This document shows positions 1 through 64,000 of a stretch of 64,000 nucleotides of DNA, piece by piece. The notes beneath the pieces are model-generated. The model was not told the DNA's origin. It did no database searches and worked only from the letters and a program-made list of their open reading frames with translations. The DNA is from Acidobacteriota bacterium (GTDB taxonomy: Bacteria > Acidobacteriota > Thermoanaerobaculia > Multivoradales > Multivoraceae). Every line of letters starts with the position of its first letter. Within the stretch, counting starts at the first letter, position 1. The stretch spans positions 124,001-188,000 of the forward strand of contig QQVD01000031.1 of the NCBI GenBank assembly GCA_003388555.1. The letters are read 5' to 3'. The position numbers and the translations under genes are program-made.

Positions 1-1037
1 ATCAGGGTGGTGAGGTTGTTCGAGAACATCTGGCTGGCGTGGCGGGGCACCCGCGACGGCAGGTCGGTGGGGCCGAGCACGGTGACGCCGCCGCTCGAGA
101 CGTCGCGGTCGGCCTCGGTGAGCTCGCAGTTGCCGCCGCGCTCGGCGGCGAGGTCGACGATCACCGAGCCGGGCTTCATCGCCGCGACCATCTCGGCGGT
201 GATCAGCACCGGTGACGGCGCCCCCGGGATCGCCGCGGTGGTGATCACCACGTCGCTGGCGGCGATCACCTCGGCGAGCAGCTCGCGCTGACGGCGGTTG
301 AACTCCTCGCCCTGCGCCCGGGCGTAGCCGCCGGCGTCTTCGGCGTCCTCCGACGCCACCGGCAGCTCGACCGACTTGGCGCCGAGCGAGCGGATCTGCT
401 CGGCGGCGGCGGGCCGGATGTCGTAGCCCTGCACGATGGCGCCGAGGCGGCGGGCGGTGGCGATCGCCTGCAGCCCGGCGACGCCGGCGCCGATGACGAA
501 GACGCGCGCGGCGGAGACGGTGCCTGCGGCGGTCATCAGCATCGGGAACATCTGTGGCAGCCGGTCGGCCGCCAGCAGCACCGCCTTGTAGCCGGCGATG
601 GTCGCCATCGAGGAGAGCACGTCCATGCTCTGGGCGCGGGAGATGCGCGGGATCGTCTCGAGTGCCAGCACCCGCACCTGACGCTGCGACAGCTGCTGCG
701 CCAGCTCCGGCCGCCACAGCGGATCGTGCTGTGCGATCGAGATCTGCTCGGCGGGGCCGCGCTCGAACAGCTCGAGGTCGGCCTGGCCGGCCTCGGGGTT
801 GGCGCCGAGCCCGCGCACCTGGAGCACCACGTCACCCGAGCCGATGAGCTCGGCGCGGTCGCTCGAGCAGCGCGCCCCGGCCTGCTCGAACTCGGCGTCG
901 GAGTAGCCCGCGCCTTCGCCGGCGCCGGTCTGGACCAGAACCTCGTAGCTCTGCGCCACCAGCTGCTTGACGCTCTGCGGAGTCAGCGCGACGCGGCGTT
1001 CACCCGGGTAGGTTTCGAGCGGAACTGCGATCTTCAC
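1..1037 (-). CDS. pntAA: NAD(P) transhydrogenase subunit alpha (part 1), 3' end outside window
   Basis: This is the soluble NAD(H)-binding subunit of proton-translocating transhydrogenase, which passes hydride between NAD(H) and NADP(H) with PntAB and PntB. The start is GTG at 1037, with GGAG five bases upstream. 345 codons are visible. The N-terminus reads KIAVPLETYPGERRVALTP, as in the alanine dehydrogenase/PntA family. Residues about 134-151 carry the conserved SRAQSMDVLSSMATIAGYK segment, and a Rossmann GAGVAG lies at about 183-188. The usual length of this split form is about 370-390 residues, so only the C-terminal tip is missing. PntAB and PntB should lie beyond position 1. Alanine dehydrogenase is the alternative, but the SRAQSMD segment favours PntA. 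Confidence 0.9.
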   Translation of the reverse strand, partial: MKIAVPLETYPGERRVALTPQSVKQLVAQSYEVLVQTGAGEGAGYSDAEFEQAGARCSSDRAELIGSGDVVLQVRGLGANPEAGQADLELFERGPAEQISIAQHDPLWRPELAQQLSQRQVRVLALETIPRISRAQSMDVLSSMATIAGYKAVLLAADRLPQMFPMLMTAAGTVSAARVFVIGAGVAGLQAIATARRLGAIVQGYDIRPAAAEQIRSLGAKSVELPVASEDAEDAGGYARAQGEEFNRRQRELLAEVIAASDVVITTAAIPGAPSPVLITAEMVAAMKPGSVIVDLAAERGGNCELTEADRDVSSGGVTVLGPTDLPSRVPRHASQMFSNNLTTL

Positions 1038-1200
1038 GAGGTCTCCAGGGGAGGGATTCCGGTCACCTGGAGGCAACGCGGACGCTGGTTGCGCTGTGCT
1101 GGGAGCGATCTCAGAGGAAGGAGCTGGCGGCGATGGTTCCACCTCCGGGCGACCTCGTCAACCAACCCCCGGAGGCGCGGTGGCGACGCCGGCCCACCAG

Positions 1201-3939
1201 CTACCAGCGCACCGGGTCGGTGTGCGCCGAGCCGCGGAAGACGGCGCTGAGGAAGAGCACGTTGAGGCCGTCGAGGTAGGCGCGCTGGTTCGGATCGGCG
1301 ACGAAGGCGATAACGAGTCCGCGGCCGTGCTCGCTGAGCATCAGGTAGGGCTTGTAGGCCAGGGCGGCGCGGTTCTCGCTCCACAGGTAGCCGCTGCTCA
1401 GCAGCTCGTCCGGACCGGCGAAGCGCCCGACGTTGACGCCGTCCTCGAGCTCGAGCGGGGCGTAGATGGCGCGGCCGCCGTAGAGCACGTCGACGGTGTC
1501 CGGCAGGCCGGCGGTGAGCCAGTGCTCGCGGTCGAGCGCGGCGCGCAGCAGCACTCCGGCGACGCTGTCGGGCTGCTGCTCGTCGGGGGTGATCGCGGCT
1601 TCGAGATCCTCCTCGCTGGTCAGCACGACGCCCGCCTCCTCGCCCTCCGGCTCGAGCGTCTGGCGCTCGGTCGCCAGCAGGCCGTCCTCGCCGGTGAGCA
1701 GGTCGATGGCGCTCTCGATCGCGATCAGGGTGCCGCCGCGTGAGACCCAGCGCTCCAGGTTCTGCCGCGCCCCGTCGCCGAACAGCCGGCCGTAGGAGCC
1801 CCAGCTGCCGGGCAGGATCAGCACGTTGTAGCGCGACAGGTCGAGGCCGGGGTCGGCGAGGCGCTCGGCGCGCACCAGGGTGACCGGATAGCCGAACTGG
1901 CGTTCGAGCACGTAGCGGGCGGCGCCCGCCGAGAGGCTGGAGGTGGGGGAGTCCCAGGCCAGGGCGACGCGGGGCGCTCGGATGCGCACCGCCTGGCCGG
2001 TGCCCCAGTTGACGCCGCCGTCGACCCAGCTCGTGGCCACCACGTCGACCTCGGCCCCGGTCGAGGTGGCGAGTCGGGCGAAGAGGGCGGCGAGATCGTG
2101 CTCGGGATGGTCGGCGACGGTGAACACCAGGCTGCCGCCGGGGTAGGAACGATCGCCCTGCACGAACGGCTGGTCGGTGCTGATCGGCACCAGGCCGCGG
2201 CGCAGCGCCGCCGCCAGCAGGCGGGCCGAGGAGCGCGAGCCCCAGCGCACCAGGTAGGCGACCGGCGCCTCGCCGCCGGTGAGGTCGGCGACCCTTCCGG
2301 GCCGCGTCCACGGATCGACCGCGTGGAAGGTCTCCTCGGACCTGACCCGGCTGCGCTCGCCGCTCGGCGCCGCGTCGCACGTCGTCGCCTCGACCCCGAA
2401 CTGCTTCGGTAGCGACCAGGCGGTGACGTCGTAGATCTGGTCGCGCAGCTTGCGGGCGCGACGCCGCTCCTGCTCCTCGAGGAACGAGGCCTCCATCGGC
2501 ACCTCGGGGTCGAGCAGGTTGCGGATCAGACGTTTGCTGGGCTGGGCCAGGTCGACGACGTAGCTGCCGGCCGCGAAGTCGCGGCCGCAGATCCGGGAGG
2601 CGCCGTCGAGCCGGTCGACCTCGACACCCTGATAGGTCAGCAGGTAGGCGAGCTTGTCGGCCGCCGAGTCGTCGCCGCGCGGGCTCAGCACGATCTGCCG
2701 CACCGCTTCGCTGCGCCCCTCGTCGATGGCGCTGCGCTGGTACTGCCAGAAGTCGCGCAGCAGCTTCTCGCGGTGGCGCGCCGCGGTCTGGGCGGTGGAG
2801 ATCGAGGCGACGAAGTGGTGCTGCACGGCGTCGCGGAAGTGCAGCAGCCGGCCGTCGCGTCGCAGCAGCACCAGCCCGCGCGGCGACGCCTGCTCGTAGG
2901 TCATCGCCACGGCGCCGAAGTAGGCCGGCCAGCTGGCGCCGTAGCCGGGGTAGAAGGCGTCGTACACCTCGCGGGTGAAGTAGTCGAAGCCGAAGCGGTC
3001 GAACCAGGTGGCGTTGCCGCGGCCGAAGATCTCCAGTGAGCCGCGCTGGTCGGCGGCCAGGTGCGGGTTGTAGGGCACCGCCTCGGGGGCGAAGTAGTAG
3101 CTCGAGTCGCCGCCCATCTCGTGGAGGTCGACGAACACCTGCGGGTACCACTCCTGCAGCGCCTTCACCCGGCCCAGGGTCTCGGGCTGGGTGAGCGCGA
3201 ACCAGTCGCGGTTGAGGTCGAAGAGGTAGTGGTTGCCGCGCCCGCCCGGCCACGGCTCGTCGTGCTCGGCCGCCAGCCGGTCGGGATCGGGCTCGATCCC
3301 TTCGCTGGAGCGGAAGTTGGCGACGAAGCGGTCGCGGCCGTCGGGGTTCTGGGTCGGGTCGACGACCACCACGGCGTGCGCGAGGATCTCCTCGACCACC
3401 GGGTCGTCCTGCGCCGCCAGCAGGTGGTAGGCGGTGAGCATCGCCGCGTCGGGCGAGGAGATCTCGTTGCCGTGCACGCCGTAGGCGAGCCAGACCACCG
3501 TCGGCAGCTCCGAGATCAGCTCCTCGGCGCGCGCCGGCTCGGTGGCGCGCGGGTCGGCGAGGGCCTGCATGCCGGCGCGGATCGCGTCGAGCCGCGCGAC
3601 GTTCGCCGGCGAGCCGATGACCGCGTAGACGAGCTCGCGCCCCTGCCACGACTCCGCGTACTCGAACAGGCGCATGCGCTCCGGCGCGGCCTCCGCGAGG
3701 GCACGGAACATCGCCATCAGCTCGGCGTGCGAGGCGATCCTCTCGGCCGGGCGGTAACCGAGCACCCGCTCGAAGGTCGGGATCGCCGGATCGTAGGTGC
3801 TGCCGGGCCAGAACCAGTCGACGGCGACCGGGGTCTCGGAAGGGGCCTGCGGCTGCGCCACCGCGCTCGCCGCGACGGCGGCCGCAGCCAGGAGCAGCAG
3901 TGCCGGAGTGGATAGGGATCGAAGTGGGGAGGGGGACAT
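1201..3939 (-). CDS. Secreted M14-family zinc carboxypeptidase with C-terminal glutamine-amidotransferase-like domain
   Basis: The protein is a 912-residue predicted exported metallocarboxypeptidase. The ATG at 3939 follows AAGGAG by five bases and opens a signal peptide (residues 1-29, Leu/Ala-rich core, AVAQ cleavage region). An in-frame start lies 13 codons further upstream, but without the signal it is less likely. The M14 core shows the zinc ligands HxxE (GVHGNEIS, H156 and E159) and a later His in VDLHEMGG (H273). NPDGRDRF and LFDLNRDW are typical substrate-binding segments. MTYEQASPRG probably holds the catalytic Glu. The C-terminal third contains an LPGSWGSYGR turn resembling a class I glutamine amidotransferase-like fold, seen in other long bacterial M14 proteins. 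Its substrate is unknown; scavenging of peptides is likely. Confidence 0.9.
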   Translation of the reverse strand: MSPSPLRSLSTPALLLLAAAAVAASAVAQPQAPSETPVAVDWFWPGSTYDPAIPTFERVLGYRPAERIASHAELMAMFRALAEAAPERMRLFEYAESWQGRELVYAVIGSPANVARLDAIRAGMQALADPRATEPARAEELISELPTVVWLAYGVHGNEISSPDAAMLTAYHLLAAQDDPVVEEILAHAVVVVDPTQNPDGRDRFVANFRSSEGIEPDPDRLAAEHDEPWPGGRGNHYLFDLNRDWFALTQPETLGRVKALQEWYPQVFVDLHEMGGDSSYYFAPEAVPYNPHLAADQRGSLEIFGRGNATWFDRFGFDYFTREVYDAFYPGYGASWPAYFGAVAMTYEQASPRGLVLLRRDGRLLHFRDAVQHHFVASISTAQTAARHREKLLRDFWQYQRSAIDEGRSEAVRQIVLSPRGDDSAADKLAYLLTYQGVEVDRLDGASRICGRDFAAGSYVVDLAQPSKRLIRNLLDPEVPMEASFLEEQERRRARKLRDQIYDVTAWSLPKQFGVEATTCDAAPSGERSRVRSEETFHAVDPWTRPGRVADLTGGEAPVAYLVRWGSRSSARLLAAALRRGLVPISTDQPFVQGDRSYPGGSLVFTVADHPEHDLAALFARLATSTGAEVDVVATSWVDGGVNWGTGQAVRIRAPRVALAWDSPTSSLSAGAARYVLERQFGYPVTLVRAERLADPGLDLSRYNVLILPGSWGSYGRLFGDGARQNLERWVSRGGTLIAIESAIDLLTGEDGLLATERQTLEPEGEEAGVVLTSEEDLEAAITPDEQQPDSVAGVLLRAALDREHWLTAGLPDTVDVLYGGRAIYAPLELEDGVNVGRFAGPDELLSSGYLWSENRAALAYKPYLMLSEHGRGLVIAFVADPNQRAYLDGLNVLFLSAVFRGSAHTDPVRW

Positions 3940-4050
3940 CGGGGCTCCTTCGCGGCGCGTGGGTGGCCTGCGGCTCAATTCGTCAGCGGTCTCGTCTACG
4001 TGCTCTCGACCGGCGGGGATCGCGGCCGGATCGCAGTCGGCGCGAGGCTG

Positions 4051-5481
4051 CTACCAGCTCACCAGGGCGGTGCGTAGGTGACGCGGGCCGTCCTCTTCCT
4101 GTTCCAGCCAGGCGGCGAGCAGGCCGTCGCCGAGAGGGATCAACCGCGGGATGCCGGCCGAGCGCGCCGCCGAGCTGAGGCCGACGGTGCGGATCGCGCC
4201 GAGCCGGGCGTCCGCCGACGTCGGTGGAGCACCCTCGGCGCTGATCTCGGTGGCGGTGGGGCGGAGCGGTCGCAGCAGCATGGCCGCCCCGTCGATCGAC
4301 TCTCCCAGCCACGACACCCAGGCGACGCCGCCGGCGAGGGCGACATCGACCCGGCCGTACGGCCGTTCGCCGTCGATCAGCACCGGCTCGCCGAAGGTGT
4401 GGCCGGCATCGTCCGAGAGAGCGGCGAAGACACGCCGCGCGCCTCCCGCGCCGGTGTACCAGGCGACGACGACGAGATCGCCTTCGGCGGCGACTGCGGG
4501 ACCGTTGACGGGGCAGCCGGCGATGCGCCAGCCGTCGACGTGCACCGGCGCCGGGGCGCTCCAGCGGTCGCCCTGCCAGCGCACCCGCCAGATGTCGCGT
4601 ATCTCGTCTTCCGAGCGGTCGCGGTAGACCACGATCGGGCCCTGCGAGGTCGCCGCGGCGTCGGTGGGGCAGCATTCGCAGACCCTGGGGTCGAGCAGTT
4701 GCGACGGCCTCGTGGCGCCGTCCCGCCCGACCCGTGTGGCGCGGAGGCTCATCGGGCCGTCCTGCTGCATGGCGCGACCGTCGAGCCAGAAGGCCTGCGC
4801 CGCACCTCCTTCTTCCACCAGGCTGACGAAGCCGTGCTCGGTCTCGGAGGTGTCGTCGTGCAACAGACCGAGGGGATCCAGTGCGTCGCCTCGCCTGGCG
4901 CCCAGCTGGGCGCCGTAGGCGTAGGGGCCTTCGCCGAGCTTCTCCAGCCACTGGACGACGAGCACCGGTCGGGTGAACAGACCGCCCTCCAGCTCGACCA
5001 GCGAAGGCACGTCGGCCCAGTTGGCGAAGAAGGCCCGGCCACGTTCCGCCTCGCCGACGAGCCGCACAGGCGGCTGCCAGACGCCGTCCTCGAGCCGGCT
5101 GGCGTGCAGCGACCAGCCGCCGCCGGCTGCGCTCGCGCCGTGCGCGCCGTGCGCAGCAGCGGGGTCGTCTGGTGCCACGCCGGCAACGCCGGAGTCGACC
5201 GAATCGCGCTCGAGCCAGGTCAGCCAGGGTCCCTGGTTCCCCGGCTGCAGCTTGACTCCGGTGGGCTCGTGCGCCGCCGGCGCCTGCAGCAGGTTGAAGG
5301 TTGTGCGCTCGGGCAGGGCGTCGGGCTCGCGCGCCGGGCCATGCTCGTCGTCGGGCTGGCAGGTCGAGAGCAGCAGCAGCACGCCGAAGCAGGCGCTCGA
5401 CACCACCGCCGCGCCACGGCGGGCCGGCGGTCGCGGTCGCGGCGGTCGGCGGGCGACCTCTGGTGGGCGACGTCGCGACAT
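4051..5481 (-). CDS. Putative lipoprotein with sialidase-like (BNR/Asp-box) propeller
   Basis: A 476-residue exported protein starts at ATG 5481, with AGGAG nine bases upstream. An Arg/Pro-rich n-region is followed by a hydrophobic stretch ending LLLLSTC. This resembles a lipobox, although Thr at -1 is unusual. The rest is beta-rich, with repeated Trp/Asp motifs. At least one clear Asp box (SDDAGHTF) and the segments VYRDRSEDEIRDIW and WLTWLERDS fit a BNR/sialidase-type six-bladed propeller. Catalytic sialidase residues cannot be assigned, so enzymatic activity is not claimed. The gene is on the same strand as the downstream M14 peptidase gene, 111 bases away, and could share its transcript. 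The 221 bases upstream are shared with the divergent M23 gene. Confidence 0.6.
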   Translation of the reverse strand: MSRRRPPEVARRPPRPRPPARRGAAVVSSACFGVLLLLSTCQPDDEHGPAREPDALPERTTFNLLQAPAAHEPTGVKLQPGNQGPWLTWLERDSVDSGVAGVAPDDPAAAHGAHGASAAGGGWSLHASRLEDGVWQPPVRLVGEAERGRAFFANWADVPSLVELEGGLFTRPVLVVQWLEKLGEGPYAYGAQLGARRGDALDPLGLLHDDTSETEHGFVSLVEEGGAAQAFWLDGRAMQQDGPMSLRATRVGRDGATRPSQLLDPRVCECCPTDAAATSQGPIVVYRDRSEDEIRDIWRVRWQGDRWSAPAPVHVDGWRIAGCPVNGPAVAAEGDLVVVAWYTGAGGARRVFAALSDDAGHTFGEPVLIDGERPYGRVDVALAGGVAWVSWLGESIDGAAMLLRPLRPTATEISAEGAPPTSADARLGAIRTVGLSSAARSAGIPRLIPLGDGLLAAWLEQEEDGPRHLRTALVSW

Positions 5482-5702
5482 CGGGTGGGACTCCTGAGAC
5501 GAGGCTGCCGGGCGGCCGGCGCCGCCGCACTGTAACGGCTCGGGAGCGGACCGCCGCGCAGCGGTGCGAGAATGCCGCTGGCGGATGCGAGACAGTACCG
5601 CGACCCCGCCCGCCGGTGCCCGATCCCACGTCGCTGCCGACCGTTCGCCTGCCCCGGTGGCGTCAGCTTCCAGAGCCCTGTTCCTCGAGGACCGCATCGC
5701 CC

Positions 5703-7133
5703 ATGAGCCCAGCCTCCGACTTCCGTTCGCTCTCCGCCAGCCCACGCTCGCGCCGCTCCGGCGTTCGTTCCCGACTGCTGGCGGTGCCCATCGCCCTCTT
5801 CGCCCTCATCGCCGTGCTCGCGGTCTGGAGGGTCGGCTCACCGCCGGTCCTGGAGCTGCGCACCAACGTGCCTGGCATCGGCTCACGCACCGAGATCACC
5901 GCGGTCGCCGAGGAGGCCGGTCGCGGTCTCGGCACCGTCGTGCTCGAGCTGGTGCAGGCGGAACGGCGCTGGGAGCTGGCCCGCACCGAGCACGAGCCGC
6001 GACCCTTCTGGGCCTTCTGGGGTGAGCGCACCGCTCGGGTCGAGCTGCCCGCAGTGGTGGAAGGCCGCACCGTCGAAGGGCTGGCCGAAGGCGAGGCCTT
6101 GCTGCGCCTGGTCGCCAGTCGCGCTCCGACCTGGCTGCGCCGGCCGGCGCCCGAGGTGCTCGAGCGCACGCTGCCGGTGCGCTGGCGTCCGCCGAGCGTC
6201 AACGCCTCGTCGCAGCCGAACTACGTCGGCCAGGGGGGCAGCGGCCTGGTGGTCTACACGGTGGGGGAGGCGGCGGTCCGGCACGGCGTCGAGGTCGGCG
6301 ACCGGCTGTTCGAGGGCAGCCCCGTCCCCGGCCGCGCCGGCGAGTTCTTCGCCCTCTATGCCGCGCCCTACGACCTCGAGACCGGCGACTCGATCCGACT
6401 CTTTGCCGAGGACGCCCTGCGCAACGCCTCGCGTGCCCCGTTCCTGACCCTCTACCAGACCCGTGAGCTGGTGCGCTCGACGATCGCCCTCGACGACGCC
6501 TTCCTGCAGAAGGTGGTGCCGGCGATCGCCGCCGAGACCGCCGGCCTGCGCGTCGGCGACGACCTGTTGGCGGGCTACCTCGAGATCAACGGGCCGCTGC
6601 GCAGGGCCAACGCCGAGGAGCTGCGCCGGCTGGCCGCGGAGAGCCGCGAGACCTTCCTGTGGAGCGGCGTCTTCCTGCAGCAGCCCAATGCCCAGGTGAT
6701 GGACCGCTTCGCGGCCCGCCGGCAGTACACCTACCGCGGCGAGGTGGTCGACCAGCAGGACCACCTCGGCCTCGATCTGGCCTCGACCCGCCAGGCGGAG
6801 GTGCTGGCCGCCAACTCGGGCGTGGTGGTGATGGCGCGCTACTTCGGCATCTACGGCCGTACCGTCGTCGTCGATCACGGACACGGCCTGATGAGCCTCT
6901 ACGCGCATCTGTCGTCGATCGCGGTGGAGCCGGGCGCCGAGGTCGCCACCGGACAGACCCTGGGGCGGACCGGAGCGACCGGTCTGGCCGGCGGCGATCA
7001 CCTGCACTTCACCGTGCTGCTCGGAGGCGAGCCGGTGACCCCGCTCGAGTGGTTCGACGCGCAGTGGATCCGCAATCGCATCGAAGCGCCGCTGGGAGGC
7101 GCGGGCGCCGCCGGCGCCGGCGCGGCACTTTGA
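5703..7133 (+). CDS. M23-family peptidoglycan endopeptidase, membrane-anchored
   Basis: This 476-residue LytM/M23 metallopeptidase should act on peptidoglycan crosslinks in the periplasm. The ATG at 5703 is preceded by GAGGA at a slightly long distance. One membrane segment (about residues 24-42, LLAVPIALFALIAVLAVW) anchors it. Residues about 345-465 form the M23 domain: HxxxD in HLGLD (H354, D358), VVVDHGHGLMSLYAHL, and the final HxH in DHLHF (H433, H435), so the zinc site is intact. The region between is a lineage-specific beta-rich module. It is followed 19 bases later by a DUF3465 gene and then by a convergent bactofilin gene. Bactofilins and M23 peptidases are known partners in cell-shape control. 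Confidence 0.9.
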   Translation: MSPASDFRSLSASPRSRRSGVRSRLLAVPIALFALIAVLAVWRVGSPPVLELRTNVPGIGSRTEITAVAEEAGRGLGTVVLELVQAERRWELARTEHEPRPFWAFWGERTARVELPAVVEGRTVEGLAEGEALLRLVASRAPTWLRRPAPEVLERTLPVRWRPPSVNASSQPNYVGQGGSGLVVYTVGEAAVRHGVEVGDRLFEGSPVPGRAGEFFALYAAPYDLETGDSIRLFAEDALRNASRAPFLTLYQTRELVRSTIALDDAFLQKVVPAIAAETAGLRVGDDLLAGYLEINGPLRRANAEELRRLAAESRETFLWSGVFLQQPNAQVMDRFAARRQYTYRGEVVDQQDHLGLDLASTRQAEVLAANSGVVVMARYFGIYGRTVVVDHGHGLMSLYAHLSSIAVEPGAEVATGQTLGRTGATGLAGGDHLHFTVLLGGEPVTPLEWFDAQWIRNRIEAPLGGAGAAGAGAAL

Positions 7134-7152
7134 TCCGGGTGGGAGCGAAAGT

Positions 7153-7674
7153 GTGGGCGTGATCGCCGGGCGCCGCGGCGGCAGGCGACCGGCGTGGCAG
7201 TTGGCGCTGGTCGTCGTGGCGGGACTGGTCTACGGCCTGCTGCTGCTGCGAGGCGAGGCCGACGTCGATCGCGGGGGCGTCGGCGCCTCGCCGGCGGCTT
7301 CGGTCGGCGCGGAGGCTCAGGCTCCGGGCGCCAGCGGCGCAGCCGGGGTCTCGTCCCGCCTGGTCGAGGCGATCGAGCGCCGCCAGTCGGAGGTATGGGT
7401 CGAGACCGCCGCCGAGGTCACCCGCCTGCTGCGCGACGACGATCGCGGCTCACGCCACCAGCGCTTCCTGGTCGACGTGGCCGGGAACTCGGTGCTGGTG
7501 GCTCACAACATCGACCTCGCCGAACGGGTGCCGCTGGAGCAGGGCGACGTCGTCGAGATCCGGGGTCGCTTCGAGTGGAACGACCGTGGGGGCGTGCTGC
7601 ACTGGACCCACCACGATCCGGGCGGCGGCCCCGACGAGGGGTGGATCCGTCACCGCGGACGGGTCTACCGCTGA
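7153..7674 (+). CDS. DUF3465 family protein with N-terminal membrane segment
   Basis: A 173-residue protein starts at GTG 7153, with GGGAG upstream, and is probably co-transcribed with the M23 gene 19 bases before it. Residues about 14-32 form a single hydrophobic helix, followed by an Ala/Gly/Ser-rich linker. The C-terminal half (about 75-173) matches the DUF3465 pattern: HQRFLVDVAGNSVLVAHN, then QGDVVEIRGRFEWN, then a closing WTHHDPGG. That layout looks like a small OB-type beta barrel. No function is established for the family. The placement suggests an envelope-related role, but that is inference from neighbours only. Confidence 0.7.
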   Translation: MGVIAGRRGGRRPAWQLALVVVAGLVYGLLLLRGEADVDRGGVGASPAASVGAEAQAPGASGAAGVSSRLVEAIERRQSEVWVETAAEVTRLLRDDDRGSRHQRFLVDVAGNSVLVAHNIDLAERVPLEQGDVVEIRGRFEWNDRGGVLHWTHHDPGGGPDEGWIRHRGRVYR

Positions 7675-7695
7675 GCAGCCGAGCGCACCTGGGCC

Positions 7696-8169
7696 TCAGC
7701 GAGCGCCGGCGCCGGCCTTGACCGGGGCCGCGGCCTGACCGGCGTTCGAGCTCCTGGCGTCGCCACCGCTCTTGGCGTCCTTCGCCGCCTCGCCGCCGCC
7801 CTTGGCGTCTGCGGTCGACGAGTTGTTCTCGGCATCCTTCGAGCGCATGTCGACCGAGCCGCGGAAGGTGGCTCCGTCCTCCAGGGTCACCCGCGGTGCC
7901 TTGAGGTTGCCCTCGACCCGGCCGGTCTTGCGGATCACCACCTCGTCGCTGCCCTCGAGGTTGCCGTTGACCGTGCCCTCGACCTCGATCCGCCGCGCCT
8001 GGATACCGGCGTCGATCTGAGCCGACCGGCTGATCGTGACGGTGTTGCCGGCGAAGCGGATCTCACCCTCGACGCGACCGGAGATCTGGATGTCCTCCTG
8101 GCCGACGAGCTCCCCCTGGATCGTGATGGTGGAGCCGAGGATCGAGTTCGCTGGGTTGCTGACAGCCAT
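7696..8169 (-). CDS. Bactofilin (polymer-forming cytoskeletal protein)
   Basis: This 157-residue bactofilin starts at ATG 8169, with AGGAG eight bases upstream. Residues about 8-115 are the right-handed beta-helix domain, built from short repeats ending in small or hydrophobic residues (GELVGQEDIQISGRVEGEI, SAQIDAGIQARRIEVEG, VNGNLEGSDEVVIR). The C-terminal 40 residues are Ala/Gly/Lys-rich and probably disordered. Bactofilins polymerise without nucleotide beneath the membrane and position peptidoglycan enzymes. The convergent M23 peptidase gene two genes away fits that role. No transmembrane segment is visible, so membrane association would need another factor. Confidence 0.93.
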   Translation of the reverse strand: MAVSNPANSILGSTITIQGELVGQEDIQISGRVEGEIRFAGNTVTISRSAQIDAGIQARRIEVEGTVNGNLEGSDEVVIRKTGRVEGNLKAPRVTLEDGATFRGSVDMRSKDAENNSSTADAKGGGEAAKDAKSGGDARSSNAGQAAAPVKAGAGAR

Positions 8170-8594
8170 GGGGAATGCTCCTGGGTCGATAGGGAGGGAG
8201 ACCGCGAGAGCGGCACCTCATCATAGATAAATGTCTATGCGCAAACGTATTGCCGGGCGGCATCCACGTCAAGCCCTGAGCTGGCGCGCATCGTTCGAGG
8301 CTACGCCTTCTGGCGGCGCATGAGAAGCCCCCAACAGCAGCGTCACTCGGTAGGCGGCCAGCGAAGGGCCCCCGAGGTCGCGACGGCCGGCCGCGCCGTG
8401 CCGGGCTGACGTGAGAGCCGATCGAGCGGCGCCGAGTCGAGACAGAGGCCGAGGAGCGGGTGGAGCGCAGGGCATGGATCGCCACGCCGTGCGTACAATC
8501 TCCACAGGAGCCCGGGCGCGGCCCGTCGCGCCGGGCGGGGCCAGAACCGCGCCGGACGGAGGTGCCCGCCCCACAAGGGCCGAGGAGAGGAACG
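8170..8594. other. 425-base intergenic region between divergent bactofilin and TerB-like genes
   Basis: No convincing gene is seen here. The part nearest the bactofilin gene is unusually AT-rich for this genome. It contains the inverted repeat ATAGA-TAAATG-TCTAT at 8224-8239; read on the minus strand this includes a TATGAT-like -10 hexamer. Near 8494-8499 on the plus strand is TACAAT, a plausible -10 box about 95 bases before the TerB-like start, without an obvious -35. Both are candidates only. The rest is GC-rich with no T-tract terminator. Confidence 0.4.
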
Positions 8595-9320
8595 ATGGGA
8601 CTGATCGAGAAGATGATCTCCGAGGCGATCCGCCGCGAGACCGGCTTCAACCCGCGACGGCTGGTGCGCCGAGTCGGCGGTCGCAACCTGCTGCTCGCCG
8701 GCGGCGCGGCGCTCGCCGGGGGTCTGCTGGCGAGTCAGGCCTCGAAGCAGTCGGCTGGCGCCGCCAGCAGCTTCGGGCCGAGCTCTCCGACCCAGCGCCC
8801 GGAGCGCCGCAGCCCTCCGCCGTCGGCGCCGCCGCCACCCCTGCCGCCGCTGCCGCGCTCCGGGCCGACCGAGCTGCCGCCGCTGCCTGGGGCCGCATCG
8901 GCGCCGGCGCAGGCGACTGCCGGTCCGGACGATACGGTGGCCGCGGAGGCCGAGCTGCCGGGGGCGGTGCGCTACGCGGTGACCCGCACCATGGTGGCGG
9001 CGGCGCTCGCCGACGGCGACCTGGCGGCCGACGAGAAGGCGCTGATCGACGAGCAGCTCGGCGCCGGCGATCTGAGCGACGAGCAGGCGGCGCAGCTGCG
9101 CCGCGACCTCGTGGTGCCGCCGTCGGTCAACACCATCGCGTCGGAGCTGCCGAAGGGCGAGGATCCCGAGCTGCTGCTGCAGTTCGCGATCCTCACCGCC
9201 CGCGCCGACGGTGAGCTCTCCGGTCGCGAGCGCACCTGGCTCGAGGGGCTGGCCAAGGCGCTGGGCCTGAGCGCGCAGCGGGTGGAAGGGGTGGAGCGAT
9301 CGCTGTTCCCCGGCGCCTGA
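8595..9320 (+). CDS. TerB-like / DUF533 domain protein
   Basis: A 241-residue protein starts at ATG 8595 behind GAGGAGAGG. The N-terminal 25 residues are charged and amphipathic. A short Gly/Ala-rich hydrophobic stretch (about 36-50, LLLAGGAALAGGLLA) may be a membrane helix. A Pro/Ser-rich linker follows to about residue 125. The C-terminal 115 residues form a helical TerB/DUF533 domain: MVAAALADGDLAADEKALIDEQ and the mirrored AILTARADGELSGRERTWLEGL. These repeat the DGxLxxxE motif that in TerB proteins is an acidic metal site. The architecture resembles YebE-type inner membrane proteins of unknown role. It lies 52 bases before trmJ on the same strand. Confidence 0.75.
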   Translation: MGLIEKMISEAIRRETGFNPRRLVRRVGGRNLLLAGGAALAGGLLASQASKQSAGAASSFGPSSPTQRPERRSPPPSAPPPPLPPLPRSGPTELPPLPGAASAPAQATAGPDDTVAAEAELPGAVRYAVTRTMVAAALADGDLAADEKALIDEQLGAGDLSDEQAAQLRRDLVVPPSVNTIASELPKGEDPELLLQFAILTARADGELSGRERTWLEGLAKALGLSAQRVEGVERSLFPGA

Positions 9321-9372
9321 GGCGCCTGAGCCGCAGCCGGCGCGTCGCGGAGCAGCGCGCGGAGCGGCCGGG

Positions 9373-10239
9373 TTGACGAGCGGCGGCGAGAAGGAGCACG
9401 GCGCCGGCCGCCCGGCGGTGGTCCTGGTGCGCCCCCAGCTGGGCGAGAACGTCGGCGCCTGCGCTCGCGCGATGTGGAACTGCGGCCTCGACGACCTGCG
9501 CCTGGTCGAGCCGCGAGACGGCTGGCCGAACCCCCGCGCTCTCGCCGCGGCCACCGGCGCCGCCTGGGTGATCGAGAGGGCACGGGTCTTCCCGAGCCTG
9601 GCCGCGGCGACCGCCGACTGCGCCCTGATCGTCGCCACCTCGGCTCGCCGCCGCGAGATGACCAAGGACGGGCTGACGCCACGCCAGGCAGCTTCGTTGC
9701 TCCACGCGGCGGCGTCGCGGCGGCCGCCCGAGCGCGGCGCCCTGGTGTTCGGCTGCGAGCGCACCGGTCTCGACAACGACGACGTGGCGCTGGCCAGCCA
9801 CCTGGTCCAGGTGCCGCTCAATCCTCAGTTCAATTCCTTGAATCTGGCGCAGGCGGTGCTGCTGCTGGCCTGGGAGTGGTACCGCGACGAGGCGGAAGCG
9901 GTGGGCGTCGCCGAGCACCGGCAGGGGCTCGATCAGCGCAGCGCCGAGCTCGCCAGCGGCGGCGAGATGGAGAACTTCTTCGAGCATCTCGAGCAGGAGC
10001 TCGACCGCGCCCGCTTCTTCCGGGTGGCGGAGAAGCGCGCCGGCATGGTGCGCTCGATCCGGGCGCTACTACGTCGCGCCCAGCCGGCGCGGGACGAACT
10101 GCGGGTCCTGCACGGTGTCGTCTCGGCGCTGGTGGGGCGGCGCAAGGACGGCGCTCCGGTGCGTCAGGCGGGCTCGAAGAGCGGCGACGCCGTGGCCCCC
10201 GAGCCTCCGGACCCCCGCCCCGGACGCGGCCAAGGCTAG
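9373..10239 (+). CDS. trmJ: TrmJ-type tRNA 2'-O-methyltransferase (SPOUT, TrmH group 1)
   Basis: A 288-residue SPOUT methyltransferase. TrmJ methylates the 2'-hydroxyl of the nucleotide at position 32 in tRNA anticodon loops using SAM. The start is TTG at 9373 with GGAG upstream; no ATG upstream in frame gives a better site. The knot motifs are clear: RPQLGENVGACARAMWNCG (motif 1), LVFGCERTGLDN (motif 2) and PLNPQFNSLNLAQAVLLLAWEW (motif 3). The C-terminal 90 residues are a helical extension typical of TrmJ, followed by a short Lys/Pro-rich tail. Other TrmH-group members are possible, but motif 3 and the C-terminal helices favour TrmJ. Confidence 0.87.
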   Translation: MTSGGEKEHGAGRPAVVLVRPQLGENVGACARAMWNCGLDDLRLVEPRDGWPNPRALAAATGAAWVIERARVFPSLAAATADCALIVATSARRREMTKDGLTPRQAASLLHAAASRRPPERGALVFGCERTGLDNDDVALASHLVQVPLNPQFNSLNLAQAVLLLAWEWYRDEAEAVGVAEHRQGLDQRSAELASGGEMENFFEHLEQELDRARFFRVAEKRAGMVRSIRALLRRAQPARDELRVLHGVVSALVGRRKDGAPVRQAGSKSGDAVAPEPPDPRPGRGQG

Positions 10240-10255
10240 TCGACGAAAGTCCTTG

Positions 10256-10286
10256 CTCGTGTTAGGGTTAACCCTTGCCTCACGAG
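10256..10286. promoter_or_regulatory. Nested palindrome upstream of Phd/PIN toxin-antitoxin genes
   Basis: The perfect 12-base palindrome AGGGTTAACCCT (10264-10275) is enclosed by the inverted arms CTCGTG (10256-10261) and CACGAG (10281-10286). It lies 17 bases after the trmJ stop and 188 bases before the antitoxin start. There is no T-tract, so an intrinsic terminator is unlikely. A dimeric repressor site is the simplest reading, and Phd-type antitoxins commonly autoregulate through palindromes. The distance to the antitoxin is long for a classic autoregulatory operator. Confidence 0.4.
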
Positions 10287-10473
10287 CCGGCCATCGGCTG
10301 GGTCGGGGCCGTCGGAGCGCCGCGCGCTCTGTCGGCGACCGTCGAGCGTGAGCCCTGTTTCCCGTCTCTTCGCCCTCCGGTGTTCCGGGTCCGTCGCCGC
10401 GGTCGAGCCAAACCGCGGCCATGCCGGGTGCGAAGAACGCAGCAGGGCCCAGCCGTCGTCAAAGGAGCCTCTC

Positions 10474-10764
10474 GTGTCCGAAACCGTCAAGCCCGCCGAA
10501 GTCCGGCAGCGACTGGGCGACCTCCTCGACCGGGTCGCCGATCGGCGCGACGACTTCGTCATCGAGCGACGCGGCAAGCCTCTGGCGGCGATCGTGCCCT
10601 TCGCCAAGTACCAGCAGCTGCAGAAGGCCGCGGAGATGGAGTTGCTGAGCGCCTTCGACCGTCACGCCCGCGAGCTGACCCAGCAGCAGGCCGAGGTTCT
10701 GGCGCGCCGGATCAAGCGCAGGGTGAGGAGCGACAGCGACACCGACACCGACAGCGAGACCTGA
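10474..10764 (+). CDS. Phd/YefM-family antitoxin
   Basis: A 96-residue antitoxin-like protein. The GTG at 10474 sits six bases after a strong AAAGGAG, which settles the start against longer in-frame alternatives. Residues 1-50 follow the Phd/YefM pattern: VKPAEVRQRLGDLLDRV, then FVIERRGKPLAAIVPFAKY. In this fold, the N-terminal domain binds DNA as a dimer. The C-terminal half is helical and charged (QQQAEVLARRIKRRV) and ends in an Asp/Thr/Ser-rich tail; this part would wrap the toxin. The PIN-domain gene 129 bases downstream on the same strand is the likely partner, although the spacing is wider than in most such operons. Confidence 0.8.
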   Translation: MSETVKPAEVRQRLGDLLDRVADRRDDFVIERRGKPLAAIVPFAKYQQLQKAAEMELLSAFDRHARELTQQQAEVLARRIKRRVRSDSDTDTDSET

Positions 10765-10893
10765 TCGCCCGCATGCCGCCCGCTGGCCGCTGTGGCCGGG
10801 CGGTTGCGGAACGGGAAGGGGCGCGGCCACGGGTCCGCACCCCGGACGAACCGGTGTCGGCGCGTTCGAGGTCCGGGATCAGAGCTTCCTGAG

Positions 10894-11451
10894 ATGAAGA
10901 AGCCGCGTGTTGTGATCGATCTCTCGGTCTTCCTCGAGGCGCTGCTCAGCGCCGACAGCGACAGCTCCCGCCTGCTGAGACGTTGGCTGCAGGAGGATGC
11001 CTACCAGGCGCTGATGACGCCGCGTGGCCTGCGTGCGCTCGAGGGCGCGGTGCTCGACGAGGAGCTGCTGGGTGCGAGCGGGCTGGAGGAGAACGAGGCG
11101 AAGCGCTGGGTCGCCGCCCTCGCGTTGCGCGTCGAGACGGTCGAGCCCGAGGTGGAGAGCTCCGCCGCGGTGCTCGAGTCTCGTACCGCCTCGGTGCGGG
11201 CGCGGGCCCGTGCGGTGCTCGCCGGAGCCCGGGGCGAGAGCCCGGATCGCGAGCCCTCCGCCGCGCCCGAGCCGTCGGCGGAGGAGTCGGCACTGGCGGC
11301 GCTCTCGGCACTCGATCGCGACGCGGTGCTCGCCGCCCGGCAGTCCGAGGCGTTGATCGTCTCCACCGACCCGGCGCTGCTCGAGTCCCGCGATCTCGGG
11401 GTCGACGTGTTGACTCCGACCAGCCTCCTGCAGCTGCTGGAAGCGCTCTGA
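10894..11451 (+). CDS. Diverged PIN-domain protein, putative toxin of the upstream antitoxin
   Basis: A 185-residue protein starts at ATG 10894; its upstream region has only a weak binding site. The N-terminus (VVIDLSVFLEALLS, then SSRLLRRWLQ and ALEGAVLDEELL) and the C-terminus (DRDAVLAARQSEALIVSTDPALLE, then DVLTPTSLLQLLEAL) align with PIN toxins of the family annotated as putative toxin-antitoxin component, PIN family. Two features are odd. The usual DTN after the first beta strand is DLS. About 40 residues of Ala/Ser/Glu-rich sequence (around 95-135) are inserted before the last acidic pair. Acidic residues that could bind metal remain (D8, E47 region, D141, D158 region), so RNase activity is possible but uncertain. 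Confidence 0.65.
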   Translation: MKKPRVVIDLSVFLEALLSADSDSSRLLRRWLQEDAYQALMTPRGLRALEGAVLDEELLGASGLEENEAKRWVAALALRVETVEPEVESSAAVLESRTASVRARARAVLAGARGESPDREPSAAPEPSAEESALAALSALDRDAVLAARQSEALIVSTDPALLESRDLGVDVLTPTSLLQLLEAL

Positions 11452-11617
11452 ACGAGCTCCGACGACCCTCTGCCGTGTGCCCTGCCGGCTCGGTTCTCGC
11501 GGTCTCCGGAGGCTGCCGGCCGGCGGGAAACTTCGCGCTCCCTTTTGCGTTGCACTCCCGACCGCAGGCCGGTCGACGACTGCACGGTCCCGCCGTCTTT
11601 CCTCACCGTCGAATGCG

Positions 11618-13903
11618 ATGAAGCTGCGCACAAAACTGATCGTCGCTTTCTTCGGCCTCGCCGTACTGCCGCTCATCGGCCTGGTGGTCTTCAGCTACCT
11701 CTCCTCGGTGCGGGCGCTACGCCAGGCGGTCGAGGAGCAGTCGCGCGAGCTGGCCGGGCGCATCGAGCGCAACATGGCGGTGGCGCGGGGAGAGTTCCTG
11801 CAGAACTGGCGCGGGGTGCGCGAGCTCGACTGGCCCGCGACCAGCCGCGAGGAGTTCGAGGTCAAGCTGGCACGGGCGATGGAGGAGCTCGGCCCCTGGG
11901 CGCCCCTGGTGCGACGTTGGGAGTTCCAGCCGGCGCCGCCCGCCGCCGCTCCGCCGCCGCCCGGCGCCGAGGGCTCAGATGCTGGGACGCCGGCCGCTCC
12001 CCCCGTCGGGCCGGCCGGCCCCGAGGGTCGCTGGTGGGACGAGCCCACGGTGGTCTGGGTGCAGCCGCAAGAAGGGCAGTCGACCCAGGATGGCGAGGGC
12101 GCGGCAGGTTCCTCGCAGGCGGCGAGGGCCGTCGAAGCCGACCGCATGTGGCGGTTCTCCTTCGCTCCCGACGTCGATCCCGAGCGGGCGATGGTACCGG
12201 CCCGGCGGGCTCTCGAACGGGTCAGCGCGCGGATCGCCGACAAGGTGCGCGAGCTCGAGATCGAGCTGCAGCAGCGTGAGGTGGAGGCCGACGCCGCGGC
12301 GCGCGCGGTGGCCTCGGGGGTCGGCGACCTGCACGCAGCCACCGACGCCGCGATCGCCGCCGGCGCCCTCGCGGTCGACCTCGAGAGACTGCGCAACCGC
12401 GACGAGATGATCGGCTCCCTGCTCGGCACCGAACTCAGCCTGCAGACCGGTCTGGAGGGGGTCGGCCTGCAGGGCACGCTCGGGATGCAGCTCGACAAGC
12501 AGCGCTTCTTCCGTGCCGTGCTCGAGGCGACGCCGCGTGATCGCGGCGAGGTCCCTTTCGCGGTCGATCCCGAGGGGCAGGTCTACTTCCGAGACGACGT
12601 CGATCGCGAGCGCCTGATCGAAGTCAGCGGGGTCTCGCCGGAGCTCTTCGCCGAGGCCTGCCGCGAGGGCATGTGGAGCGACGACAGCTGGGTGGTCGCC
12701 ACCAAGGCCGATCCCGAGACCGAGATCACCTATGGCATCGCGCGCCCGATCGACGACTCGCTGGCCGAGATCCGCCGCGCCACCGGGCGCAACTTCCTGC
12801 TCGGCCTCGGCATGATCGGTCTCAGCCTGTTCGGCATCCTGCCACTCAGCTCACGGCTGACGCGCGGGCTGCAGGATCTCTCGACCGATGTCGACCGGCT
12901 CGCCGAGGGCGAGCTCGACGTGCGGGCCGAGGTCCGCGGCCGCGACGAGCTGGCGGTCCTGGCGCGCTCGTTCAATCACATGGCGGCGCAGCTGCAGACC
13001 CAGCGCGAGCAGCTGGTCGAGCAGGAGCGTCGCGGTCGCGAGCAGGAGGTCTCGAAGCGGCTGCTCGAGGCGGAGAACGCGCGTCGCGGCGAGGAGCTGG
13101 AACAGGCGCGCCAGTTCCAGCTGTCGATGCTCCCGGCGGAGATCCCGCGCTTCTCCGAGTACGACATCGCGGTGGTGATGCGCACCGCCACCGAGGTCGG
13201 AGGTGACTACTACGACTTCCTGCCCGATCCTGCGCCCGAGGACGGCGGGCAGGGACGAGCCGCTGGTCGCCAGCTGACGGTGGCGGTGGGAGACGCCACC
13301 GGGCACGGCGCCAAGGCCGGCACCATGGTCACCGCGGTCAAGGCGCTGCTGTCGGCGTCGGCCCCGCTGGTCGATCTCGCCGAGTTCCTCGCCCACGGTT
13401 CGGCGGTGATCAAGAACATGTGCGTCGAGCGCATGGCGATGTCGCTGCAGCTGGTGAGGCTGTCGCCCGAACACTTCGATCTCGCCTCGGCGGCGATGCC
13501 GCCGGCGCTGCTCTGGCGCCGCGAGGCCGGTGCCGGCGCCGCCGCGGTCGAGGAGATCGCACTCGAGGGATTGCCTCTCGGGGGACTGCGCGGTGTGCGC
13601 TACGAGTGCCGGCGGGTCGCCTGGAATCCGGGCGACGTGCTGCTGATGATGAGCGACGGTCTGCTCGAGCAGACCGGCGACGACGGCTCGCCGGTCGGCT
13701 ACCGGCGTGTCACCGAGCTCTTCCGCGAGGCAGTGGGCGCCGGCGGCGGGGGGGCTGCGGCGACGTCGGGGCGTGAGGTCTCGGCCGATGACGTGATCCG
13801 GCGGTTCAACGATGAGATCGAGCGCATCACCGGAGGCCGGGCGCCGGCCGACGACGTGACCTTCCTCGCGGTGCGCAACATCTCGCGCGCTGCGGGGCGT
13901 TGA
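11618..13903 (+). CDS. Membrane HAMP-PP2C (SpoIIE/RsbU-type) serine phosphatase
   Basis: A 761-residue sensor phosphatase starts at ATG 11618. Membrane helices at about 8-30 and 391-413 flank an extracytoplasmic region. That region includes a Pro/Ala-rich insert near residues 105-150 and a long coiled-coil-prone segment. A HAMP domain (about 413-465) and a short coiled coil lead to the PP2C-type domain (about 498-758). That domain has ARQFQLSMLP, TEVGGDYYDF, AVGDATGHGAKAG and MMSDGLLEQTGDDG, so the metal-binding Asp residues are present. Such phosphatases dephosphorylate STAS-domain anti-anti-sigma factors in partner-switching cascades. No STAS or anti-sigma kinase gene lies nearby, so the target must be elsewhere. 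Confidence 0.9.
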   Translation: MKLRTKLIVAFFGLAVLPLIGLVVFSYLSSVRALRQAVEEQSRELAGRIERNMAVARGEFLQNWRGVRELDWPATSREEFEVKLARAMEELGPWAPLVRRWEFQPAPPAAAPPPPGAEGSDAGTPAAPPVGPAGPEGRWWDEPTVVWVQPQEGQSTQDGEGAAGSSQAARAVEADRMWRFSFAPDVDPERAMVPARRALERVSARIADKVRELEIELQQREVEADAAARAVASGVGDLHAATDAAIAAGALAVDLERLRNRDEMIGSLLGTELSLQTGLEGVGLQGTLGMQLDKQRFFRAVLEATPRDRGEVPFAVDPEGQVYFRDDVDRERLIEVSGVSPELFAEACREGMWSDDSWVVATKADPETEITYGIARPIDDSLAEIRRATGRNFLLGLGMIGLSLFGILPLSSRLTRGLQDLSTDVDRLAEGELDVRAEVRGRDELAVLARSFNHMAAQLQTQREQLVEQERRGREQEVSKRLLEAENARRGEELEQARQFQLSMLPAEIPRFSEYDIAVVMRTATEVGGDYYDFLPDPAPEDGGQGRAAGRQLTVAVGDATGHGAKAGTMVTAVKALLSASAPLVDLAEFLAHGSAVIKNMCVERMAMSLQLVRLSPEHFDLASAAMPPALLWRREAGAGAAAVEEIALEGLPLGGLRGVRYECRRVAWNPGDVLLMMSDGLLEQTGDDGSPVGYRRVTELFREAVGAGGGGAAATSGREVSADDVIRRFNDEIERITGGRAPADDVTFLAVRNISRAAGR

Positions 13904-13912
13904 AGCGGTGAG

Positions 13913-13941
13913 CTGACTCCGGTCGCCGCGACGGGAGTCAG
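13913..13941. terminator. Hairpin between convergent phosphatase genes
   Basis: CTGACTCC (13913-13920) pairs perfectly with GGAGTCAG (13934-13941), and the loop can form an inner GTCG/CGAC stem. It lies just after the PP2C stop and overlaps the sixA stop codon on the other strand. There is no U-tract in either direction, so it is a candidate bidirectional terminator or 3'-end stabiliser, not a classic intrinsic terminator. Confidence 0.45.
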
Positions 13942-14450
13942 AGAGCGGCGAGCAGTCGCGGTGGCAGAAACCAGTGCAGCTCGCCGAGCCCCGGTCGCAG
14001 CTCGGCGATGCCGCCGCGCAGGGCGATCGAGGCGACTGCCGCGGTCGGGAAGCGGACCGTGGCGCCGGTGAGACGCGAAACGACGGCGGAGCAGGCGGGC
14101 TCGTGTCCGACCACCAGGAGGCGCTCGCCCTGCTCCGGGGCGAGCTCACGCACGCAGTCGAGCCAGCCGTCCGCGGTGGCCTCGTAGAGACGCTCGGAGT
14201 AGACGACGTCGACCGCATCGCTGGAATCGTCGCTGTCTTGCGCCGCTTCGAGCAGGCGCTCGACGGTCTCGCGGGTGCGTCGCGCCGTCGAGCAGAGCAC
14301 GTGCGGCGGCAGCCGGCCGGTCGCCGCGAGGAAACGGCCGACGTCGGCGGCGGCCCTACGGCCCCTGGGGTTGAGCGGCCGGTCGTGGTCGCTCGCGGCG
14401 CCACTGTGCCAGTCCGACTTGGCGTGTCTGAGAACCAGCAGCTCGAACAT
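13938..14450 (-). CDS. sixA: SixA-type phosphohistidine phosphatase
   Basis: A 170-residue histidine phosphatase starts at ATG 14450, with GGGAGG eight bases upstream. The catalytic RHG-like motif is LLVLRHAKSDW near the N-terminus (RHAK, as in SixA rather than RHGE). Other matches are RPLNPRGRRAAADVGRFL, STARRTRETVERL and LLVVGHEPACSAVVSRL, giving the second catalytic His. SixA enzymes remove phosphate from histidine on phosphotransfer proteins. It is divergent from polyphosphate kinase 1 with 239 bases between. The two are often neighbours in bacteria, so a link to phosphate metabolism is plausible. Confidence 0.9.
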   Translation of the reverse strand: MFELLVLRHAKSDWHSGAASDHDRPLNPRGRRAAADVGRFLAATGRLPPHVLCSTARRTRETVERLLEAAQDSDDSSDAVDVVYSERLYEATADGWLDCVRELAPEQGERLLVVGHEPACSAVVSRLTGATVRFPTAAVASIALRGGIAELRPGLGELHWFLPPRLLAAL

Positions 14451-14689
14451 CTGTGAGACCTCCCTGACGCCTGCCCGACCGCCCGACCGCCCGGCGGCGG
14501 ACGATCGCACCGCCGGCGCGGACTCTGACCTCGGCCGCCATCGCGGAGTCGCGGCTTCTCGGGATCTTCTCATCGATCTGCTAGCTTGATCGGTCGCCAC
14601 AGCGATTCCGGGCCGTGGGTGCGTGTCGCCGCACCGTCGCCGCCCGGATCCGGCGGCTCGAGAGCCCAAAGGGCGAGGGAGAGACGATC

Positions 14690-16933
14690 GTGAGCCGGGA
14701 GCCGGCCGAGCACGCAGCAGGGGACGGTGCCGTCGCGGCGGCGAGTGTCCCCGGTGCGTCGGCGAGCGGCGCAGGGCATGCCGCGTCCGCCAGATCGACG
14801 ACGCAGGCGGCGCCCGCCTCGCGGCCGGTCGAGGCGCCGGACGGCCGGCGGTCGCTGGAGGAGTTCCCTGCCGAGACGCGGTACCTCAACCGTGAGCTGA
14901 GCTGGCTGCAGTTCAACTCGCGGGTGATGGAAGAGGCGCTCGATCCGGGCAACCCGCTGCTCGAGCGGGTCAAGTTCCTGTCGATCTACGCCAGCAACCT
15001 CGACGAGTTCTTCATGATCCGGGTCTCGGGCCTGCGCGACCAGCTGGTCGCCGGAGTACTCGAGGCTCCGCCCGACGGGATGACCCCGCAGGAGCAGCTG
15101 GTGGCGATCCGCGAGGCGCTGCGTGAGGAGCTGCCGCGGGTCCAGAACTGCTGGGAGGACCTGCAGGTCGAGCTGGCGCGCGAGGAGATCGAGGTGGTCG
15201 AGCTCGACGACCTCGACGGGGAGGAGCGCGCGGCGATGCGCACGCTCTTCGAGCGTGACATCTTCCCGATCCTCACGCCGCTCGCCTTCGACCCTGGCCA
15301 TCCGTTCCCGCACATCTCCAACCTCAGCCTCAACCTCGCCGTGGTGGTGCGCGAGCCCGGCCACGGCGAGCGCTTCGCCCGCCTCAAGGTGCCGCAGGCG
15401 ATCGATCGCCTGGTGCGCGTGCCCGGCGGCGACATCCCGAGCGGCGGCCTACGCGCCGGCCGCCGTCGCTACCGCTTCGTGTGGCTCGAGCAGCTGGTGA
15501 GCGCCAACCTCGATCTGCTCTTCCCGGGACTCGAGGTGCTGGCAGCACACGCCTTTCGCGTCACCCGCGACGCCGATCTCGAGATCGAGGAGGACGAGGC
15601 GTCCGATCTGCTGACGGCGATGGCGGAGGTGGTCGGGCGGCGTCACTTCGGCTCGGTGACCCGCCTCGAGCTCGACGCTCGGATGCCGCGCGAGATGCGC
15701 CAGATCCTCGAGCGCAACCTCGGCACTGCCGACTATCAGGTCTACGCCCATCGGGGGCCGCTCGGCCTGGCATCGCTGATGGAGCTGACCTCGTTGGACG
15801 TCAAGGATCTCCAGGATCCGCCGTTCATGCCCGACGCGCGCCGCGACCTGATCGACGAGGAGCCGATCTGGTCGCACCTGCGGCGCCGCGACTACCTCCT
15901 GTACCACCCCTACGACAGCTTCCTGCCGGTGATCGAGTTCCTGCGTGCGGCCGCCGAGGATCCCCAGGTGGTGGCGATCAAGCAGACGCTCTACCGCACC
16001 GGTCCCGACTCGCCGGTGGTCGCGGCGCTGATGGAGGCGCGCGAGAACGGCAAGCAGGTGTCGGTGCTGGTCGAGCTCAAGGCGCGCTTCGACGAGCAGA
16101 ACAACATCGCCTGGGCGCAGTCGCTGGAGAAGGCCGGGGTGCACGTCGTCTACGGTGTGCTCGGACTCAAGACCCACGCCAAGATGTGCCTGGTGGTGCG
16201 CCGTGAGGAGAGCGGAGTGCGCTCCTACGTGCACCTGGCGACCGGCAACTACAACCCGATCACTGCGCGGATCTACACCGACGCGGGGTTGATGACCTCC
16301 GATCCGGTGATCGCGCGCGACGTTTCCAACCTGTTCAACGCCTTGACCGGCTACTCGCGGCAGCGCGACTACGAGAAGCTGCTGGTGGCGCCGGGGCGCA
16401 TGCGCGAGCTGATGATCGAGCGCATCGATCGGGAGATAGCGCACTGCGGCCGGGGCGGGCAAGGCTATCTGGCATTCAAGATGAACTCGCTGGTCGACCG
16501 CGAGTGCATCGACGCCCTCTACCGGGCGTCGCGCGCCGGGGTGCGAGTGGACCTTTTGATCCGCGGCATCTGCTGCCTGCGACCGGCGGTGCCCGGCCTG
16601 AGCGAGAACGTCCGGGTGATCTCGCTGGTGGGGCGCTTCCTCGAGCATTCGCGGGTCTACTGCTTCGCCAACGGCGGCGAGCACGAGGTGTTGATGGGCA
16701 GCGCCGATCTGATGCCGCGCAACCTCGACGGCCGCGTCGAGACGCTCTTCCCGGTCGAGGACGCGCGGCTTCGGCGCGGACTCTGGGCGGTGATGCAGCG
16801 CGAGCTGGCCGACCAGGCGAACCGCCGTGAGCTGCGCAGCGACGGCAGCTACAGCCGCAAGCCGTTCGATCTGCCGGACGACGCGCCGGACGTGCAGCGC
16901 GAGTTCCAGGGCGCCGAGACGCCCTGGCGCTGA
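14690..16933 (+). CDS. ppk1: Polyphosphate kinase 1
   Basis: A 747-residue PPK1, which reversibly transfers the gamma-phosphate of ATP to polyphosphate. I chose the GTG at 14690, preceded by GGGAGAGA. The first 55 residues are an Ala/Gly/Pro-rich leader not usual in the family, so a start further downstream cannot be excluded. The N-domain begins at RYLNRELSWLQFNSRVMEEA, followed by IYASNLDEFFMIRVSG. The catalytic core has KQTLYRTG, the phospho-accepting His in GLKTHAKM (H496) and the second conserved His in GRFLEHSRVYCF (H653). The C-terminus VDRECIDALYRASRAGV and GSADLMPRNLDGRVE are standard. Gene order with sixA is divergent. Confidence 0.95.
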   Translation: MSREPAEHAAGDGAVAAASVPGASASGAGHAASARSTTQAAPASRPVEAPDGRRSLEEFPAETRYLNRELSWLQFNSRVMEEALDPGNPLLERVKFLSIYASNLDEFFMIRVSGLRDQLVAGVLEAPPDGMTPQEQLVAIREALREELPRVQNCWEDLQVELAREEIEVVELDDLDGEERAAMRTLFERDIFPILTPLAFDPGHPFPHISNLSLNLAVVVREPGHGERFARLKVPQAIDRLVRVPGGDIPSGGLRAGRRRYRFVWLEQLVSANLDLLFPGLEVLAAHAFRVTRDADLEIEEDEASDLLTAMAEVVGRRHFGSVTRLELDARMPREMRQILERNLGTADYQVYAHRGPLGLASLMELTSLDVKDLQDPPFMPDARRDLIDEEPIWSHLRRRDYLLYHPYDSFLPVIEFLRAAAEDPQVVAIKQTLYRTGPDSPVVAALMEARENGKQVSVLVELKARFDEQNNIAWAQSLEKAGVHVVYGVLGLKTHAKMCLVVRREESGVRSYVHLATGNYNPITARIYTDAGLMTSDPVIARDVSNLFNALTGYSRQRDYEKLLVAPGRMRELMIERIDREIAHCGRGGQGYLAFKMNSLVDRECIDALYRASRAGVRVDLLIRGICCLRPAVPGLSENVRVISLVGRFLEHSRVYCFANGGEHEVLMGSADLMPRNLDGRVETLFPVEDARLRRGLWAVMQRELADQANRRELRSDGSYSRKPFDLPDDAPDVQREFQGAETPWR

Positions 16934-17090
16934 GCGCTCTCCTCCGAGCGAACGGATCGCGGTCGCAAGAGGTCGGCGCGCGATCCGGCCGCTTGGGCCG
17001 AGAGGGTGGAATTGGCTACGCTGCGCAGCCGTAAGCCGTTCCAGACCCATCGGGAACCCCACGCGAGGGGTCCCAGAGAGGATGCCACCA

Positions 17091-17681
17091 ATGATCGGAT
17101 TGATCGTTCTCCTGGTCGTCGCCCTCGTGCTCGTCGCCTGGGTGGCCGGGATCTACAACCGCCTGGTCCGCCTGCGCAACCGTTTCCAGAACGCGTTCGC
17201 CCAGATCGACGTGCAGCTGAAGCGCCGTTACGACCTCATCCCCAACCTGGTCGAGACCGCCAAGGGCTACCTGAAGCACGAGCGCGAGACCCTCGAGAAC
17301 GTCACCAAGGCGCGTAACGAGGCGCTCGCCGCGTCGCAGGCCGCGGCGGCGAATCCCGGCGACCCGGCGGCGATGAAGGCGCTGCAGGGCGCGGAGAGCC
17401 TTCTCGGCCGCATGCTGGTCAACGTGCGCGCGGTGGCCGAGCAGTATCCGGACCTCAAGGCGAACGAGACGATGAACCGGCTCATGGAAGAGCTGACGTC
17501 GACCGAGAACAAGATCTCCTTCGCCAGGCAGGCCTACAACGACGCCGTGACCAACTACAACACGGCTCGCGAGACCTTCCCGAGCAACATGGTCGCCGGT
17601 TCGATGGGCTTCGGCCCGGCCGAGCTGTTCGAGGTCGAGATCGCCGAGCAGCGCGAGCCGGTCGCCGTCTCGTTCACCTGA
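17091..17681 (+). CDS. lemA: LemA family membrane protein
   Basis: A 196-residue LemA protein. Two ATGs lie close together (17082 and 17091). GAGAGG is correctly spaced only for 17091, so that start is preferred. One N-terminal membrane helix (about residues 2-20, IGLIVLLVVALVLVAWVAG) is followed by the hallmark YNRLVRLRNRFQNAFAQIDV, then QLKRRYDLIPNLVETAKGYL. The long helical bundle ends with AYNDAVTNYNTARETFPSN. LemA proteins have an outside-facing short N-terminus and a helical cytosolic domain of unknown role. They often sit beside M48 proteases, as here (39 bases to the next gene, same strand). Confidence 0.95.
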   Translation: MIGLIVLLVVALVLVAWVAGIYNRLVRLRNRFQNAFAQIDVQLKRRYDLIPNLVETAKGYLKHERETLENVTKARNEALAASQAAAANPGDPAAMKALQGAESLLGRMLVNVRAVAEQYPDLKANETMNRLMEELTSTENKISFARQAYNDAVTNYNTARETFPSNMVAGSMGFGPAELFEVEIAEQREPVAVSFT

Positions 17682-17720
17682 GGGGTGTGCGCAGGGGGAA
17701 GAGCCTGAGGGGACGAGAGC

Positions 17721-19772
17721 TTGGACTTCTTCGAGCGACAGGACCACGCCCGGCGCCGCACCCGAGCGCTGGTCTTCTGGTTCGTGCTCGCCGTGGTGGC
17801 GATCGTCCTGGCGGTCTATGCCGTCGTCACCTTCGTTCTCGCCGGCTTCGGCTACGTGCCGGAGCGGCTGCTCGGCACCCAGGCTCGGCCGCTGTTCTGG
17901 GACGCTCGGATCTTCGCTGTCGTCGTCGGCAGCGTCGTCGGCCTGGTGACCATCGGCAGCCTCTACAAGATCGCGGTGCTGCGCGAGGGCGGTGAGGCCG
18001 TGGCCCGGATGCTCGGCGGACGTCCGATCGACGCCAACACCCGGGACTCCTCGGAGCGCCGTCTTCTCAACGTCGTCGAGGAGATGGCGATCGCCTCCGG
18101 AGTGCCGGTGCCGCCCGTCTTCGTGCTCGAGCGCGAGACCGGGATCAACGCCTTCGCGGCCGGCTCGACGCCCGGCGACGCGGTGGTCGGGGTGACCCGG
18201 GGATGCATGGAGCTGCTGTCGCGCGACGAGTTGCAGGGGGTGGTGGCGCACGAGTTCAGCCACATCCTGAACGGCGACATGCGCCTCAACCTGCGCCTGA
18301 TCGGCGTGCTGCACGGCATCCTGGTGCTGGCGCTCACCGGCTGGTGGCTGATCCGCTCGCTGCGTTTCGCTTCGGGGGACCGGCGCGCCGGCGGCGTGCT
18401 CGCCGGCGTCGCGGCGATCGGCCTGGTGCTGCTCGTCGTCGGCTGGATCGGCGTCTTCTTCGGCCGCTTGATCAAGAGCGCTGTGTCGCGCCAGCGCGAG
18501 TACCTCGCCGACGCCTCGGCGGTGCAGTTCACCCGCAACCCGCCTGGCCTGGCGGGTGCGCTGAAGAAGATCGGCGGTCTCGCATCCGGCAGCGGTCGCG
18601 GCAGCCGGCTGCAGAGCCGCAACGCCGAGCAGGCGAGCCACATGTTCTTCGGCAACGCGCTCTCCCGCTCGTGGCTGCGTGGGCTGTCGACCCACCCGCC
18701 GTTGATCGAGCGCATCCGCCGCCTGGAGCCCCGCTTCGACGGCACTTTCCCTGCGGTCGAGCCGCTGCCCGGCGGGCCGTTCCCCGAGCTGCGCAAACGG
18801 CAGGAAGCGAAGCCGATCGTGGCCGCCGCCGCGGCCTCGAGCGCCGCCGCCCTGGCACCGCCCCCGGTGCATGCCGGTACCGCCAGGGAGAGCAGCGCGC
18901 GCGTCGAGAGCGCCGCGGAGAGGAGAGCGGCCGAGCGGGCGGCTCTCGAGGAACGCGCCCAACGCCTCGCCGAGCGCATCGGCACTCTGAGCCAGGAGCA
19001 CGTCGACTTCGCCACGCGTGCCCTCGCGGCGCTGGCCGACGAGCTGCGCTCGAGCGTGCGCGAGCCGGTGGAGGCGGAGGCCCTGATCTACGCCCTGCTG
19101 CTGCACCCGGACCAGCCGGTGCGCGAGATGCAGCTGCAGCGCCTCGAGCAGGCGCTCGGAGCGCGAGCCCCGGCGACCTTCCGCGAGCTCGCGGCGGCGC
19201 GGCGCCGTCTCGAGCACGTCGACGCCTCGCTGCGCCTGGTGCTGGTCGACCTGTCGCTGCCGGCGCTGCGCTCGATGTCGGTCGAGCAGTACCGGGCACT
19301 GCGCTCGAACGTCGAGACCCTGGCCACCGGCGACGGCCAGCTGCGCCTCTTCGAGTACACCCTGCAGCGGATCTTGGCGCGCCATCTGGCGCCCCACTTC
19401 GACGGCCCCGAGCCGTCGCGGGTCGCCTACTACAGCCTGCGCGGCGTCGGCGACGAGCTGGCGACCCTGCTCTCGGCGCTCGCCTGGGAGGGCGGCCGGG
19501 AGCACCGCAACGCCTTCCTGGCGGGATGCCAGACGCTGGGGGTGCAGCTGGAGATGGTCGCTGAGCCCGAGTGCAGCCTGGTCGACGTCGACCGCGCCCT
19601 GCGCCGCCTGGCGCAGCTGGCGCCGCGCCTCAAGCGCGACCTGGTGCGCGCCATCGCCGTGACCTCGGCGTACGACCGCAGGATCGACGTCGCCGAGGCC
19701 GAGCTGCTGCGCGCCGTCTGCGACGCCCTCGACTGCCCGGTGCCGCCGTTCCTGCCGGGGGAGGAGCTGTAG
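17721..19772 (+). CDS. M48-family membrane zinc protease with long C-terminal domain
   Basis: A 683-residue HtpX-like protease starts at TTG 17721, with GAGGGGA upstream. Two membrane helices near residues 18-42 and 52-78 precede the catalytic HExxH in VVAHEFSHILNGDMRLN, and two more follow it. The third zinc ligand is probably in REYLADASAVQFTRNP. The M48 part ends near residue 350 with THPPLIERIRRLEP. The remaining 330 residues are helical: an Ala/Glu-rich linker and a domain ending DALDCPVPPFLPGEEL. This extension occurs in M48 proteins of several phyla beside lemA and resembles a TerB-like helical domain. Membrane protein quality control is the likely role. Confidence 0.9.
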   Translation: MDFFERQDHARRRTRALVFWFVLAVVAIVLAVYAVVTFVLAGFGYVPERLLGTQARPLFWDARIFAVVVGSVVGLVTIGSLYKIAVLREGGEAVARMLGGRPIDANTRDSSERRLLNVVEEMAIASGVPVPPVFVLERETGINAFAAGSTPGDAVVGVTRGCMELLSRDELQGVVAHEFSHILNGDMRLNLRLIGVLHGILVLALTGWWLIRSLRFASGDRRAGGVLAGVAAIGLVLLVVGWIGVFFGRLIKSAVSRQREYLADASAVQFTRNPPGLAGALKKIGGLASGSGRGSRLQSRNAEQASHMFFGNALSRSWLRGLSTHPPLIERIRRLEPRFDGTFPAVEPLPGGPFPELRKRQEAKPIVAAAAASSAAALAPPPVHAGTARESSARVESAAERRAAERAALEERAQRLAERIGTLSQEHVDFATRALAALADELRSSVREPVEAEALIYALLLHPDQPVREMQLQRLEQALGARAPATFRELAAARRRLEHVDASLRLVLVDLSLPALRSMSVEQYRALRSNVETLATGDGQLRLFEYTLQRILARHLAPHFDGPEPSRVAYYSLRGVGDELATLLSALAWEGGREHRNAFLAGCQTLGVQLEMVAEPECSLVDVDRALRRLAQLAPRLKRDLVRAIAVTSAYDRRIDVAEAELLRAVCDALDCPVPPFLPGEEL

Positions 19773-19781
19773 GTGGGGCGG

Positions 19782-19839
19782 AGGGGTTGGGGGTTGGGGG
19801 TCAGGGGTTGGGGGATAGGGGTTAGGGGTTAGGGGATAG
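19782..19839. repeat. Degenerate G-rich heptamer array (GGGGTTA/GGGGTTG)
   Basis: The run begins with GGGGTTGGGGGTTGGGGG units. It continues as GGGGTTA, GGGGTTA and GGGGATA, where runs of four or five G are spaced by TT(A/G), TCA or ATA. At least six consecutive G-runs are present, so an intramolecular G-quadruplex is possible on the plus strand. It is the inverted, more degenerate partner of the array at 19929-19990 and starts 10 bases after the M48 stop codon. Confidence 0.85.
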
Positions 19840-19928
19840 TGCCGACAGCGTCGTTGCCGGTTCCGGTTTCCGCGTTCTCTCATTCCGCAGGTTCTCTAGG
19901 CCCAGAGCCAGCCGCCTCTCCTGCTATG

Positions 19929-19990
19929 CCCTAACCCCTAACCCCTAACCCCTAACCCCTAACCCCTAACCCCTAACCCCTAACCCCAAC
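19929..19990. repeat. Perfect CCCCTAA tandem array (seven copies plus edges)
   Basis: Seven exact CCCCTAA units occupy 19935-19983, preceded by CCCTAA (19929-19934) and followed by CCCCAAC. The unit is a heptamer, so this is not the vertebrate hexamer telomere repeat. On the minus strand it reads TTAGGGG, with G-quadruplex potential. With the array at 19782-19839 it could fold into a long imperfect stem of about 55-60 bases. Copy number is likely to vary between strains. Confidence 0.9.
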
Positions 19991-20171
19991 CCCCAAGCCC
20001 CTTCCGCCTCCCTGGCGGTCGGGGCACGGGGCGGAATATCGTCCTCGCAGCGCCGGATTGTCCGTCCTGACGTCCCCGATGCGGCCGGCGAGCGAAGCCG
20101 GCTTCCAACGCCTGCGCCTGGTGACGGATCGGCCGTCCTCCCCGCAGTCTCGAGAACGAAGGAGTCCCCGC

Positions 20172-21860
20172 ATGCGAACCGCCAACGTTCCCCGGCCGCT
20201 CTTCACCCTGCTCGTCACCCTGCTCGTCGCGGCCCTGATCCTGCTGCTCGGCTCCGTCGCCGGGGCGCAGGAGAACAAGCAACGGGGCAAGGTGGTCAAG
20301 GCCACCATCGTCGAGGAGCCGGTCGAGGCCGAGGACGAAGCGTCCGAGGAGTCCGAGGAGTCCTCCGACGCGGAGGCCGCCGAGGAGTCCGCCCGCGGCG
20401 AAGAGGACGCCGATCGGGAGACGGACGCCAGGGCCAGGGCGCGCGCCGAGCGCAAGGCGGAGAAGGAGCGCATCGCCGCCGGCAAGAAGGCCGACCGGGA
20501 GGCCGAGAAGGCCAATCGCGAGGCGGAGAAGGAGGCGCGCCAAGAGGCGGAGGAGCGCGAGCGCGTGGCGGCGCGGGATCGTCGCGAGGCCGAGGCCGCC
20601 GCCGAGGCGCGAGAGCGGGAGACCGCCCGCCGCGAGGCCGAGGAGGCCGATGCCGCCAGGCGCGCCGAGGCGTCTGCCGCTGCCGCCGCTGTGGAGAGCG
20701 AAGCCTCCGAGGCCACCACGGCAACGGAGGCGAGCGCTGCCACTGCCGCTGACGCCGAGCCCGAAGTCGCGGCGCCACGCGCCGCGTCGACTCCGGCACC
20801 GCGCACGGCACCCGACCGCGCCGCCGATCTGCCGCCGGTGCGCGAGGCGCCACGCGACCAGTTCGGTGAGCGCCTGCTGGTGCGCGAGGTGCTGCTCGAC
20901 GTGCTGGTCACCGACCGCCAGGGCAACGTGGTCACCGGCCTCGGCCCCGAGGACTTCGTGGTCACCGAGCGCGGTCAGCAGCGCGAGGTCACCAGCGCCT
21001 CTTTCTACGGCGGCCCGGAGCTGGCCGCAACCGGCCAGGGCGGCGAGGTGCGAACCGACCGCTACTTCATCCTCTTCTTCCACGACCAGAAGCAGGCCGC
21101 TCCGTTCCTCACCGCCGCCCAGCTCGACGCCGGACGCTGGACCAAGCGCTGGATCGAGGAGGAGATGCTGCCCAACGACCAGGTCGCGGTGATGGGCTAC
21201 GACACCCGACTGAAGGTCTACCTCGACTTCACCCGCGACCGCGACGAGATCGTCGAGGCGGTGACCAACGCCTCGCTCGGCCGCAAGGAGCCCGATCGCT
21301 GGACCAGCCGTAGCGAGCCGGAGTTCGATGGCGACAGTCCGTCGATCCTGGTCAACATGCCGACCGGCAAGACGCTGGCGAGGCAGACGCGCAAGCTGCA
21401 GGAGGCGCTGGAGCTCATCGGTCAGGCCGCAGAGGGCATCGTCGGGCGCAAGAACCTGCTGCTGTTCAGCGTCGGTTACGGCGACGTCGACACGCAGTTC
21501 GGGCTGTGGACGCCCGATCCGCGCTACTACCCCGACATGATGGAGTCGCTGAACACCGGCAACGTCGCGGTCTACGCGATCGACACCATGGGCTCGGAGC
21601 GCGGCCGCCCGGCCTTCGCGACCATCAACGACTCGCTGAGCTCGATCGCCAACGACACTGGCGGCCACTACTACTCGACCTTCGTCAACCCGATCTCGCC
21701 GCTTCGCCAGATCGCCGAGGAGAACCGCGGCTACTACTTGCTCAGCTACCGCTCGGAGTACGACGCCGGCACCCAGGGCTACCGCGAGGTCGAGGTGGAG
21801 ACGCGCAACCCCGAGTACGAGGTGCGCGCGCGCAAGGGCTACCGCTACGGCGGCACCTGA
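20172..21860 (+). CDS. Secreted VWA-domain protein (VWFA-related acidobacterial domain) with charged coiled-coil region
   Basis: A 562-residue exported protein starts at ATG 20172 behind GAAGGAG. The signal peptide spans residues 1-36 (core LLVTLLVAALILLLGSV, cleavage near AGAQ). Residues about 50-190 are almost entirely Glu/Ala/Arg/Lys with heptad spacing, a long charged helix or coiled coil. An Ala/Pro linker follows. From about 232 on (LLVREVLLDVLVTDRQGNVVTGL, EDFVVTERGQQREV, RYFILFFHDQ, then GRKNLLLFSVGYGD) it matches the VWFA-related acidobacterial domain family, which is abundant in Acidobacteriota. Its function is unknown. A classical MIDAS DxSxS is not evident. Confidence 0.85.
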   Translation: MRTANVPRPLFTLLVTLLVAALILLLGSVAGAQENKQRGKVVKATIVEEPVEAEDEASEESEESSDAEAAEESARGEEDADRETDARARARAERKAEKERIAAGKKADREAEKANREAEKEARQEAEERERVAARDRREAEAAAEARERETARREAEEADAARRAEASAAAAAVESEASEATTATEASAATAADAEPEVAAPRAASTPAPRTAPDRAADLPPVREAPRDQFGERLLVREVLLDVLVTDRQGNVVTGLGPEDFVVTERGQQREVTSASFYGGPELAATGQGGEVRTDRYFILFFHDQKQAAPFLTAAQLDAGRWTKRWIEEEMLPNDQVAVMGYDTRLKVYLDFTRDRDEIVEAVTNASLGRKEPDRWTSRSEPEFDGDSPSILVNMPTGKTLARQTRKLQEALELIGQAAEGIVGRKNLLLFSVGYGDVDTQFGLWTPDPRYYPDMMESLNTGNVAVYAIDTMGSERGRPAFATINDSLSSIANDTGGHYYSTFVNPISPLRQIAEENRGYYLLSYRSEYDAGTQGYREVEVETRNPEYEVRARKGYRYGGT

Positions 21861-21892
21861 GGCGCTGCAGCGCCGCACGCCGCGGTCCGAGG

Positions 21893-21920
21893 CACGACCG
21901 GCCGGGATCGGCCGGTCGTG
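21893..21920. terminator. Strong hairpin between convergent VWA and deacetylase genes
   Basis: CACGACCGGCC (21893-21903) and GGCCGGTCGTG (21910-21920) form a perfect 11-base-pair stem with a 6-base loop. It sits between the VWA stop at 21860 and the deacetylase stop at 21924, so it can serve transcripts from both sides. No U-tract follows. Confidence 0.6.
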
Positions 21921-21923
21921 CGG

Positions 21924-23039
21924 TCAGCCGTCGGCGAGATCGCGGACCCACGTCTCGACCTCTGGCTCGCCGGCGAAGAAGTCGCCGCGGTGGCCGCGGG
22001 TCCAAGCCCAGCGCTGGATCCAGGACATCCCCGCCGGTCCGACGTACTCGTCCGGCAGCTGGTAGGCGGGGTCTTCGAGCGCCGCGTCGAGTGTGACGAA
22101 GCGGTAGCCGCGCTGGCCGTGACGTCGCAGCAGCTCGTCGAGGGCGTCGGCGTTGAGGCGGTTGGCGTGCAGCAGCAGTACCTGCACCATCTCGCGACCG
22201 AGGAGCTTCCGCGACTGCTGCTCGAAGAAGGCGGTCTGCGCCAGCATGTAGTCGAGGTAGGCGGTCCGGACGCGGGCCGCCGTGTCGAGCCATTCCGCGT
22301 CGGTTCCGGAGCGGTCGAGGGCGCGGTCGTAGGCGCGGGCGTAGATCCACTCGGCGTTGTCGATCGTCACCGGCGCGACGCGCTGGCCGCGCTCCTCGAG
22401 CCACGATTCGAAGGCGTGCTTGGTCTCCAGATCGCGGCCGGTGTGCAGGAAGGGGTGGCGGAAGAAGCGCAGCGCCGAGGACCGGCCGTGCTCGAGCAGC
22501 AGCCGACGGGTGACCCGCTCGCCGCGCTCGGCGTCGGCCTGGAACTCGGCGAGGGGTACGCGGTGCAGGTCGGGGTGGGAGAAGGTGTGGTTGCCGAGCT
22601 CGAAACCGCGGTCGAGCCAGCGCCGCAGCAGGTCGACGCGCTCTGGCTCGGGCAAGCTGGCTCCCTCGGCGTACAGCTTGCCCTCGTTGACGAATCCGAT
22701 CGCCGGAGCGCCGTGCTCCGCGAGCGCCTCGAGCAGGCCTTCGGTGAGCTGGCGCCAGGACTCGAGGTCGCGGCAGGTGCAGTTGGCCGGCAGGTCGTCG
22801 ACGGTGAGGGCCATGAGCCGCAGCTCGGTTCCGGACTGGTCGCCGCCGGTCTCCTGTGGGCCTGCTGCGGTGCTCGCCGTGGAGAGACCCAGCATCGAGA
22901 CCAGGCAGCAGGCCATCGCCCGGAAAGACCCGGGCAGAGGCCGCGGACGAGACAGCTCCGAGCCGGCGGCCCGGCAGTGAGACGAGGACCGAACCTCGGT
23001 GATGCGCCGGGCGCGGAGAGATGTGGAGAAGAGCAGCAT
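21924..23039 (-). CDS. Secreted polysaccharide deacetylase family protein
   Basis: A NodB-fold deacetylase of about 371 residues. The metal-site motifs are present: LTVDDLP (the DD pair), NHTFSHPDLH (HxxxH), FFRHPFLHTG (RxPF), VTIDNAEW and VLLLHANRLNADAL. These proteins remove acetyl groups from N-acetylated or O-acetylated sugars at the cell surface. The start is uncertain. ATG 23039 has AAAGGTGA upstream but gives a 41-residue Arg-rich leader. ATG 22916 would begin right at the short hydrophobic segment (MACCLVSMLGLSTASTAA) but lacks a good binding site. The gene diverges from a class V aminotransferase gene with only 83 bases between. Confidence 0.8.
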   Translation of the reverse strand: MLLFSTSLRARRITEVRSSSHCRAAGSELSRPRPLPGSFRAMACCLVSMLGLSTASTAAGPQETGGDQSGTELRLMALTVDDLPANCTCRDLESWRQLTEGLLEALAEHGAPAIGFVNEGKLYAEGASLPEPERVDLLRRWLDRGFELGNHTFSHPDLHRVPLAEFQADAERGERVTRRLLLEHGRSSALRFFRHPFLHTGRDLETKHAFESWLEERGQRVAPVTIDNAEWIYARAYDRALDRSGTDAEWLDTAARVRTAYLDYMLAQTAFFEQQSRKLLGREMVQVLLLHANRLNADALDELLRRHGQRGYRFVTLDAALEDPAYQLPDEYVGPAGMSWIQRWAWTRGHRGDFFAGEPEVETWVRDLADG

Positions 23040-23122
23040 CGATTCGTTCACCTTTCTCACGTTCGCTGGCATCCAAGGGGAGGCGGATCGGTCGTCGGCA
23101 ACAGTGCCCATACGATTGCGGC

Positions 23123-24391
23123 ATGCACGCCCCGAATTCCCGACGCCCCGACACCGCCCCCGATCCCTCGGCGACTCCCGGCTTCTCGGACGCCGAGCTC
23201 GAAGCCCTGAGGCGCGAGACGCCGCTGATCGCCGCCGGCAAGCTGCACCTCAACCACGCGGGCGCCTCGCCGCCGCCGCGGCCGGTGCTCGATGCGGTGA
23301 GCGGATACCTCGAGCGCGAGAGCGTCGGCGGCGGCTACGAGACGGCCGCCGCCGAGAGCGATCGGATCGCGGCGGTCTACGACGACCTGGCGCGGCTGGT
23401 CGGCGGCGAGTCGGACGAGATCGCCTGGGCGGGGAACGCCACCGAGGCGTTCGCGACGGCGCTGTCTTCGTTCGACTTCGCCGAGGGCGACGTCATCGTC
23501 ACCTCGCGCAGCGACTACGTCTCGAACCACCTGATGTTCCTGGTCCTCGAGCGGCGTCGCGGCGTGCGGCTCGAGGTGGTGCGCGATGCGCCGGAAGGCG
23601 GCATCGACGCAGCGGCGCTCGAGGAGACCTTGGCCCGGCTCGAGCGCAGCCGGCAGGCGAAGCTCGTGTCGCTGAGCTGGATGCCGACCAATTCGGGGTT
23701 GCTGCAGCCGGCGGCGGAGGTCGGCGCGCTCTGCCGCGCCTACGGGGTCGACTACCTGCTCGACGCCTGCCAGGTGGTCGGGCAGCGCTGCGTCGACGTC
23801 GCGGCCCTCGGCTGCGATCTCCTCGCCGCCACCGGCCGCAAGTACCTGCGGGGGCCGCGCGGCACCGGGTTCCTCTGGGTCTCGCGGCGTCTGCTCGACA
23901 GCGGGCGTCATCCGATGGCGCTGGATCTCGCCGGCGCCGAGTGGACGGCGCCGAAGGGCCTGGAGCTACGTTCCGACGCCCGGCGTTTCGAGAGCTGGGA
24001 GCGTTCCTACGCGCTCTTCCTGGGGCTCGGCGCCGCGGCGCGCTACGCCCTCGAAGTCGGCCTGTCCCGGGTCGCCGAGCGCAGCGCCATGCTCGCGGCG
24101 GCATTGCGGCAGCGTCTGGGCGCCATCCCCGGCGTCGAGCCGCTCGATCGCGGCAAGAGCCTCGGCGCCATCGTCAGCGTGGCGATCGGCGGCGGCGAAC
24201 CGGGCAGCGCCCGTCGCCTGATGGAGCGCCTGCGCCGGCGCTCGATCCACACCAGCGTCACCGAGCGCGGCAGCGCCCTCTACGAGTTCGATCGCCTCGG
24301 GGTCCAGGAAGCGCTGCGGCTGTCGCCGCACTACCTGAACACCGAGGACGAGATCGAAGCGGCGGCGGAGGCGGTGGAGGAGTTGCTGTAG
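23123..24391 (+). CDS. Class V aminotransferase-fold PLP enzyme
   Basis: A 422-residue PLP enzyme starts at ATG 23123, with a weak upstream site. It opens with the family hallmark LHLNHAGASPPPRPVLDAV, followed by GNATEAFATALSSFDF. The cofactor motifs are VDYLLDACQVVGQ (Asp pairing with the PLP pyridine nitrogen) and LLAATGRKYLRGPRGTGF, with K240 as the Schiff-base lysine. The class includes cysteine desulfurases, isopenicillin N epimerase-like and ergothioneine-type C-S lyases. The missing SufS/NifS cysteine loop argues against a sulfur-transfer desulfurase. The substrate cannot be named, and no pathway partner lies nearby. Confidence 0.85.
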   Translation: MHAPNSRRPDTAPDPSATPGFSDAELEALRRETPLIAAGKLHLNHAGASPPPRPVLDAVSGYLERESVGGGYETAAAESDRIAAVYDDLARLVGGESDEIAWAGNATEAFATALSSFDFAEGDVIVTSRSDYVSNHLMFLVLERRRGVRLEVVRDAPEGGIDAAALEETLARLERSRQAKLVSLSWMPTNSGLLQPAAEVGALCRAYGVDYLLDACQVVGQRCVDVAALGCDLLAATGRKYLRGPRGTGFLWVSRRLLDSGRHPMALDLAGAEWTAPKGLELRSDARRFESWERSYALFLGLGAAARYALEVGLSRVAERSAMLAAALRQRLGAIPGVEPLDRGKSLGAIVSVAIGGGEPGSARRLMERLRRRSIHTSVTERGSALYEFDRLGVQEALRLSPHYLNTEDEIEAAAEAVEELL

Positions 24392-24494
24392 GGGAGAGCT
24401 GGCGTCGGCGCCGGCCTGATTGGGGCAACCCGCGGTGCGGCGCGCCAGAAAGCGGTGGTCCGGGGCCAAAGGCTTCCTAGGCTCGACGCCCGGC

Positions 24495-25226
24495 TCAGCC
24501 CGAGAGCATCCAGGAGAGCGCGGAGGCCAGGCGGTCGCGGACCGCCGGCGAGCGCCCCGACGCGGGCTCGAGCTCTCCGTGGCACGGCACCAGTCGCTCG
24601 ATCGGCCAGGCCAGGAGCTCGCGGCAGCTGGCAGCGGCGGCGGCGCGGTCCTTGACCAGCACGAAGCGCCAGACGCGGCTCTGGGCCAGGCGGCCGTGCA
24701 CGCCCATCAACCGCAGTCCGAGGTGGGCCGTCACGCCGCTGGGTGAGAGGAGGTTGAAGACCAGGTCGGCGACCAGGAGGGTGGCGGTCGCGGGGTGGAA
24801 GAAGACCGACTCGTTCATGACCGGAGCGCCGTCGATCGGCAGTCGTTCGAGCACGCCCCGCCAATCACCGTCGCCGTCGTCGAGCTCGCCGTCGAAGCGC
24901 AGATCGGAACGCTTGGCGGCCAGGCCCGGCGCTCCGTAGAGCCTGGCTTCGGGCGCGTGGCGCTGCAGCTCGGGGATGAAGAGGTGGTGGAAGCAGTTGG
25001 GAGCCACCAGCACGGTGACCTCGCCGAGCTCGCGCAGCTGGTCGGCAGCGGCGGCGCTGAGCGGCACCGGAGAGTGGCAGAGCAGGCGGCCACCGCCCAG
25101 CGCGACCACCGTCATCCGGGTGGGCAGGCGCAAGCCCGCCGCCAGCACCATCGGATAGTCGACCACCCAGACGCCCTCGTCGACCGGCACGACGCGTTGG
25201 TCTTCGGGTGCTGGTGCGTGAGGCAT
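24495..25226 (-). CDS. DUF4336 domain protein (metallo-beta-lactamase-like)
   Basis: A 243-residue cytosolic protein starts at ATG 25226. It matches DUF4336: VWVVDYPMVLAAGLRLPTRM at the N-terminus, VLVAPNCFHHLFIPELQRHAP in the middle and ERLVPCHGELEPASG near the C-terminus. The arrangement of His residues recalls a reduced metallo-beta-lactamase fold, but the full HxHxDH motif is absent, so hydrolase activity is not assumed. It converges on the class V aminotransferase gene and diverges from the M28 peptidase gene. No function is known for the family. Confidence 0.75.
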   Translation of the reverse strand: MPHAPAPEDQRVVPVDEGVWVVDYPMVLAAGLRLPTRMTVVALGGGRLLCHSPVPLSAAAADQLRELGEVTVLVAPNCFHHLFIPELQRHAPEARLYGAPGLAAKRSDLRFDGELDDGDGDWRGVLERLPIDGAPVMNESVFFHPATATLLVADLVFNLLSPSGVTAHLGLRLMGVHGRLAQSRVWRFVLVKDRAAAAASCRELLAWPIERLVPCHGELEPASGRSPAVRDRLASALSWMLSG

Positions 25227-25332
25227 CTTCGGGGCGACTCCGGTCGGTGGTCGACGGACGGGGCGGGCCGGTGACGTCGCCGCATGTTAGCGGTCGGCGC
25301 CGGTCGCCGGTCACGGTCTGGGAGAATGGGCC

Positions 25333-27723
25333 ATGACCTCTGTCGCGACGAGACAACTGCAGCAGGAGAGACCCTTGTACGACCGATCCCCCGAGCGACT
25401 CCCCCGTACCCCCGGCGAGCCCCCGGTCGCACGGACGCGGCGCCTGGCCGCCCTGCTGACCCCCCTCGCGCACGGCGTCGCCCTAGCGTTCGTCGCGGTC
25501 GCCGCCACCACCGTCCCCGGCGTTGCCCAGGAGTCCCCGGGCCCTGGCCGGCTGCTCGGCTTCGACGCCGCGCGCTCCGCCGAGCAGCTGCAGCGCGAGG
25601 CCGGTCTCGACGCCGCGATCGCGACGCTCGACGAAGCCGGCGAGATCGATTCGTGGGTGCGGTCGATGACCGTGCGGCCGCACCACGTCGGCGCGCCGCA
25701 GACCGAGGAGAACGCGCGCTGGATGCTCGAGCGCTTCCGCGAGTGGGGCTTCGAGGCCGAGATCGAGACCTTCCACGTGCTGGTGCCGTTCCCCGAGGTG
25801 CGCCGCCTCGAGCTGCTGGCGCCGACTCCGTTCGTCGCCGGCCTCGAGGAGGCGGCGGTCGCCGGCGACTCCACCTCGCGGCTCGCCGTCGACACCGGAC
25901 TTCCGCCGTTCAACGCCTACTCGGCCGACGGCACGGTCGAAGGGGAGCTGGTCTACGTCAACCAGGGCGTTCCGCGCGACTACGAGGAGCTCGAGCGTCG
26001 CGGCATCTCGGTCGAGGGCAAGATCGTCATCGCGCGCTACGGCGGCTCGTGGCGCGGTATCAAGCCCAAGGTCGCCGCAGAGCACGGGGCCATCGGCTGC
26101 ATCATCTTCAACGATCCGCTCGACGACGGCTACTTCCAGGGCGGCCAGTATCCCGACGGCGCCTTCAAGCACCCCAGCGCGGTGCAGCGCGGCTCGGTGC
26201 TCGACATGCCGCTGCGGCCGGGCGATCCGCTGACGCCGGGCGTCGGCGCCACCGAGGAGGCCGAGCGGCTCGATCGCTCCGAGGCCGAGACGATTCTCAC
26301 CATCCCGGTACTGCCGATCTCCGCCCAGGACGCCCAGCCGCTGCTGGCGGCGATGGCGGGCCCGGTGGCGCCGGAGAGCTGGCGCGGAGCGCTGCCGGTC
26401 ACCTACCGCATCGGGCCGGGTCCGGCGAGGGTGCGTCTCGAGCTGCGCTTCGACTGGGGGCTGCGGCCGGCGCACAACGTGATCGCGCGCCTGCGCGGCA
26501 GCGAGCTGCCGGATCAGTGGGTGGTGCGCGGCAACCACCACGACGCCTGGGTGATCGGCGCCCGCGATCCGATCTCCGGCCTGGTGGCCCTGCTCGCCGA
26601 GGCGCGGGCGGTGGGCGAGCTGGCGAGATCCGGCTGGCGGCCGCGGCGCAGCATCGTCTACGCCGCCTGGGACGCCGAGGAGCCTGGTCTGCTGGGCAGC
26701 ACCGAGTGGGCCGAGCACCACGCCGAGGAGCTGCGGCGCAAGGTCGTCGCCTATGTCAACTCCGACTCCAACAGCCGCGGATTCCTCTACGCCGGCGGCT
26801 CGCACGCCCTCGAGACCCTGGTCGCCGGCGCCGCGGAGGGCGTCGAGGACCCGCAGACTGGAGTCTCGGTGGCCGAGCGGCGGCGGGCCGCGCGCGCCGC
26901 CGCCGGCGAGCCCGAAGAGACGCTGCGCCTTTCCGCACTCGGGTCCGGCAGCGACTACACGCCGTTCCTGCAGCACCTCGGCATCGCCTCGCTCAATCTC
27001 GGCTTCGGTGGCGAGGGGAACGGCGGCGAATACCACACCGCCTTCGACTCGTACGACTTCTACCGCCGCTTCGTCGATCCCGAGTCGCGCTACGCCGCCA
27101 CGCTCGCCCGGCTGGCGGGCCGGGTGGTGCTGCGTCTCGCCGACGCCGACGTGCTGCCTTTCGACTTCACCAGGACCGCGGCGACGGTCGCGGGCTACCT
27201 CGACGAGGTGGAGAAGCTCATCGCGGGCGAGCGCGACCGCGTCGAGAAGCGCAACCGGTTGATCGAGAAGGGCCACCTCGTCCTCGCCGCCGACCCCACC
27301 GAGACCTTCGTACCTCCCGAGGTGGAACCGCGGGTCCCCTATCTCGACTTCTCGCCGCTGCACAATGCGGTGGCGACGTTGGAGGCGGCGGCGGCCGAGG
27401 TCGATCTGGCGGTTCTCACGAGACTCGATGCCGAGCGCAGAGCAGATCTCGACGAGGCGATCTACCGGTCGGAGCGGCTGTTCACAGACGACGAGGGACT
27501 GCCGCGCAGACCGTGGTTCCGGCACCAGATCTACGCCCCGGGCTTCTACACCGGCTACGGCGTCAAGACCCTGCCGGCGGTGCGCGAGGCGATCGAGGAG
27601 CACGCCTGGGAGGAGGCCCAGGCCGGCATCCGGATCACCGCCGAGCGCATCCGTGAGTTCGCGGAGTCGGTGGAGGAGGTCGCCGCGGCGGCCGGCGCAG
27701 GGCCGGGGCGGCAGCCGGACTGA
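25333..27723 (+). CDS. Secreted M28-family glutamate carboxypeptidase II-like peptidase
   Basis: A 796-residue homologue of glutamate carboxypeptidase II (NAALADase/PSMA). A signal-like segment spans about residues 36-66 (LAALLTPLAHGVALAFVAVAATT, then VAQE). Protease-associated (about 170-330), M28 (about 370-600) and transferrin-receptor-like dimerisation (about 640-780) domains follow in order. Metal ligands by motif: H403 in GNHHDAW, D413 in GARDPISG, E449/E450 in DAEEPGLLGSTEW, D478 in YVNSDSN and H568 in YHTAFDSYD. The active site is therefore complete. ATG 25333 is used; a TTG at 25375 directly behind AGGAGAGA is an equally good start and would shorten the leader by 14 residues. Confidence 0.92.
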   Translation: MTSVATRQLQQERPLYDRSPERLPRTPGEPPVARTRRLAALLTPLAHGVALAFVAVAATTVPGVAQESPGPGRLLGFDAARSAEQLQREAGLDAAIATLDEAGEIDSWVRSMTVRPHHVGAPQTEENARWMLERFREWGFEAEIETFHVLVPFPEVRRLELLAPTPFVAGLEEAAVAGDSTSRLAVDTGLPPFNAYSADGTVEGELVYVNQGVPRDYEELERRGISVEGKIVIARYGGSWRGIKPKVAAEHGAIGCIIFNDPLDDGYFQGGQYPDGAFKHPSAVQRGSVLDMPLRPGDPLTPGVGATEEAERLDRSEAETILTIPVLPISAQDAQPLLAAMAGPVAPESWRGALPVTYRIGPGPARVRLELRFDWGLRPAHNVIARLRGSELPDQWVVRGNHHDAWVIGARDPISGLVALLAEARAVGELARSGWRPRRSIVYAAWDAEEPGLLGSTEWAEHHAEELRRKVVAYVNSDSNSRGFLYAGGSHALETLVAGAAEGVEDPQTGVSVAERRRAARAAAGEPEETLRLSALGSGSDYTPFLQHLGIASLNLGFGGEGNGGEYHTAFDSYDFYRRFVDPESRYAATLARLAGRVVLRLADADVLPFDFTRTAATVAGYLDEVEKLIAGERDRVEKRNRLIEKGHLVLAADPTETFVPPEVEPRVPYLDFSPLHNAVATLEAAAAEVDLAVLTRLDAERRADLDEAIYRSERLFTDDEGLPRRPWFRHQIYAPGFYTGYGVKTLPAVREAIEEHAWEEAQAGIRITAERIREFAESVEEVAAAAGAGPGRQPD

Positions 27724-27750
27724 TCGCCGCGACGTCGCCGTGCGACCTGG

Positions 27751-28521
27751 TTACCGGGGATCGTGCGGGTGGGCCGGGGCGCGGCGCCGATAGTCGACGG
27801 GCAGCGGCGTCTCCTCGTGCACCGCCTCGCGCCCGCGCGCGAGGAACTGGTCGACCTTCGCGGCGTGGGCCCGGATCAGCTCGACCACGTCGGGATCCTC
27901 CGAGGTCTCGGTGACCCGGACCCCGTCCTCGAGCGCTTCGATGGTCATCTCGATCTCGTCGTAGCGATCGAAGATCTCGGCGAACAGCGGATCCCAGTCT
28001 CGGATCCGGCCGCCGCTCTCCAGCAGGGCTTTCATCTCGCGGACGTGCAGTTCGAGAGCGCGGGCCGCGTCGCGGTTGTGCGGGCTGCGTGTCGTGGTCA
28101 TCACCCCGCCCTCGACATTCTCCACCTGACGCACGATGTCGCTGCGGTACCGGTGGACGAGTTGCATCGCGTTGCGCATCACGCCGTGGTTGCCGCCGTG
28201 CATGCCGCCGCCGGCTCGGCCGCTGTCCATGTGGCTGCAGCCTCGCTCTTCCGAGGCGCCCGTGCCGCCCTCGTGACCACACTGCTGCCGCGTGGAACCG
28301 CCGTGCTGCGAACCTTCGTGGCAGCAGGCCGCGCCCGCTCGGGGGTCGGCCCGTTGTGCCTGGCCCCCCGACCAGGGGGCCAGAAGCGCCAGCACGAGGA
28401 GGATCGGAGTGACGGACACGGCGGCTGGCCCCGACCGTTGGCTGGCCAGGTGTCGTCTTGATCGGTGCGTGGCTGCGGCGAGCCTGGGAGTGTTCTCTCT
28501 GCAGACGTCGGGCGTGGTCAT
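27751..28521 (-). CDS. Exported His/Cys-rich protein of unknown function, possibly metal-binding
   Basis: A 256-residue protein starts at ATG 28521, with AGGAG six bases upstream. A basic n-region and the hydrophobic segment VTPILLVLALLAPWSGGQAQ form a signal peptide. Next come about 50 residues very rich in His, Cys and Gly (CCHEGSQHGG, QQCGHEGG, CSHMD, GGMHGGNHG), which looks like a soft-metal ligand stretch. The C-terminal 150 residues are a helical domain (AMQLVHRYRSDIVRQVENV, VREMKALLESGGRIRDWDP, DGVRVTETSEDPDVVELI). I have seen this pattern only in uncharacterised environmental bacterial proteins. Copper or heme handling is a guess. Converges with the M28 gene. Confidence 0.6.
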   Translation of the reverse strand: MTTPDVCRENTPRLAAATHRSRRHLASQRSGPAAVSVTPILLVLALLAPWSGGQAQRADPRAGAACCHEGSQHGGSTRQQCGHEGGTGASEERGCSHMDSGRAGGGMHGGNHGVMRNAMQLVHRYRSDIVRQVENVEGGVMTTTRSPHNRDAARALELHVREMKALLESGGRIRDWDPLFAEIFDRYDEIEMTIEALEDGVRVTETSEDPDVVELIRAHAAKVDQFLARGREAVHEETPLPVDYRRRAPAHPHDPR

Positions 28522-28540
28522 CTGGAACTCCTGGTGCAAA

Positions 28541-28574
28541 ACGGTGGCTCGATGGGTCCGTGACCGGCCACCGT
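28541..28574. promoter_or_regulatory. Inverted repeat upstream of the His/Cys-rich protein gene
   Basis: ACGGTGGC (28541-28548) and GCCACCGT (28567-28574) are perfect 8-base inverted arms with an 18-base spacer, starting 19 bases upstream of the ATG at 28521. In the leader of a possible metal-responsive gene this could be a repressor site or a 5'-UTR hairpin. It could also end the asparagine synthase transcript, which runs the same way and stops at 28650. Confidence 0.35.
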
Positions 28575-28649
28575 GGGGTGGTCTTCCCTCTCTGAGAGGC
28601 CGACCCGGGAGTCGAGGTTCCCGCCGCAATGGGGTGGCGAGGCGGCCTG

Positions 28650-30515
28650 CTAGCTCTCGAACCAGCGGTCGAGCACCAGCAGCGTCCAGACCTGCTCGTT
28701 GTTGTGCGGCCTGATCTCCGGTGAGGCCAGCACGCCGCGACGGTGCAGGCGGTCGAGTGCCTGGCGCAGGATCTCCGGCTGGCGCTCGGCCCAACGCTTG
28801 ACCGGCATCGAGAAGCCGATCTTGGGGCGCTCGTAGGCGGATTCCGGGATCCGTCCCCGCAGGTAGCGCCGCACCACCCGTTTGCCGCGCTCGGCGTCGC
28901 TGAGCAGGTGGTCGGGCAGGGCGAGCGCGAACTCGACCAGGCGGCGGTCGACGAACGGCGGCCTGGCCTCGAGCGAGACCGCCATGGTGGCGCGGTCGAC
29001 CTTGGTCAGCATGTCGTCGACCAGGTAGCCGTGCAGGTCGGCCCACTGCAGGCGCTTGAGCGGCGGCAGCTCGTGGCGCCAGTTACGGCGAAAGTGCCAG
29101 AGATCGTCGTACCCGTCGTCGTGGTCCGTTCCCCCGGCCCAGCCGCCGGTTGCGTCGACCAGATCGGGGTGGATCAGGTCGCGTTTCTGCAGTGGCGTGA
29201 ACGGCCCGAGGAACATCGCATAGCGCTCGAGGCCGTGGGCCAGGCGGCGCTGCGCCGAGCGCGAAGCGGCGCTGAGCGCCGGCAGCCAGCGCAGCGCCAG
29301 GTGGTGGTGCAGCCTGGCGCGCTGCCTCGGCGCCTTGCGGTACCAGTGGTAGCCGCCGAAGAGCTCGTCGCCACCCTCGCCGCTCAGCACCACCTTCACC
29401 TGCTCGCTCGCCAGGCGCGCCACCAGGTGCATCGGCCAGGCGCCGTGGTCGCCGAACGGTTCGTCGTAGAGCGCCGGGAAGCGCTCCAGCGCGGCCGCGA
29501 GATCGATGCCGTCGGCCTGCCGGTGGTGGTGGTCGGTGCCGAGGTGCGCGGCGACCTCGGCGGCGATCGCCGACTCGTCGTGCGAACGCACGTCGAATCC
29601 GAGGGTGAAGGTACGGGTTCGGCCGTCGCCGTCCCGCTCGCTGCGACCGTCGCACAGCGCCGTGGTGACGGCGCTCGAATCGATGCCGCCGCTGAGGAAG
29701 ACGCCGTACGGGACGTCGGAGAGGGTGTGCTCCCGCACCACCTGCCGGAAGAGCGGCGCGAAGGCCTCCGCCGCCTCGTCGAGGCTCGCCGGGCCGTCGC
29801 CCGCGGCCGGATCGGTCCTCGGGCTCCAGAAGCGCTCGATGCGGGTGCCGTCGCCCGGCGTCCAGTGGAACAGGTGGCCGGGGGGTAGCTTCTCGATGCC
29901 GCGGTAGATCGTCTTCGGCGTCGGCACGTACTTGTAGGTGAAGACGTCGCGCACGCTGGTGAGATCGACCTCCGGCCGGGCCAGGGCATGCGGAGGTGGC
30001 TCGGCCTGCGCCAACGCCTTGATTTCGGAGGCGAAGGCGAGGCCGCCGTGGGGCAGTCGCCGAAGCAGCATCGGCTTGATGCCGAGCGGGTCGCGGGCTC
30101 CGAAGCCGACGCGGCGCCGCCGATCCCAGACGAAGAAGGCGTACATGCCCTCGAGGTGCTCGACGCAGCGCGGCCCGTGGTCGCGATAGAGCAGAAGCAG
30201 CGCTTCGCTGTCGCACTCGCTGCGCAGTTCGCTCCGGTAGCGCTGCCGCAGCTCGGGGAAGTTGTAGATTTCGCCGTTGTAGACCAGCACGTGGTCGCCC
30301 CGCTCCATCGGCTGGTGCCCGGCCGGCGTCGGGTCGAGAATGGCGAGACGCCGATGCCCGAGAACAACATCCCAACCATCGTTCCCGCCGGGGCGGCGTC
30401 GCCGCTCGCTCCAGAGGCCACCGTCGTCCGGTCCGCGGTGGCGCAGCAGCTCGGTCATTCGCTGGACCGTGGCCTCGTCGGCCGAGTGGCCGAGCATGCC
30501 TGCGATGCCGCACAT
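28650..30515 (-). CDS. asnB: Asparagine synthase (glutamine-hydrolysing)
   Basis: A 621-residue two-domain enzyme starts at ATG 30515 behind AGAGGA. The N-terminal Ntn domain begins MCGIAG, with Cys2 as nucleophile, and includes RHRGPDDGG and VYNGEIYNFPELR. The synthetase domain has the ATP-pyrophosphatase loop FLSGGIDSSAV, VVLSGEGGDELFGGY and KVDRATMAVSLEARPPFVD. It makes asparagine, or amidates another carboxylate, using glutamine nitrogen. It is divergent from an O-antigen ligase gene. In many genomes such AsnB paralogues sit in exopolysaccharide loci and may amidate sugars, so free asparagine synthesis is not certain here. Confidence 0.93.
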   Translation of the reverse strand: MCGIAGMLGHSADEATVQRMTELLRHRGPDDGGLWSERRRRPGGNDGWDVVLGHRRLAILDPTPAGHQPMERGDHVLVYNGEIYNFPELRQRYRSELRSECDSEALLLLYRDHGPRCVEHLEGMYAFFVWDRRRRVGFGARDPLGIKPMLLRRLPHGGLAFASEIKALAQAEPPPHALARPEVDLTSVRDVFTYKYVPTPKTIYRGIEKLPPGHLFHWTPGDGTRIERFWSPRTDPAAGDGPASLDEAAEAFAPLFRQVVREHTLSDVPYGVFLSGGIDSSAVTTALCDGRSERDGDGRTRTFTLGFDVRSHDESAIAAEVAAHLGTDHHHRQADGIDLAAALERFPALYDEPFGDHGAWPMHLVARLASEQVKVVLSGEGGDELFGGYHWYRKAPRQRARLHHHLALRWLPALSAASRSAQRRLAHGLERYAMFLGPFTPLQKRDLIHPDLVDATGGWAGGTDHDDGYDDLWHFRRNWRHELPPLKRLQWADLHGYLVDDMLTKVDRATMAVSLEARPPFVDRRLVEFALALPDHLLSDAERGKRVVRRYLRGRIPESAYERPKIGFSMPVKRWAERQPEILRQALDRLHRRGVLASPEIRPHNNEQVWTLLVLDRWFES

Positions 30516-30690
30516 GGACGATCCTCTGCGGAGCGGGGAGTGGCGGGAGTGGCGCGTGGGCGGTTGGTGGGCAGAGAGCCTGTCGCGCGTGCTCGGGCGG
30601 CGAGGTCCCAGTCGGTCGCCAGCATAGTGCACGACCCGAGGAAGCGAATCCGGCGGCGGTCCGGCTCTGCTGCGAGGTGGAAACGCACCG

Positions 30691-31986
30691 ATGACGGCTG
30701 AATCGGGCCGGCCGCTGCGCGGCCTCGATCGCGTCGGCTTCTGGCTGCTATGGAGCTCGATCTTCGCGCTCTTCGGAATCGCCCTGGCCAACGGGCTGCT
30801 GGCTCTGGCGGTGCTCGCCGCCGTCGCCTTCGTGGTGGCCGGCGGTGGCGTCGAGCCGGCGCGCTGGCCACGCCAGGCGACGCCTCTGGCGTGGGCGCTC
30901 CTCGCCTACGCGAGCTGCCTCGTGCTCTCCGGTGCGATGTCGCTGCGGCCGGCGGTCTCCATGGGCAGTGTCGCCTCGGATCTGTTCACCCTCACGACCC
31001 TGCCACTGGTGCTCTTCTGGGTGCGCTCACCGCGCGACGTGGAGCGGCTCGCCGGAGCGATCCTGGCGCTCGGGACGCTGGCCTCGGTCTTCGGCATCGG
31101 TCAGGCGTTGGCGCTGGGTCTCGGCGACCTCGAGCGTCGGCCGCCGAGCCTCTTCTCGCACTACATGACCCACTCCGGCGTGCTGGTCATCGCGCTGTGC
31201 CTGGCCCTGGCCCGCTGGTCGACGCGCGACGCCGGATCGCGCGGCCTGCTGCGCGGTGGCAGCGGCCGCGTCGCAGCCGCTGCGCTGGTCGGCCTGTTCT
31301 CGGTGGCGCTGCTGCTGACGCTGACCCGCGGCGCCTGGATCGCGGCGGCGGCGGTGGGCTTCGTGGTGCTGGTGCTGCGGGCGCGTCGCCTGCTGCCGTT
31401 CCTGGCCGTGGCGCTGGTGCTCTCAGGGCTCCTGCTTTCGCAGTGTGCCCCCGAGTACTGGCAGCGAGCCCGCTCGATCACCTCGGTCGACGACGAATCG
31501 AACTACGACCGGCTGTGCATGTTGTGGGCCGGCGCCGAGATCGTGCGCGATCGCCCGGTGCTGGGTCTGGGTCCCGATCTGGTCGCCGACTACTACCCGA
31601 TCTACCGCCATCCGACCGCCCCGCGCCCGGTGGTCAAGCACCTGCACAACACCTACGTGCAGCTCGCCGCGGAGGCCGGCCTGGCGACCCTGTGCGCCTA
31701 CCTGCTGTTCATCGGCGCCGGCTGCTGGCTGGCCTTCCGCCTGCTGCGCCGGGCTCGCAGCGCCTCGGCGAGCGAGTCCGAGGCGACGACAGGCGCGAGC
31801 GGGGATCGCGCCGACTGGATCGTCTTCGCCTGCCTGCTGACCCTCGGCACCTTCTCGTTCGCCGGCCTGTTCGAGGCCAACTGGCGCGACACCGAGATCC
31901 AGCGCCTGGTGCTGGTGGTGTTGGCGCTGCCGGTGGCGATCGCCCGGCTGCGCGAGAATGGGCGGGACGTCGGTTCGCAGGGGTGA
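30691..31986 (+). CDS. O-antigen ligase family polytopic membrane protein
   Basis: A 431-residue integral membrane protein with about ten to eleven predicted helices starts at ATG 30691, with GAGGTGG upstream. The Wzy_C/WaaL-type signature is the large periplasmic loop after helix 8 or so: VLGLGPDLVADYYPIYRHP, then VKHLHNTYVQLAAEAGL. The conserved Arg and the HNxxxxxxxE/H pattern of lipid-linked glycan ligases and polymerases are both there (TLTRGAW; HNTYVQLAAE). It may ligate or polymerise a surface glycan. No glycosyltransferase cluster surrounds it; asnB is its divergent neighbour. Confidence 0.85.
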   Translation: MTAESGRPLRGLDRVGFWLLWSSIFALFGIALANGLLALAVLAAVAFVVAGGGVEPARWPRQATPLAWALLAYASCLVLSGAMSLRPAVSMGSVASDLFTLTTLPLVLFWVRSPRDVERLAGAILALGTLASVFGIGQALALGLGDLERRPPSLFSHYMTHSGVLVIALCLALARWSTRDAGSRGLLRGGSGRVAAAALVGLFSVALLLTLTRGAWIAAAAVGFVVLVLRARRLLPFLAVALVLSGLLLSQCAPEYWQRARSITSVDDESNYDRLCMLWAGAEIVRDRPVLGLGPDLVADYYPIYRHPTAPRPVVKHLHNTYVQLAAEAGLATLCAYLLFIGAGCWLAFRLLRRARSASASESEATTGASGDRADWIVFACLLTLGTFSFAGLFEANWRDTEIQRLVLVVLALPVAIARLRENGRDVGSQG

Positions 31987-32117
31987 ACCGCCGGCTGCCG
32001 GGAGCGGTGGCGGACGATGGCCGCTCACGGCCTGCGCGCGTCGAAGTGCTCGCACCGATCTTCGGGCGTAGCGTGGCCGATGCGACGAGTGCTCTCGGCC
32101 TGGCCTCGAGAACGCCC

Positions 32118-33662
32118 TCACGGCATGCGCGCGTAGTCCGTCATCTTGGTGAAGGTCACCGGCGGCTTGCGGTAGCCGAGGATGTCCTCCAGCTCGTCGA
32201 AGAAGTTGATGCCGGCGCCGAGGTCGATGTCGGCGCCGGTGAACTGGGCCGGGTGCTGGTGCCCGGCGGCGTGGGCGAGAGCCAGCAGCTCCTTGCGGAA
32301 GCTCTTGAGGTAGCGCTCCGTGCGGATCGCCTTGCCCTCGACGTCGAGACCGGCCTGCAGCCAGCGGTTCTGGGTGGCGACGCCGGCCGGGCAGTGGTTG
32401 GTGTGGCACTTCTGCGCCTGGATGCAGCCGATGGCCAGCATCGCCTCGCGTGCCACCTGGATCAGGTCGCAGCCCATCGCGAAGGCGACCGCGGCGCGGT
32501 CGGGAAAGCCGAGCTTGCCGCTGCCGATCCACACCACCCGATCGGTCATGCCGCCGTCGAGGAAGGTGCGGTAGACGCGCTTGAAGCCGACGTTGAAGGG
32601 CAGCGAGACGTGGTCGGCGAAGGTCATCGGCGCCGATCCCGTGCCGCCCTCACCGCCGTCGACGGCGATGAAGTCGGGGCCGCAGCGGCGCTGCTTCATG
32701 CGCGCGCACAGCTCCTTCCAGAAGCCCTGATCGCCGACCGCCGACTTGATGCCGACCGGCAGCCCGGAGACCTCCGCCATGCGCTCGATGAAGTCGATCA
32801 GTCCGTCGACGGTGTCGAAGCCGGTGTGGGCGTTGGGGGAGATGCAGTCGACCCCCATCGGGATGCCGCGGATGCGCGAGATCTCGGCGGTGATCTTCTT
32901 CGCCGGCAGGATGCCGCCCTTGCCCGGCTTGGCTCCCTGGGAGAGCTTGAGCTCGAGGGCCCGCACGTCGGGGTGGTTCTGGCACACCTCACCGAGGCGG
33001 TCGAAGTCGAGCTCGCCGTCCGCGGTGCGGGCGCCGAAGTAGCCGGTGCCGAGCTGGTAGACGAGCTCGGCGCCCTGCAGGTGGTAGGGCGAGATGCCTC
33101 CCTCGCCGGTGTTGTGGTACGCCGACGCGGCGCGGCAGCCGAGGTTGATCGCTCGCACCGCCCGCTCTCCGAGCGAGCCGAACGACATCGCCGAGACGTT
33201 GACCACCGACATCGGGCGGTAGGGGCGTCTCCGGTCGTTGACCTCGCCGAAGATCTTGAGCGACGGCACCAGGGTCGGATCGTCCTCGAACAGGATCGCC
33301 TTGTGACTGGGGAAGGGGAAGGCGCTGTGCTTGAGGATCGGGTAGCCGGGCACGTCGAGGATCTCGGTGGTGCCGAAGCCCTGGTTGGTGTTCTGGTCCT
33401 TCGCCGAGGTGTAGACCCAGCGCCGCTCGTTGCGGGTGAACGGGGTCTCCTCCTTGTCGTTGGCGACCCAGTACTGGCGCATCTCCGGCCCGATCATCTC
33501 GAGCAGGTAGCGGAAGTGTCCGACGAAGGGGTAGTTGTGGAGGATCGTGTGCTTGCGCTGCAGGACGTCGTAGACGGAGACGGCGAGCACCACCGTCACC
33601 GCGAGGACCAGCGTCGCGAGGAAGGGATGCGCGGCGATCAGGGCGAGAGTCTGGGAGGCCAC
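32118..33662 (-). CDS. FMN-binding glutamate synthase family protein, membrane-anchored
   Basis: A 514-residue protein starts at GTG 33662, without a clear binding site. An N-terminal helix (about residues 12-32) anchors it. The rest is the GltB-type FMN/alpha-beta barrel: VSAMSFGSLGERAVRAIN, HNTGEGGISPYH, LKLSQGAKPGKGGILP, VDGGEGGTGSAP. The cysteines of CIQAQKCHTNHCPAG match the 3Fe-4S site. The glutaminase and central domains of glutamate synthase are absent, so ammonia-dependent activity or an unrelated oxidoreductase role must be considered. Only 44 bases separate it from the divergent NFACT-R gene, so their promoters must overlap each other's coding starts. Confidence 0.88.
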   Translation of the reverse strand: MASQTLALIAAHPFLATLVLAVTVVLAVSVYDVLQRKHTILHNYPFVGHFRYLLEMIGPEMRQYWVANDKEETPFTRNERRWVYTSAKDQNTNQGFGTTEILDVPGYPILKHSAFPFPSHKAILFEDDPTLVPSLKIFGEVNDRRRPYRPMSVVNVSAMSFGSLGERAVRAINLGCRAASAYHNTGEGGISPYHLQGAELVYQLGTGYFGARTADGELDFDRLGEVCQNHPDVRALELKLSQGAKPGKGGILPAKKITAEISRIRGIPMGVDCISPNAHTGFDTVDGLIDFIERMAEVSGLPVGIKSAVGDQGFWKELCARMKQRRCGPDFIAVDGGEGGTGSAPMTFADHVSLPFNVGFKRVYRTFLDGGMTDRVVWIGSGKLGFPDRAAVAFAMGCDLIQVAREAMLAIGCIQAQKCHTNHCPAGVATQNRWLQAGLDVEGKAIRTERYLKSFRKELLALAHAAGHQHPAQFTGADIDLGAGINFFDELEDILGYRKPPVTFTKMTDYARMP

Positions 33663-33706
33663 GCGGGTACGCTAGCAGTCGAAACGAGGATCCTCGGGAG
33701 GCATCG

Positions 33707-34153
33707 GTGACGGCGGGTCGAAGGGGAGAGCACGCCCAGAACGGTGGAGCCGGGGTCACCGACCGCCAGCGCGGCCTCTACCGCGGCCGCCCGGTGGCGC
33801 GGGTCTTCGAGCGCGACGGCTGGATCGTGCTGGTCGGCAAGTCGGCCAGCGACAACGACGTGCTCACCTTCAAGCTCGGCCGGCCCTACGACTTCTGGCT
33901 GCACGCCAGCGGAGTCTCCGGCTCGCACGTCGTGGTGCTCAACGAGGAGCGCGCCAGTCGTCTGCCGCGCGAGGTGGCGGAGGCTGCCGCCGGTCTCGCC
34001 GCCGGCTACTCGAAGGCGCGCGCCGGCGGCCAGGTCGCGGTGCACCTGGCGCAGTGCAGTGACGTCTCGAAGCCCCGCGGCGCGGCGGCGGGCAAGGTCG
34101 CGCTGAGGCGCTACGAGACGGTGAAGCAGCGGCCGCTGCGCGAGCTGCCCTGA
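33707..34153 (+). CDS. Stand-alone NFACT-R (DUF814) domain protein
   Basis: A 148-residue protein starts at GTG 33707, with GGGAGG five bases upstream. Almost the whole chain is an NFACT-R domain: DGWIVLVGKSASDNDVLTFKL, then RPYDFWLHASGVSGSHVVV, then AAGYSKARAGGQVAVHLAQCSDV and a basic tail. This domain is the C-terminal RNA-binding part of RqcH/NEMF ribosome-quality-control proteins. The NFACT-N and coiled-coil domains are missing and no fragment of them lies nearby, so this is the short stand-alone form found in scattered bacteria. It probably binds tRNA or rRNA on a ribosomal subunit; its specific role is unknown. Confidence 0.85.
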   Translation: MTAGRRGEHAQNGGAGVTDRQRGLYRGRPVARVFERDGWIVLVGKSASDNDVLTFKLGRPYDFWLHASGVSGSHVVVLNEERASRLPREVAEAAAGLAAGYSKARAGGQVAVHLAQCSDVSKPRGAAAGKVALRRYETVKQRPLRELP

Positions 34154-34154
34154 T

Positions 34155-34183
34155 CCCGGACGGCCGAGGAGCGACGGTCCGGG
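34155..34183. terminator. Hairpin between convergent NFACT-R and ADOP genes
   Basis: CCCGGAC (34155-34161) pairs perfectly with GTCCGGG (34177-34183) around a 15-base loop. It fills most of the 34-base gap between the two stop codons. There is no U-run, so it is a candidate bidirectional terminator only. Confidence 0.4.
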
Positions 34184-34187
34184 GGGT

Positions 34188-36626
34188 CTACTCCTCGCGC
34201 AGAGCCTCGGTGGGCAGGATGCGCGCCGCCCGCCAGGCGGGCAGAGCCGCCGCCAGCGCGCCGGTGAGCAGCAGCCCGCCGGCGACGACCACCCAGACCC
34301 GTGGATCGCTCCTGGGCACCTGGAAGAGCGAGGCTTCGATCAGACGGGTGAAGGCCGCCGCGCCGAGCGCCCCGACGAGCAGTCCCACCGCGGTGATCAG
34401 GACGCCACCGCGCACGATCATCGCCAGCACCGAGCCGCGGTCGGCGCCGAGCGCCATGCGCACCCCGATCTCGCGCCGTCGCTCCGAGACCGAGTAGGCC
34501 ATCAGTCCGCCGATCCCGGCCGCCGCCAGGGCCAGCGCGATGGCGGCGAAGCCGCCGAGCAGGGTGGCGGTGAGCCGCGGTGCCGCGAGGTGCTCGCGCC
34601 GTCGCTCCTCGAGTGCCTCGATGTTGGAGATCGGTTGCTGCGGGTCGACGCCGTGCACCGCCGCCTTCAGGGTCTCGGCGTGGGCCAGTGGCGAAGACGC
34701 CGTGCGCACCAGCAGCCGCGAGGCGAAGCCGGCCTGTGCCAGCGGCACGTAGAGCTCGTCGGCGGCGGCGCTGTCGAGCCCGTACTGACGGACGTCTCCG
34801 ACCACTCCCACGATGGAGATCCAGCTCTCGCCGCCGTCGAGCGAGATCCGTCGGTTGAGGGGATCCCGGTCGGACCAGTAGCGCTCGGCGAGCGACTGGT
34901 TGACGATCGCCACCGCCGGCGCCTCGGCGTCGTCGCGCGACGAGAAGTCCCTGCCGGAGAGCAGCGGGATCTCGAGCGTCTCGAAGTAGCCGGTCGACGC
35001 GGTGCGCAGGTCGAGCTGCGGGGCCCGCTGGCCGTCCTCGAGCGGGCGTCCCTCGATCACGAAGGCCTGATTCGACGGGCCCTGGTCCGACAGCGGCGAG
35101 TAGATGCCCGCCGCCGCCGAGACGATCCCGGGTCTTGCGCGGAGCTCTGCGAGGGTGCGCTCGAAGAAGTCGATGCGGTCGGCGGCCTCGGTGTACCTGC
35201 TCCAGTTGAGGCTCACCTCGGCGGTGAGCACCCCTTCGGGATCGAAGCCGAGATCGACCCGCTGCAGCTCGCCGAGCGAGCGCAGCAGCAGGCCGGCGCC
35301 GACCAGCAGCACCGCCGACACCGCGACCTGCAGGGCGATCAGCGCGCCGCGCAGGTGCTGCCGGCCGCCGGTACCGCCGCGTCCTCCCTGGCGCATGGCG
35401 TCGGCGACACCGCGGCGCAGCGACAGCCAGGAGAGCAGGGTGGTGATCCCGGCGGTGATCAGGGCGAGCAGCAGCGCGAAGGCGAGCACCCAGGGCCCGG
35501 CGTCGACCAGCGGTGCGCGAGCGGTGAAGCGGGCGAGGAAGTCGCGGAAGAAGCCGAGGGATCCGAAGGCGATGGCGGCGCCGACGGCGGAGCCGGCGAG
35601 CGCCAGGGTGGCGCCCTCGAGCAGGCCGTGGCGCACGATCAGTCCTCGTCCGGCGCCGAGGGCGGAGCGCAGCGCCAGCTCGTGCGAACGGCGCATCATG
35701 CGGGCGAGTGACAGGTTGGCGACGTTGGCGCAGGCGATCAGCAGCACCAGGATCGAGGTCGCGGCGAGCACTGCGAGGGCGCCGCGGGCGCCCTGAACCA
35801 GCTCCGAGCGCAGCTGCCTGGCGGCGAAAGCGAGACCCTGGTCGGCAGGGTAGACGTCGGGGTGGGCGCCGGCGAAGCGATCGGCGAGCACGGCGACGTC
35901 GCTCTGCGCCGCCTCGAGGGAGGAGCCATCGCCGAGGCGGCCGAAGACCGTGAGGCCGCGGAAGGCATTGCGGTTCTCCTCCATCCGCCGCTGTGCGGCA
36001 GCGCGGAACGGGCAGGCGACGGTGGGCATGTAGACGTCGTGCTCGGCCGGGCACTGCGGGATCGCCGGCAGCACGCCGACCACCGTGTGCGGCTTGTCAT
36101 TCATCTCGAAGCTGCGCCCGACGACGCTCTCGTCGCCGCCGAAGTTCTGCTGCCAGAAGCCGTGGCTGAGGATCAGGACCGCCTCGGCGCCCTCGTTCTC
36201 GTCGCTGGCGAGGAAGCCGCGACCGTGGACCGGGGTGATGCCGAGCAGGTCGAAGAAGCTCGACGAGACGACGCCGGTCGAGACCCGCAGCGGCTCCTCC
36301 TGGCCCAGCAGGGTGAAGGTCATCGCGTGGTACTCGGCCAGCGACGCGAAAGCCGTCGACTGCTCGCGCAGCTCGAAGAACTCCTTGATCGAGAACGGGC
36401 GCTCGTTCTCGCCGGCGCGATCGCTCTGCTCGAGCACCACCAGACGGTCGCTGTCGGCGTAGGGCAGCGGGTCGAGCAGGATCCCGTGCACCAGGCTGGC
36501 GACCGTGGTGGTGGCACCGATGCCGAGCGCCAGCACCAGGATCACGGTGAGGGTGTAGAGCGGCGCGCGGCGCAGGCTGCGCGCCGTGAGCCGCCACTCG
36601 GCGACGAGGGACTGCAGATTGCTCAT
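34188..36626 (-). CDS. ADOP-family duplicated ABC transporter permease
   Basis: An 812-residue membrane protein starts at ATG 36626, with GGGAGG five bases upstream. It has two copies of the MacB/FtsX architecture. Helix 1 (about residues 22-45, TLTVILVLALGIGATTTVASLVHGILL) is followed by a periplasmic MacB_PCD domain. Three helices come next, including LVLLIACANVANLSLARMMRRSHELALRSALGA. A second periplasmic domain follows, and three C-terminal helices repeat the motif (SERRREIGVRMALGADRGSVLAM). This is the acidobacterial duplicated orphan permease type, which usually lacks an adjacent ATPase gene, as here. It may export or release an unknown substrate. It is a strong taxonomic hint. Confidence 0.92.
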   Translation of the reverse strand: MSNLQSLVAEWRLTARSLRRAPLYTLTVILVLALGIGATTTVASLVHGILLDPLPYADSDRLVVLEQSDRAGENERPFSIKEFFELREQSTAFASLAEYHAMTFTLLGQEEPLRVSTGVVSSSFFDLLGITPVHGRGFLASDENEGAEAVLILSHGFWQQNFGGDESVVGRSFEMNDKPHTVVGVLPAIPQCPAEHDVYMPTVACPFRAAAQRRMEENRNAFRGLTVFGRLGDGSSLEAAQSDVAVLADRFAGAHPDVYPADQGLAFAARQLRSELVQGARGALAVLAATSILVLLIACANVANLSLARMMRRSHELALRSALGAGRGLIVRHGLLEGATLALAGSAVGAAIAFGSLGFFRDFLARFTARAPLVDAGPWVLAFALLLALITAGITTLLSWLSLRRGVADAMRQGGRGGTGGRQHLRGALIALQVAVSAVLLVGAGLLLRSLGELQRVDLGFDPEGVLTAEVSLNWSRYTEAADRIDFFERTLAELRARPGIVSAAAGIYSPLSDQGPSNQAFVIEGRPLEDGQRAPQLDLRTASTGYFETLEIPLLSGRDFSSRDDAEAPAVAIVNQSLAERYWSDRDPLNRRISLDGGESWISIVGVVGDVRQYGLDSAAADELYVPLAQAGFASRLLVRTASSPLAHAETLKAAVHGVDPQQPISNIEALEERRREHLAAPRLTATLLGGFAAIALALAAAGIGGLMAYSVSERRREIGVRMALGADRGSVLAMIVRGGVLITAVGLLVGALGAAAFTRLIEASLFQVPRSDPRVWVVVAGGLLLTGALAAALPAWRAARILPTEALREE

Positions 36627-36722
36627 CGGGCCTCCCGGAGGACTCTGCCGACGCCGCGTCAGGCGGCCGCCGGATCGACTCGGGCCCCGGAAGCGCCGCC
36701 CGACTCTCGGCTCCGGGGTGGG

Positions 36723-37673
36723 TCAGGAGCCGATCGGGTGCCAGGTGGTCTTGACTTCCTGGGTCTCGAGGATCAGGTACGGATTCTCGAGCTCGGGGTT
36801 CGACCAGTCTCGCTCGGGGTGGTGCACGAAGCGCTTGAGATTGTCGACCGCCTCGCGCTCTGCCTTCTGGCGCAGGTCCGAGTCGCCGCCGCAGAGCACC
36901 AGCGCGTTGACGTCGCGGTGGGAGGCGAAGTGCGGCAGCAGCTCTTCGCGCTGCCCGGTCAGCAGGTTCACCACGCCGCCGGGAAGGTCCGAGGTGTGCA
37001 GCACCTCTCCGAAGGTGATCGCGCTCAGCGGGCCGTGCGCCCCCGCCAGCGCCACGACGGTGTTGCCGCCGACGACGATCGGCGCCAGCACCGAGACCAG
37101 GCCGAGCAGGCGGGACTCGTCGGGTGCGACGGCGGCGACGACGCCGGTCGGCTCGAGGATCGAGAAGTTGAAGTGCGACGAGGCGACCGGGTTGACGCTG
37201 CTGAACACCTGCTGGACCTTGTCGGCCCAGCCGGCGTAGTACACGAGTCGGTCGACCGCGGCGGCGACCTCGGCGCTCGCCTCGGCGGCGGCGAGGCCCT
37301 CGATGCGCAGCTCCTCCTCGAACTGGGCCGCTCTGCCCTCGAGCATCTCGGCGGCGCGGTAGAGGATCTGCGCCCGGTTGTAGGCGGAGCGCCTCGCCCA
37401 TCCGGCCTGGGCGGCGCGCGCCTGCACCACCGCGTCGCGGAAGTCCTTGCGCGAGGCGCGGCAGATGTTGGCGTAGGGGCGTTCTCCGCTGGCCGGGTCG
37501 GGGAAGGGCAGACTGCGACCCGACTCGGTGCGCGGGAACTGGCCACCGACGTAGAGCTTGTAGGTCTTCTCGACGCGCCCCCGCACTGCGGCGGTCGATC
37601 CGCCGGTCTCGCGGTGCAGCGGCTCGAGGGGCGCGGGTTCGAGGGTCGGGGCAGTGGGCTTGCTGTCGCTCAC
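36723..37673 (-). CDS. ALDH16-like C-terminal pseudo-aldehyde-dehydrogenase subunit
   Basis: A 316-residue protein starts at GTG 37673, overlapping the stop of the upstream dehydrogenase by four bases (GTGA), with GGGAGG upstream. It aligns with the N-terminal, cofactor-binding part of aldehyde dehydrogenases (YKLYVGGQF, GWARRSAYNRAQILYRAAEML, PTGVVAAVAPDESRLLGLV, LAPIVVGGNTVVAL, LPGGVVNLLTG). It ends before the catalytic half, so it has neither catalytic Cys nor general base. PWNFP is replaced by APDES. The chain ends TTWHPIGS, much like the end of ALDH16 proteins (WLPMG). In ALDH16 this domain is fused to the active one; here it is a separate, translationally coupled gene. Confidence 0.8.
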   Translation of the reverse strand: MSDSKPTAPTLEPAPLEPLHRETGGSTAAVRGRVEKTYKLYVGGQFPRTESGRSLPFPDPASGERPYANICRASRKDFRDAVVQARAAQAGWARRSAYNRAQILYRAAEMLEGRAAQFEEELRIEGLAAAEASAEVAAAVDRLVYYAGWADKVQQVFSSVNPVASSHFNFSILEPTGVVAAVAPDESRLLGLVSVLAPIVVGGNTVVALAGAHGPLSAITFGEVLHTSDLPGGVVNLLTGQREELLPHFASHRDVNALVLCGGDSDLRQKAEREAVDNLKRFVHHPERDWSNPELENPYLILETQEVKTTWHPIGS

Positions 37674-39229
37674 GACGCGCCTCCCGGGATCGGGCTTCCG
37701 TCGCTGCCGCCGGCAGCGGCGAGACGCACGTACTCGGCGAGGCCGTGCAGGCCGCCTTCGCGGCCCATGCCGCTCTCCTTGTAGCCGCCGAACGGCGCGG
37801 TGGGATCGAACTTGTTGTAGGTGTTGGCCCAGAGCACGCCGGCGCGGATCTGGCTGGTGACCCGGAACGCCTTGGCGCCCTTGTCGGTCCACACGCCGCC
37901 GGAGAGGCCGTAGGGCGTGTTGTTGGCCTTGGCGATCGCCTCGTCGACGGTGCGGAAGGTCTGCACCGTGAGCACCGGGCCGAAGATCTCCTCACGCACC
38001 ACGCGGTGCGACTGGGCGGCGCCGAGGAAGAGCGTCGGTCGGCACCAGTAGCCGCGCTCGGGCAGCGGGCAGCTGGTCTGGAAGAGCTCGGCGCCTTCGG
38101 TCTGGCCGACCTCGATGTAGGTGCGGATGCGCTCCAGCTGCTCGGCCGAGTTGATCGCTCCGATGTCGGTGTTCTTGTCCAGCGGGTCGCCGACGATCAG
38201 AGTCTGCATCCGGTCCTGCAGCTTGCGCAGCAGCTGGTCCTGGATCGACTCCTGCACGAACAGGCGCGAGCCGGCGCAGCAGACGTGCCCCTGGTTGAAG
38301 AAGATGCCGTTGACGATGCCCTCGACCGCCTGATCGATCGCCGCGTCCTCGAAGACGAGATTGGCCGCCTTGCCGCCGAGCTCGAGGGTGTAGCGGCGGT
38401 CGGTGCCGATCACCGCTTCGCGGATGCGCTTGCCGACCTCGGTCGAGCCGGTGAAGGCGATCTTGTCGAGGCCGGGATGGCGGGCGAGTGCAGCGCCGGT
38501 GCCGCCGGCACCGGTGACCACGTTGACGACGCCCGGCGGCAGGTCGGCCTCCGCGAAGATCTCGCACAGCACCAGCGCGGAGAGCGACGTCGTCTCGGCC
38601 GGTTTGAGCACCACGGTGTTGCCGGCGGCGAGGGCGGGCGCGATCTTCCACGCCGCCATCAGCAGGGGGAAGTTCCACGGGATGATCTGGCCGGCGACGC
38701 CGAGAGCCCGCGCCGAGCGCCCCGGGAAGGCGTAGCCCAGCTTGTCGGCCCAGCCGGCGTAGTAGAAGAAGTGCGCCGCCACCAGCGGCAGATCGACGTC
38801 GCGCGACTCGCGGATCGGCTTGCCGCCGTCGAGCGACTCGAGCACCGCCAGCTCGCGCGAGCGCTCCTGGATGCGACGGGCGATACGGTAGAGCGCCTTG
38901 CCGCGCTCGCGCCCCGACATCCGTCCCCACGGCCCGTCGAGCGCCTTCCGGGCCGCCTGCACCGCCAGATCGACGTCGTGCTCGTCGGCCTCGGCGACGT
39001 GCGCCAGCTCCGCTTCGCTCGAGGGATCGATGCTGGGGAACCAGGAGCCGCTGTGCGGTGTCCGCCACTCGCCGCCGATCCACAGGTCGTAGCGCTCGCG
39101 CAGCCGCACGATGTCGCGGCTCTCGGGCGCCGGGGCGTACGACCAGTCAGTGTCGAAGTCGAGCTTGTGGGGGTGCTCGTGGGAGTCCGGCGGCGCCTCG
39201 GTGTCGCCGCGCGCGGCGGAATCGTTCAT
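37670..39229 (-). CDS. NAD(P)-dependent aldehyde dehydrogenase (ALDH16-like catalytic subunit)
   Basis: A 519-residue complete aldehyde dehydrogenase starts at ATG 39229. Residues about 29-36 (YAPAPES) match the leader of ALDH16 proteins. The standard motifs follow: IIPWNFPLLM (cofactor), FTGSTEVGKRI, LELGGKAANLVF (general base Glu), the catalytic Cys in FFNQGHVCCAGSRLF, and REEIFGPVL. It oxidises an unknown aldehyde to the acid. The downstream gene overlaps by four bases and encodes the non-catalytic ALDH16-like domain, so the two products probably form one complex. thiC lies upstream on the same strand, separated by a 347-base repeat-bearing gap, and is probably a separate transcript. Confidence 0.93.
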   Translation of the reverse strand: MNDSAARGDTEAPPDSHEHPHKLDFDTDWSYAPAPESRDIVRLRERYDLWIGGEWRTPHSGSWFPSIDPSSEAELAHVAEADEHDVDLAVQAARKALDGPWGRMSGRERGKALYRIARRIQERSRELAVLESLDGGKPIRESRDVDLPLVAAHFFYYAGWADKLGYAFPGRSARALGVAGQIIPWNFPLLMAAWKIAPALAAGNTVVLKPAETTSLSALVLCEIFAEADLPPGVVNVVTGAGGTGAALARHPGLDKIAFTGSTEVGKRIREAVIGTDRRYTLELGGKAANLVFEDAAIDQAVEGIVNGIFFNQGHVCCAGSRLFVQESIQDQLLRKLQDRMQTLIVGDPLDKNTDIGAINSAEQLERIRTYIEVGQTEGAELFQTSCPLPERGYWCRPTLFLGAAQSHRVVREEIFGPVLTVQTFRTVDEAIAKANNTPYGLSGGVWTDKGAKAFRVTSQIRAGVLWANTYNKFDPTAPFGGYKESGMGREGGLHGLAEYVRLAAAGGSDGSPIPGGAS

Positions 39230-39576
39230 CGGTTCAGTCTAGCCCGGAAAACTCATGAGCCGTTTACTGCGCCCGTGGAGGCATTCCGTCTGACGGGCGC
39301 CTCCACGGGCTCGCTACGGCGTTCATGAATGATCCGGGCTGGCGCGGCAGGTGCGGGTGCGTCGTGCGGAGAGAGGAGGGGCGTCCGCTTGACGGGACAC
39401 CCCCACCCAGCCTCCCCCTGAAGGGGGAGGAGCCGGATGCCGGCGGTTCCGAGGAAGTTGCTTGACGGGACACCCCCACCCAGCCTCCCCCTGAAGGTCT
39501 CTGCTTCACGCGACACCCCCACCCTCCCCTCCCCCTAGGGGGAGGAGCCAGATAGCGGTTCCGAGGAAGTGCGTGT
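39230..39576. other. 347-base intergenic region between thiC and the aldehyde dehydrogenase pair
   Basis: No gene is seen. The half near thiC (39388-39571) is filled by three copies of a C-rich imperfect repeat, described separately. The half near the dehydrogenase start (39230-39387) has a short inverted repeat, GGAGGC at about 39279-39284 versus GCCTCC at about 39299-39304, and otherwise nothing recognisable. A promoter for the dehydrogenase pair should lie here. Confidence 0.6.
39388..39571. repeat. Intergenic palindromic repeat family, three tandem copies
   Basis: Copy 1 (39388-39460) reads CTTGACGGGACACCCCCACC, then a palindrome CCTCCCCCTGAAGGGGGAGG, then AGCCGGA, and ends GCGGTTCCGAGGAAGT. 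Copy 2 (39460-39497) has only the first half. Copy 3 (39510-39571) has the GACACCCCCACC start, CCTCCCCCTAGGGGGAGG and the same GCGGTTCCGAGGAAGT end. Related copies lie at 43692-43779. Each can form a GC-rich hairpin. They sit just after the thiC stop and probably act at RNA 3' ends, or are a small mobile repeat family. Confidence 0.8.
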
Positions 39577-43643
<4,067 letters not shown>

Positions 43644-43786
43644 GACACGGGTCCTGACGAGTGCCCGGCATCGGCGACGACGTCGTTCTCCGTGACACCC
43701 CACCCCAGGCCTCCCCTGAAGGGAAGGGAGCCGGACGCGTGGCACCCCAGCGCTCTCCTGAAGGGAGGGAGCCGGACAAAGGAGAC
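43644..43786. repeat. Convergent intergenic gap with two more copies of the C-rich palindromic repeat
   Basis: The repeat fills 43692-43779 and has the same skeleton as the copies at 39388-39571. Copy 1 is GACACCCCACCCCAGGCCTC, then CCCTGAAGGGAAGGGAGCCGGA. Copy 2 is GGCACCCCAGCGCTCTCC, then TGAAGGGAGGGAGCCGGACA. The spacer is shortened and the GCGGTTCCGAGGAAGT tail is absent. They lie between the converging diguanylate cyclase and hydrolase genes, a place where hairpin repeats often serve as terminators. Confidence 0.7.
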
Positions 43787-44638
43787 TCACGCCGTGGCGC
43801 GCACCCCGATGCGTTCCTCGACCCACTGCGCGGCCGCGAGCAGCTGGGGCACGAAGAGGTCGGGCCGGCGCACGCAGGCGATGTGGTCGGCGTGCACCGG
43901 GAAGGCGTGCGCCTCCGGGATGCGGTCGACCAGGCGGCGCTGGCGCTCCGGGGCCACGTGCAGGTCCTGGGTGGTGAGCACCACCGCGGTGGGCACGTCG
44001 ATCTGGGAGATCCAGCGCTCGGAGTCGAAGGCGGCGACGGCGATTCCGGCTTCGAGGATCGCCACCGGATCGGAGGCGCGGACCTCTTCCTCCAGGCGGC
44101 GTCGCGCCTCCGGTGAGAGCCCGCGGGCGGCGATCATCTGCTCGGAGGCGCGCTGCCAGGCGGAGTCGGGCGCCACCCGGGCGGCGAGCGAGACCACCGG
44201 GCCGCTGAGGTGGGCGACGCGGCGCAGGCGCTGGTTGGCGAAGCGCGGCGCGGTGGCGCAGAGCACCAGGCCGGAGACACGCGACGGGTGACGACGCCAG
44301 GTGAGCTGCGCCACCGCGCCGCCCATCGAGTAGCCGACCGGGATGAAGGCACCGATGTTGAGCCGGTCGGCCACCGAGATCACGTCGTCGGCGCAGCGCT
44401 CGAGGCGGAACGAGCCGCCGCTGCCGGCGATGCCGCGACCGTGGCCGCGCTGGTCGAAGGCGACCACGCGGTAGCGGCTGCCCAGCGCTTCGAGTGACGT
44501 CGCCCAGTTGAGACGGGCGGTGGCGCCGAGACCGTGCAGCAGGATCAGGGTCGGCGCTCCGCCAGGCCCGTCGATCCGGTGCACGCGGGTCGAGCCGCCG
44601 GTGGGCAGCTCGAGGGTCTCTTCGCACCAGGGGCTCAT
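43787..44638 (-). CDS. Alpha/beta-hydrolase fold protein
   Basis: A 283-residue cytosolic hydrolase starts at ATG 44638, with a weak binding site; a longer in-frame start exists but adds only Arg/Pro-rich sequence. The fold markers are TLILLHGLGATARLNW (oxyanion HG), VVAFDQRGHGRG, the nucleophile elbow VGYSMGGAVAQL, the acid in VVLTTQDLHVAPERQ and the His in PVHADHIACVRRPD. The family covers esterases, lactonases and C-C hydrolases. The first neighbour upstream on the same strand is the Trm9-like methyltransferase gene, 117 bases away. Whether they work together is unknown. Confidence 0.85.
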   Translation of the reverse strand: MSPWCEETLELPTGGSTRVHRIDGPGGAPTLILLHGLGATARLNWATSLEALGSRYRVVAFDQRGHGRGIAGSGGSFRLERCADDVISVADRLNIGAFIPVGYSMGGAVAQLTWRRHPSRVSGLVLCATAPRFANQRLRRVAHLSGPVVSLAARVAPDSAWQRASEQMIAARGLSPEARRRLEEEVRASDPVAILEAGIAVAAFDSERWISQIDVPTAVVLTTQDLHVAPERQRRLVDRIPEAHAFPVHADHIACVRRPDLFVPQLLAAAQWVEERIGVRATA

Positions 44639-44755
44639 CGGTTGTTGCTGTGCTGGAGGTCGCGCTCGGCGGGGTCGTGTCGGAGCCGGCCGCGCCCGGC
44701 TCAGTCTACGCCTGCGCGGCGGCAGCCAGGATGCGCGTGCCAGCGGCATCGGGCT

Positions 44756-45640
44756 TCACGGAGCCCGCTGCAGCATCGCGTAGGCGTTCAGGGTGCCGGA
44801 GCGGCCGTCGGAGGAGAAGCGCGCCACGGGGCTCCAGATCGGCGCGGGGAACGATCCGTCGAGCAGCGCATCGATCTCCTCGTCGGACGCCGAGTGGCAG
44901 AAGCGGATGGCGTCCGCCTCCCGCGGCAGCGGGCCGGCAACGCCCTCGCGGGTCTCGGTGTCGCCCCACGGCAGCAGTGCGTCGCCCGGCTCGAGCCGTT
45001 CCGCGGTGGCCCTGGAGATCGCGCCGAGGTCGACGGCGACGGCGGGGTCGATTCGCCGGGCGCGCAGAGCCGGCAGCGCCAGGAACTGCCAGAACGAGAC
45101 CGCGACGAGGCCGCCTGGTCGCACCAGGTCGCCGGCGCGGCGCAGCAGCTCGTCGCGCTGCACCCGGCCGGGCACGTGGTGCAGGAGGCCGAAGGCGACT
45201 ACGAGGTCGAAGCAGCGCCGTTCCCCGGCGACCAGCGGCCACTCGTCGGCGCGCAGCAGATCGGCGGCGAGCAGGGCGTGGCGAGGTTCGGTCGGGGTCG
45301 GCTGGCCCAGTTCCCCGATCCTGCGCCTCGCCGCGGCGAGCAGCGGCAGCGAGCGCTCGACTCCGACGTAGGTCCAGCGCGCTCCGCCTGCCGCCGGCGC
45401 GGGCAGCGCGTCGAGCAGGCGGGCGTTGCCGCAGGCGACGTCGAGCAGCCGCACCCCCTCCCCTGGCAGAGCGGCGAGTCGCTCGGAGGCGAGGGTGAGC
45501 ACCGTCGACCAGCCCGGCCAGGCGCGCTGGCGGGTGCGCGAGAACGAGGCGGCGTGACGCCGGTAGAAGCGCTCGTTCAGCGCGTCGAGCTCGTGCCAGG
45601 CGCGGCGCAGCGCGGCGGGTGGGTCGTCTTGTCCCGACAT
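44756..45640 (-). CDS. Trm9/ALKBH8-like SAM-dependent methyltransferase
   Basis: A 294-residue class I methyltransferase starts at ATG 45640. The N-terminus (ALNERFYRRHAASFSRTRQRAWPGW, residues 20-44) matches the Trm9 pattern of an Asn/Tyr helix followed by FSxTRxxxWP. SAM motif I is LLDVACGNARLL (65-76), then YVGVERS, and LVVAFGLLHHVPGRVQRDELL (147-166) corresponds to the Trm9 HH(W/I)xxxxRR region. Near the C-terminus GDALLPW (219-225) and RFCHSASDEEIDALL (246-260) match the GDxLVPW and RYxHxxxxxEL blocks of Trm9. Eukaryotic Trm9 methylates cm5U34 in tRNA to mcm5U. The elp3 homologue nearby makes the same function plausible here. A generic metabolite methyltransferase cannot be excluded. Confidence 0.75.
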   Translation of the reverse strand: MSGQDDPPAALRRAWHELDALNERFYRRHAASFSRTRQRAWPGWSTVLTLASERLAALPGEGVRLLDVACGNARLLDALPAPAAGGARWTYVGVERSLPLLAAARRRIGELGQPTPTEPRHALLAADLLRADEWPLVAGERRCFDLVVAFGLLHHVPGRVQRDELLRRAGDLVRPGGLVAVSFWQFLALPALRARRIDPAVAVDLGAISRATAERLEPGDALLPWGDTETREGVAGPLPREADAIRFCHSASDEEIDALLDGSFPAPIWSPVARFSSDGRSGTLNAYAMLQRAP

Positions 45641-45688
45641 CTTCGACCGGCGAGCGTACGCCGAGGGGGCGCCGCGCGCCCGGTGGCC

Positions 45689-46492
45689 TCAGCCGGGTCC
45701 GAGACCGAGGCCGCCGTCGACCGGCACCAGCGCGCCGGTCACCCAGTCGTTGGCGGGATCGCAGAGCGCCACGGCGATGCGCGCGACGTCTCCCGGCTGG
45801 CCGACCCGACCGAGCGGCACCTGGGGCCCGAAGGTGTCGATGAACTCGCTGGCGTCGCCGGCGTCCATCATGGTGTCGAAGATCGGCGTCGCGATGACCC
45901 CCGGCAGCACCGCGTTGACCCGGATGCGGTGCTCGGCGAGCTCGAGGGCGAGGCAGCGGGTCAGCATGTCGAGGCCGGCCTTGGCGGCGGAGTAGACGGC
46001 GTAGCCCTTGAGCGCCATGCGGGTGACGTTCGAGCCGACGTTGAGGATCGCCGGCGAGCGGCCCGCCGCGCCGCTCTCGATCAGGCGCGGCAGCGCCGCG
46101 CGCACGGTGAACACCGGACCCTTGAGGTCGATGTCGACCAGCGCGTCGACGTCTTCGTCGGTGATCTCGCCGAACGGCCCCTGGCGTGCGATGCCGGCGT
46201 TGTTGACCAGCACGTCGAGACCGCCCAGGTCCGCGGCGACCCGCTCGATCAGAGCCCGGTCTGCCTCCGGCTTCGAGACGTCGGCCGCGGCGGCGAGCGC
46301 CCGCCGACCGAGGCGGCGGATCTCCTCGGCGACCGCCTGCAGCGGGGCCTCGCGGCGTCCGCACACGGCGACGTCGGCGCCGGCGCCGGCGAGCTCGAGC
46401 GCGATGGCCCGCCCGATGCCGCTGCCGCCGCCGGTGACCAGGGCGACCCGGCCGTCGAAGGCGTGTCGCGATGAGGAGGGGTTCTCGGTCAC
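45689..46492 (-). CDS. Short-chain dehydrogenase/reductase
   Basis: A 267-residue classical SDR starts at GTG 46492, with GGAG six bases upstream. Cofactor motif VALVTGGGSGIGRAIA (TGxxxGIG), then VLVNNAGIARQGPF (NNAG), catalytic ILNVGSNVTRMALKGYAVYSAAKAGLD with Ser, Tyr and Lys, and the C-terminal GVIATPIF and PVDGGLGLGPG. It is a FabG-like oxidoreductase with NAD(P) specificity not decided by sequence. An Arg/Glu after beta 2 (VCGRREAPL) suggests NADPH. It lies between the Trm9-like and elp3 genes, divergent from elp3 by 164 bases. Its substrate is unknown. Confidence 0.92.
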   Translation of the reverse strand: MTENPSSSRHAFDGRVALVTGGGSGIGRAIALELAGAGADVAVCGRREAPLQAVAEEIRRLGRRALAAAADVSKPEADRALIERVAADLGGLDVLVNNAGIARQGPFGEITDEDVDALVDIDLKGPVFTVRAALPRLIESGAAGRSPAILNVGSNVTRMALKGYAVYSAAKAGLDMLTRCLALELAEHRIRVNAVLPGVIATPIFDTMMDAGDASEFIDTFGPQVPLGRVGQPGDVARIAVALCDPANDWVTGALVPVDGGLGLGPG

Positions 46493-46641
46493 GGGGCTCT
46501 CCGGATCTCTGGGGTCATCTCTCGGGGCCTTCTCGTCTCGCCCGGCGAGGACCGGGAAGTGGAGCTCGCTGCCGGGCCACCGCGGCGAGTCGACGCGGCC
46601 GCAGGAGGGTGAGTCTACGCAGCGCCGCCACTTCCCTTGAT

Positions 46642-46647
46642 TAGACT
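46642..46647 (+). promoter_or_regulatory. Candidate -10 box giving a near-leaderless elp3 transcript
   Basis: TAGACT at 46642-46647 ends nine bases before the elp3 ATG at 46657, and there is no ribosome binding site between. If used, transcription would begin within a few bases of the start codon. No -35 hexamer is clear, so the assignment is tentative. Confidence 0.3.
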
Positions 46648-46656
46648 GCGCTGCGC

Positions 46657-48576
46657 ATGTCTTCGACCACCGTCGCCGAAGGCGGCCGCGCCGCGAAGCC
46701 GCCGCGCGGCCGCTACGCCTTCGATCCCAGCGCCCACGCCGAGCGGATCGCGGTGGTGCTGCGCGAGGTCGCGGCGGCGCCGGAGACGCCTTCCCCGGCC
46801 GAGCTGCAGCTCCTCCTGCGCCGCTTCCCGCGGGCGTGGCCGTGCGCCGACGACGCGGCGCGGGGCGGGGTGTACAGCAAGAGCGAGCTGATCCGCGGCG
46901 CCCGGCATCTCGACGCCGACGGCGGGCTCGAGCGGCACGGCATCGCGCTGACCCTGCCCGAGCTGCTGGTGCGGCTGCGTCGCAAGCCGATCCGCACCTT
47001 GAGCGGCGTCGCCCCGGTGACGGTGCTCACCAAACCGTTCCCCTGTCCCGGCAAGTGCATCTTCTGCCCCAGCGACGTGCGCATGCCGAAGAGCTACCTG
47101 AGCGACGAGCCAGGCGCGCAGCGTGCCGCGGAGCACCAGTTCGATCCCTACCGCCAGACCCTTTCGCGCCTGCTGACCCTGCACAACACTGGCCATCGAG
47201 TCGACAAGGTCGAGCTCATCGTGCTCGGCGGCACCTGGTCGTTCTACCCCGAGGCCTACCAGGTGTGGTTCATCCGCCGCTGCTTCGACGCCTTGCACGA
47301 CTTCGCCGCAGGCGCGCGGGAGATGCAGGAGGGCTGGAGCCCGGCGATCGACTTCCGCCGGCTCGATCAGCGGGTCGACGGTGTGCGTCGAGGCCGCGGC
47401 CCCACGCCCGAGGCTCCGTCGTACAACCGGATCGTGCGCGCCTTCGACCCCGGTCCACGGCCCGGTGACCAGAGGCGGAACGGAGACGGCGAGCCCGCGG
47501 TCGGCGCGGCGGCGGACTGGGAGGCGTTGGCCGAGGCGCACCGGCGCAACGAGAGCTCGACGGTGCGCTGCGTCGGCCTGGTCGTCGAGACCCGGCCCGA
47601 CCGCATCGACGAGGCCGAGGTGCTGCGCATCCGCAGGCTCGGCGCCACCAAGGTGCAGATCGGTTTCCAGAGCCTCGACGACGAGGTGCTGCGCCTCAAC
47701 CGGCGCGGCCACGACGTCGCGGCGACCCGCCGCGCCATGGGGCTGCTGCGCGCCGCCGGCTTCAAGATCCACGCCCACTGGATGCCCAACCTCTACGGTT
47801 CGTCGCCGCAGCGCGATCTCGACGACTACCGGCGGATGTTCGGTGATCCCGACTTCCGTCCCGACGAGCTCAAGATCTACCCCTGCTCGCTGATCGAGAG
47901 CGCCGAGCTGATGGCGTACTGGCAGGACGGCCGCTGGCGCCCGTACTCGCACGACGAGCTGCTCGAGGTGCTGCGCGGCTGTCTCGAGGCGACGCCCCGC
48001 TACTGCCGGCTGACGCGGGTGATCCGCGACATCCCCGGCACCGACATCGTCGATGGCAACAAGCTGACCAACTTCCGTCAGATCGCCGAGCGCGACCTGG
48101 AGCGTCGCGGCGGGCGCTCGCTCGACATCCGCGCGCGCGAGCTGCGCGGCGAGAGGGTGCAGGCAGAGCAGCTCGAGCTGCGGCGCACCGAGTACGAGGC
48201 TTCGCACGGGGCGGAGCTGTTCGTCGAGGCGGTCACGGCGGACGATCGCATCGCCGGCTTCCTGCGCCTGCAGCTGCCGCGTCGTCCCGACGCGACCTGG
48301 ATCGACGAGCTGAAGGGCAGCGCGATGATCCGGGAGGTGCACGTCTACGGTGCCGTCGTCGCCCTCGGCCAGCGCCGCGAGGGCCGCGCCCAGCACGCCG
48401 GCCTGGGCACCCGGCTGGTGGAGGAGGCGGCCGAGGTCGCCGCGCGGAGGGGCTTCGCACGGCTGGCGGTGATCTCGGCGATCGGCACCCGCGAGTGGTA
48501 CCGACGCCTCGGCTTCCGCGACGGCGAGCTCTACATGGTCCGGCCACTCGCCACCGACAGCTGGGAGCGCCGATGA
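46657..48576 (+). CDS. elp3: Elp3: tRNA U34 radical SAM/acetyltransferase
   Basis: A 639-residue bacterial Elp3. It joins a radical SAM domain and a GNAT domain to build the carboxymethyl group on wobble uridine 34 of tRNA from acetyl-CoA. The radical SAM cluster is at C130, C134 and C137 (PFPCPGKCIFCPSD). VELIVLGGTWSFYPEAYQ, VGLVVETRPDRIDEAEVL and RRLGATKVQIGFQSLDDEVL are hallmark Elp3 segments. The GNAT part (about 500-639) has IREVHVYG, QHAGLGTRLVEEA (acetyl-CoA loop) and EWYRRLGF. No start-proximal binding site is visible. It overlaps pncB by four bases. Bacteria with Elp3 lack the other Elongator subunits, and none is present here. Confidence 0.95.
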   Translation: MSSTTVAEGGRAAKPPRGRYAFDPSAHAERIAVVLREVAAAPETPSPAELQLLLRRFPRAWPCADDAARGGVYSKSELIRGARHLDADGGLERHGIALTLPELLVRLRRKPIRTLSGVAPVTVLTKPFPCPGKCIFCPSDVRMPKSYLSDEPGAQRAAEHQFDPYRQTLSRLLTLHNTGHRVDKVELIVLGGTWSFYPEAYQVWFIRRCFDALHDFAAGAREMQEGWSPAIDFRRLDQRVDGVRRGRGPTPEAPSYNRIVRAFDPGPRPGDQRRNGDGEPAVGAAADWEALAEAHRRNESSTVRCVGLVVETRPDRIDEAEVLRIRRLGATKVQIGFQSLDDEVLRLNRRGHDVAATRRAMGLLRAAGFKIHAHWMPNLYGSSPQRDLDDYRRMFGDPDFRPDELKIYPCSLIESAELMAYWQDGRWRPYSHDELLEVLRGCLEATPRYCRLTRVIRDIPGTDIVDGNKLTNFRQIAERDLERRGGRSLDIRARELRGERVQAEQLELRRTEYEASHGAELFVEAVTADDRIAGFLRLQLPRRPDATWIDELKGSAMIREVHVYGAVVALGQRREGRAQHAGLGTRLVEEAAEVAARRGFARLAVISAIGTREWYRRLGFRDGELYMVRPLATDSWERR

Positions 48577-50060
48577 GCTCCGGGCCCGCCGCCGGGCCGG
48601 TCCGGCGGAGCAGGGAAGTGTCGCGGGAGCTGCGCCAGCGAGCCGGCTTCCCCTCCTGGGGTCTGTTCACCGACCTCTACCAGCTCACCATGGCCCAGGG
48701 CTACTGGCAGGAGGGCCTCGCCGAGCGCCGGGCGAACTTCCAGCTCACCATGCGGCGGGCGCCCTTCGGCGGTGGCTTCGCCGTCTTCTGCGGCCTCGGG
48801 CCGGCGCTGGAGGCGATCGAGAAGCTGCGTTTCGAGGCCGCCGAGCTCGACGCGCTGGCTGCGCTGCGCGACGCCGAGGGGGGATCGCTCTTCCGCGATG
48901 AATTCCTGTCCGCGCTGGGCGGGCAGCGGGCGGCGGTCGATCTGTGGAGCCCCGACGAGGGCGAGGTGGTGCTGCCCGGAGAGCCGGTGGTGCGGGTCGA
49001 GGGGCCGCTGCTGCAGGGCCAGCTGCTCGAGACCGCGATGCTCAACCTGATCGGCTACTCGTCGCTGGTCGCGACCAAGGCGGCGCGCATCGCCTGGCTG
49101 GCGGCCGAGGGCGACCCGGTGCTCGACTTCGGGCTGCGCCGTGCCCATGGCCCCGACGGCGGCCTGTCGATGTCGCGCGCCGCCTACGTCGGCGGCTGCA
49201 GCTCGACCTCGAACGTGCTCGCCGGGGCGCTGTGGGGCATCCCCACCGCCGGCACCCACGCCCACAGCTGGGTGCTGGCGCACGACGGCGAGCTGGAGTC
49301 GTTCCGCGCCTTCGCGCGCTCGCAGCCGGGCAACTGCACGCTGCTGATCGACACCTACGACACGATGGCGGGGCTCGAGAACGCCCTGATCGTCGCCCGC
49401 GAGATGCGCGACCGCGGCGAGCGTCTGCGGGCGGTGCGCCTCGATTCGGGCGACCTGGAGGAGCTGTCGAAGGGCGTGCGGGCACGGCTCGACGAGGCCG
49501 GCTTCGAAGCGGTGCGCATCGTCGCCAGCAGCGATCTCGACGAGCACGCCATCGTGCGGCTCAAGGCGGCGGGCGCGCCGATCTCTCTGTGGGGCGTCGG
49601 CACCAGCCTCGCCGCCTGCCGCGACGATCCGTCGTTCTCCGGCGCCTACAAGCTGACCTCGATCGCGTCTTCCACCGACGAGTCGGAAGCTCTGTGGCGA
49701 CCGGTGAGCAAGCGCTCGGAGGACCGCTTCAAGCGCTCCGATCCGGGGCGGCTGCAGGTGCGCCGGAGTTTCGACGGCGAAGGGAGGCTGCGCCAGGACA
49801 CCGTCTACCACCTGGCGGGCGACGGGCCGACGCGCACCGGGCGCCAGCGGGATCTGCTGCGCCGCCAGGTGCTGCAGGGCGAGAGGCGCTCTGCGGCCGA
49901 GTCGCTGGGTTCGCTGCGCGAACGGGTGCGGCGAGCGGTCGCGGCGCTGCCGGCCGACCTGCGCGCGTTCGAGGTCGGCGCCGAGGTGCTGGAGCAGCGG
50001 GTGCAGTTCGACGAGTCGTTGCAGCGACTGCGCCGCGCCGTCGCGCCGCCGCCGTCGTGA
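48573..50060 (+). CDS. pncB: Nicotinate phosphoribosyltransferase
   Basis: A 495-residue enzyme starts at ATG 48573, overlapping the elp3 stop (ATGA), with GGGAGC just upstream. It converts nicotinate and PRPP to nicotinate mononucleotide for NAD salvage. Family segments: LFTDLYQLTMAQGYW, APFGGGFAVFCGLGPALE, DFGLRRAHGPDGGLSMSRAAYVGG (with the phospho-accepting-type His region), GTHAHSWVLAHDGE, LLIDTYDT, VRLDSGDLEELSKGVRARLDEAGF and WGVGTSLAACRDDPSFSGAYKL. It is of the longer bacterial type. Translational coupling with elp3 suggests a shared transcript; there is no obvious biochemical link. Confidence 0.94.
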   Translation: MSSGPAAGPVRRSREVSRELRQRAGFPSWGLFTDLYQLTMAQGYWQEGLAERRANFQLTMRRAPFGGGFAVFCGLGPALEAIEKLRFEAAELDALAALRDAEGGSLFRDEFLSALGGQRAAVDLWSPDEGEVVLPGEPVVRVEGPLLQGQLLETAMLNLIGYSSLVATKAARIAWLAAEGDPVLDFGLRRAHGPDGGLSMSRAAYVGGCSSTSNVLAGALWGIPTAGTHAHSWVLAHDGELESFRAFARSQPGNCTLLIDTYDTMAGLENALIVAREMRDRGERLRAVRLDSGDLEELSKGVRARLDEAGFEAVRIVASSDLDEHAIVRLKAAGAPISLWGVGTSLAACRDDPSFSGAYKLTSIASSTDESEALWRPVSKRSEDRFKRSDPGRLQVRRSFDGEGRLRQDTVYHLAGDGPTRTGRQRDLLRRQVLQGERRSAAESLGSLRERVRRAVAALPADLRAFEVGAEVLEQRVQFDESLQRLRRAVAPPPS

Positions 50061-50085
50061 CCCCCACGCTTCGGCGCCTCGCCGT

Positions 50086-50574
50086 TCAGTCGCGGAAGTT
50101 GGTGTAGGCGAAGTCGAGGCCGAGGTCGGCGCCCTTGATCAGCTGGATCGCCTGCTGCAGGTCGTCGCGCTTCTTGCCGCTGACCCGTACCTGATCCTCC
50201 TGGATCTGGGCCTGCACCTTCATCTTCGACTGCTTCACCAGCTTGGCGATCTCCTTGGCGGTCTCCTTGGGCACGCCGACCTGCAGGGTCACCGTCTGGG
50301 TGTGCATCATGCCGCCGGCCGGCTTCGGGTCGCCGACCTCGAGGTTCTTGATCGAGATGCCGCGCTTGTGCAGCTTCGACTTCACCACGTCGAGCAGCGG
50401 CGGCAGGCGGCCGTCGTCGTCGGTCTTGAGGGTGATGAGGCTCTTGCCGTCCCACTCGATGGTGCTGTCGCTGCCGCGGAAGTCGAAGCGCTGGCCGACC
50501 TCCTTGCGCGCCTGGTTGAGGGCGTTGTCGACCTCCTGCAGGTCGACCTCGATGACGATGTCGAAGGAAGGCAT
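50086..50574 (-). CDS. yajQ: YajQ family nucleotide-binding protein
   Basis: A 162-residue YajQ homologue starts at ATG 50574. Nearly full-length match: MPSFDIVIEVDLQEVDNALN, then RFDFRGSDSTIEWDGKSLITL, a middle MMHTQTVTLQVGVPKETAKEI, and the C-terminal KMKVQAQIQEDQVRVSGKKRDDLQQ. It forms two ferredoxin-like domains. Members bind nucleotides including c-di-GMP, and one in Xanthomonas acts as a c-di-GMP-responsive transcription co-regulator. A membrane GGDEF protein lies 7 kb away, but no direct link is shown. It converges with pncB, 25 bases apart. Confidence 0.95.
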   Translation of the reverse strand: MPSFDIVIEVDLQEVDNALNQARKEVGQRFDFRGSDSTIEWDGKSLITLKTDDDGRLPPLLDVVKSKLHKRGISIKNLEVGDPKPAGGMMHTQTVTLQVGVPKETAKEIAKLVKQSKMKVQAQIQEDQVRVSGKKRDDLQQAIQLIKGADLGLDFAYTNFRD

Positions 50575-50766
50575 GGTGGGATCTCCGGATCGATGCCGCC
50601 GCGGTGCGGCGAGGTGGCGTGGAGGCTAGCACCGTGGTCGGGCCGCTCTCGCGACGACCTGGCATCGCGGGGCGCCTCTGGCGGGCGCTGGTAGGGTTCG
50701 CCGTCCGCGGCCGTCCAAGCGGTCAGCGTCGCGCCACCGCAGATACGAGAGAGCGTAGGTGATCCA

Positions 50767-53040
50767 ATGAGCAGCCCATCGATTCCCGACAGCTACGCCC
50801 GCCGTGCCGGTCTGCACGTCGCCCCCGAGCTCGATGCGTTCGTCGAGCAGGAGCTGGCGCCGCGCGCCGGCTTCGCCGATCGGCTCGACGCGTTCTGGGA
50901 GGGCTTCGCCGGGATCGTCGAGCGCTTCGTGTCGCGCAACCAGGAGCTGCTCGAGCACCGTGCCGAGCTGCAGGCGCAGATCGACGCCTGGCACCTCGAC
51001 CAGCCGCTCGAGGGTCGGCGCCGCGCCTTCCCGAAGACGGACTACGTCAGCTTCCTGCGCGAGATCGGCTACCTCGAGCCGGAAGTCGAGCCGTTCGAGG
51101 TCGACGTGCGCGGGGTCGATCCCGAGATCGCCGAGATCTCGGGCCCGCAGCTGGTGGTGCCGGTCAGCAACGCGCGTTACGCGCTGAACGCGGCGAACGC
51201 CCGCTGGGTCAGCCTCTACGACGCCGTCTACGGCACCGACGTGATCCCCGAGGGCGAAGGCACCGAGCGCGGCACCAGCTACAACCCCCGGCGCGGCGCG
51301 CTGGTGGTCGAGTACGTCGAGCGCTTCCTCGATCGGGTGGTGCCGCTCGCCGCGGGCTCCTCACACGCCGACGCGATCACCTACGACGTGGTCGACGCGA
51401 ACGGCACCGGCGGCGCCAGCGAGGACGGTGCGCCCGGAGCGCGCGATCGCCGGCTGGTCTGCGAGCTGCGCGACGGCCGCCGGGTCGAGCTCGCCGATCC
51501 GGCGTGCTTCGTCGGCTTCGCCAGCGAGGAGGGCGGCCTGCGCAAGGTGCTGCTGCGCCACCACGGTCTGCACCTCGAGCTGCGCTTCGATCTCGAGGAC
51601 CCGGTCGGCGCGGCGCATCCGGCGGGGCTCGCCGACGTGATCGTCGAGGCGGCGGTGACCACCATCCAGGACTGCGAGGACTCGGTCGCCGCAGTCGACG
51701 CCGAGGACAAGGTCGGCGTCTACCGCAACTGGCTCGGCCTGATGTCCGGCGAGCTCGAGGAGAGCTTCACCAAGGGCGGCCAGGAGATGACGAGGCGGCT
51801 CAGCCCCGACCGCGAGTACACCGCGCCGGACGGCTCGACCCTCACCCTGCCGGGCCGCGCCCTGATGCTGGTGCGCAACGTCGGGCTGCTGATGACCACC
51901 GATGCGGTGCTCACCGCCGCGGGCGAGGAGATCCCCGACGCCATCCTCGACGCGGTGATGACCGCCGCGGCGGCGCTGGTCGACCTCTCGGGCCGCGGCG
52001 CCGAGCACGGCGTGCGCAACTCGCGCGCTGGCAGCATGTACGTGGTCAAGCCAAAGCTGCACGGCTCGGCCGAGGTGGCGTTCACCGTCGAGCTGTTCGC
52101 CGCGGTGGAGCAGCTGCTCGGCATGGCCGCGAACACGATGAAGATCGGCATCATGGACGAGGAGCGGCGCACCACGCTCAATCTCCAGCAGTGCATCCGT
52201 GCCGCCCGCCGGCGGGTGATCTTCATCAACACTGGCTTCCTCGACCGCACCGGCGACGAGATGCGCACCAGCCTCGAGGCGGGTCCGATGGTGCGCAAGG
52301 CGGCGATGAAGGGCTCGACCTGGCTCTCCGCCTACGAGGACCACAACGTCGACGTCGGGCTGCGCACCGGTCTGGCCAAGGTGGGGCAGATCGGCAAGGG
52401 CATGTGGGCGATGCCCGACGAGATGGCGGCGATGGTGGAGCAGAAGGGCGGTCATCCCGAGGCGGGCGCCAACTGCGCCTGGGTGCCGTCGCCCACCGCC
52501 GCGGCGCTGCACGCGATGCACTACCACTTCGTCGACGTCGCGGCGCGGCAGCGCGCCCTGGCGAGGCGCGATCCGGCGACGCTCGATTCGCTGCTCGAGA
52601 TCCCGGTGCAGGCGCCCGGGGTGGAGCTCAGCGCCGAGGAGATCCAGGCCGAGCTCGACAACAACGCCCAGGGCATCCTCGGCTACGTGGTGCGCTGGGT
52701 CGAGCACGGCGTCGGCTGCTCGAAGGTGCCCGACATCCACGGCGTCGGCCTGATGGAGGACCGCGCCACCTGCCGCATCTCCAGCCAGCACATCGCCAAC
52801 TGGCTGCACCACGGAGTCACCACCAAGGGCCAGGTCGAGGACACCTTCCGGCGCATGGCCAAGGTGGTCGACGAGCAGAACGGCGGCGACCCGGCGTACC
52901 GGCCGATGGCCGACGACTACGGCCGCAGCGTCGCCTTCCAGGCGGCCCTGGCGTTGGCGGTGGAGGGGGCCGGGCAGCCGAGCGGCTACACCGAGCCGAT
53001 CCTGCACGCGATGCGCAGGCGAGCGAAGGCGACGGGCTGA
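50767..53040 (+). CDS. glcB: Malate synthase G
   Basis: A 757-residue enzyme starts at ATG 50767, with TAGGTGA upstream. It condenses glyoxylate and acetyl-CoA to malate. Landmarks: [123 protein letters not shown]-type segment and [21 protein letters not shown]. It is about 30 residues longer than the usual 720-730, owing to a short Gly/Ala insert near residue 215. No isocitrate lyase gene is in the window, so the source of glyoxylate is unclear. Confidence 0.96.
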
Positions 53041-53071
53041 GCCAGCCGGCTGAACCGACCGGTCAGCGACG

Positions 53072-53626
53072 GTGCAAGGCGATTTGCGAGCTCCCAGCAT
53101 CGTCGCCACCTGCCGCGACGGAGAGCACCGGTTCAGCAAGCAGCCCAGGGACTCGGTGCGGCTGCTCGCCGGCCTCGGCGTCGAGGGCGACGCTCACGCC
53201 GGACGCACCGTGCGGCACCGCTCGCGGCTGCGCACTCAGGCCGGCGCGCCGAACCTGCGCCAGGTGCACCTGCTCGGCCTCGAGACCCTGGAGCGCCTCC
53301 GCCGGGAGGGCTTCGAGGTCGCGCCCGGCGATCTCGGCGAGAACCTGACCACGCGAGGCGTGGATCTGCACGCCCTGCCGCGCGGCACCCTCCTGCGGGT
53401 CGGCGAGGCCGAGCTCGAGCTCACCGGCCTGCGCAACCCCTGCGGTCAGCTCGACGACTTCCAGCCGGGCCTGACCCGGGCCCTGCTGGGACGCGGCGAG
53501 CAGGGCGAGGTGCTGCTGCGCGGCGGCGTCATGGCGGTGGTGCTGCGCTCGGGTGAGGTGCGTCCCGGCGACCGGATCGACGTCACCCTGCCGGCGCCGC
53601 CCCACGCCGAGCTCGAACGGGTGTGA
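53072..53626 (+). CDS. MOSC-domain protein
   Basis: A 184-residue MOSC-fold protein starts at GTG 53072; a TTG 12 bases later is possible, and neither has a good binding site. Residues about 25-175 show the family order: GLGVEGDAHAGRTVRHRSR, NLRQVHLLGLETLERL, GDLGENLTTRGVDLHALPRGT, LRVGEAELELTGLRNPCGQLDDF (conserved Cys) and VLRSGEVRPGDRIDV. MOSC proteins bind molybdenum cofactor or sulfur carriers, and small stand-alone forms resemble YiiM. It is 31 bases after malate synthase G and may be read through from it. Confidence 0.88.
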   Translation: MQGDLRAPSIVATCRDGEHRFSKQPRDSVRLLAGLGVEGDAHAGRTVRHRSRLRTQAGAPNLRQVHLLGLETLERLRREGFEVAPGDLGENLTTRGVDLHALPRGTLLRVGEAELELTGLRNPCGQLDDFQPGLTRALLGRGEQGEVLLRGGVMAVVLRSGEVRPGDRIDVTLPAPPHAELERV

Positions 53627-53634
53627 TGCCGGAG

Positions 53635-54083
53635 TCAGTGGAAGGTCACAACCCGCAGACCCAGCGTCTTGGCGGCCTCGGCCATGCGGAGATCGGCCGT
53701 CGCCAGGACCTTGTGTCCCGTCAGCTCCGCCACGCTCAGGTGGAGCGCATCGAGATTGTGCAGGGCGTGGCGCTCCAGCGCATCCAGGAGGCCGAGCGAC
53801 CTCTTCACGTGCCGGTCCTCCATCGGTAGGACCTCCAACACGCCGAGCTGGATGTCCTCTTCGACAGCTTCTCTGACGCGGGATTCCTGCTCCCGATCCA
53901 GATCTCCATGGCGCCGTCGGCGGGCCAGGAGGCAATGGATCTCCACCCGGGTCAGAGTGCTGATGGCCACCCAGGGAAAGGCGCAGAGATAGGCGTCCAG
54001 CTCGTCCGACCTTGGCTCGGGAGGTAGCGCTTCGCCAACGCCGAGGTATCGACGTAGGGGTGCTCGGCGGGGTCAGCGGGCAT
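53635..54083 (-). pseudogene. VapC-like PIN toxin, broken by a one-base deletion
   Basis: From ATG 54083 the product reads MPADPAEHPYVDTSALAKRY with the PIN first Asp in YVDTSALAK. It then shifts out of frame after LPSQG and stops within 20 codons. The other frame continues SDELDAYLCAFPWVAIS, TLTRVEIHCLLARRR, ALHNLDALHLSVAE and VLATADLRMAEAAKTLG, ending at 53635. Adding one G to the run at 54019-54021 (one C on the coding strand) restores the full frame: LPEPRSDELDAYL, 149 residues, the normal VapC length. All four acidic positions survive in the repaired protein. It is either a real frameshift that disables the toxin or a homopolymer sequencing error. Confidence 0.8.
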
Positions 54084-54297
54084 CTCGCTCTTCGCGCACG
54101 AGATCGACGCTCGAGGAGAGCCTCGGCAACTGGCGCCGTAGATCACTTCTCGGAGAGATCGCGCGGCACGCCTCGACCGGGAGGATGCGGGCGATCGCAC
54201 GCCCGTGGCGCGTGACGATGAGCTCGCCCTCGGCCTGCACCAGCTGTTCGAGCTGGCCGAGAACCGCTCGCATCCCCCGGATGGACAGGGTCTTCAT
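54073..54297 (-). CDS. Phd/YefM-type antitoxin paired with the broken VapC
   Basis: A 74-residue antitoxin starts at ATG 54297. The N-terminal half MRAVLGQLEQLVQAEGELIVTRHGRAIARILPV has the Phd/YefM dimer-domain pattern; RHGRAIARILP corresponds to RxGxPVAVLxP. The C-terminal half is basic then acidic and would bind the toxin. Its stop overlaps the toxin start by 11 bases, typical of translationally coupled toxin-antitoxin genes. The binding site upstream is weak. If the toxin is truly broken, the antitoxin is an orphan and may survive as a DNA-binding regulator. Confidence 0.78.
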   Translation of the reverse strand: MKTLSIRGMRAVLGQLEQLVQAEGELIVTRHGRAIARILPVEACRAISPRSDLRRQLPRLSSSVDLVREERDAR

Positions 54298-54513
54298 CAG
54301 TGCCGCTCACTGTGCCACGAGTACTCGTCCGAGGCGCCTGAACAGCGGTCCACATGACGCCCTCAGGGGATTCAGGGAGTCAGTGGCGAGCAGAGAAGTC
54401 CCCCTGCCGCTCCCAGCTCATTCCGCCTCCTCCTCGACCAGAGAATTTGAAGGAATAGGGCGCTCTCGCCTCGAATCGACGAGAAATTCGCTCCGAACAG
54501 GCGACGAATCGCG

Positions 54514-54544
54514 TTCAACTTTCGATCGGCGTCCGTCCTATAGA
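54514..54544 (+). promoter_or_regulatory. Candidate promoter for the intergenic small RNA
   Basis: TTCAAC at 54514-54519 and TATAGA at 54539-54544 resemble sigma-70 -35 and -10 boxes, with a 19-base spacer that is two bases longer than ideal. Transcription would begin near 54551, shortly before the first hairpin of the candidate RNA. There is no other AT-rich hexamer pair nearby on this strand. Confidence 0.35.
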
Positions 54545-54550
54545 GAGAAG

Positions 54551-54692
54551 GCACGGAAGGGGGGGACTTCCTCCGCCACGCCGACGACTCGGGACGACTC
54601 CACGAGTTGGACCAAAAGGGGGGCCTGTAGGGGCCTCGAAGGGCCGAGAGCGGCTCTGTGCAGCGAGAGCGGTACAGAGCCGCCTTTTTTTT
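54551..54692 (+). ncRNA. Candidate structured small RNA of about 142 nt
   Basis: Between a plausible promoter and a perfect terminator the sequence has three hairpins in a row: GGAAG/CTTCC (54555-54571), a 7-base-pair stem with an 11-base loop (54585-54609, CGACTCG against CGAGTTG) and the terminator stem. Purine-rich single-stranded stretches separate them (AAAAGGGGGG at about 54614-54623, GGGGCC later). No start codon with a binding site gives a credible small protein. It does not match 6S, SRP, RNase P or tmRNA cores that I know. It could also be a leader or attenuator whose downstream gene has been lost. Confidence 0.4.
54650..54692 (+). terminator. Strong rho-independent terminator, plus strand
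   Basis: GCGGCTCTGT (54650-54659) and ACAGAGCCGC (54674-54683) form a perfect 10-base-pair stem with a 14-base loop. One C and then eight T residues (54685-54692) follow. It is by far the clearest intrinsic terminator in the window. Read on the minus strand the hairpin lacks a U-tract, so it points to a plus-strand transcript. Confidence 0.88.
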
Positions 54693-54781
54693 GTCTTCCG
54701 CGGGGTCCGCGTGGGCCGGTCGTGGGCCCAGCGGCTCGTGGCGCTGCACTGCGGAGTGCGGGAAGAGGCAGACGGCGGCAC

Positions 54782-55510
54782 TCAGCCCGAGAGCGCCCGC
54801 TCGACCTGCCGCGCCACCAGCGGTTCCACCAGCCGCTCGACGGTGTCGACGAGGGCGACGGTGCGGGCGTCGAGCTCGACGTTGACCCGGTCGCCGACCT
54901 GCTTGCGACCGAGGTTGGTGAGCCGCAGGGTCTCCGGGATGAGGTGGATCCAGAAGGAAGCGGTCGCGGCGGTCCCCTCCTCGGCAGCCTCCGCGTCTGC
55001 GTTCCCGGATGCGCTGCGGTTGGAGAACACCTCGCCGACCGTCAGGGACGAGCCGTCGACGGCGACGAAGCCCTTGTGCAGCAGATACTTCGACCACTCC
55101 CGCGGGACGTCGATGCGCAGCGCCAGCTCGCCGCCGCGCTCCTCGCGGGCGCCGAGGACCCCGGTGCCGACGACGTGCCCGGCGACCTCGTGGCCGCCGA
55201 TCTCGTCGCCGGCGCGCAGGCTGCGCTCCACCGAAACCCTCGAGCCCACTTCCAGCTCGCCGAGGGTCGTCTTGTCGAGGGTCTCGGCGATGGCGTCGAA
55301 GGTGAGGCGACGTGGCGGGTCGTTCGCGGCGTCACCGGGCGGCGCCGTCAGCTCGGCGATGGTCTGGCAGACGCCGTCGATCGAGACGCTGGCGCCGATC
55401 GCGGCGCCCTGGGCGAGCTCGGGAGAGAGCTCGACGGTGTAGCGCAGCAGGCCCGGTCGTCGCTCGACGGCGACGACCGGGAAGGTGCCGCGGGTGATGC
55501 CGGTGAACAT
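54782..55510 (-). CDS. ribE: Riboflavin synthase alpha chain
   Basis: A 242-residue enzyme starts at ATG 55510 with MFTGI, the invariant family start. It dismutates two lumazine molecules to riboflavin. Two homologous barrel domains are visible: VSIDGVCQTIAEL and LTFDAIAETLDKTTLGELEVGSRVSVERSL in the first; GHVVGTGVLGAR, YLLHKGFVAVDGSSLTVGEV and IPETLRLTNLGRKQVGDRVNVELD in the second. A Ser/Ala/Glu-rich insert of about 20 residues after SLTVGEV is unusual. The other rib genes are absent, and the 74-base leader shows no FMN riboswitch. Confidence 0.93.
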   Translation of the reverse strand: MFTGITRGTFPVVAVERRPGLLRYTVELSPELAQGAAIGASVSIDGVCQTIAELTAPPGDAANDPPRRLTFDAIAETLDKTTLGELEVGSRVSVERSLRAGDEIGGHEVAGHVVGTGVLGAREERGGELALRIDVPREWSKYLLHKGFVAVDGSSLTVGEVFSNRSASGNADAEAAEEGTAATASFWIHLIPETLRLTNLGRKQVGDRVNVELDARTVALVDTVERLVEPLVARQVERALSG

Positions 55511-55584
55511 GGTCCGGACTGTAACCCGCAGGGAGCGGTCCGGGTGGCCGTGCGCGCCAGTCTGCCGTGCCGGATCGCCCGGTC

Positions 55585-58185
55585 TCAGTTGCAGGTCGGC
55601 AGGGCCGAGGTGTCGACGATCGCAGGCGACGCGGTGCCGAGTGGATTCGTGTACTCCGCCTCCTCGCCGGTCTGCAGGTCGGTCACGGTGAGGGTGTACT
55701 CGACGTTGGTGGTGGCGGCGGCGAAGACCCAGTAGTGCTGGTTGAGGCCGCAGCCGTCGAGCACCTTGACCAGCATCTCCCAGTTGGCGGCGTCGAAGAA
55801 GTAGAAGACGCCGGAGTCGGTCGACAGCGCCGGCGCGAGCCGGCCGACCCCGGTCTCGCCCTCGAAGTTCCGCCACGAGACCTCGATCCGGAACCGTCCG
55901 CCGCGCAGGCAGAGGGTGTCGATGTCGTTGACGCAGGTGGTGGATCCCGGCGTCGTCAGCGCCACCGGGGTCGACGGCAGGTCGCTGGCCGTCGCGGAGG
56001 CGGCTCCCTCGAGTCGCGTGCCCGGTCCGCGACGGGTGCGCTGCACGGTCGAGGGCAGGAACGACCCGTCATGCGAGGGCGCCTCGCCGCGGGTCAGGGA
56101 AGGCGACGGGAGGGGCGCGCTGGTGGCGCTGGCCGCATCGCAGGTGGCGAAGGCCTCGGTGTCGATCGTCGCCGGTGCGGCCTCGCCGAGCGGGTTGGAG
56201 TAGACCCGCTGCTCACCGGTCTGCGTGTCGACCACGGTGAGCGTGTACTCGACGTTGGTGGTCGCGGCGGCGAGCACCCAGTAGCGCTGGTTGAAACCAC
56301 AGCCGTCGAGCACCTTGATCATCATCTCCCAGTTGTCCTCTTCGAAGAAGTAGAGGATGCCGGAGTCGTCGGAGCCGAACGGCGTCGCCACCGCGCGCCC
56401 GGTCTCGTCGTCGAAGTTGCGCCAGTCGACGATGACGCTGAAGCGCTCGGAGAGGCAGAGCACCAGCCCCGCCTCGCAGGCGACGCGGTCGAGCGCCGCC
56501 AGGGCGTCGAGCTTGCCGAAGCCCCAGGCGGCGCGGTCGAAGTCGGGCAGCTCGCCGGTCTCTTCGTCCTGGCGCGCGGTCTGGCGCAGGATGCGGCGGA
56601 TGTCGGCGGTGGTGAGGGTGGGATCGAGCTCGAGCATCAGCGCCACCACGCCCATGGTGATCGGCGCCGAGGCGCTGGTGCCGCCGAAGCGGATCAGCTT
56701 GCCGTCGCCTTCGATCGGCTGGATGCCGCGCAGCGACGACCACCACGAGTCGGCGGCGGCCGAGGCGTACGAGCCCTGACCCGGGCCGACGACGTCGATG
56801 CCGTAGGTGCGGTCGTCGCGGGTCGGGCCGCCGGGGGACTTGAGCCACAGCTCGCCGACCAGCCCCTCGGCGTCGGTGCCGCGCAGGAAGCCGTCGACGT
56901 CGGTGTAGAAGGTGCGGATCACCGAGTTGCCGGCCACGATCGCCGACTCGGTGGCGGCGTAGTCTTGCAGCCGGCCGGGGACCAGAAAGTCGGTGAAGGC
57001 GGTGTTGGCGGTGAGACCGGGGCCGACGACGTCGGAGTACATGTCGAAGTTGCCGCTGCCGGCGACGGTGGAACGGAGCTTGACCACGCCGCTGCCGACG
57101 TGGCCGTTGATGAAGATCAGCGCCGCGCGGTCGCCGCTGGTCGACTTCCAGGGATAGAACTCCTGGCCCGGCAGGTAGTGGAAGATCTGGATCTCGGCGT
57201 TGCTCTGGCTCTGGCCGGGACCGACCGGACCGAGCACCGAGCCGTTGTCGAGCTCGACGGTGATCTGGGCCGGTCGGTTGCCCGAGTACCAGATCGAGAT
57301 CGGCGAGGTGATCGTCGACTGGCGCTCGAACGGCACGGTGACGCCGGTGGCGGCGTCGAAGCGGCCGCCGGCATGGCTCGGCAGGCTGCCCTCGTCGCCG
57401 CCGGGGATCACCATCACCCGGCCCGGCACGGTCGGCGGAAAGACCGTGTCGATCTTGCGGCTCACCGCCGAGGTGCCGTCGATCGGCCCCCACTGCACGC
57501 CGGAGTTGATGATCGCGACGCCGGGCTGTCCGAGCTGGTTCATCTTCAGCCGTGCCCAGTCGATCGCCTCGTCGGTGCAGCCCTGGAAGCCGGGAACCGC
57601 CGGGGTCGAGCCGTGCGCCGGCACGCTCTCGGCGGTCATCTTGACCACGATCAGGTCGGCCTCGGGGGCGATGCCGGCGAAGCGATCGTCGCCGAGGGCG
57701 CGGCCGTTGCTGGCCGCCATGCCGGCGGTCGCGTCGCCGTGACCGACGTCGTCGATCGGCGGCAGGGTGCCGCCACCCGAGAGCGCCTCATTGATCTGTG
57801 CCTCGCTGTACTCGATCGGCGCCGGGTCGTTCGGCCCGCACTGGCTGAAGCCCTGGTTGCTCATGTCGAGCAGCCACTTCACCCGGGTGGTGCCGTCAGG
57901 GTTGCGAAAGTCGGGGTTGCGCACGTCGATGCCGCGGTCGAGCACCGCGATGGTGACGCCGCGCCCGCTGACGCCGTAGCGCGCCCGCGCCTCGTCGAGG
58001 CGGATCTCCTGGTCGACCAGCTCGTCGGCGACGAGCGGCGTCGCGGCGACGCAGAGAGCGAGACCGAGGGCGACTCCGAGGACCGGTGCGAGCCTGCCGC
58101 GGAGCCTCTCGGCAGTGGACGAGGAGCGAACGGCGGCCAGGCGGAGAGGGCGATGTGGCGGCGTGGTCTGGGGCGACGAGGACAT
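55585..58185 (-). CDS. Secreted S8 (subtilisin-type) protease with two tandem C-terminal domains
   Basis: An 866-residue exported protease starts at ATG 58185 behind GGGAG. The signal peptide is near residues 30-53 (LAPVLGVALGLALCVAATPLVA). Catalytic triad: D83 in VLDRGIDV, H149 in DDVGHGDATAGMAA and S504 in FGGTSASAPITMG. The long gap before Ser holds a beta-rich insert. Two copies of a domain of about 105 residues follow (about 574-680 and 756-866). Both have an initial LCL, then WRNFxxETG, DSGxxYFF, NWEMxxKVLDGCG, YWVxAAATTNVEYTLTVxDxQTG, NPLG and a closing TC. I associate this Cys-bounded domain with exported proteins of Thermoanaerobaculia and relatives; its function is unknown. Confidence 0.92.
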   Translation of the reverse strand: MSSSPQTTPPHRPLRLAAVRSSSTAERLRGRLAPVLGVALGLALCVAATPLVADELVDQEIRLDEARARYGVSGRGVTIAVLDRGIDVRNPDFRNPDGTTRVKWLLDMSNQGFSQCGPNDPAPIEYSEAQINEALSGGGTLPPIDDVGHGDATAGMAASNGRALGDDRFAGIAPEADLIVVKMTAESVPAHGSTPAVPGFQGCTDEAIDWARLKMNQLGQPGVAIINSGVQWGPIDGTSAVSRKIDTVFPPTVPGRVMVIPGGDEGSLPSHAGGRFDAATGVTVPFERQSTITSPISIWYSGNRPAQITVELDNGSVLGPVGPGQSQSNAEIQIFHYLPGQEFYPWKSTSGDRAALIFINGHVGSGVVKLRSTVAGSGNFDMYSDVVGPGLTANTAFTDFLVPGRLQDYAATESAIVAGNSVIRTFYTDVDGFLRGTDAEGLVGELWLKSPGGPTRDDRTYGIDVVGPGQGSYASAAADSWWSSLRGIQPIEGDGKLIRFGGTSASAPITMGVVALMLELDPTLTTADIRRILRQTARQDEETGELPDFDRAAWGFGKLDALAALDRVACEAGLVLCLSERFSVIVDWRNFDDETGRAVATPFGSDDSGILYFFEEDNWEMMIKVLDGCGFNQRYWVLAAATTNVEYTLTVVDTQTGEQRVYSNPLGEAAPATIDTEAFATCDAASATSAPLPSPSLTRGEAPSHDGSFLPSTVQRTRRGPGTRLEGAASATASDLPSTPVALTTPGSTTCVNDIDTLCLRGGRFRIEVSWRNFEGETGVGRLAPALSTDSGVFYFFDAANWEMLVKVLDGCGLNQHYWVFAAATTNVEYTLTVTDLQTGEEAEYTNPLGTASPAIVDTSALPTCN

Positions 58186-58591
58186 GCGGGGATCTCCCGG
58201 GAGGTGGTCGCGAGGTCTTGGGTCGGTCTGGCTTGGCTTGCGCGAGGCAGCGAGCATTGCACGGAACGCGCCAGAACCTGTGTCGCCCGTGGCGCCTGTC
58301 GCGGGGTGGCGCACGTCGGTTCGGTCGCGCCGCTGCGTCATCGTTCGGACAGGCGAAGGTAGGCCGTAGAGGGGACAGTCGCATCTGGAGGCTCGAGGTG
58401 CCGGTCGGTCCCGGGAGGGAGTCCACGGGCGGCGTTCGCCGTCGTGTTCCGTTCGAGCGCAAAGACGACGCTGGGACCGAGTCTGGCGCGTTGCCTTCAG
58501 GTCGAGGAAGCACGGCGAGGCAAGCCGTGCAGCACCAGCAAAGGTGACGGATGGAACAGCACAAAGAACACCCGGTCGCGGAGTCCTCGAC
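58186..58591. other. 406-base intergenic region between sortase operon end and subtilase start
   Basis: No gene is supported. Near the sortase end, GCACGGC (58510-58516) and GCCGTGC (58524-58530) form a perfect 7-base-pair stem with a 7-base loop, listed separately. The 300 bases upstream of the subtilase must hold its promoter, but no clear -35/-10 pair is visible. Confidence 0.55.
58510..58530 (-). terminator. Hairpin downstream of the sortase gene
   Basis: GCACGGC and GCCGTGC flank a 7-base loop about 60 bases past the sortase stop codon. On the minus strand it is followed by TTCCTC, a weak U-rich run, so it could end the sortase transcript. Confidence 0.4.
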
Positions 58592-59275
58592 TCAGGAGCT
58601 CGATCCGCCGTCTACCCTCTCCGCCTCCACCACGAGACGCAGCGGGCCGCCGGGCACGAGCGCGTCGAACGGCCAGCAGGTGACGAGAGTCAGGCGGTCG
58701 GTGGCGGCGGGAGGCGGCGCGTAGCGGGAGCGGTGCACCACCCGCAGTGACCCGACGCGGTAGGCGCGTTGCGCCTTGCCCGGCAGCTCGAGGTGCAGCA
58801 ACTGACCCGCGGCGAGGTGGCGCAGGGCGGCGAAGTGGGTGTCGCGGTGGCCGGCGATCAGCAAGTCGCCGGCCTCGTGAGCCATCTCTCCGTTCGCCCG
58901 CATTCCCGGGCCGAAGGCCATCGCTTCGCCAGAGGTGCTGGCGAGCACGATGAGCCCTCGGCCGCCGCGGCCGGTTGCTGCTTCCGGCAGGGTCAGGCGG
59001 GCGACCGGCCAGGTGTCGGCCCAACTCCACGGCGCGACGCGGGGTGCGCCCGGGGTCCGCCGGTCCTCCTCACCCGGGGCCGTCTGCCTGGCCGCGGCGA
59101 CCGTGGTGCGCCAGGCGCGCTCGAGCAGCACCTGGGCGACCTCGGCCTTGACCGGGATCCACAGCCCCTGGGCGAAGAGGACGGCGCCGGCGAGCAGTGC
59201 CGCGACGGCGACGATCCGCCGCGAAGCGGGGCGCCGGCGCAGCAGAGCAAGCCCCCCGCGCAGCATCGTCCTCAC
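58592..59275 (-). CDS. Class GN-type sortase of a dedicated sortase system
   Basis: A 227-residue transpeptidase. GTG 59275 overlaps the target-protein stop by four bases (GTGA). One N-terminal membrane helix (about 21-40, IVAVAALLAGAVLFAQGLWI) is followed by the C60 barrel with WPVARLTLPEA, LIVLASTSGEAMAFGPG, His143 in LLIAGHRDTHFAALRHL, Cys200 in LTLVTCWPFDALVPGGPLRLVVEA and Arg213 in the last part. The VTCWPFD active site and the neighbourhood match the single sortase of the proteobacterial dedicated sortase system. The enzyme should cleave the LPxGGTG tail of its one adjacent substrate. In a Gram-negative-type envelope the acceptor is unknown. Confidence 0.92.
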   Translation of the reverse strand: MRTMLRGGLALLRRRPASRRIVAVAALLAGAVLFAQGLWIPVKAEVAQVLLERAWRTTVAAARQTAPGEEDRRTPGAPRVAPWSWADTWPVARLTLPEAATGRGGRGLIVLASTSGEAMAFGPGMRANGEMAHEAGDLLIAGHRDTHFAALRHLAAGQLLHLELPGKAQRAYRVGSLRVVHRSRYAPPPAATDRLTLVTCWPFDALVPGGPLRLVVEAERVDGGSSS

Positions 59276-61740
59276 GGCCGGCTCCTGCGCAGCGCGGCGT
59301 AGCCGAGCAGCATCAGCAGCGAGCCGACGAGAGTCGACAGCGCGGCGCCGGTGCCGCCAGCCGGCAGGTGTCCGTGGCCGGCGACGCCGAAGGTGGTCTC
59401 GGGGCTCCAGCCGGCCGGCAGGCGGACCGGGATCGGTCGGCTCGCCAGCGACGCGTCCAGCGGCCGCGCCGGAGAGGTGTCGACCGCCACCAGGCTGGTG
59501 TAGCGGGTCACCAGGTGGTGGGCGAGGCCCAGCGCCACCACCTGCGGCCGGATCGACTCCTCGCTGCCTCCCCGCACCAGCTCGCCGACCAGAGAACGCA
59601 CCTTCTCGCGCGCCCACAGCCGATCGATGCCGCTGCGGTCGCTCGACGGCAGCACCTCGAGCCGGCTCTCCCACAGATGCCCCGAGCGCAGGCCGCGGAC
59701 CACCAGCTCGGGGGTGGTCGCGGATCGCGACAGGCGCGGCAGGCGGGCGTTGAGGACCACCGGCTCGCCGGCGTAGAGATCGGGCAGGCGCTGCGGCCAG
59801 GCTTCGATCCGGGCCGTCTGCTCGGGGCTCCAACCCTCCCAGTCGATCTCGAGATCGACCAGCGCCGGCGTCTCGAGCTTGTGCAGCAGGCTGCGCATCT
59901 TGAGGTCGACCTCGTGGACATCGGAGATGTTGGTGAAGGTGCCGCGGCCGAAGCCGGCGGCGCCCGACATGAAGTGGTTGTTGGGCGCCGAGCCGATGCC
60001 GACGGTGAACAGCCGGCGCTCCCCGAGCCGCTGCTCGATGAACCGGAACAGCTGCTCCTCGTTGCCGACGCTGCCGTCGGTGATGAACACCACCTGACGA
60101 ACCTCGGGCGACGCGTCCGTCTGCGGTGCGAAGTCGTCGGCGAGGGCGAGCTCGAGCGCGGCGAGGATGTTGGTGCCGCCGTTGGCGCGCAGCCCGTCGA
60201 CCCAGCGGCGGGCGTGGGCGACGTTCTCCCGGCTGGCCCGCTGGGGGCGGGAGAAGAGGGCGCGCGCCGCGCTGTTGAACTCGACGACGTCGAACCGATC
60301 GTGCGGCTGCAGCCGCGCCAGGGCCATGTCCAGCGCCGCCTTCGCCTGGTCGATCGACACGCCGCCCATCGAGCCGCTGGTGTCGATGACGAAGACCAGC
60401 TCGCGCGGGCGATCGCGCAGCGACGCCTCGGCGGCGGCCTGCGGCGGCACCACCACCAGGTGGGCGTAGGTGTGCTCGCCGACGTCCTGGGTGTAGAGGG
60501 CGGCCTGCGGCGCCGCACCGCGATCGGGCCACCACTCGAGCACGAAGTCGCGATCCGCCTCGACCGCGCCGCCGTCGAGCTCGACGACGTAGGCGTGGGG
60601 CGAGTCGGTGACGATGATCGGGTGCGACGGGCTGCGGATGTCGTCGAGCACCAGGGTGTGGTCGATGAACACCGTCAGCTGCACCGGGATGTGGGCCGGT
60701 TCGTCGCCGCGCACCGGCGGCAGCTCGGCGAACCCGAAGGCGGCGGCGAGCGGGTCGACGGAGAAGTCGGTGGCCCGCAGCAGCACCGGGGGCGTGATGC
60801 GCGACGCGTCGGGCACCCCGGTCGTGTCGACGCCCCAGCCGCTGCCGGCGGCGCCGCCGGTCGGCATGCCCGGCGGGTTGTAGCGCGGCGCGACGACCAG
60901 CGGGAAGCGCAGGCCGATGCGGCCGTCGTCGTAGCTCAGGTCTTGCTGGTACTCGATCGCCACCACGATCTCTTCGCCGGGACCGATGTTGGCCACCGAG
61001 TTGGTGAACAGGTTGGGGCGCTCCTGCTCGACGAGGGAGGCGCGGCGTCCCTGGGCGCGAGCCACCTCGTAGGTGCGCCTGGCTTCCTCCTTCTCCTGCA
61101 CCACGCCGACGATCTCGCGCTCGCCGATCAGCATACGCAGCTCGTCGACCGCGGCGCGCTCGGGCAGCGGGAAGACGTAGATGCCCTCGAGCCAGGCCTC
61201 GGTGGGGTTGGTGAAGCGCTGCTCCACCCGGGTGCGGGCGATCAGGCCGTAGACCTCGACGGTCACCGTCTGGTCGAGCGTCGGCGCCGGCAGGAAGATC
61301 CCCGGCTGGTCGGTGGTGTAGAGCAGCGCGCCGCGGCCGGCCGCGTCGAGAGTCGTCGGAGGGCCGTATGTGGAGAGCAGCTCGCCGGCGCGGGTCCAGG
61401 CGTCCTCGGCGGTCGGGTGGGTGCGCGGCTCGCTCTCCGCCGTCGGTTCATCGTCCCGGGAGGCGTAGGGAGCTCGGCCGAGGTCGGCGCCCTCGAAGCC
61501 CGGGTCCTGCGCCAGCACCGCGGCCGACGGCGGCAGGAAGAGGGCGAGGAGGGCGACCAGCGCGACCCGTGCGACCCGTGCGACCCGTGCGACCCGTGCG
61601 ACCACTGTGAGGATCGCCGGTTTGCGAGGCACGGCCGCGATGGCGTGGCCGTGGCGAGGGGGCCGAGGTCGAGAGCTCGTGTTGCGGGCGTCCGGCAGCG
61701 GCCGAGATGCTGGCTGTGAGGGTGACTGCGGGGATCTCAT
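59272..61740 (-). CDS. Sortase target protein with VIT and VWA domains and LPxGGTG sorting signal
   Basis: An 822-residue surface protein starts at ATG 61740 (GGAG seven bases upstream). A long basic leader runs into a signal core near 42-78. The leader contains several ALA-ARG-VAL repeats coded by a 9-base tandem repeat. A VIT domain (about 128-260, LYGLIARTRVEQRFTNPTEAW-like) precedes a linker and a VWA domain (about 445-610) with a complete MIDAS start DTSGSMGG. The C-terminus is LPAGGTG (792-798), a membrane helix and RRSRP. This is the substrate of the adjacent sortase. Its layout equals the marine proteobacterial sortase target family. Role in adhesion or matrix binding is inferred. Confidence 0.93.
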   Translation of the reverse strand: MRSPQSPSQPASRPLPDARNTSSRPRPPRHGHAIAAVPRKPAILTVVARVARVARVARVALVALLALFLPPSAAVLAQDPGFEGADLGRAPYASRDDEPTAESEPRTHPTAEDAWTRAGELLSTYGPPTTLDAAGRGALLYTTDQPGIFLPAPTLDQTVTVEVYGLIARTRVEQRFTNPTEAWLEGIYVFPLPERAAVDELRMLIGEREIVGVVQEKEEARRTYEVARAQGRRASLVEQERPNLFTNSVANIGPGEEIVVAIEYQQDLSYDDGRIGLRFPLVVAPRYNPPGMPTGGAAGSGWGVDTTGVPDASRITPPVLLRATDFSVDPLAAAFGFAELPPVRGDEPAHIPVQLTVFIDHTLVLDDIRSPSHPIIVTDSPHAYVVELDGGAVEADRDFVLEWWPDRGAAPQAALYTQDVGEHTYAHLVVVPPQAAAEASLRDRPRELVFVIDTSGSMGGVSIDQAKAALDMALARLQPHDRFDVVEFNSAARALFSRPQRASRENVAHARRWVDGLRANGGTNILAALELALADDFAPQTDASPEVRQVVFITDGSVGNEEQLFRFIEQRLGERRLFTVGIGSAPNNHFMSGAAGFGRGTFTNISDVHEVDLKMRSLLHKLETPALVDLEIDWEGWSPEQTARIEAWPQRLPDLYAGEPVVLNARLPRLSRSATTPELVVRGLRSGHLWESRLEVLPSSDRSGIDRLWAREKVRSLVGELVRGGSEESIRPQVVALGLAHHLVTRYTSLVAVDTSPARPLDASLASRPIPVRLPAGWSPETTFGVAGHGHLPAGGTGAALSTLVGSLLMLLGYAALRRSRP
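61559..61604. repeat. 9-base tandem repeat (CGACCCGTG) inside the sortase-target leader
   Basis: About five head-to-tail copies of CGACCCGTG lie within the coding sequence of the leader of the LPxGGTG protein; the last is partial and merges into CGACCACTG. Each copy adds Ala-Arg-Val on the minus strand, so a change in copy number keeps the frame but changes the charge and length of the n-region just before the hydrophobic signal core. Confidence 0.85.
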
Positions 61741-61993
61741 GGTGTTCTCCGTTCGTTCGGCGGATGCGCGAAGCTGGGTCACTGGAGTCACCGTGGGAGC
61801 CGGCGGCCCGAAGGTTGGAGGGCGGAGTCAGTAGTTGTCGTGGTTGGATGGTCTCGGCCCGCCGGCTCCCGAACGGTGAGCACACGATGAGCGGCGCCGA
61901 TGTCGGGGTGATGACGCGCTGCGGGAGATCCGAAGGCAGAATGTGGCGACGGGATGGCGGGTTCGTCACCCTGGAGACCTGAAGGCGCCGGGA
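61741..61993. other. Divergent intergenic region between sortase target and response regulator
   Basis: These 253 bases separate the two halves of the dedicated sortase system and should hold the promoters for both. No -35/-10 pair or clear response-regulator direct repeat stands out by eye. A short open frame at 61889-61983 has no binding site and is not called. Confidence 0.4.
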
Positions 61994-62815
61994 ATGGCGG
62001 GAATGAAGAGCGCAGGAGCAGAGAAGGGCCATGCCACGGCAGGCGCGGAAAGCGCTTGCATCGCGGTCGTCGAGGACGACGAGACGCTGCGCGCCAGCCT
62101 CGCCTTCGCCCTCGAGGCGGAGGGATACCGGGTGCTCGAGTTCCCCGACGGCCAAGTCGCCTGGGAGACGCTCGAGCAGCGGATCGGCGACGGTCGGGCG
62201 CAGGCCGGTCCGCCTCCGCCGCCCGATCTGGTGGTGCTCGACGTGATGATGCCGCGCATGGACGGGCTCGAGCTCTGCCGTCGCCTGCGCGGACGCTCCG
62301 AGGAGCTGCCGATCTTCTTCCTCACCTCGCGCGACGAGGAGTTCGACCGCGTGCTGGGTCTCGAGCTCGGCGCCGACGACTACCTGTGCAAGCCGTTCTC
62401 GATGCGCGAGCTGCTGGCGCGGGTCAAGGTGCTGCTGCGGCGTCTGCAGCTGATCCGCGCCGCGGCGGCCGGTGGGGGCGCCGAGGCGGTCGACGACGGC
62501 GAGGAGCTGGTGGAGGTCGGCCCGTTGACACTCGATCTGCGCCGCTACCAGGCCACCTGGCGAGGCCAGGCGCTGGGACTGACCATCACCGAGTTCCAGA
62601 TCCTCTGCGCGCTCGCCCGGCGGCCCGGGCACGTCAAGACCCGGGCGCAGCTGATGGCCGAGGGCTATCCTCACGACAACTACGTCAGCGAGCGCACCAT
62701 CGACACCCACGTCAAGCGACTGCGCCGCAAGCTCGAAGCGAGGCACCAGGAGTTCGACGCCCTGGAGACGGTCTACGGGGTCGGCTACAGGTGGCGCGAG
62801 GACGTGGCCCGTTGA
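61994..62815 (+). CDS. OmpR-family response regulator of the dedicated sortase system
   Basis: A 273-residue regulator starts at ATG 61994, with GAAGG upstream; ATG 62003 is an alternative. Receiver domain: acidic pair in VVEDDE (28-30), phospho-acceptor D83 in VVLDVMMPRMDG, T111 and K133 in DDYLCKPFSMREL. A Pro-rich insert lies just before D83. The winged-helix domain (about 175-270) shows LTITEFQILCALARRPGHV and VSERTIDTHVKRLRRKLEA. It overlaps the kinase gene by three bases (TTGA). Length, order and the neighbouring sortase pair match the response regulator family tied to the proteobacterial dedicated sortase system. Confidence 0.92.
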   Translation: MAGMKSAGAEKGHATAGAESACIAVVEDDETLRASLAFALEAEGYRVLEFPDGQVAWETLEQRIGDGRAQAGPPPPPDLVVLDVMMPRMDGLELCRRLRGRSEELPIFFLTSRDEEFDRVLGLELGADDYLCKPFSMRELLARVKVLLRRLQLIRAAAAGGGAEAVDDGEELVEVGPLTLDLRRYQATWRGQALGLTITEFQILCALARRPGHVKTRAQLMAEGYPHDNYVSERTIDTHVKRLRRKLEARHQEFDALETVYGVGYRWREDVAR

Positions 62816-64000
62816 AGCGCCTGCGACGGGCGTTGTCGCGCATCGGCGTGCGGCTGATGGCGTTCAACGTGCTGCTTGTCTTCTTGCCGCTCGGCGCGGT
62901 GGTGACCCTCGACCGCACCGAGCAGCAGCTGCTGGCGGCGCAGGAGCGGGCGATGGTGCAGCAGGGTCGGCTGGTGGCCGCGGCTCTCGCCGACGCCGAG
63001 CCCGGCGAGATCGTCGGCTCGGTGCGGCGCGCCGAAGCGCTTGGACTGCTCTGGCGGCTGCGGCGCGAGACCACGGCTCGCATCAGGGTGCTCGACCGCG
63101 ATGGCATCGTGCTCGCGGACAGCGCCGCCTTCGGTCCGCGCCGCGACGAGACCCGCGACGGGGTCGGCGCCGGTGCCGGCGCGCCACCCGGCGACGGCGG
63201 CTCCGACCAGCTCCGCGATCGCCTGCTCTATCGGGTGGGAGCGCTGCCGTTCCGCGCCTGGCAGGAGATCCGAGGGCGGTTGGGGAGCTTCCTGCCGGGC
63301 GCCGCCGCGCCGGTCGCGGCCGATCCCCGCTCCTCGCCGGCCGGCGGAGAGCTCGAGACGGGCGGCCTTGGCCCCGAGGTGCAGGCAGCGCTCTCCGGCC
63401 GCTACGGGGCCGCGTCGCGGCGGCTGCCCGGCGAGCGCTGGACGACGCTGCACAGCGCCCTGCCGATCCGCGCCGCGCCGCGGCTGCAGGTCCTGGTCAG
63501 CACCGGGGCGCCGTCGGGTGTGGCTGGCCGGGTGCCGCTCGCGGGCATCGAGCCGGAGGGAGGCGAGGTGATCGGCGCCGTGCTGCTCTCGCAGTCGACC
63601 GCGCAGGTGCTCGCCGATCTCGACGCCGCGCGCCTCGCGGTCGGCCGGGTGATCGTCGTCTCGCTCTTCGTCGCGGCCCTGCTCAGCCTGTGGATGGCCG
63701 GCACCATCGCCCGACCGCTGCGCCGGCTGCGTGCCGATGCCGAGGGTCTGCTCGACGCCGGCGGGCGGTTGGTGGGAGAGATCGAGTCACCCCGACGCTG
63801 GGACGAGATCGGCGATCTGCGCGACGCGCTGCGCGCCCTGGCGCGTCGCCTGCGCGGCCAGCAGGAGGTCGCCGAGTCGTTCGCTGCCGACGTGGCGCAC
63901 GAGATCAAGACGCCGCTCGCCGCGATCCGCAGCGCCAGCGAGGTGTTGCAGAGTGCCGAGTCGGTGGAGCAGCGGCGTCGCTTCACCGAGCTGATCCACG
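62812..64000 (+). CDS. Sensor histidine kinase of the dedicated sortase system, 3' end outside window
   Basis: 396 codons are visible from TTG 62812, which overlaps the regulator stop. Helix 1 (about 16-34, AFNVLLVFLPLGAVVTL) and helix 2 (about 282-305, VGRVIVVSLFVAALLSLWMAG) bracket a 245-residue periplasmic sensor with ETTARIRVLDRDGIVLADS and a conserved GRYGAASRR, then LHSALPIRA and VIGAVLLSQSTAQVL. A HAMP domain follows, and HisKA has the phospho-acceptor His at about 363 in AADVAHEIKTPLAAIRSASEVL. The ATPase domain lies beyond position 64000. The layout resembles ChvG-type stimulus-sensing kinases. The paired regulator is immediately upstream. Confidence 0.92.
   Translation, partial: MKRLRRALSRIGVRLMAFNVLLVFLPLGAVVTLDRTEQQLLAAQERAMVQQGRLVAAALADAEPGEIVGSVRRAEALGLLWRLRRETTARIRVLDRDGIVLADSAAFGPRRDETRDGVGAGAGAPPGDGGSDQLRDRLLYRVGALPFRAWQEIRGRLGSFLPGAAAPVAADPRSSPAGGELETGGLGPEVQAALSGRYGAASRRLPGERWTTLHSALPIRAAPRLQVLVSTGAPSGVAGRVPLAGIEPEGGEVIGAVLLSQSTAQVLADLDAARLAVGRVIVVSLFVAALLSLWMAGTIARPLRRLRADAEGLLDAGGRLVGEIESPRRWDEIGDLRDALRALARRLRGQQEVAESFAADVAHEIKTPLAAIRSASEVLQSAESVEQRRRFTELIH

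Follow-up and report, generated by a model that had tools for sequence, protein, structure and literature searches.

In the 64,000-nucleotide stretch of an Acidobacteriota genome that was analysed (hereafter the window), a gene for Elp3 lies beside a gene for a Trm9-like methyltransferase, and the two products very probably catalyze successive steps of wobble-uridine modification, from cm5U34 to mcm5U34. In the proposed pathway, Elp3 would use acetyl-CoA and radical SAM chemistry to form cm5U34; the methyltransferase would then use SAM to esterify the cm5U34 carboxylate, yielding mcm5U34. In tRNAs for Lys, Glu, and Gln, 2-thiolation, probably by MnmA, would then lead to mcm5s2U34. The Elp3/methyltransferase pair would stand in for MnmE/MnmG in the bacteria that carry it. 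We infer the substrate, the product, and the order of the steps from gene content, conservation, and kinship.

The methyltransferase gene (44756..45640, minus strand) encodes a class I SAM methyltransferase of 294 aa, which matches Methyltransf_12 at 2.1e-12 and is the predicted tRNA cm5U34 carboxyl-O-methyltransferase. The blocks FSRTRQRAWP, GLLHHVPG, GDALLPW, and RFCHSASDEEID, named in the initial annotation, are present in its translation. The Elp3 gene (46657..48576, plus strand) encodes the 639-aa predicted cm5U34 maker. Both genes are real, and they were correctly placed on opposite strands about 1 kb apart; what had been missed is an intervening gene. A short-chain dehydrogenase/reductase (SDR) gene (45689..46492, minus strand; adh_short_C2, 7.5e-60) sits in the 1,016 bp that separate the two, on the same strand as the methyltransferase gene. 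By the ORF coordinates, Elp3 and the SDR-methyltransferase unit diverge from an intergenic region of just 164 bp (46493..46656). The divergence is conserved. Close copies of the SDR (≥50% identity) were confined to Acidobacteriota loci in a tblastn search of neighbouring loci, and the SDR was therefore dropped as a core part of the pathway. The alpha/beta hydrolase gene adjoining the methyltransferase gene was also dropped, as its tblastn match was found in the window's own locus only, in a search where the flanks covered just 1.5 kb in many relatives' loci.

In bacteria and archaea, Elp3 is known to occur without other Elongator subunits. With 479.8 bits, the Elp3 of the window exceeded the curated cut-off of 350 for NCBIfam TIGR01211 over residues 104-629, which include the radical SAM and GNAT parts, and its GNAT domain matched Pfam PF00583 with an E-value of 6.4e-5. 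Cys130, Cys134, and Cys137 lie within CPGKCIFC in the window translation. This confirms the intact cluster and the GNAT domain first reported. For residue counts, the window protein was aligned with 53 of the 57 Elp3 proteins found in the flanks of related loci, which were chosen by a motif containing the cluster Cys and QHxGxG (L074, L075, L086, and L132 fell outside this selection). The three Cys occur in all 54 sequences, a count that is not independent because the 53 other ORFs were chosen by a motif containing them. K184, K370, and E560 are each identical in 54/54; alignment with 5l7j maps them to K77, K193, and E386, which the available text of PMC6367351 names as residues of Dehalococcoides mccartyi Elp3 (DmcElp3). 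The position of DmcElp3 Y441 is Trp614 in the window's Elp3 and Tyr in 52 of the 54 sequences. This difference counts against the proposal, although the position is one pocket residue and is not family-defining on its own.

Lack of co-occurrence of the two families had been set beforehand as one of three outcomes that would refute the proposal, and the result clearly favours it. Among 60 relatives from the window's order, the methyltransferase was found in 38, all of which also carry Elp3; two have Elp3 only and 20 have neither (Fisher p 5.5e-14, uncorrected for kinship). In seven relatives, methyltransferase matches with E-values of 2.2e-6 to 7.1e-4 were counted as generic enzymes. Across 247 Acidobacteriota genomes, Elp3 was present in 12 of the 12 that carry the methyltransferase. 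Against the proposal, Elp3 without the methyltransferase was seen in the genomes G028, G056, and G249. A scan of species genomes was then summarized for the best 80 of at least 353 confirmed relatives, ranked by similarity to the window protein; these 80 loci represent six or seven phyla, with labels taken from submitters' record titles. Lancefieldella rimae ATCC 49626 (L093) is the single record among the 80 whose title gives a named isolate. Elp3 was found in the genome or flank for 80/80 of these loci, within 8 kb in 57 and elsewhere in the genome for the other 23. The match edges of the two genes are separated by no more than 300 bp for 38 of the 57 flanking Elp3 genes. In the 60 relatives, the two genes are divergent and at most 3.5 kb apart in 29 of the 38 methyltransferase-bearing genomes. 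With this arrangement and the 57 flanking Elp3 genes among the best 80 of 353 relatives, the pairing is beyond chance. Elp3 and methyltransferase distances were correlated over 51 loci (r = 0.91, reached by 0 of 2000 permutations, likewise uncorrected for kinship; L083 and L141 left out), a correlation of which shared ancestry explains part.

MnmG is the usual bacterial route to the wobble-uridine side chain. No MnmG above the cut-off was found in the 34 methyltransferase carriers tested, 32 of which lie outside Acidobacteriota; 20 of the 34 gave weak matches below the cut-off, which we disregarded (the best, at 8.6e-17, covered roughly 100 of 616 positions). Among the 247 Acidobacteriota, Elp3 was found in 14 and MnmG in 206, with both in none. 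MnmG above the cut-off was also found in none of the 60 genomes of the window's order, including the 20 without Elp3; thus, Elp3 alone does not explain the loss of MnmG in this order. Since all 60 genomes lack it, replacement cannot be read within the order and was judged from the phylum-wide and cross-phylum genome sets. MnmA was present in 37 of 40 methyltransferase carriers. The genome that contains the window encodes Trm112 (PF03966), which may be the partner of the methyltransferase, and so do 59 of the 60 relatives. It was rejected as a marker because it is also present without the methyltransferase and is missing in one carrier, G054, which gave no PF03966 match; this carrier counts against a strict need for Trm112.

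The methyltransferase shares with yeast Trm9 (which works with Trm112) and the ALKBH8 methyltransferase domain the class I fold, a TRxxPW block, a GCGN motif, an HH pair, and an RYxH block (alignment with 5CM2). Like those enzymes, it is linked to Elp3. Window residues R37, H154/H155, R246, and N285 correspond to yeast Trm9 R29, H115, R241, and N271, where mutations are detrimental to tRNA binding and catalysis (PMC5372719). In the best 80 of 353 relatives, they are conserved in 80/80 (R37), 79/80 (H154), 80/80 (H155), 79/79 (R246), and 78/79 (N285), and they are conserved in a set of 30 relatives as well. Four of the five active-site residues named for Trm9 in that source are thereby kept. 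The exception is Y243, which is C248 in the window and Cys in 73, Val in 4, and Ala in 2 of 79 sequences among the best 80 of 353 relatives. The bacterial enzyme also differs from yeast Trm9 in that its Trm112 partnership is putative.

The replacement of Y243, together with the SDR gene lying between the two genes in the window's lineage, could mean that the methyltransferase converts a uridine already modified by Elp3 to a different end product, for example by methylating ncm5U, the 2'-OH, or another atom, or with the help of further enzymes, for instance the SDR. We consider this unlikely, as nearly all of the best 80 of 353 relatives retain the Arg, His, Arg, and Asn with which Trm9 orients cm5U, and the pair extends over six or seven phyla whereas close SDR copies were found just in Acidobacteriota loci.

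Kinship to Trm9 emerged with profiles, unlike in single-sequence searches of Pfam, NCBIfam, and PDB, which returned generic class I matches only; the single-sequence route failed, with 3bus (RebM, E 0.0027) as the top PDB match. Thirty family members likewise gave only generic family matches in Pfam, as did the window's protein in NCBIfam. With a profile of 80 members (A2; L077 excluded, the start of L141 moved 12 bases later, and L083, cut by the contig end, kept), 5CM2 (Trm9) was the top match of 177,635 PDB sequences with an E-value of 4.7e-15, and the next match had an E-value of 2.8e-14. The 5CM2 match spans positions 26-228 of 248, with an RYcH block at 204-207, and among the 60 PDB matches listed it alone extends through the C-terminal RYxH block of Trm9. 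The margin is narrow (58.5 bits for Trm9 versus 56.0 bits for a phosphomethylethanolamine methyltransferase), and with the narrower profile A1, Trm9 came third (4.3e-11), after RebM and a phosphomethylethanolamine methyltransferase. The kinship to eukaryotic Trm9 proposed in the initial annotation therefore stands as the best PDB match of the broad profile, and is qualified by this margin, by the third rank with A1, by the fold comparison described below, and by the loss of Y243.

CmoM esterifies a wobble-uridine carboxylate in bacteria, with cmo5U as its substrate. The methyltransferase might accordingly act on cmo5U34, with an indirect link to Elp3, and A1 did match 8joz, a tRNA 5-carboxymethoxyuridine methyltransferase, at 2.4e-7. 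This is very unlikely, since Trm9 was matched better by both profiles, 8joz was absent among the 60 A2 matches listed, and the family's distribution follows that of Elp3.

In Foldseek, CcbJ ranked first and the Trm9 structure fourth. The TM-score of the Trm9 structure was 0.51 by query; by target it was 0.78, the highest such value among the 50 matches listed. In VIA-align, METTL6 and glycine N-methyltransferase were at the top, and 5CM2 was absent among the 50 matches listed. Fold comparison thus does not single out Trm9, and its ranking says little because the fold is common to class I enzymes generally. That the protein is a small-molecule or protein methyltransferase near Elp3 by accident, as the generic single-sequence matches and the prominence of CcbJ, RebM, and the phosphomethylethanolamine methyltransferase might suggest, is extremely improbable, because the cross-phylum neighbourhood, the co-occurrence at all of the best 80 of 353 loci, and the correlated divergence do not arise from chance.

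Methylation by this bacterium of its own Elp3 product is hence supported through co-occurrence and, with the caveats above, Trm9 kinship; the chemistry is deduced from these. An Elp3 with a Trm9 homologue also occurs in archaea (Haloferax and Sulfolobus), and the accessible part of PMC2584109 describes clustered Elp3 and Trm9 genes in Sulfolobus solfataricus and links archaeal thiolation to Tuc1. In contrast, most carriers here have MnmA, and the gene arrangement is mostly divergent among the best 80 of 353 relatives. DmcElp3 shares the CX3CX2C spacing and the three equivalent residues noted above. A 2020 review, in its available text, treats bacterial Elp3 as a peculiarity of one clade (Dehalococcoides) with no direct evidence for xcm5U derivatives (PMC7663514); the literature consulted on DmcElp3 names no partner methyltransferase. 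MnmE/MnmG make the usual bacterial xm5U34 side chain and are unrelated to Elp3 and the methyltransferase.

To our knowledge, mcm5U and mcm5(s2)U34 have so far been assigned to archaea and eukaryotes. No description of a bacterial Trm9 was found in the literature searched, and a 2020 census, in the part available, assigns only cmnm5U, mnm5U, and nm5U of the xm5U group to bacteria (PMC7694415). Several phyla keep Elp3 with a Trm9-like methyltransferase and therefore probably make mcm5U. It is likely that mcm5(s2)U34 is a widespread bacterial wobble modification, with Elp3, the Trm9-like methyltransferase, and MnmA replacing MnmE/MnmG in many Chloroflexota, Patescibacteria, Acidobacteriota, Myxococcota, and others, and with Trm112 perhaps as an activator. 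If so, the wobble ester of archaea and eukaryotes would serve decoding in many bacterial lineages too, with Elp3 as a regular alternative to MnmE/MnmG. A methyltransferase group with only generic family matches would gain a function, and the pathway would offer a place to look for the role of bacterial Trm112.

The initial annotation had placed an Elp3 gene (46657-48576, + strand) near a Trm9/ALKBH8-like methyltransferase gene (44756-45640, − strand). This arrangement was borne out in a genome of 6.8 Mb and 98.8% completeness, and Elp3 passes the curated TIGR01211 cut-off. In Pfam the methyltransferase matched only generic methyltransferase models, and an NCBIfam search returned no model above cut-off. 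In the window's lineage a short-chain dehydrogenase/reductase (SDR) gene (45689-46492, −) lies between the two genes, matched at ≥50% identity by tblastn in 29 of the loci searched, some of them from one genome. The SDR gene remains with the methyltransferase in relative G002; in relative G010 it stays beside Elp3, with the methyltransferase 1.9 Mb off. An alpha/beta hydrolase gene (43787-44749, −) begins 6 bp past the methyltransferase; its closest curated family is PcaD, below cut-off, and tblastn found it in none of the other loci searched. Downstream of Elp3, the start of a nicotinate phosphoribosyltransferase gene (48573-50060, +; NAPRTase_N, 4.5e-26) overlaps the end of Elp3 by 4 bp (ATGA, with the Elp3 stop codon), which suggests that the two are translationally coupled.

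Co-occurrence was evaluated in 60 relatives from the window's order, including the window's own genome. A methyltransferase match at E ≤ 0.001 was found in 45 relatives, and 38 of these matches were strong (E ≤ 1.1e-18). The seven weak matches (2.2e-6 to 7.1e-4) were taken as generic enzymes rather than family members. Elp3 was present in 40 relatives; 37 copies exceed the cut-off, and those of G022, G047 and G056, which are in pieces and below it, were still counted. Elp3 is present in every one of the 38 genomes with the methyltransferase; G028 and G056 have Elp3 without it, and 20 genomes have neither. The two genes are divergent on the same contig, with 240 to 3,404 bp between matches, in 29 of the 38. 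The remaining nine comprise G010 and eight genomes with the genes on different contigs.

In 247 genomes of the window's phylum, Acidobacteriota, the methyltransferase was sought with a narrower alignment of the family (A1) as the profile. The result was bimodal, with full-length matches (E ≤ 5.3e-79) in 12 genomes and all other matches at 2.8e-16 or weaker, save a partial second copy of the C-terminal region in G010 (locus L153, about 3999-4181, −; 9.2e-28), approximately 7.3 kb from the full gene. Elp3 was found in 14 genomes, namely all 12 with the methyltransferase, G028 and G249. G249 (L147) belongs to the same class and has a 2.0 Mb genome; its Elp3 is 46% identical, and no methyltransferase of the window's family was found in it.

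A scan of the species collection yielded at least 353 confirmed relatives. The best 80 were kept, some of them from genomes of the 60-relative set; by record title, they comprised 39 Chloroflexota, 15 Acidobacteriota, 12 Patescibacteria, 11 'Deltaproteobacteria' or Myxococcota, 2 Planctomycetota and 1 Actinomycetota (Lancefieldella rimae). In 57 of these 80 loci, with all title groups represented, the methyltransferase has Elp3 no more than 8 kb away; the orientation is divergent in 55 of the 57, and match edges are 300 bp or less apart in 38. For the other 23 loci, two genome searches (5 within a set of 34 carriers of the methyltransferase, 18 separately) found Elp3 elsewhere in every genome, counting that of G334, which is in two pieces below cut-off. 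Elp3 therefore accompanies all of the best 80 loci. Elp3 and methyltransferase protein distances correlated across 51 loci (r = 0.91; none of 2,000 permutations exceeded 0.27), and this value owes part to shared ancestry.

Kinship to Trm9 was examined by searching 177,635 PDB sequences with a profile from a broad alignment (A2), which comprises the window's protein and those of 79 loci. The top match was 5CM2 (E 4.7e-15, 58.5 bits), Yarrowia lipolytica Trm9 from the Trm9-Trm112 complex. Its alignment covers profile positions 26-228, reaching from the TRxxPW block into RYxH (RYcH at 204-207). The runner-up, phosphomethylethanolamine methyltransferase (2.8e-14, 56.0 bits), aligned at positions 34-160 only, and among the best 60 of 93 matches 5CM2 alone extends beyond position 204. 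With A1, 5CM2 ranked third (4.3e-11). In the reverse search of the 5CM2 sequence against 7,823 ORFs from the collected loci and the window, family members made up 58 of the best 60 entries, some genes appearing twice; two generic enzymes (L063 and L056) were included and the window's copy was absent. This search is a weak control because the ORF set is rich in family members. The AlphaFold2 model of the methyltransferase was confident (mean pLDDT 89.1). Foldseek placed 5CM2 fourth by E-value (TM-score 0.51 by query, 0.78 by target), and 5CM2 was not among the best 50 VIA matches; neither fold comparison separates class I enzymes. In the C-terminal part of the methyltransferase, five loci (L009, L014, L018, L021 and L030) carry an Arg-rich insertion, RRQSRRRSSRRLRRQR or a close variant of it, after the LLRW block and before RYCH; yeast Trm9 has a long basic insertion at the matching place.

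The R29A, H115A, R241A, Y243A and N271A substitutions in yeast Trm9 are described as strongly affecting tRNA affinity and activity (PMC5372719). The column matching R29 is R37, kept in 80/80 A2 members. The His pair H154/H155, one of which we take to be the equivalent of H115, is kept in 79/80 and 80/80, respectively. R246 (79/79) matches R241, N285 (78/79) matches N271, and C248 occupies the Y243 column, in which 73 of 79 members have Cys, 4 have Val and 2 have Ala. The family thus keeps four of the five tested residues, whereas the fifth, Tyr in yeast, is replaced throughout. The Trm9 likeness claimed initially holds in the broad-profile search and is weakened by the A1 rank, the fold comparisons and the change at Y243. 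Since one tested residue differs and the activity is predicted only, the enzyme is named Trm9-like rather than Trm9.

Elp3 of the window was compared with 53 loci, with numbering mapped through the 5l7j alignment of Dehalococcoides mccartyi Elp3 (DmcElp3), for which K77, K193, E386 and Y441 are named in a passage of PMC6367351. K77, K193 and E386 equivalents are invariant in 54/54. The cluster cysteines are also invariant in 54/54, but the 53 ORFs were preselected by a motif containing them. At the Y441 position, 52 of the 54 have Tyr; the other two have Trp, among them the window, where residue 614 is Trp in place of the pocket Tyr.

MnmG, part of the usual bacterial xm5U34 route, was found at E ≤ 1e-60 in 206 of the 247 phylum genomes (198 over cut-off) and in 0 of the 14 with Elp3; 27 have neither. 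No above-cut-off MnmG was found in the 34 carriers (32 from outside Acidobacteriota; weak partial matches only in 20) or in the 60 order members, regardless of Elp3. Twenty order members, e.g. G024, G029 and G050, lack Elp3, the methyltransferase and above-cut-off MnmG. A search for MnmA in 40 carriers (8 from the order, 32 from other phyla) detected it in 37, all but G292, G293 and G296. Trm112 was found in 59/60 relatives of the order set and not in G054, which has both Elp3 and the methyltransferase; the role of bacterial Trm112 is given as unknown in a passage of PMC5372719.

Titles and abstract openings of the open-access matches listed contained no bacterial Trm9 and no bacterial mcm5U, subscription papers and preprints being mostly outside this scope. 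A passage of PMC7694415 attributes mcm5U to Trm9-Trm112 in archaea and eukaryotes and assigns bacteria only cmnm5U, mnm5U and nm5U within its group. For archaea, an mcm5s2U-like U34 is predicted in H. volcanii, and the Elp3 and Trm9 genes cluster in S. solfataricus (excerpted from PMC2584109). Numerous bacteria are said to conserve only Elp3 (passage of PMC13315578, 2026), and Elp3 is described as a trait of one bacterial clade, its derivatives lacking direct evidence (part of PMC7663514). The cm5U-to-mcm5U34 pathway proposed in the initial annotation was supported, with some results against it, and is a prediction from sequence. As the simplest account of the families and their context, Elp3 would form cm5U34, the methyltransferase would convert it to mcm5U34, and MnmA would yield mcm5s2U34.
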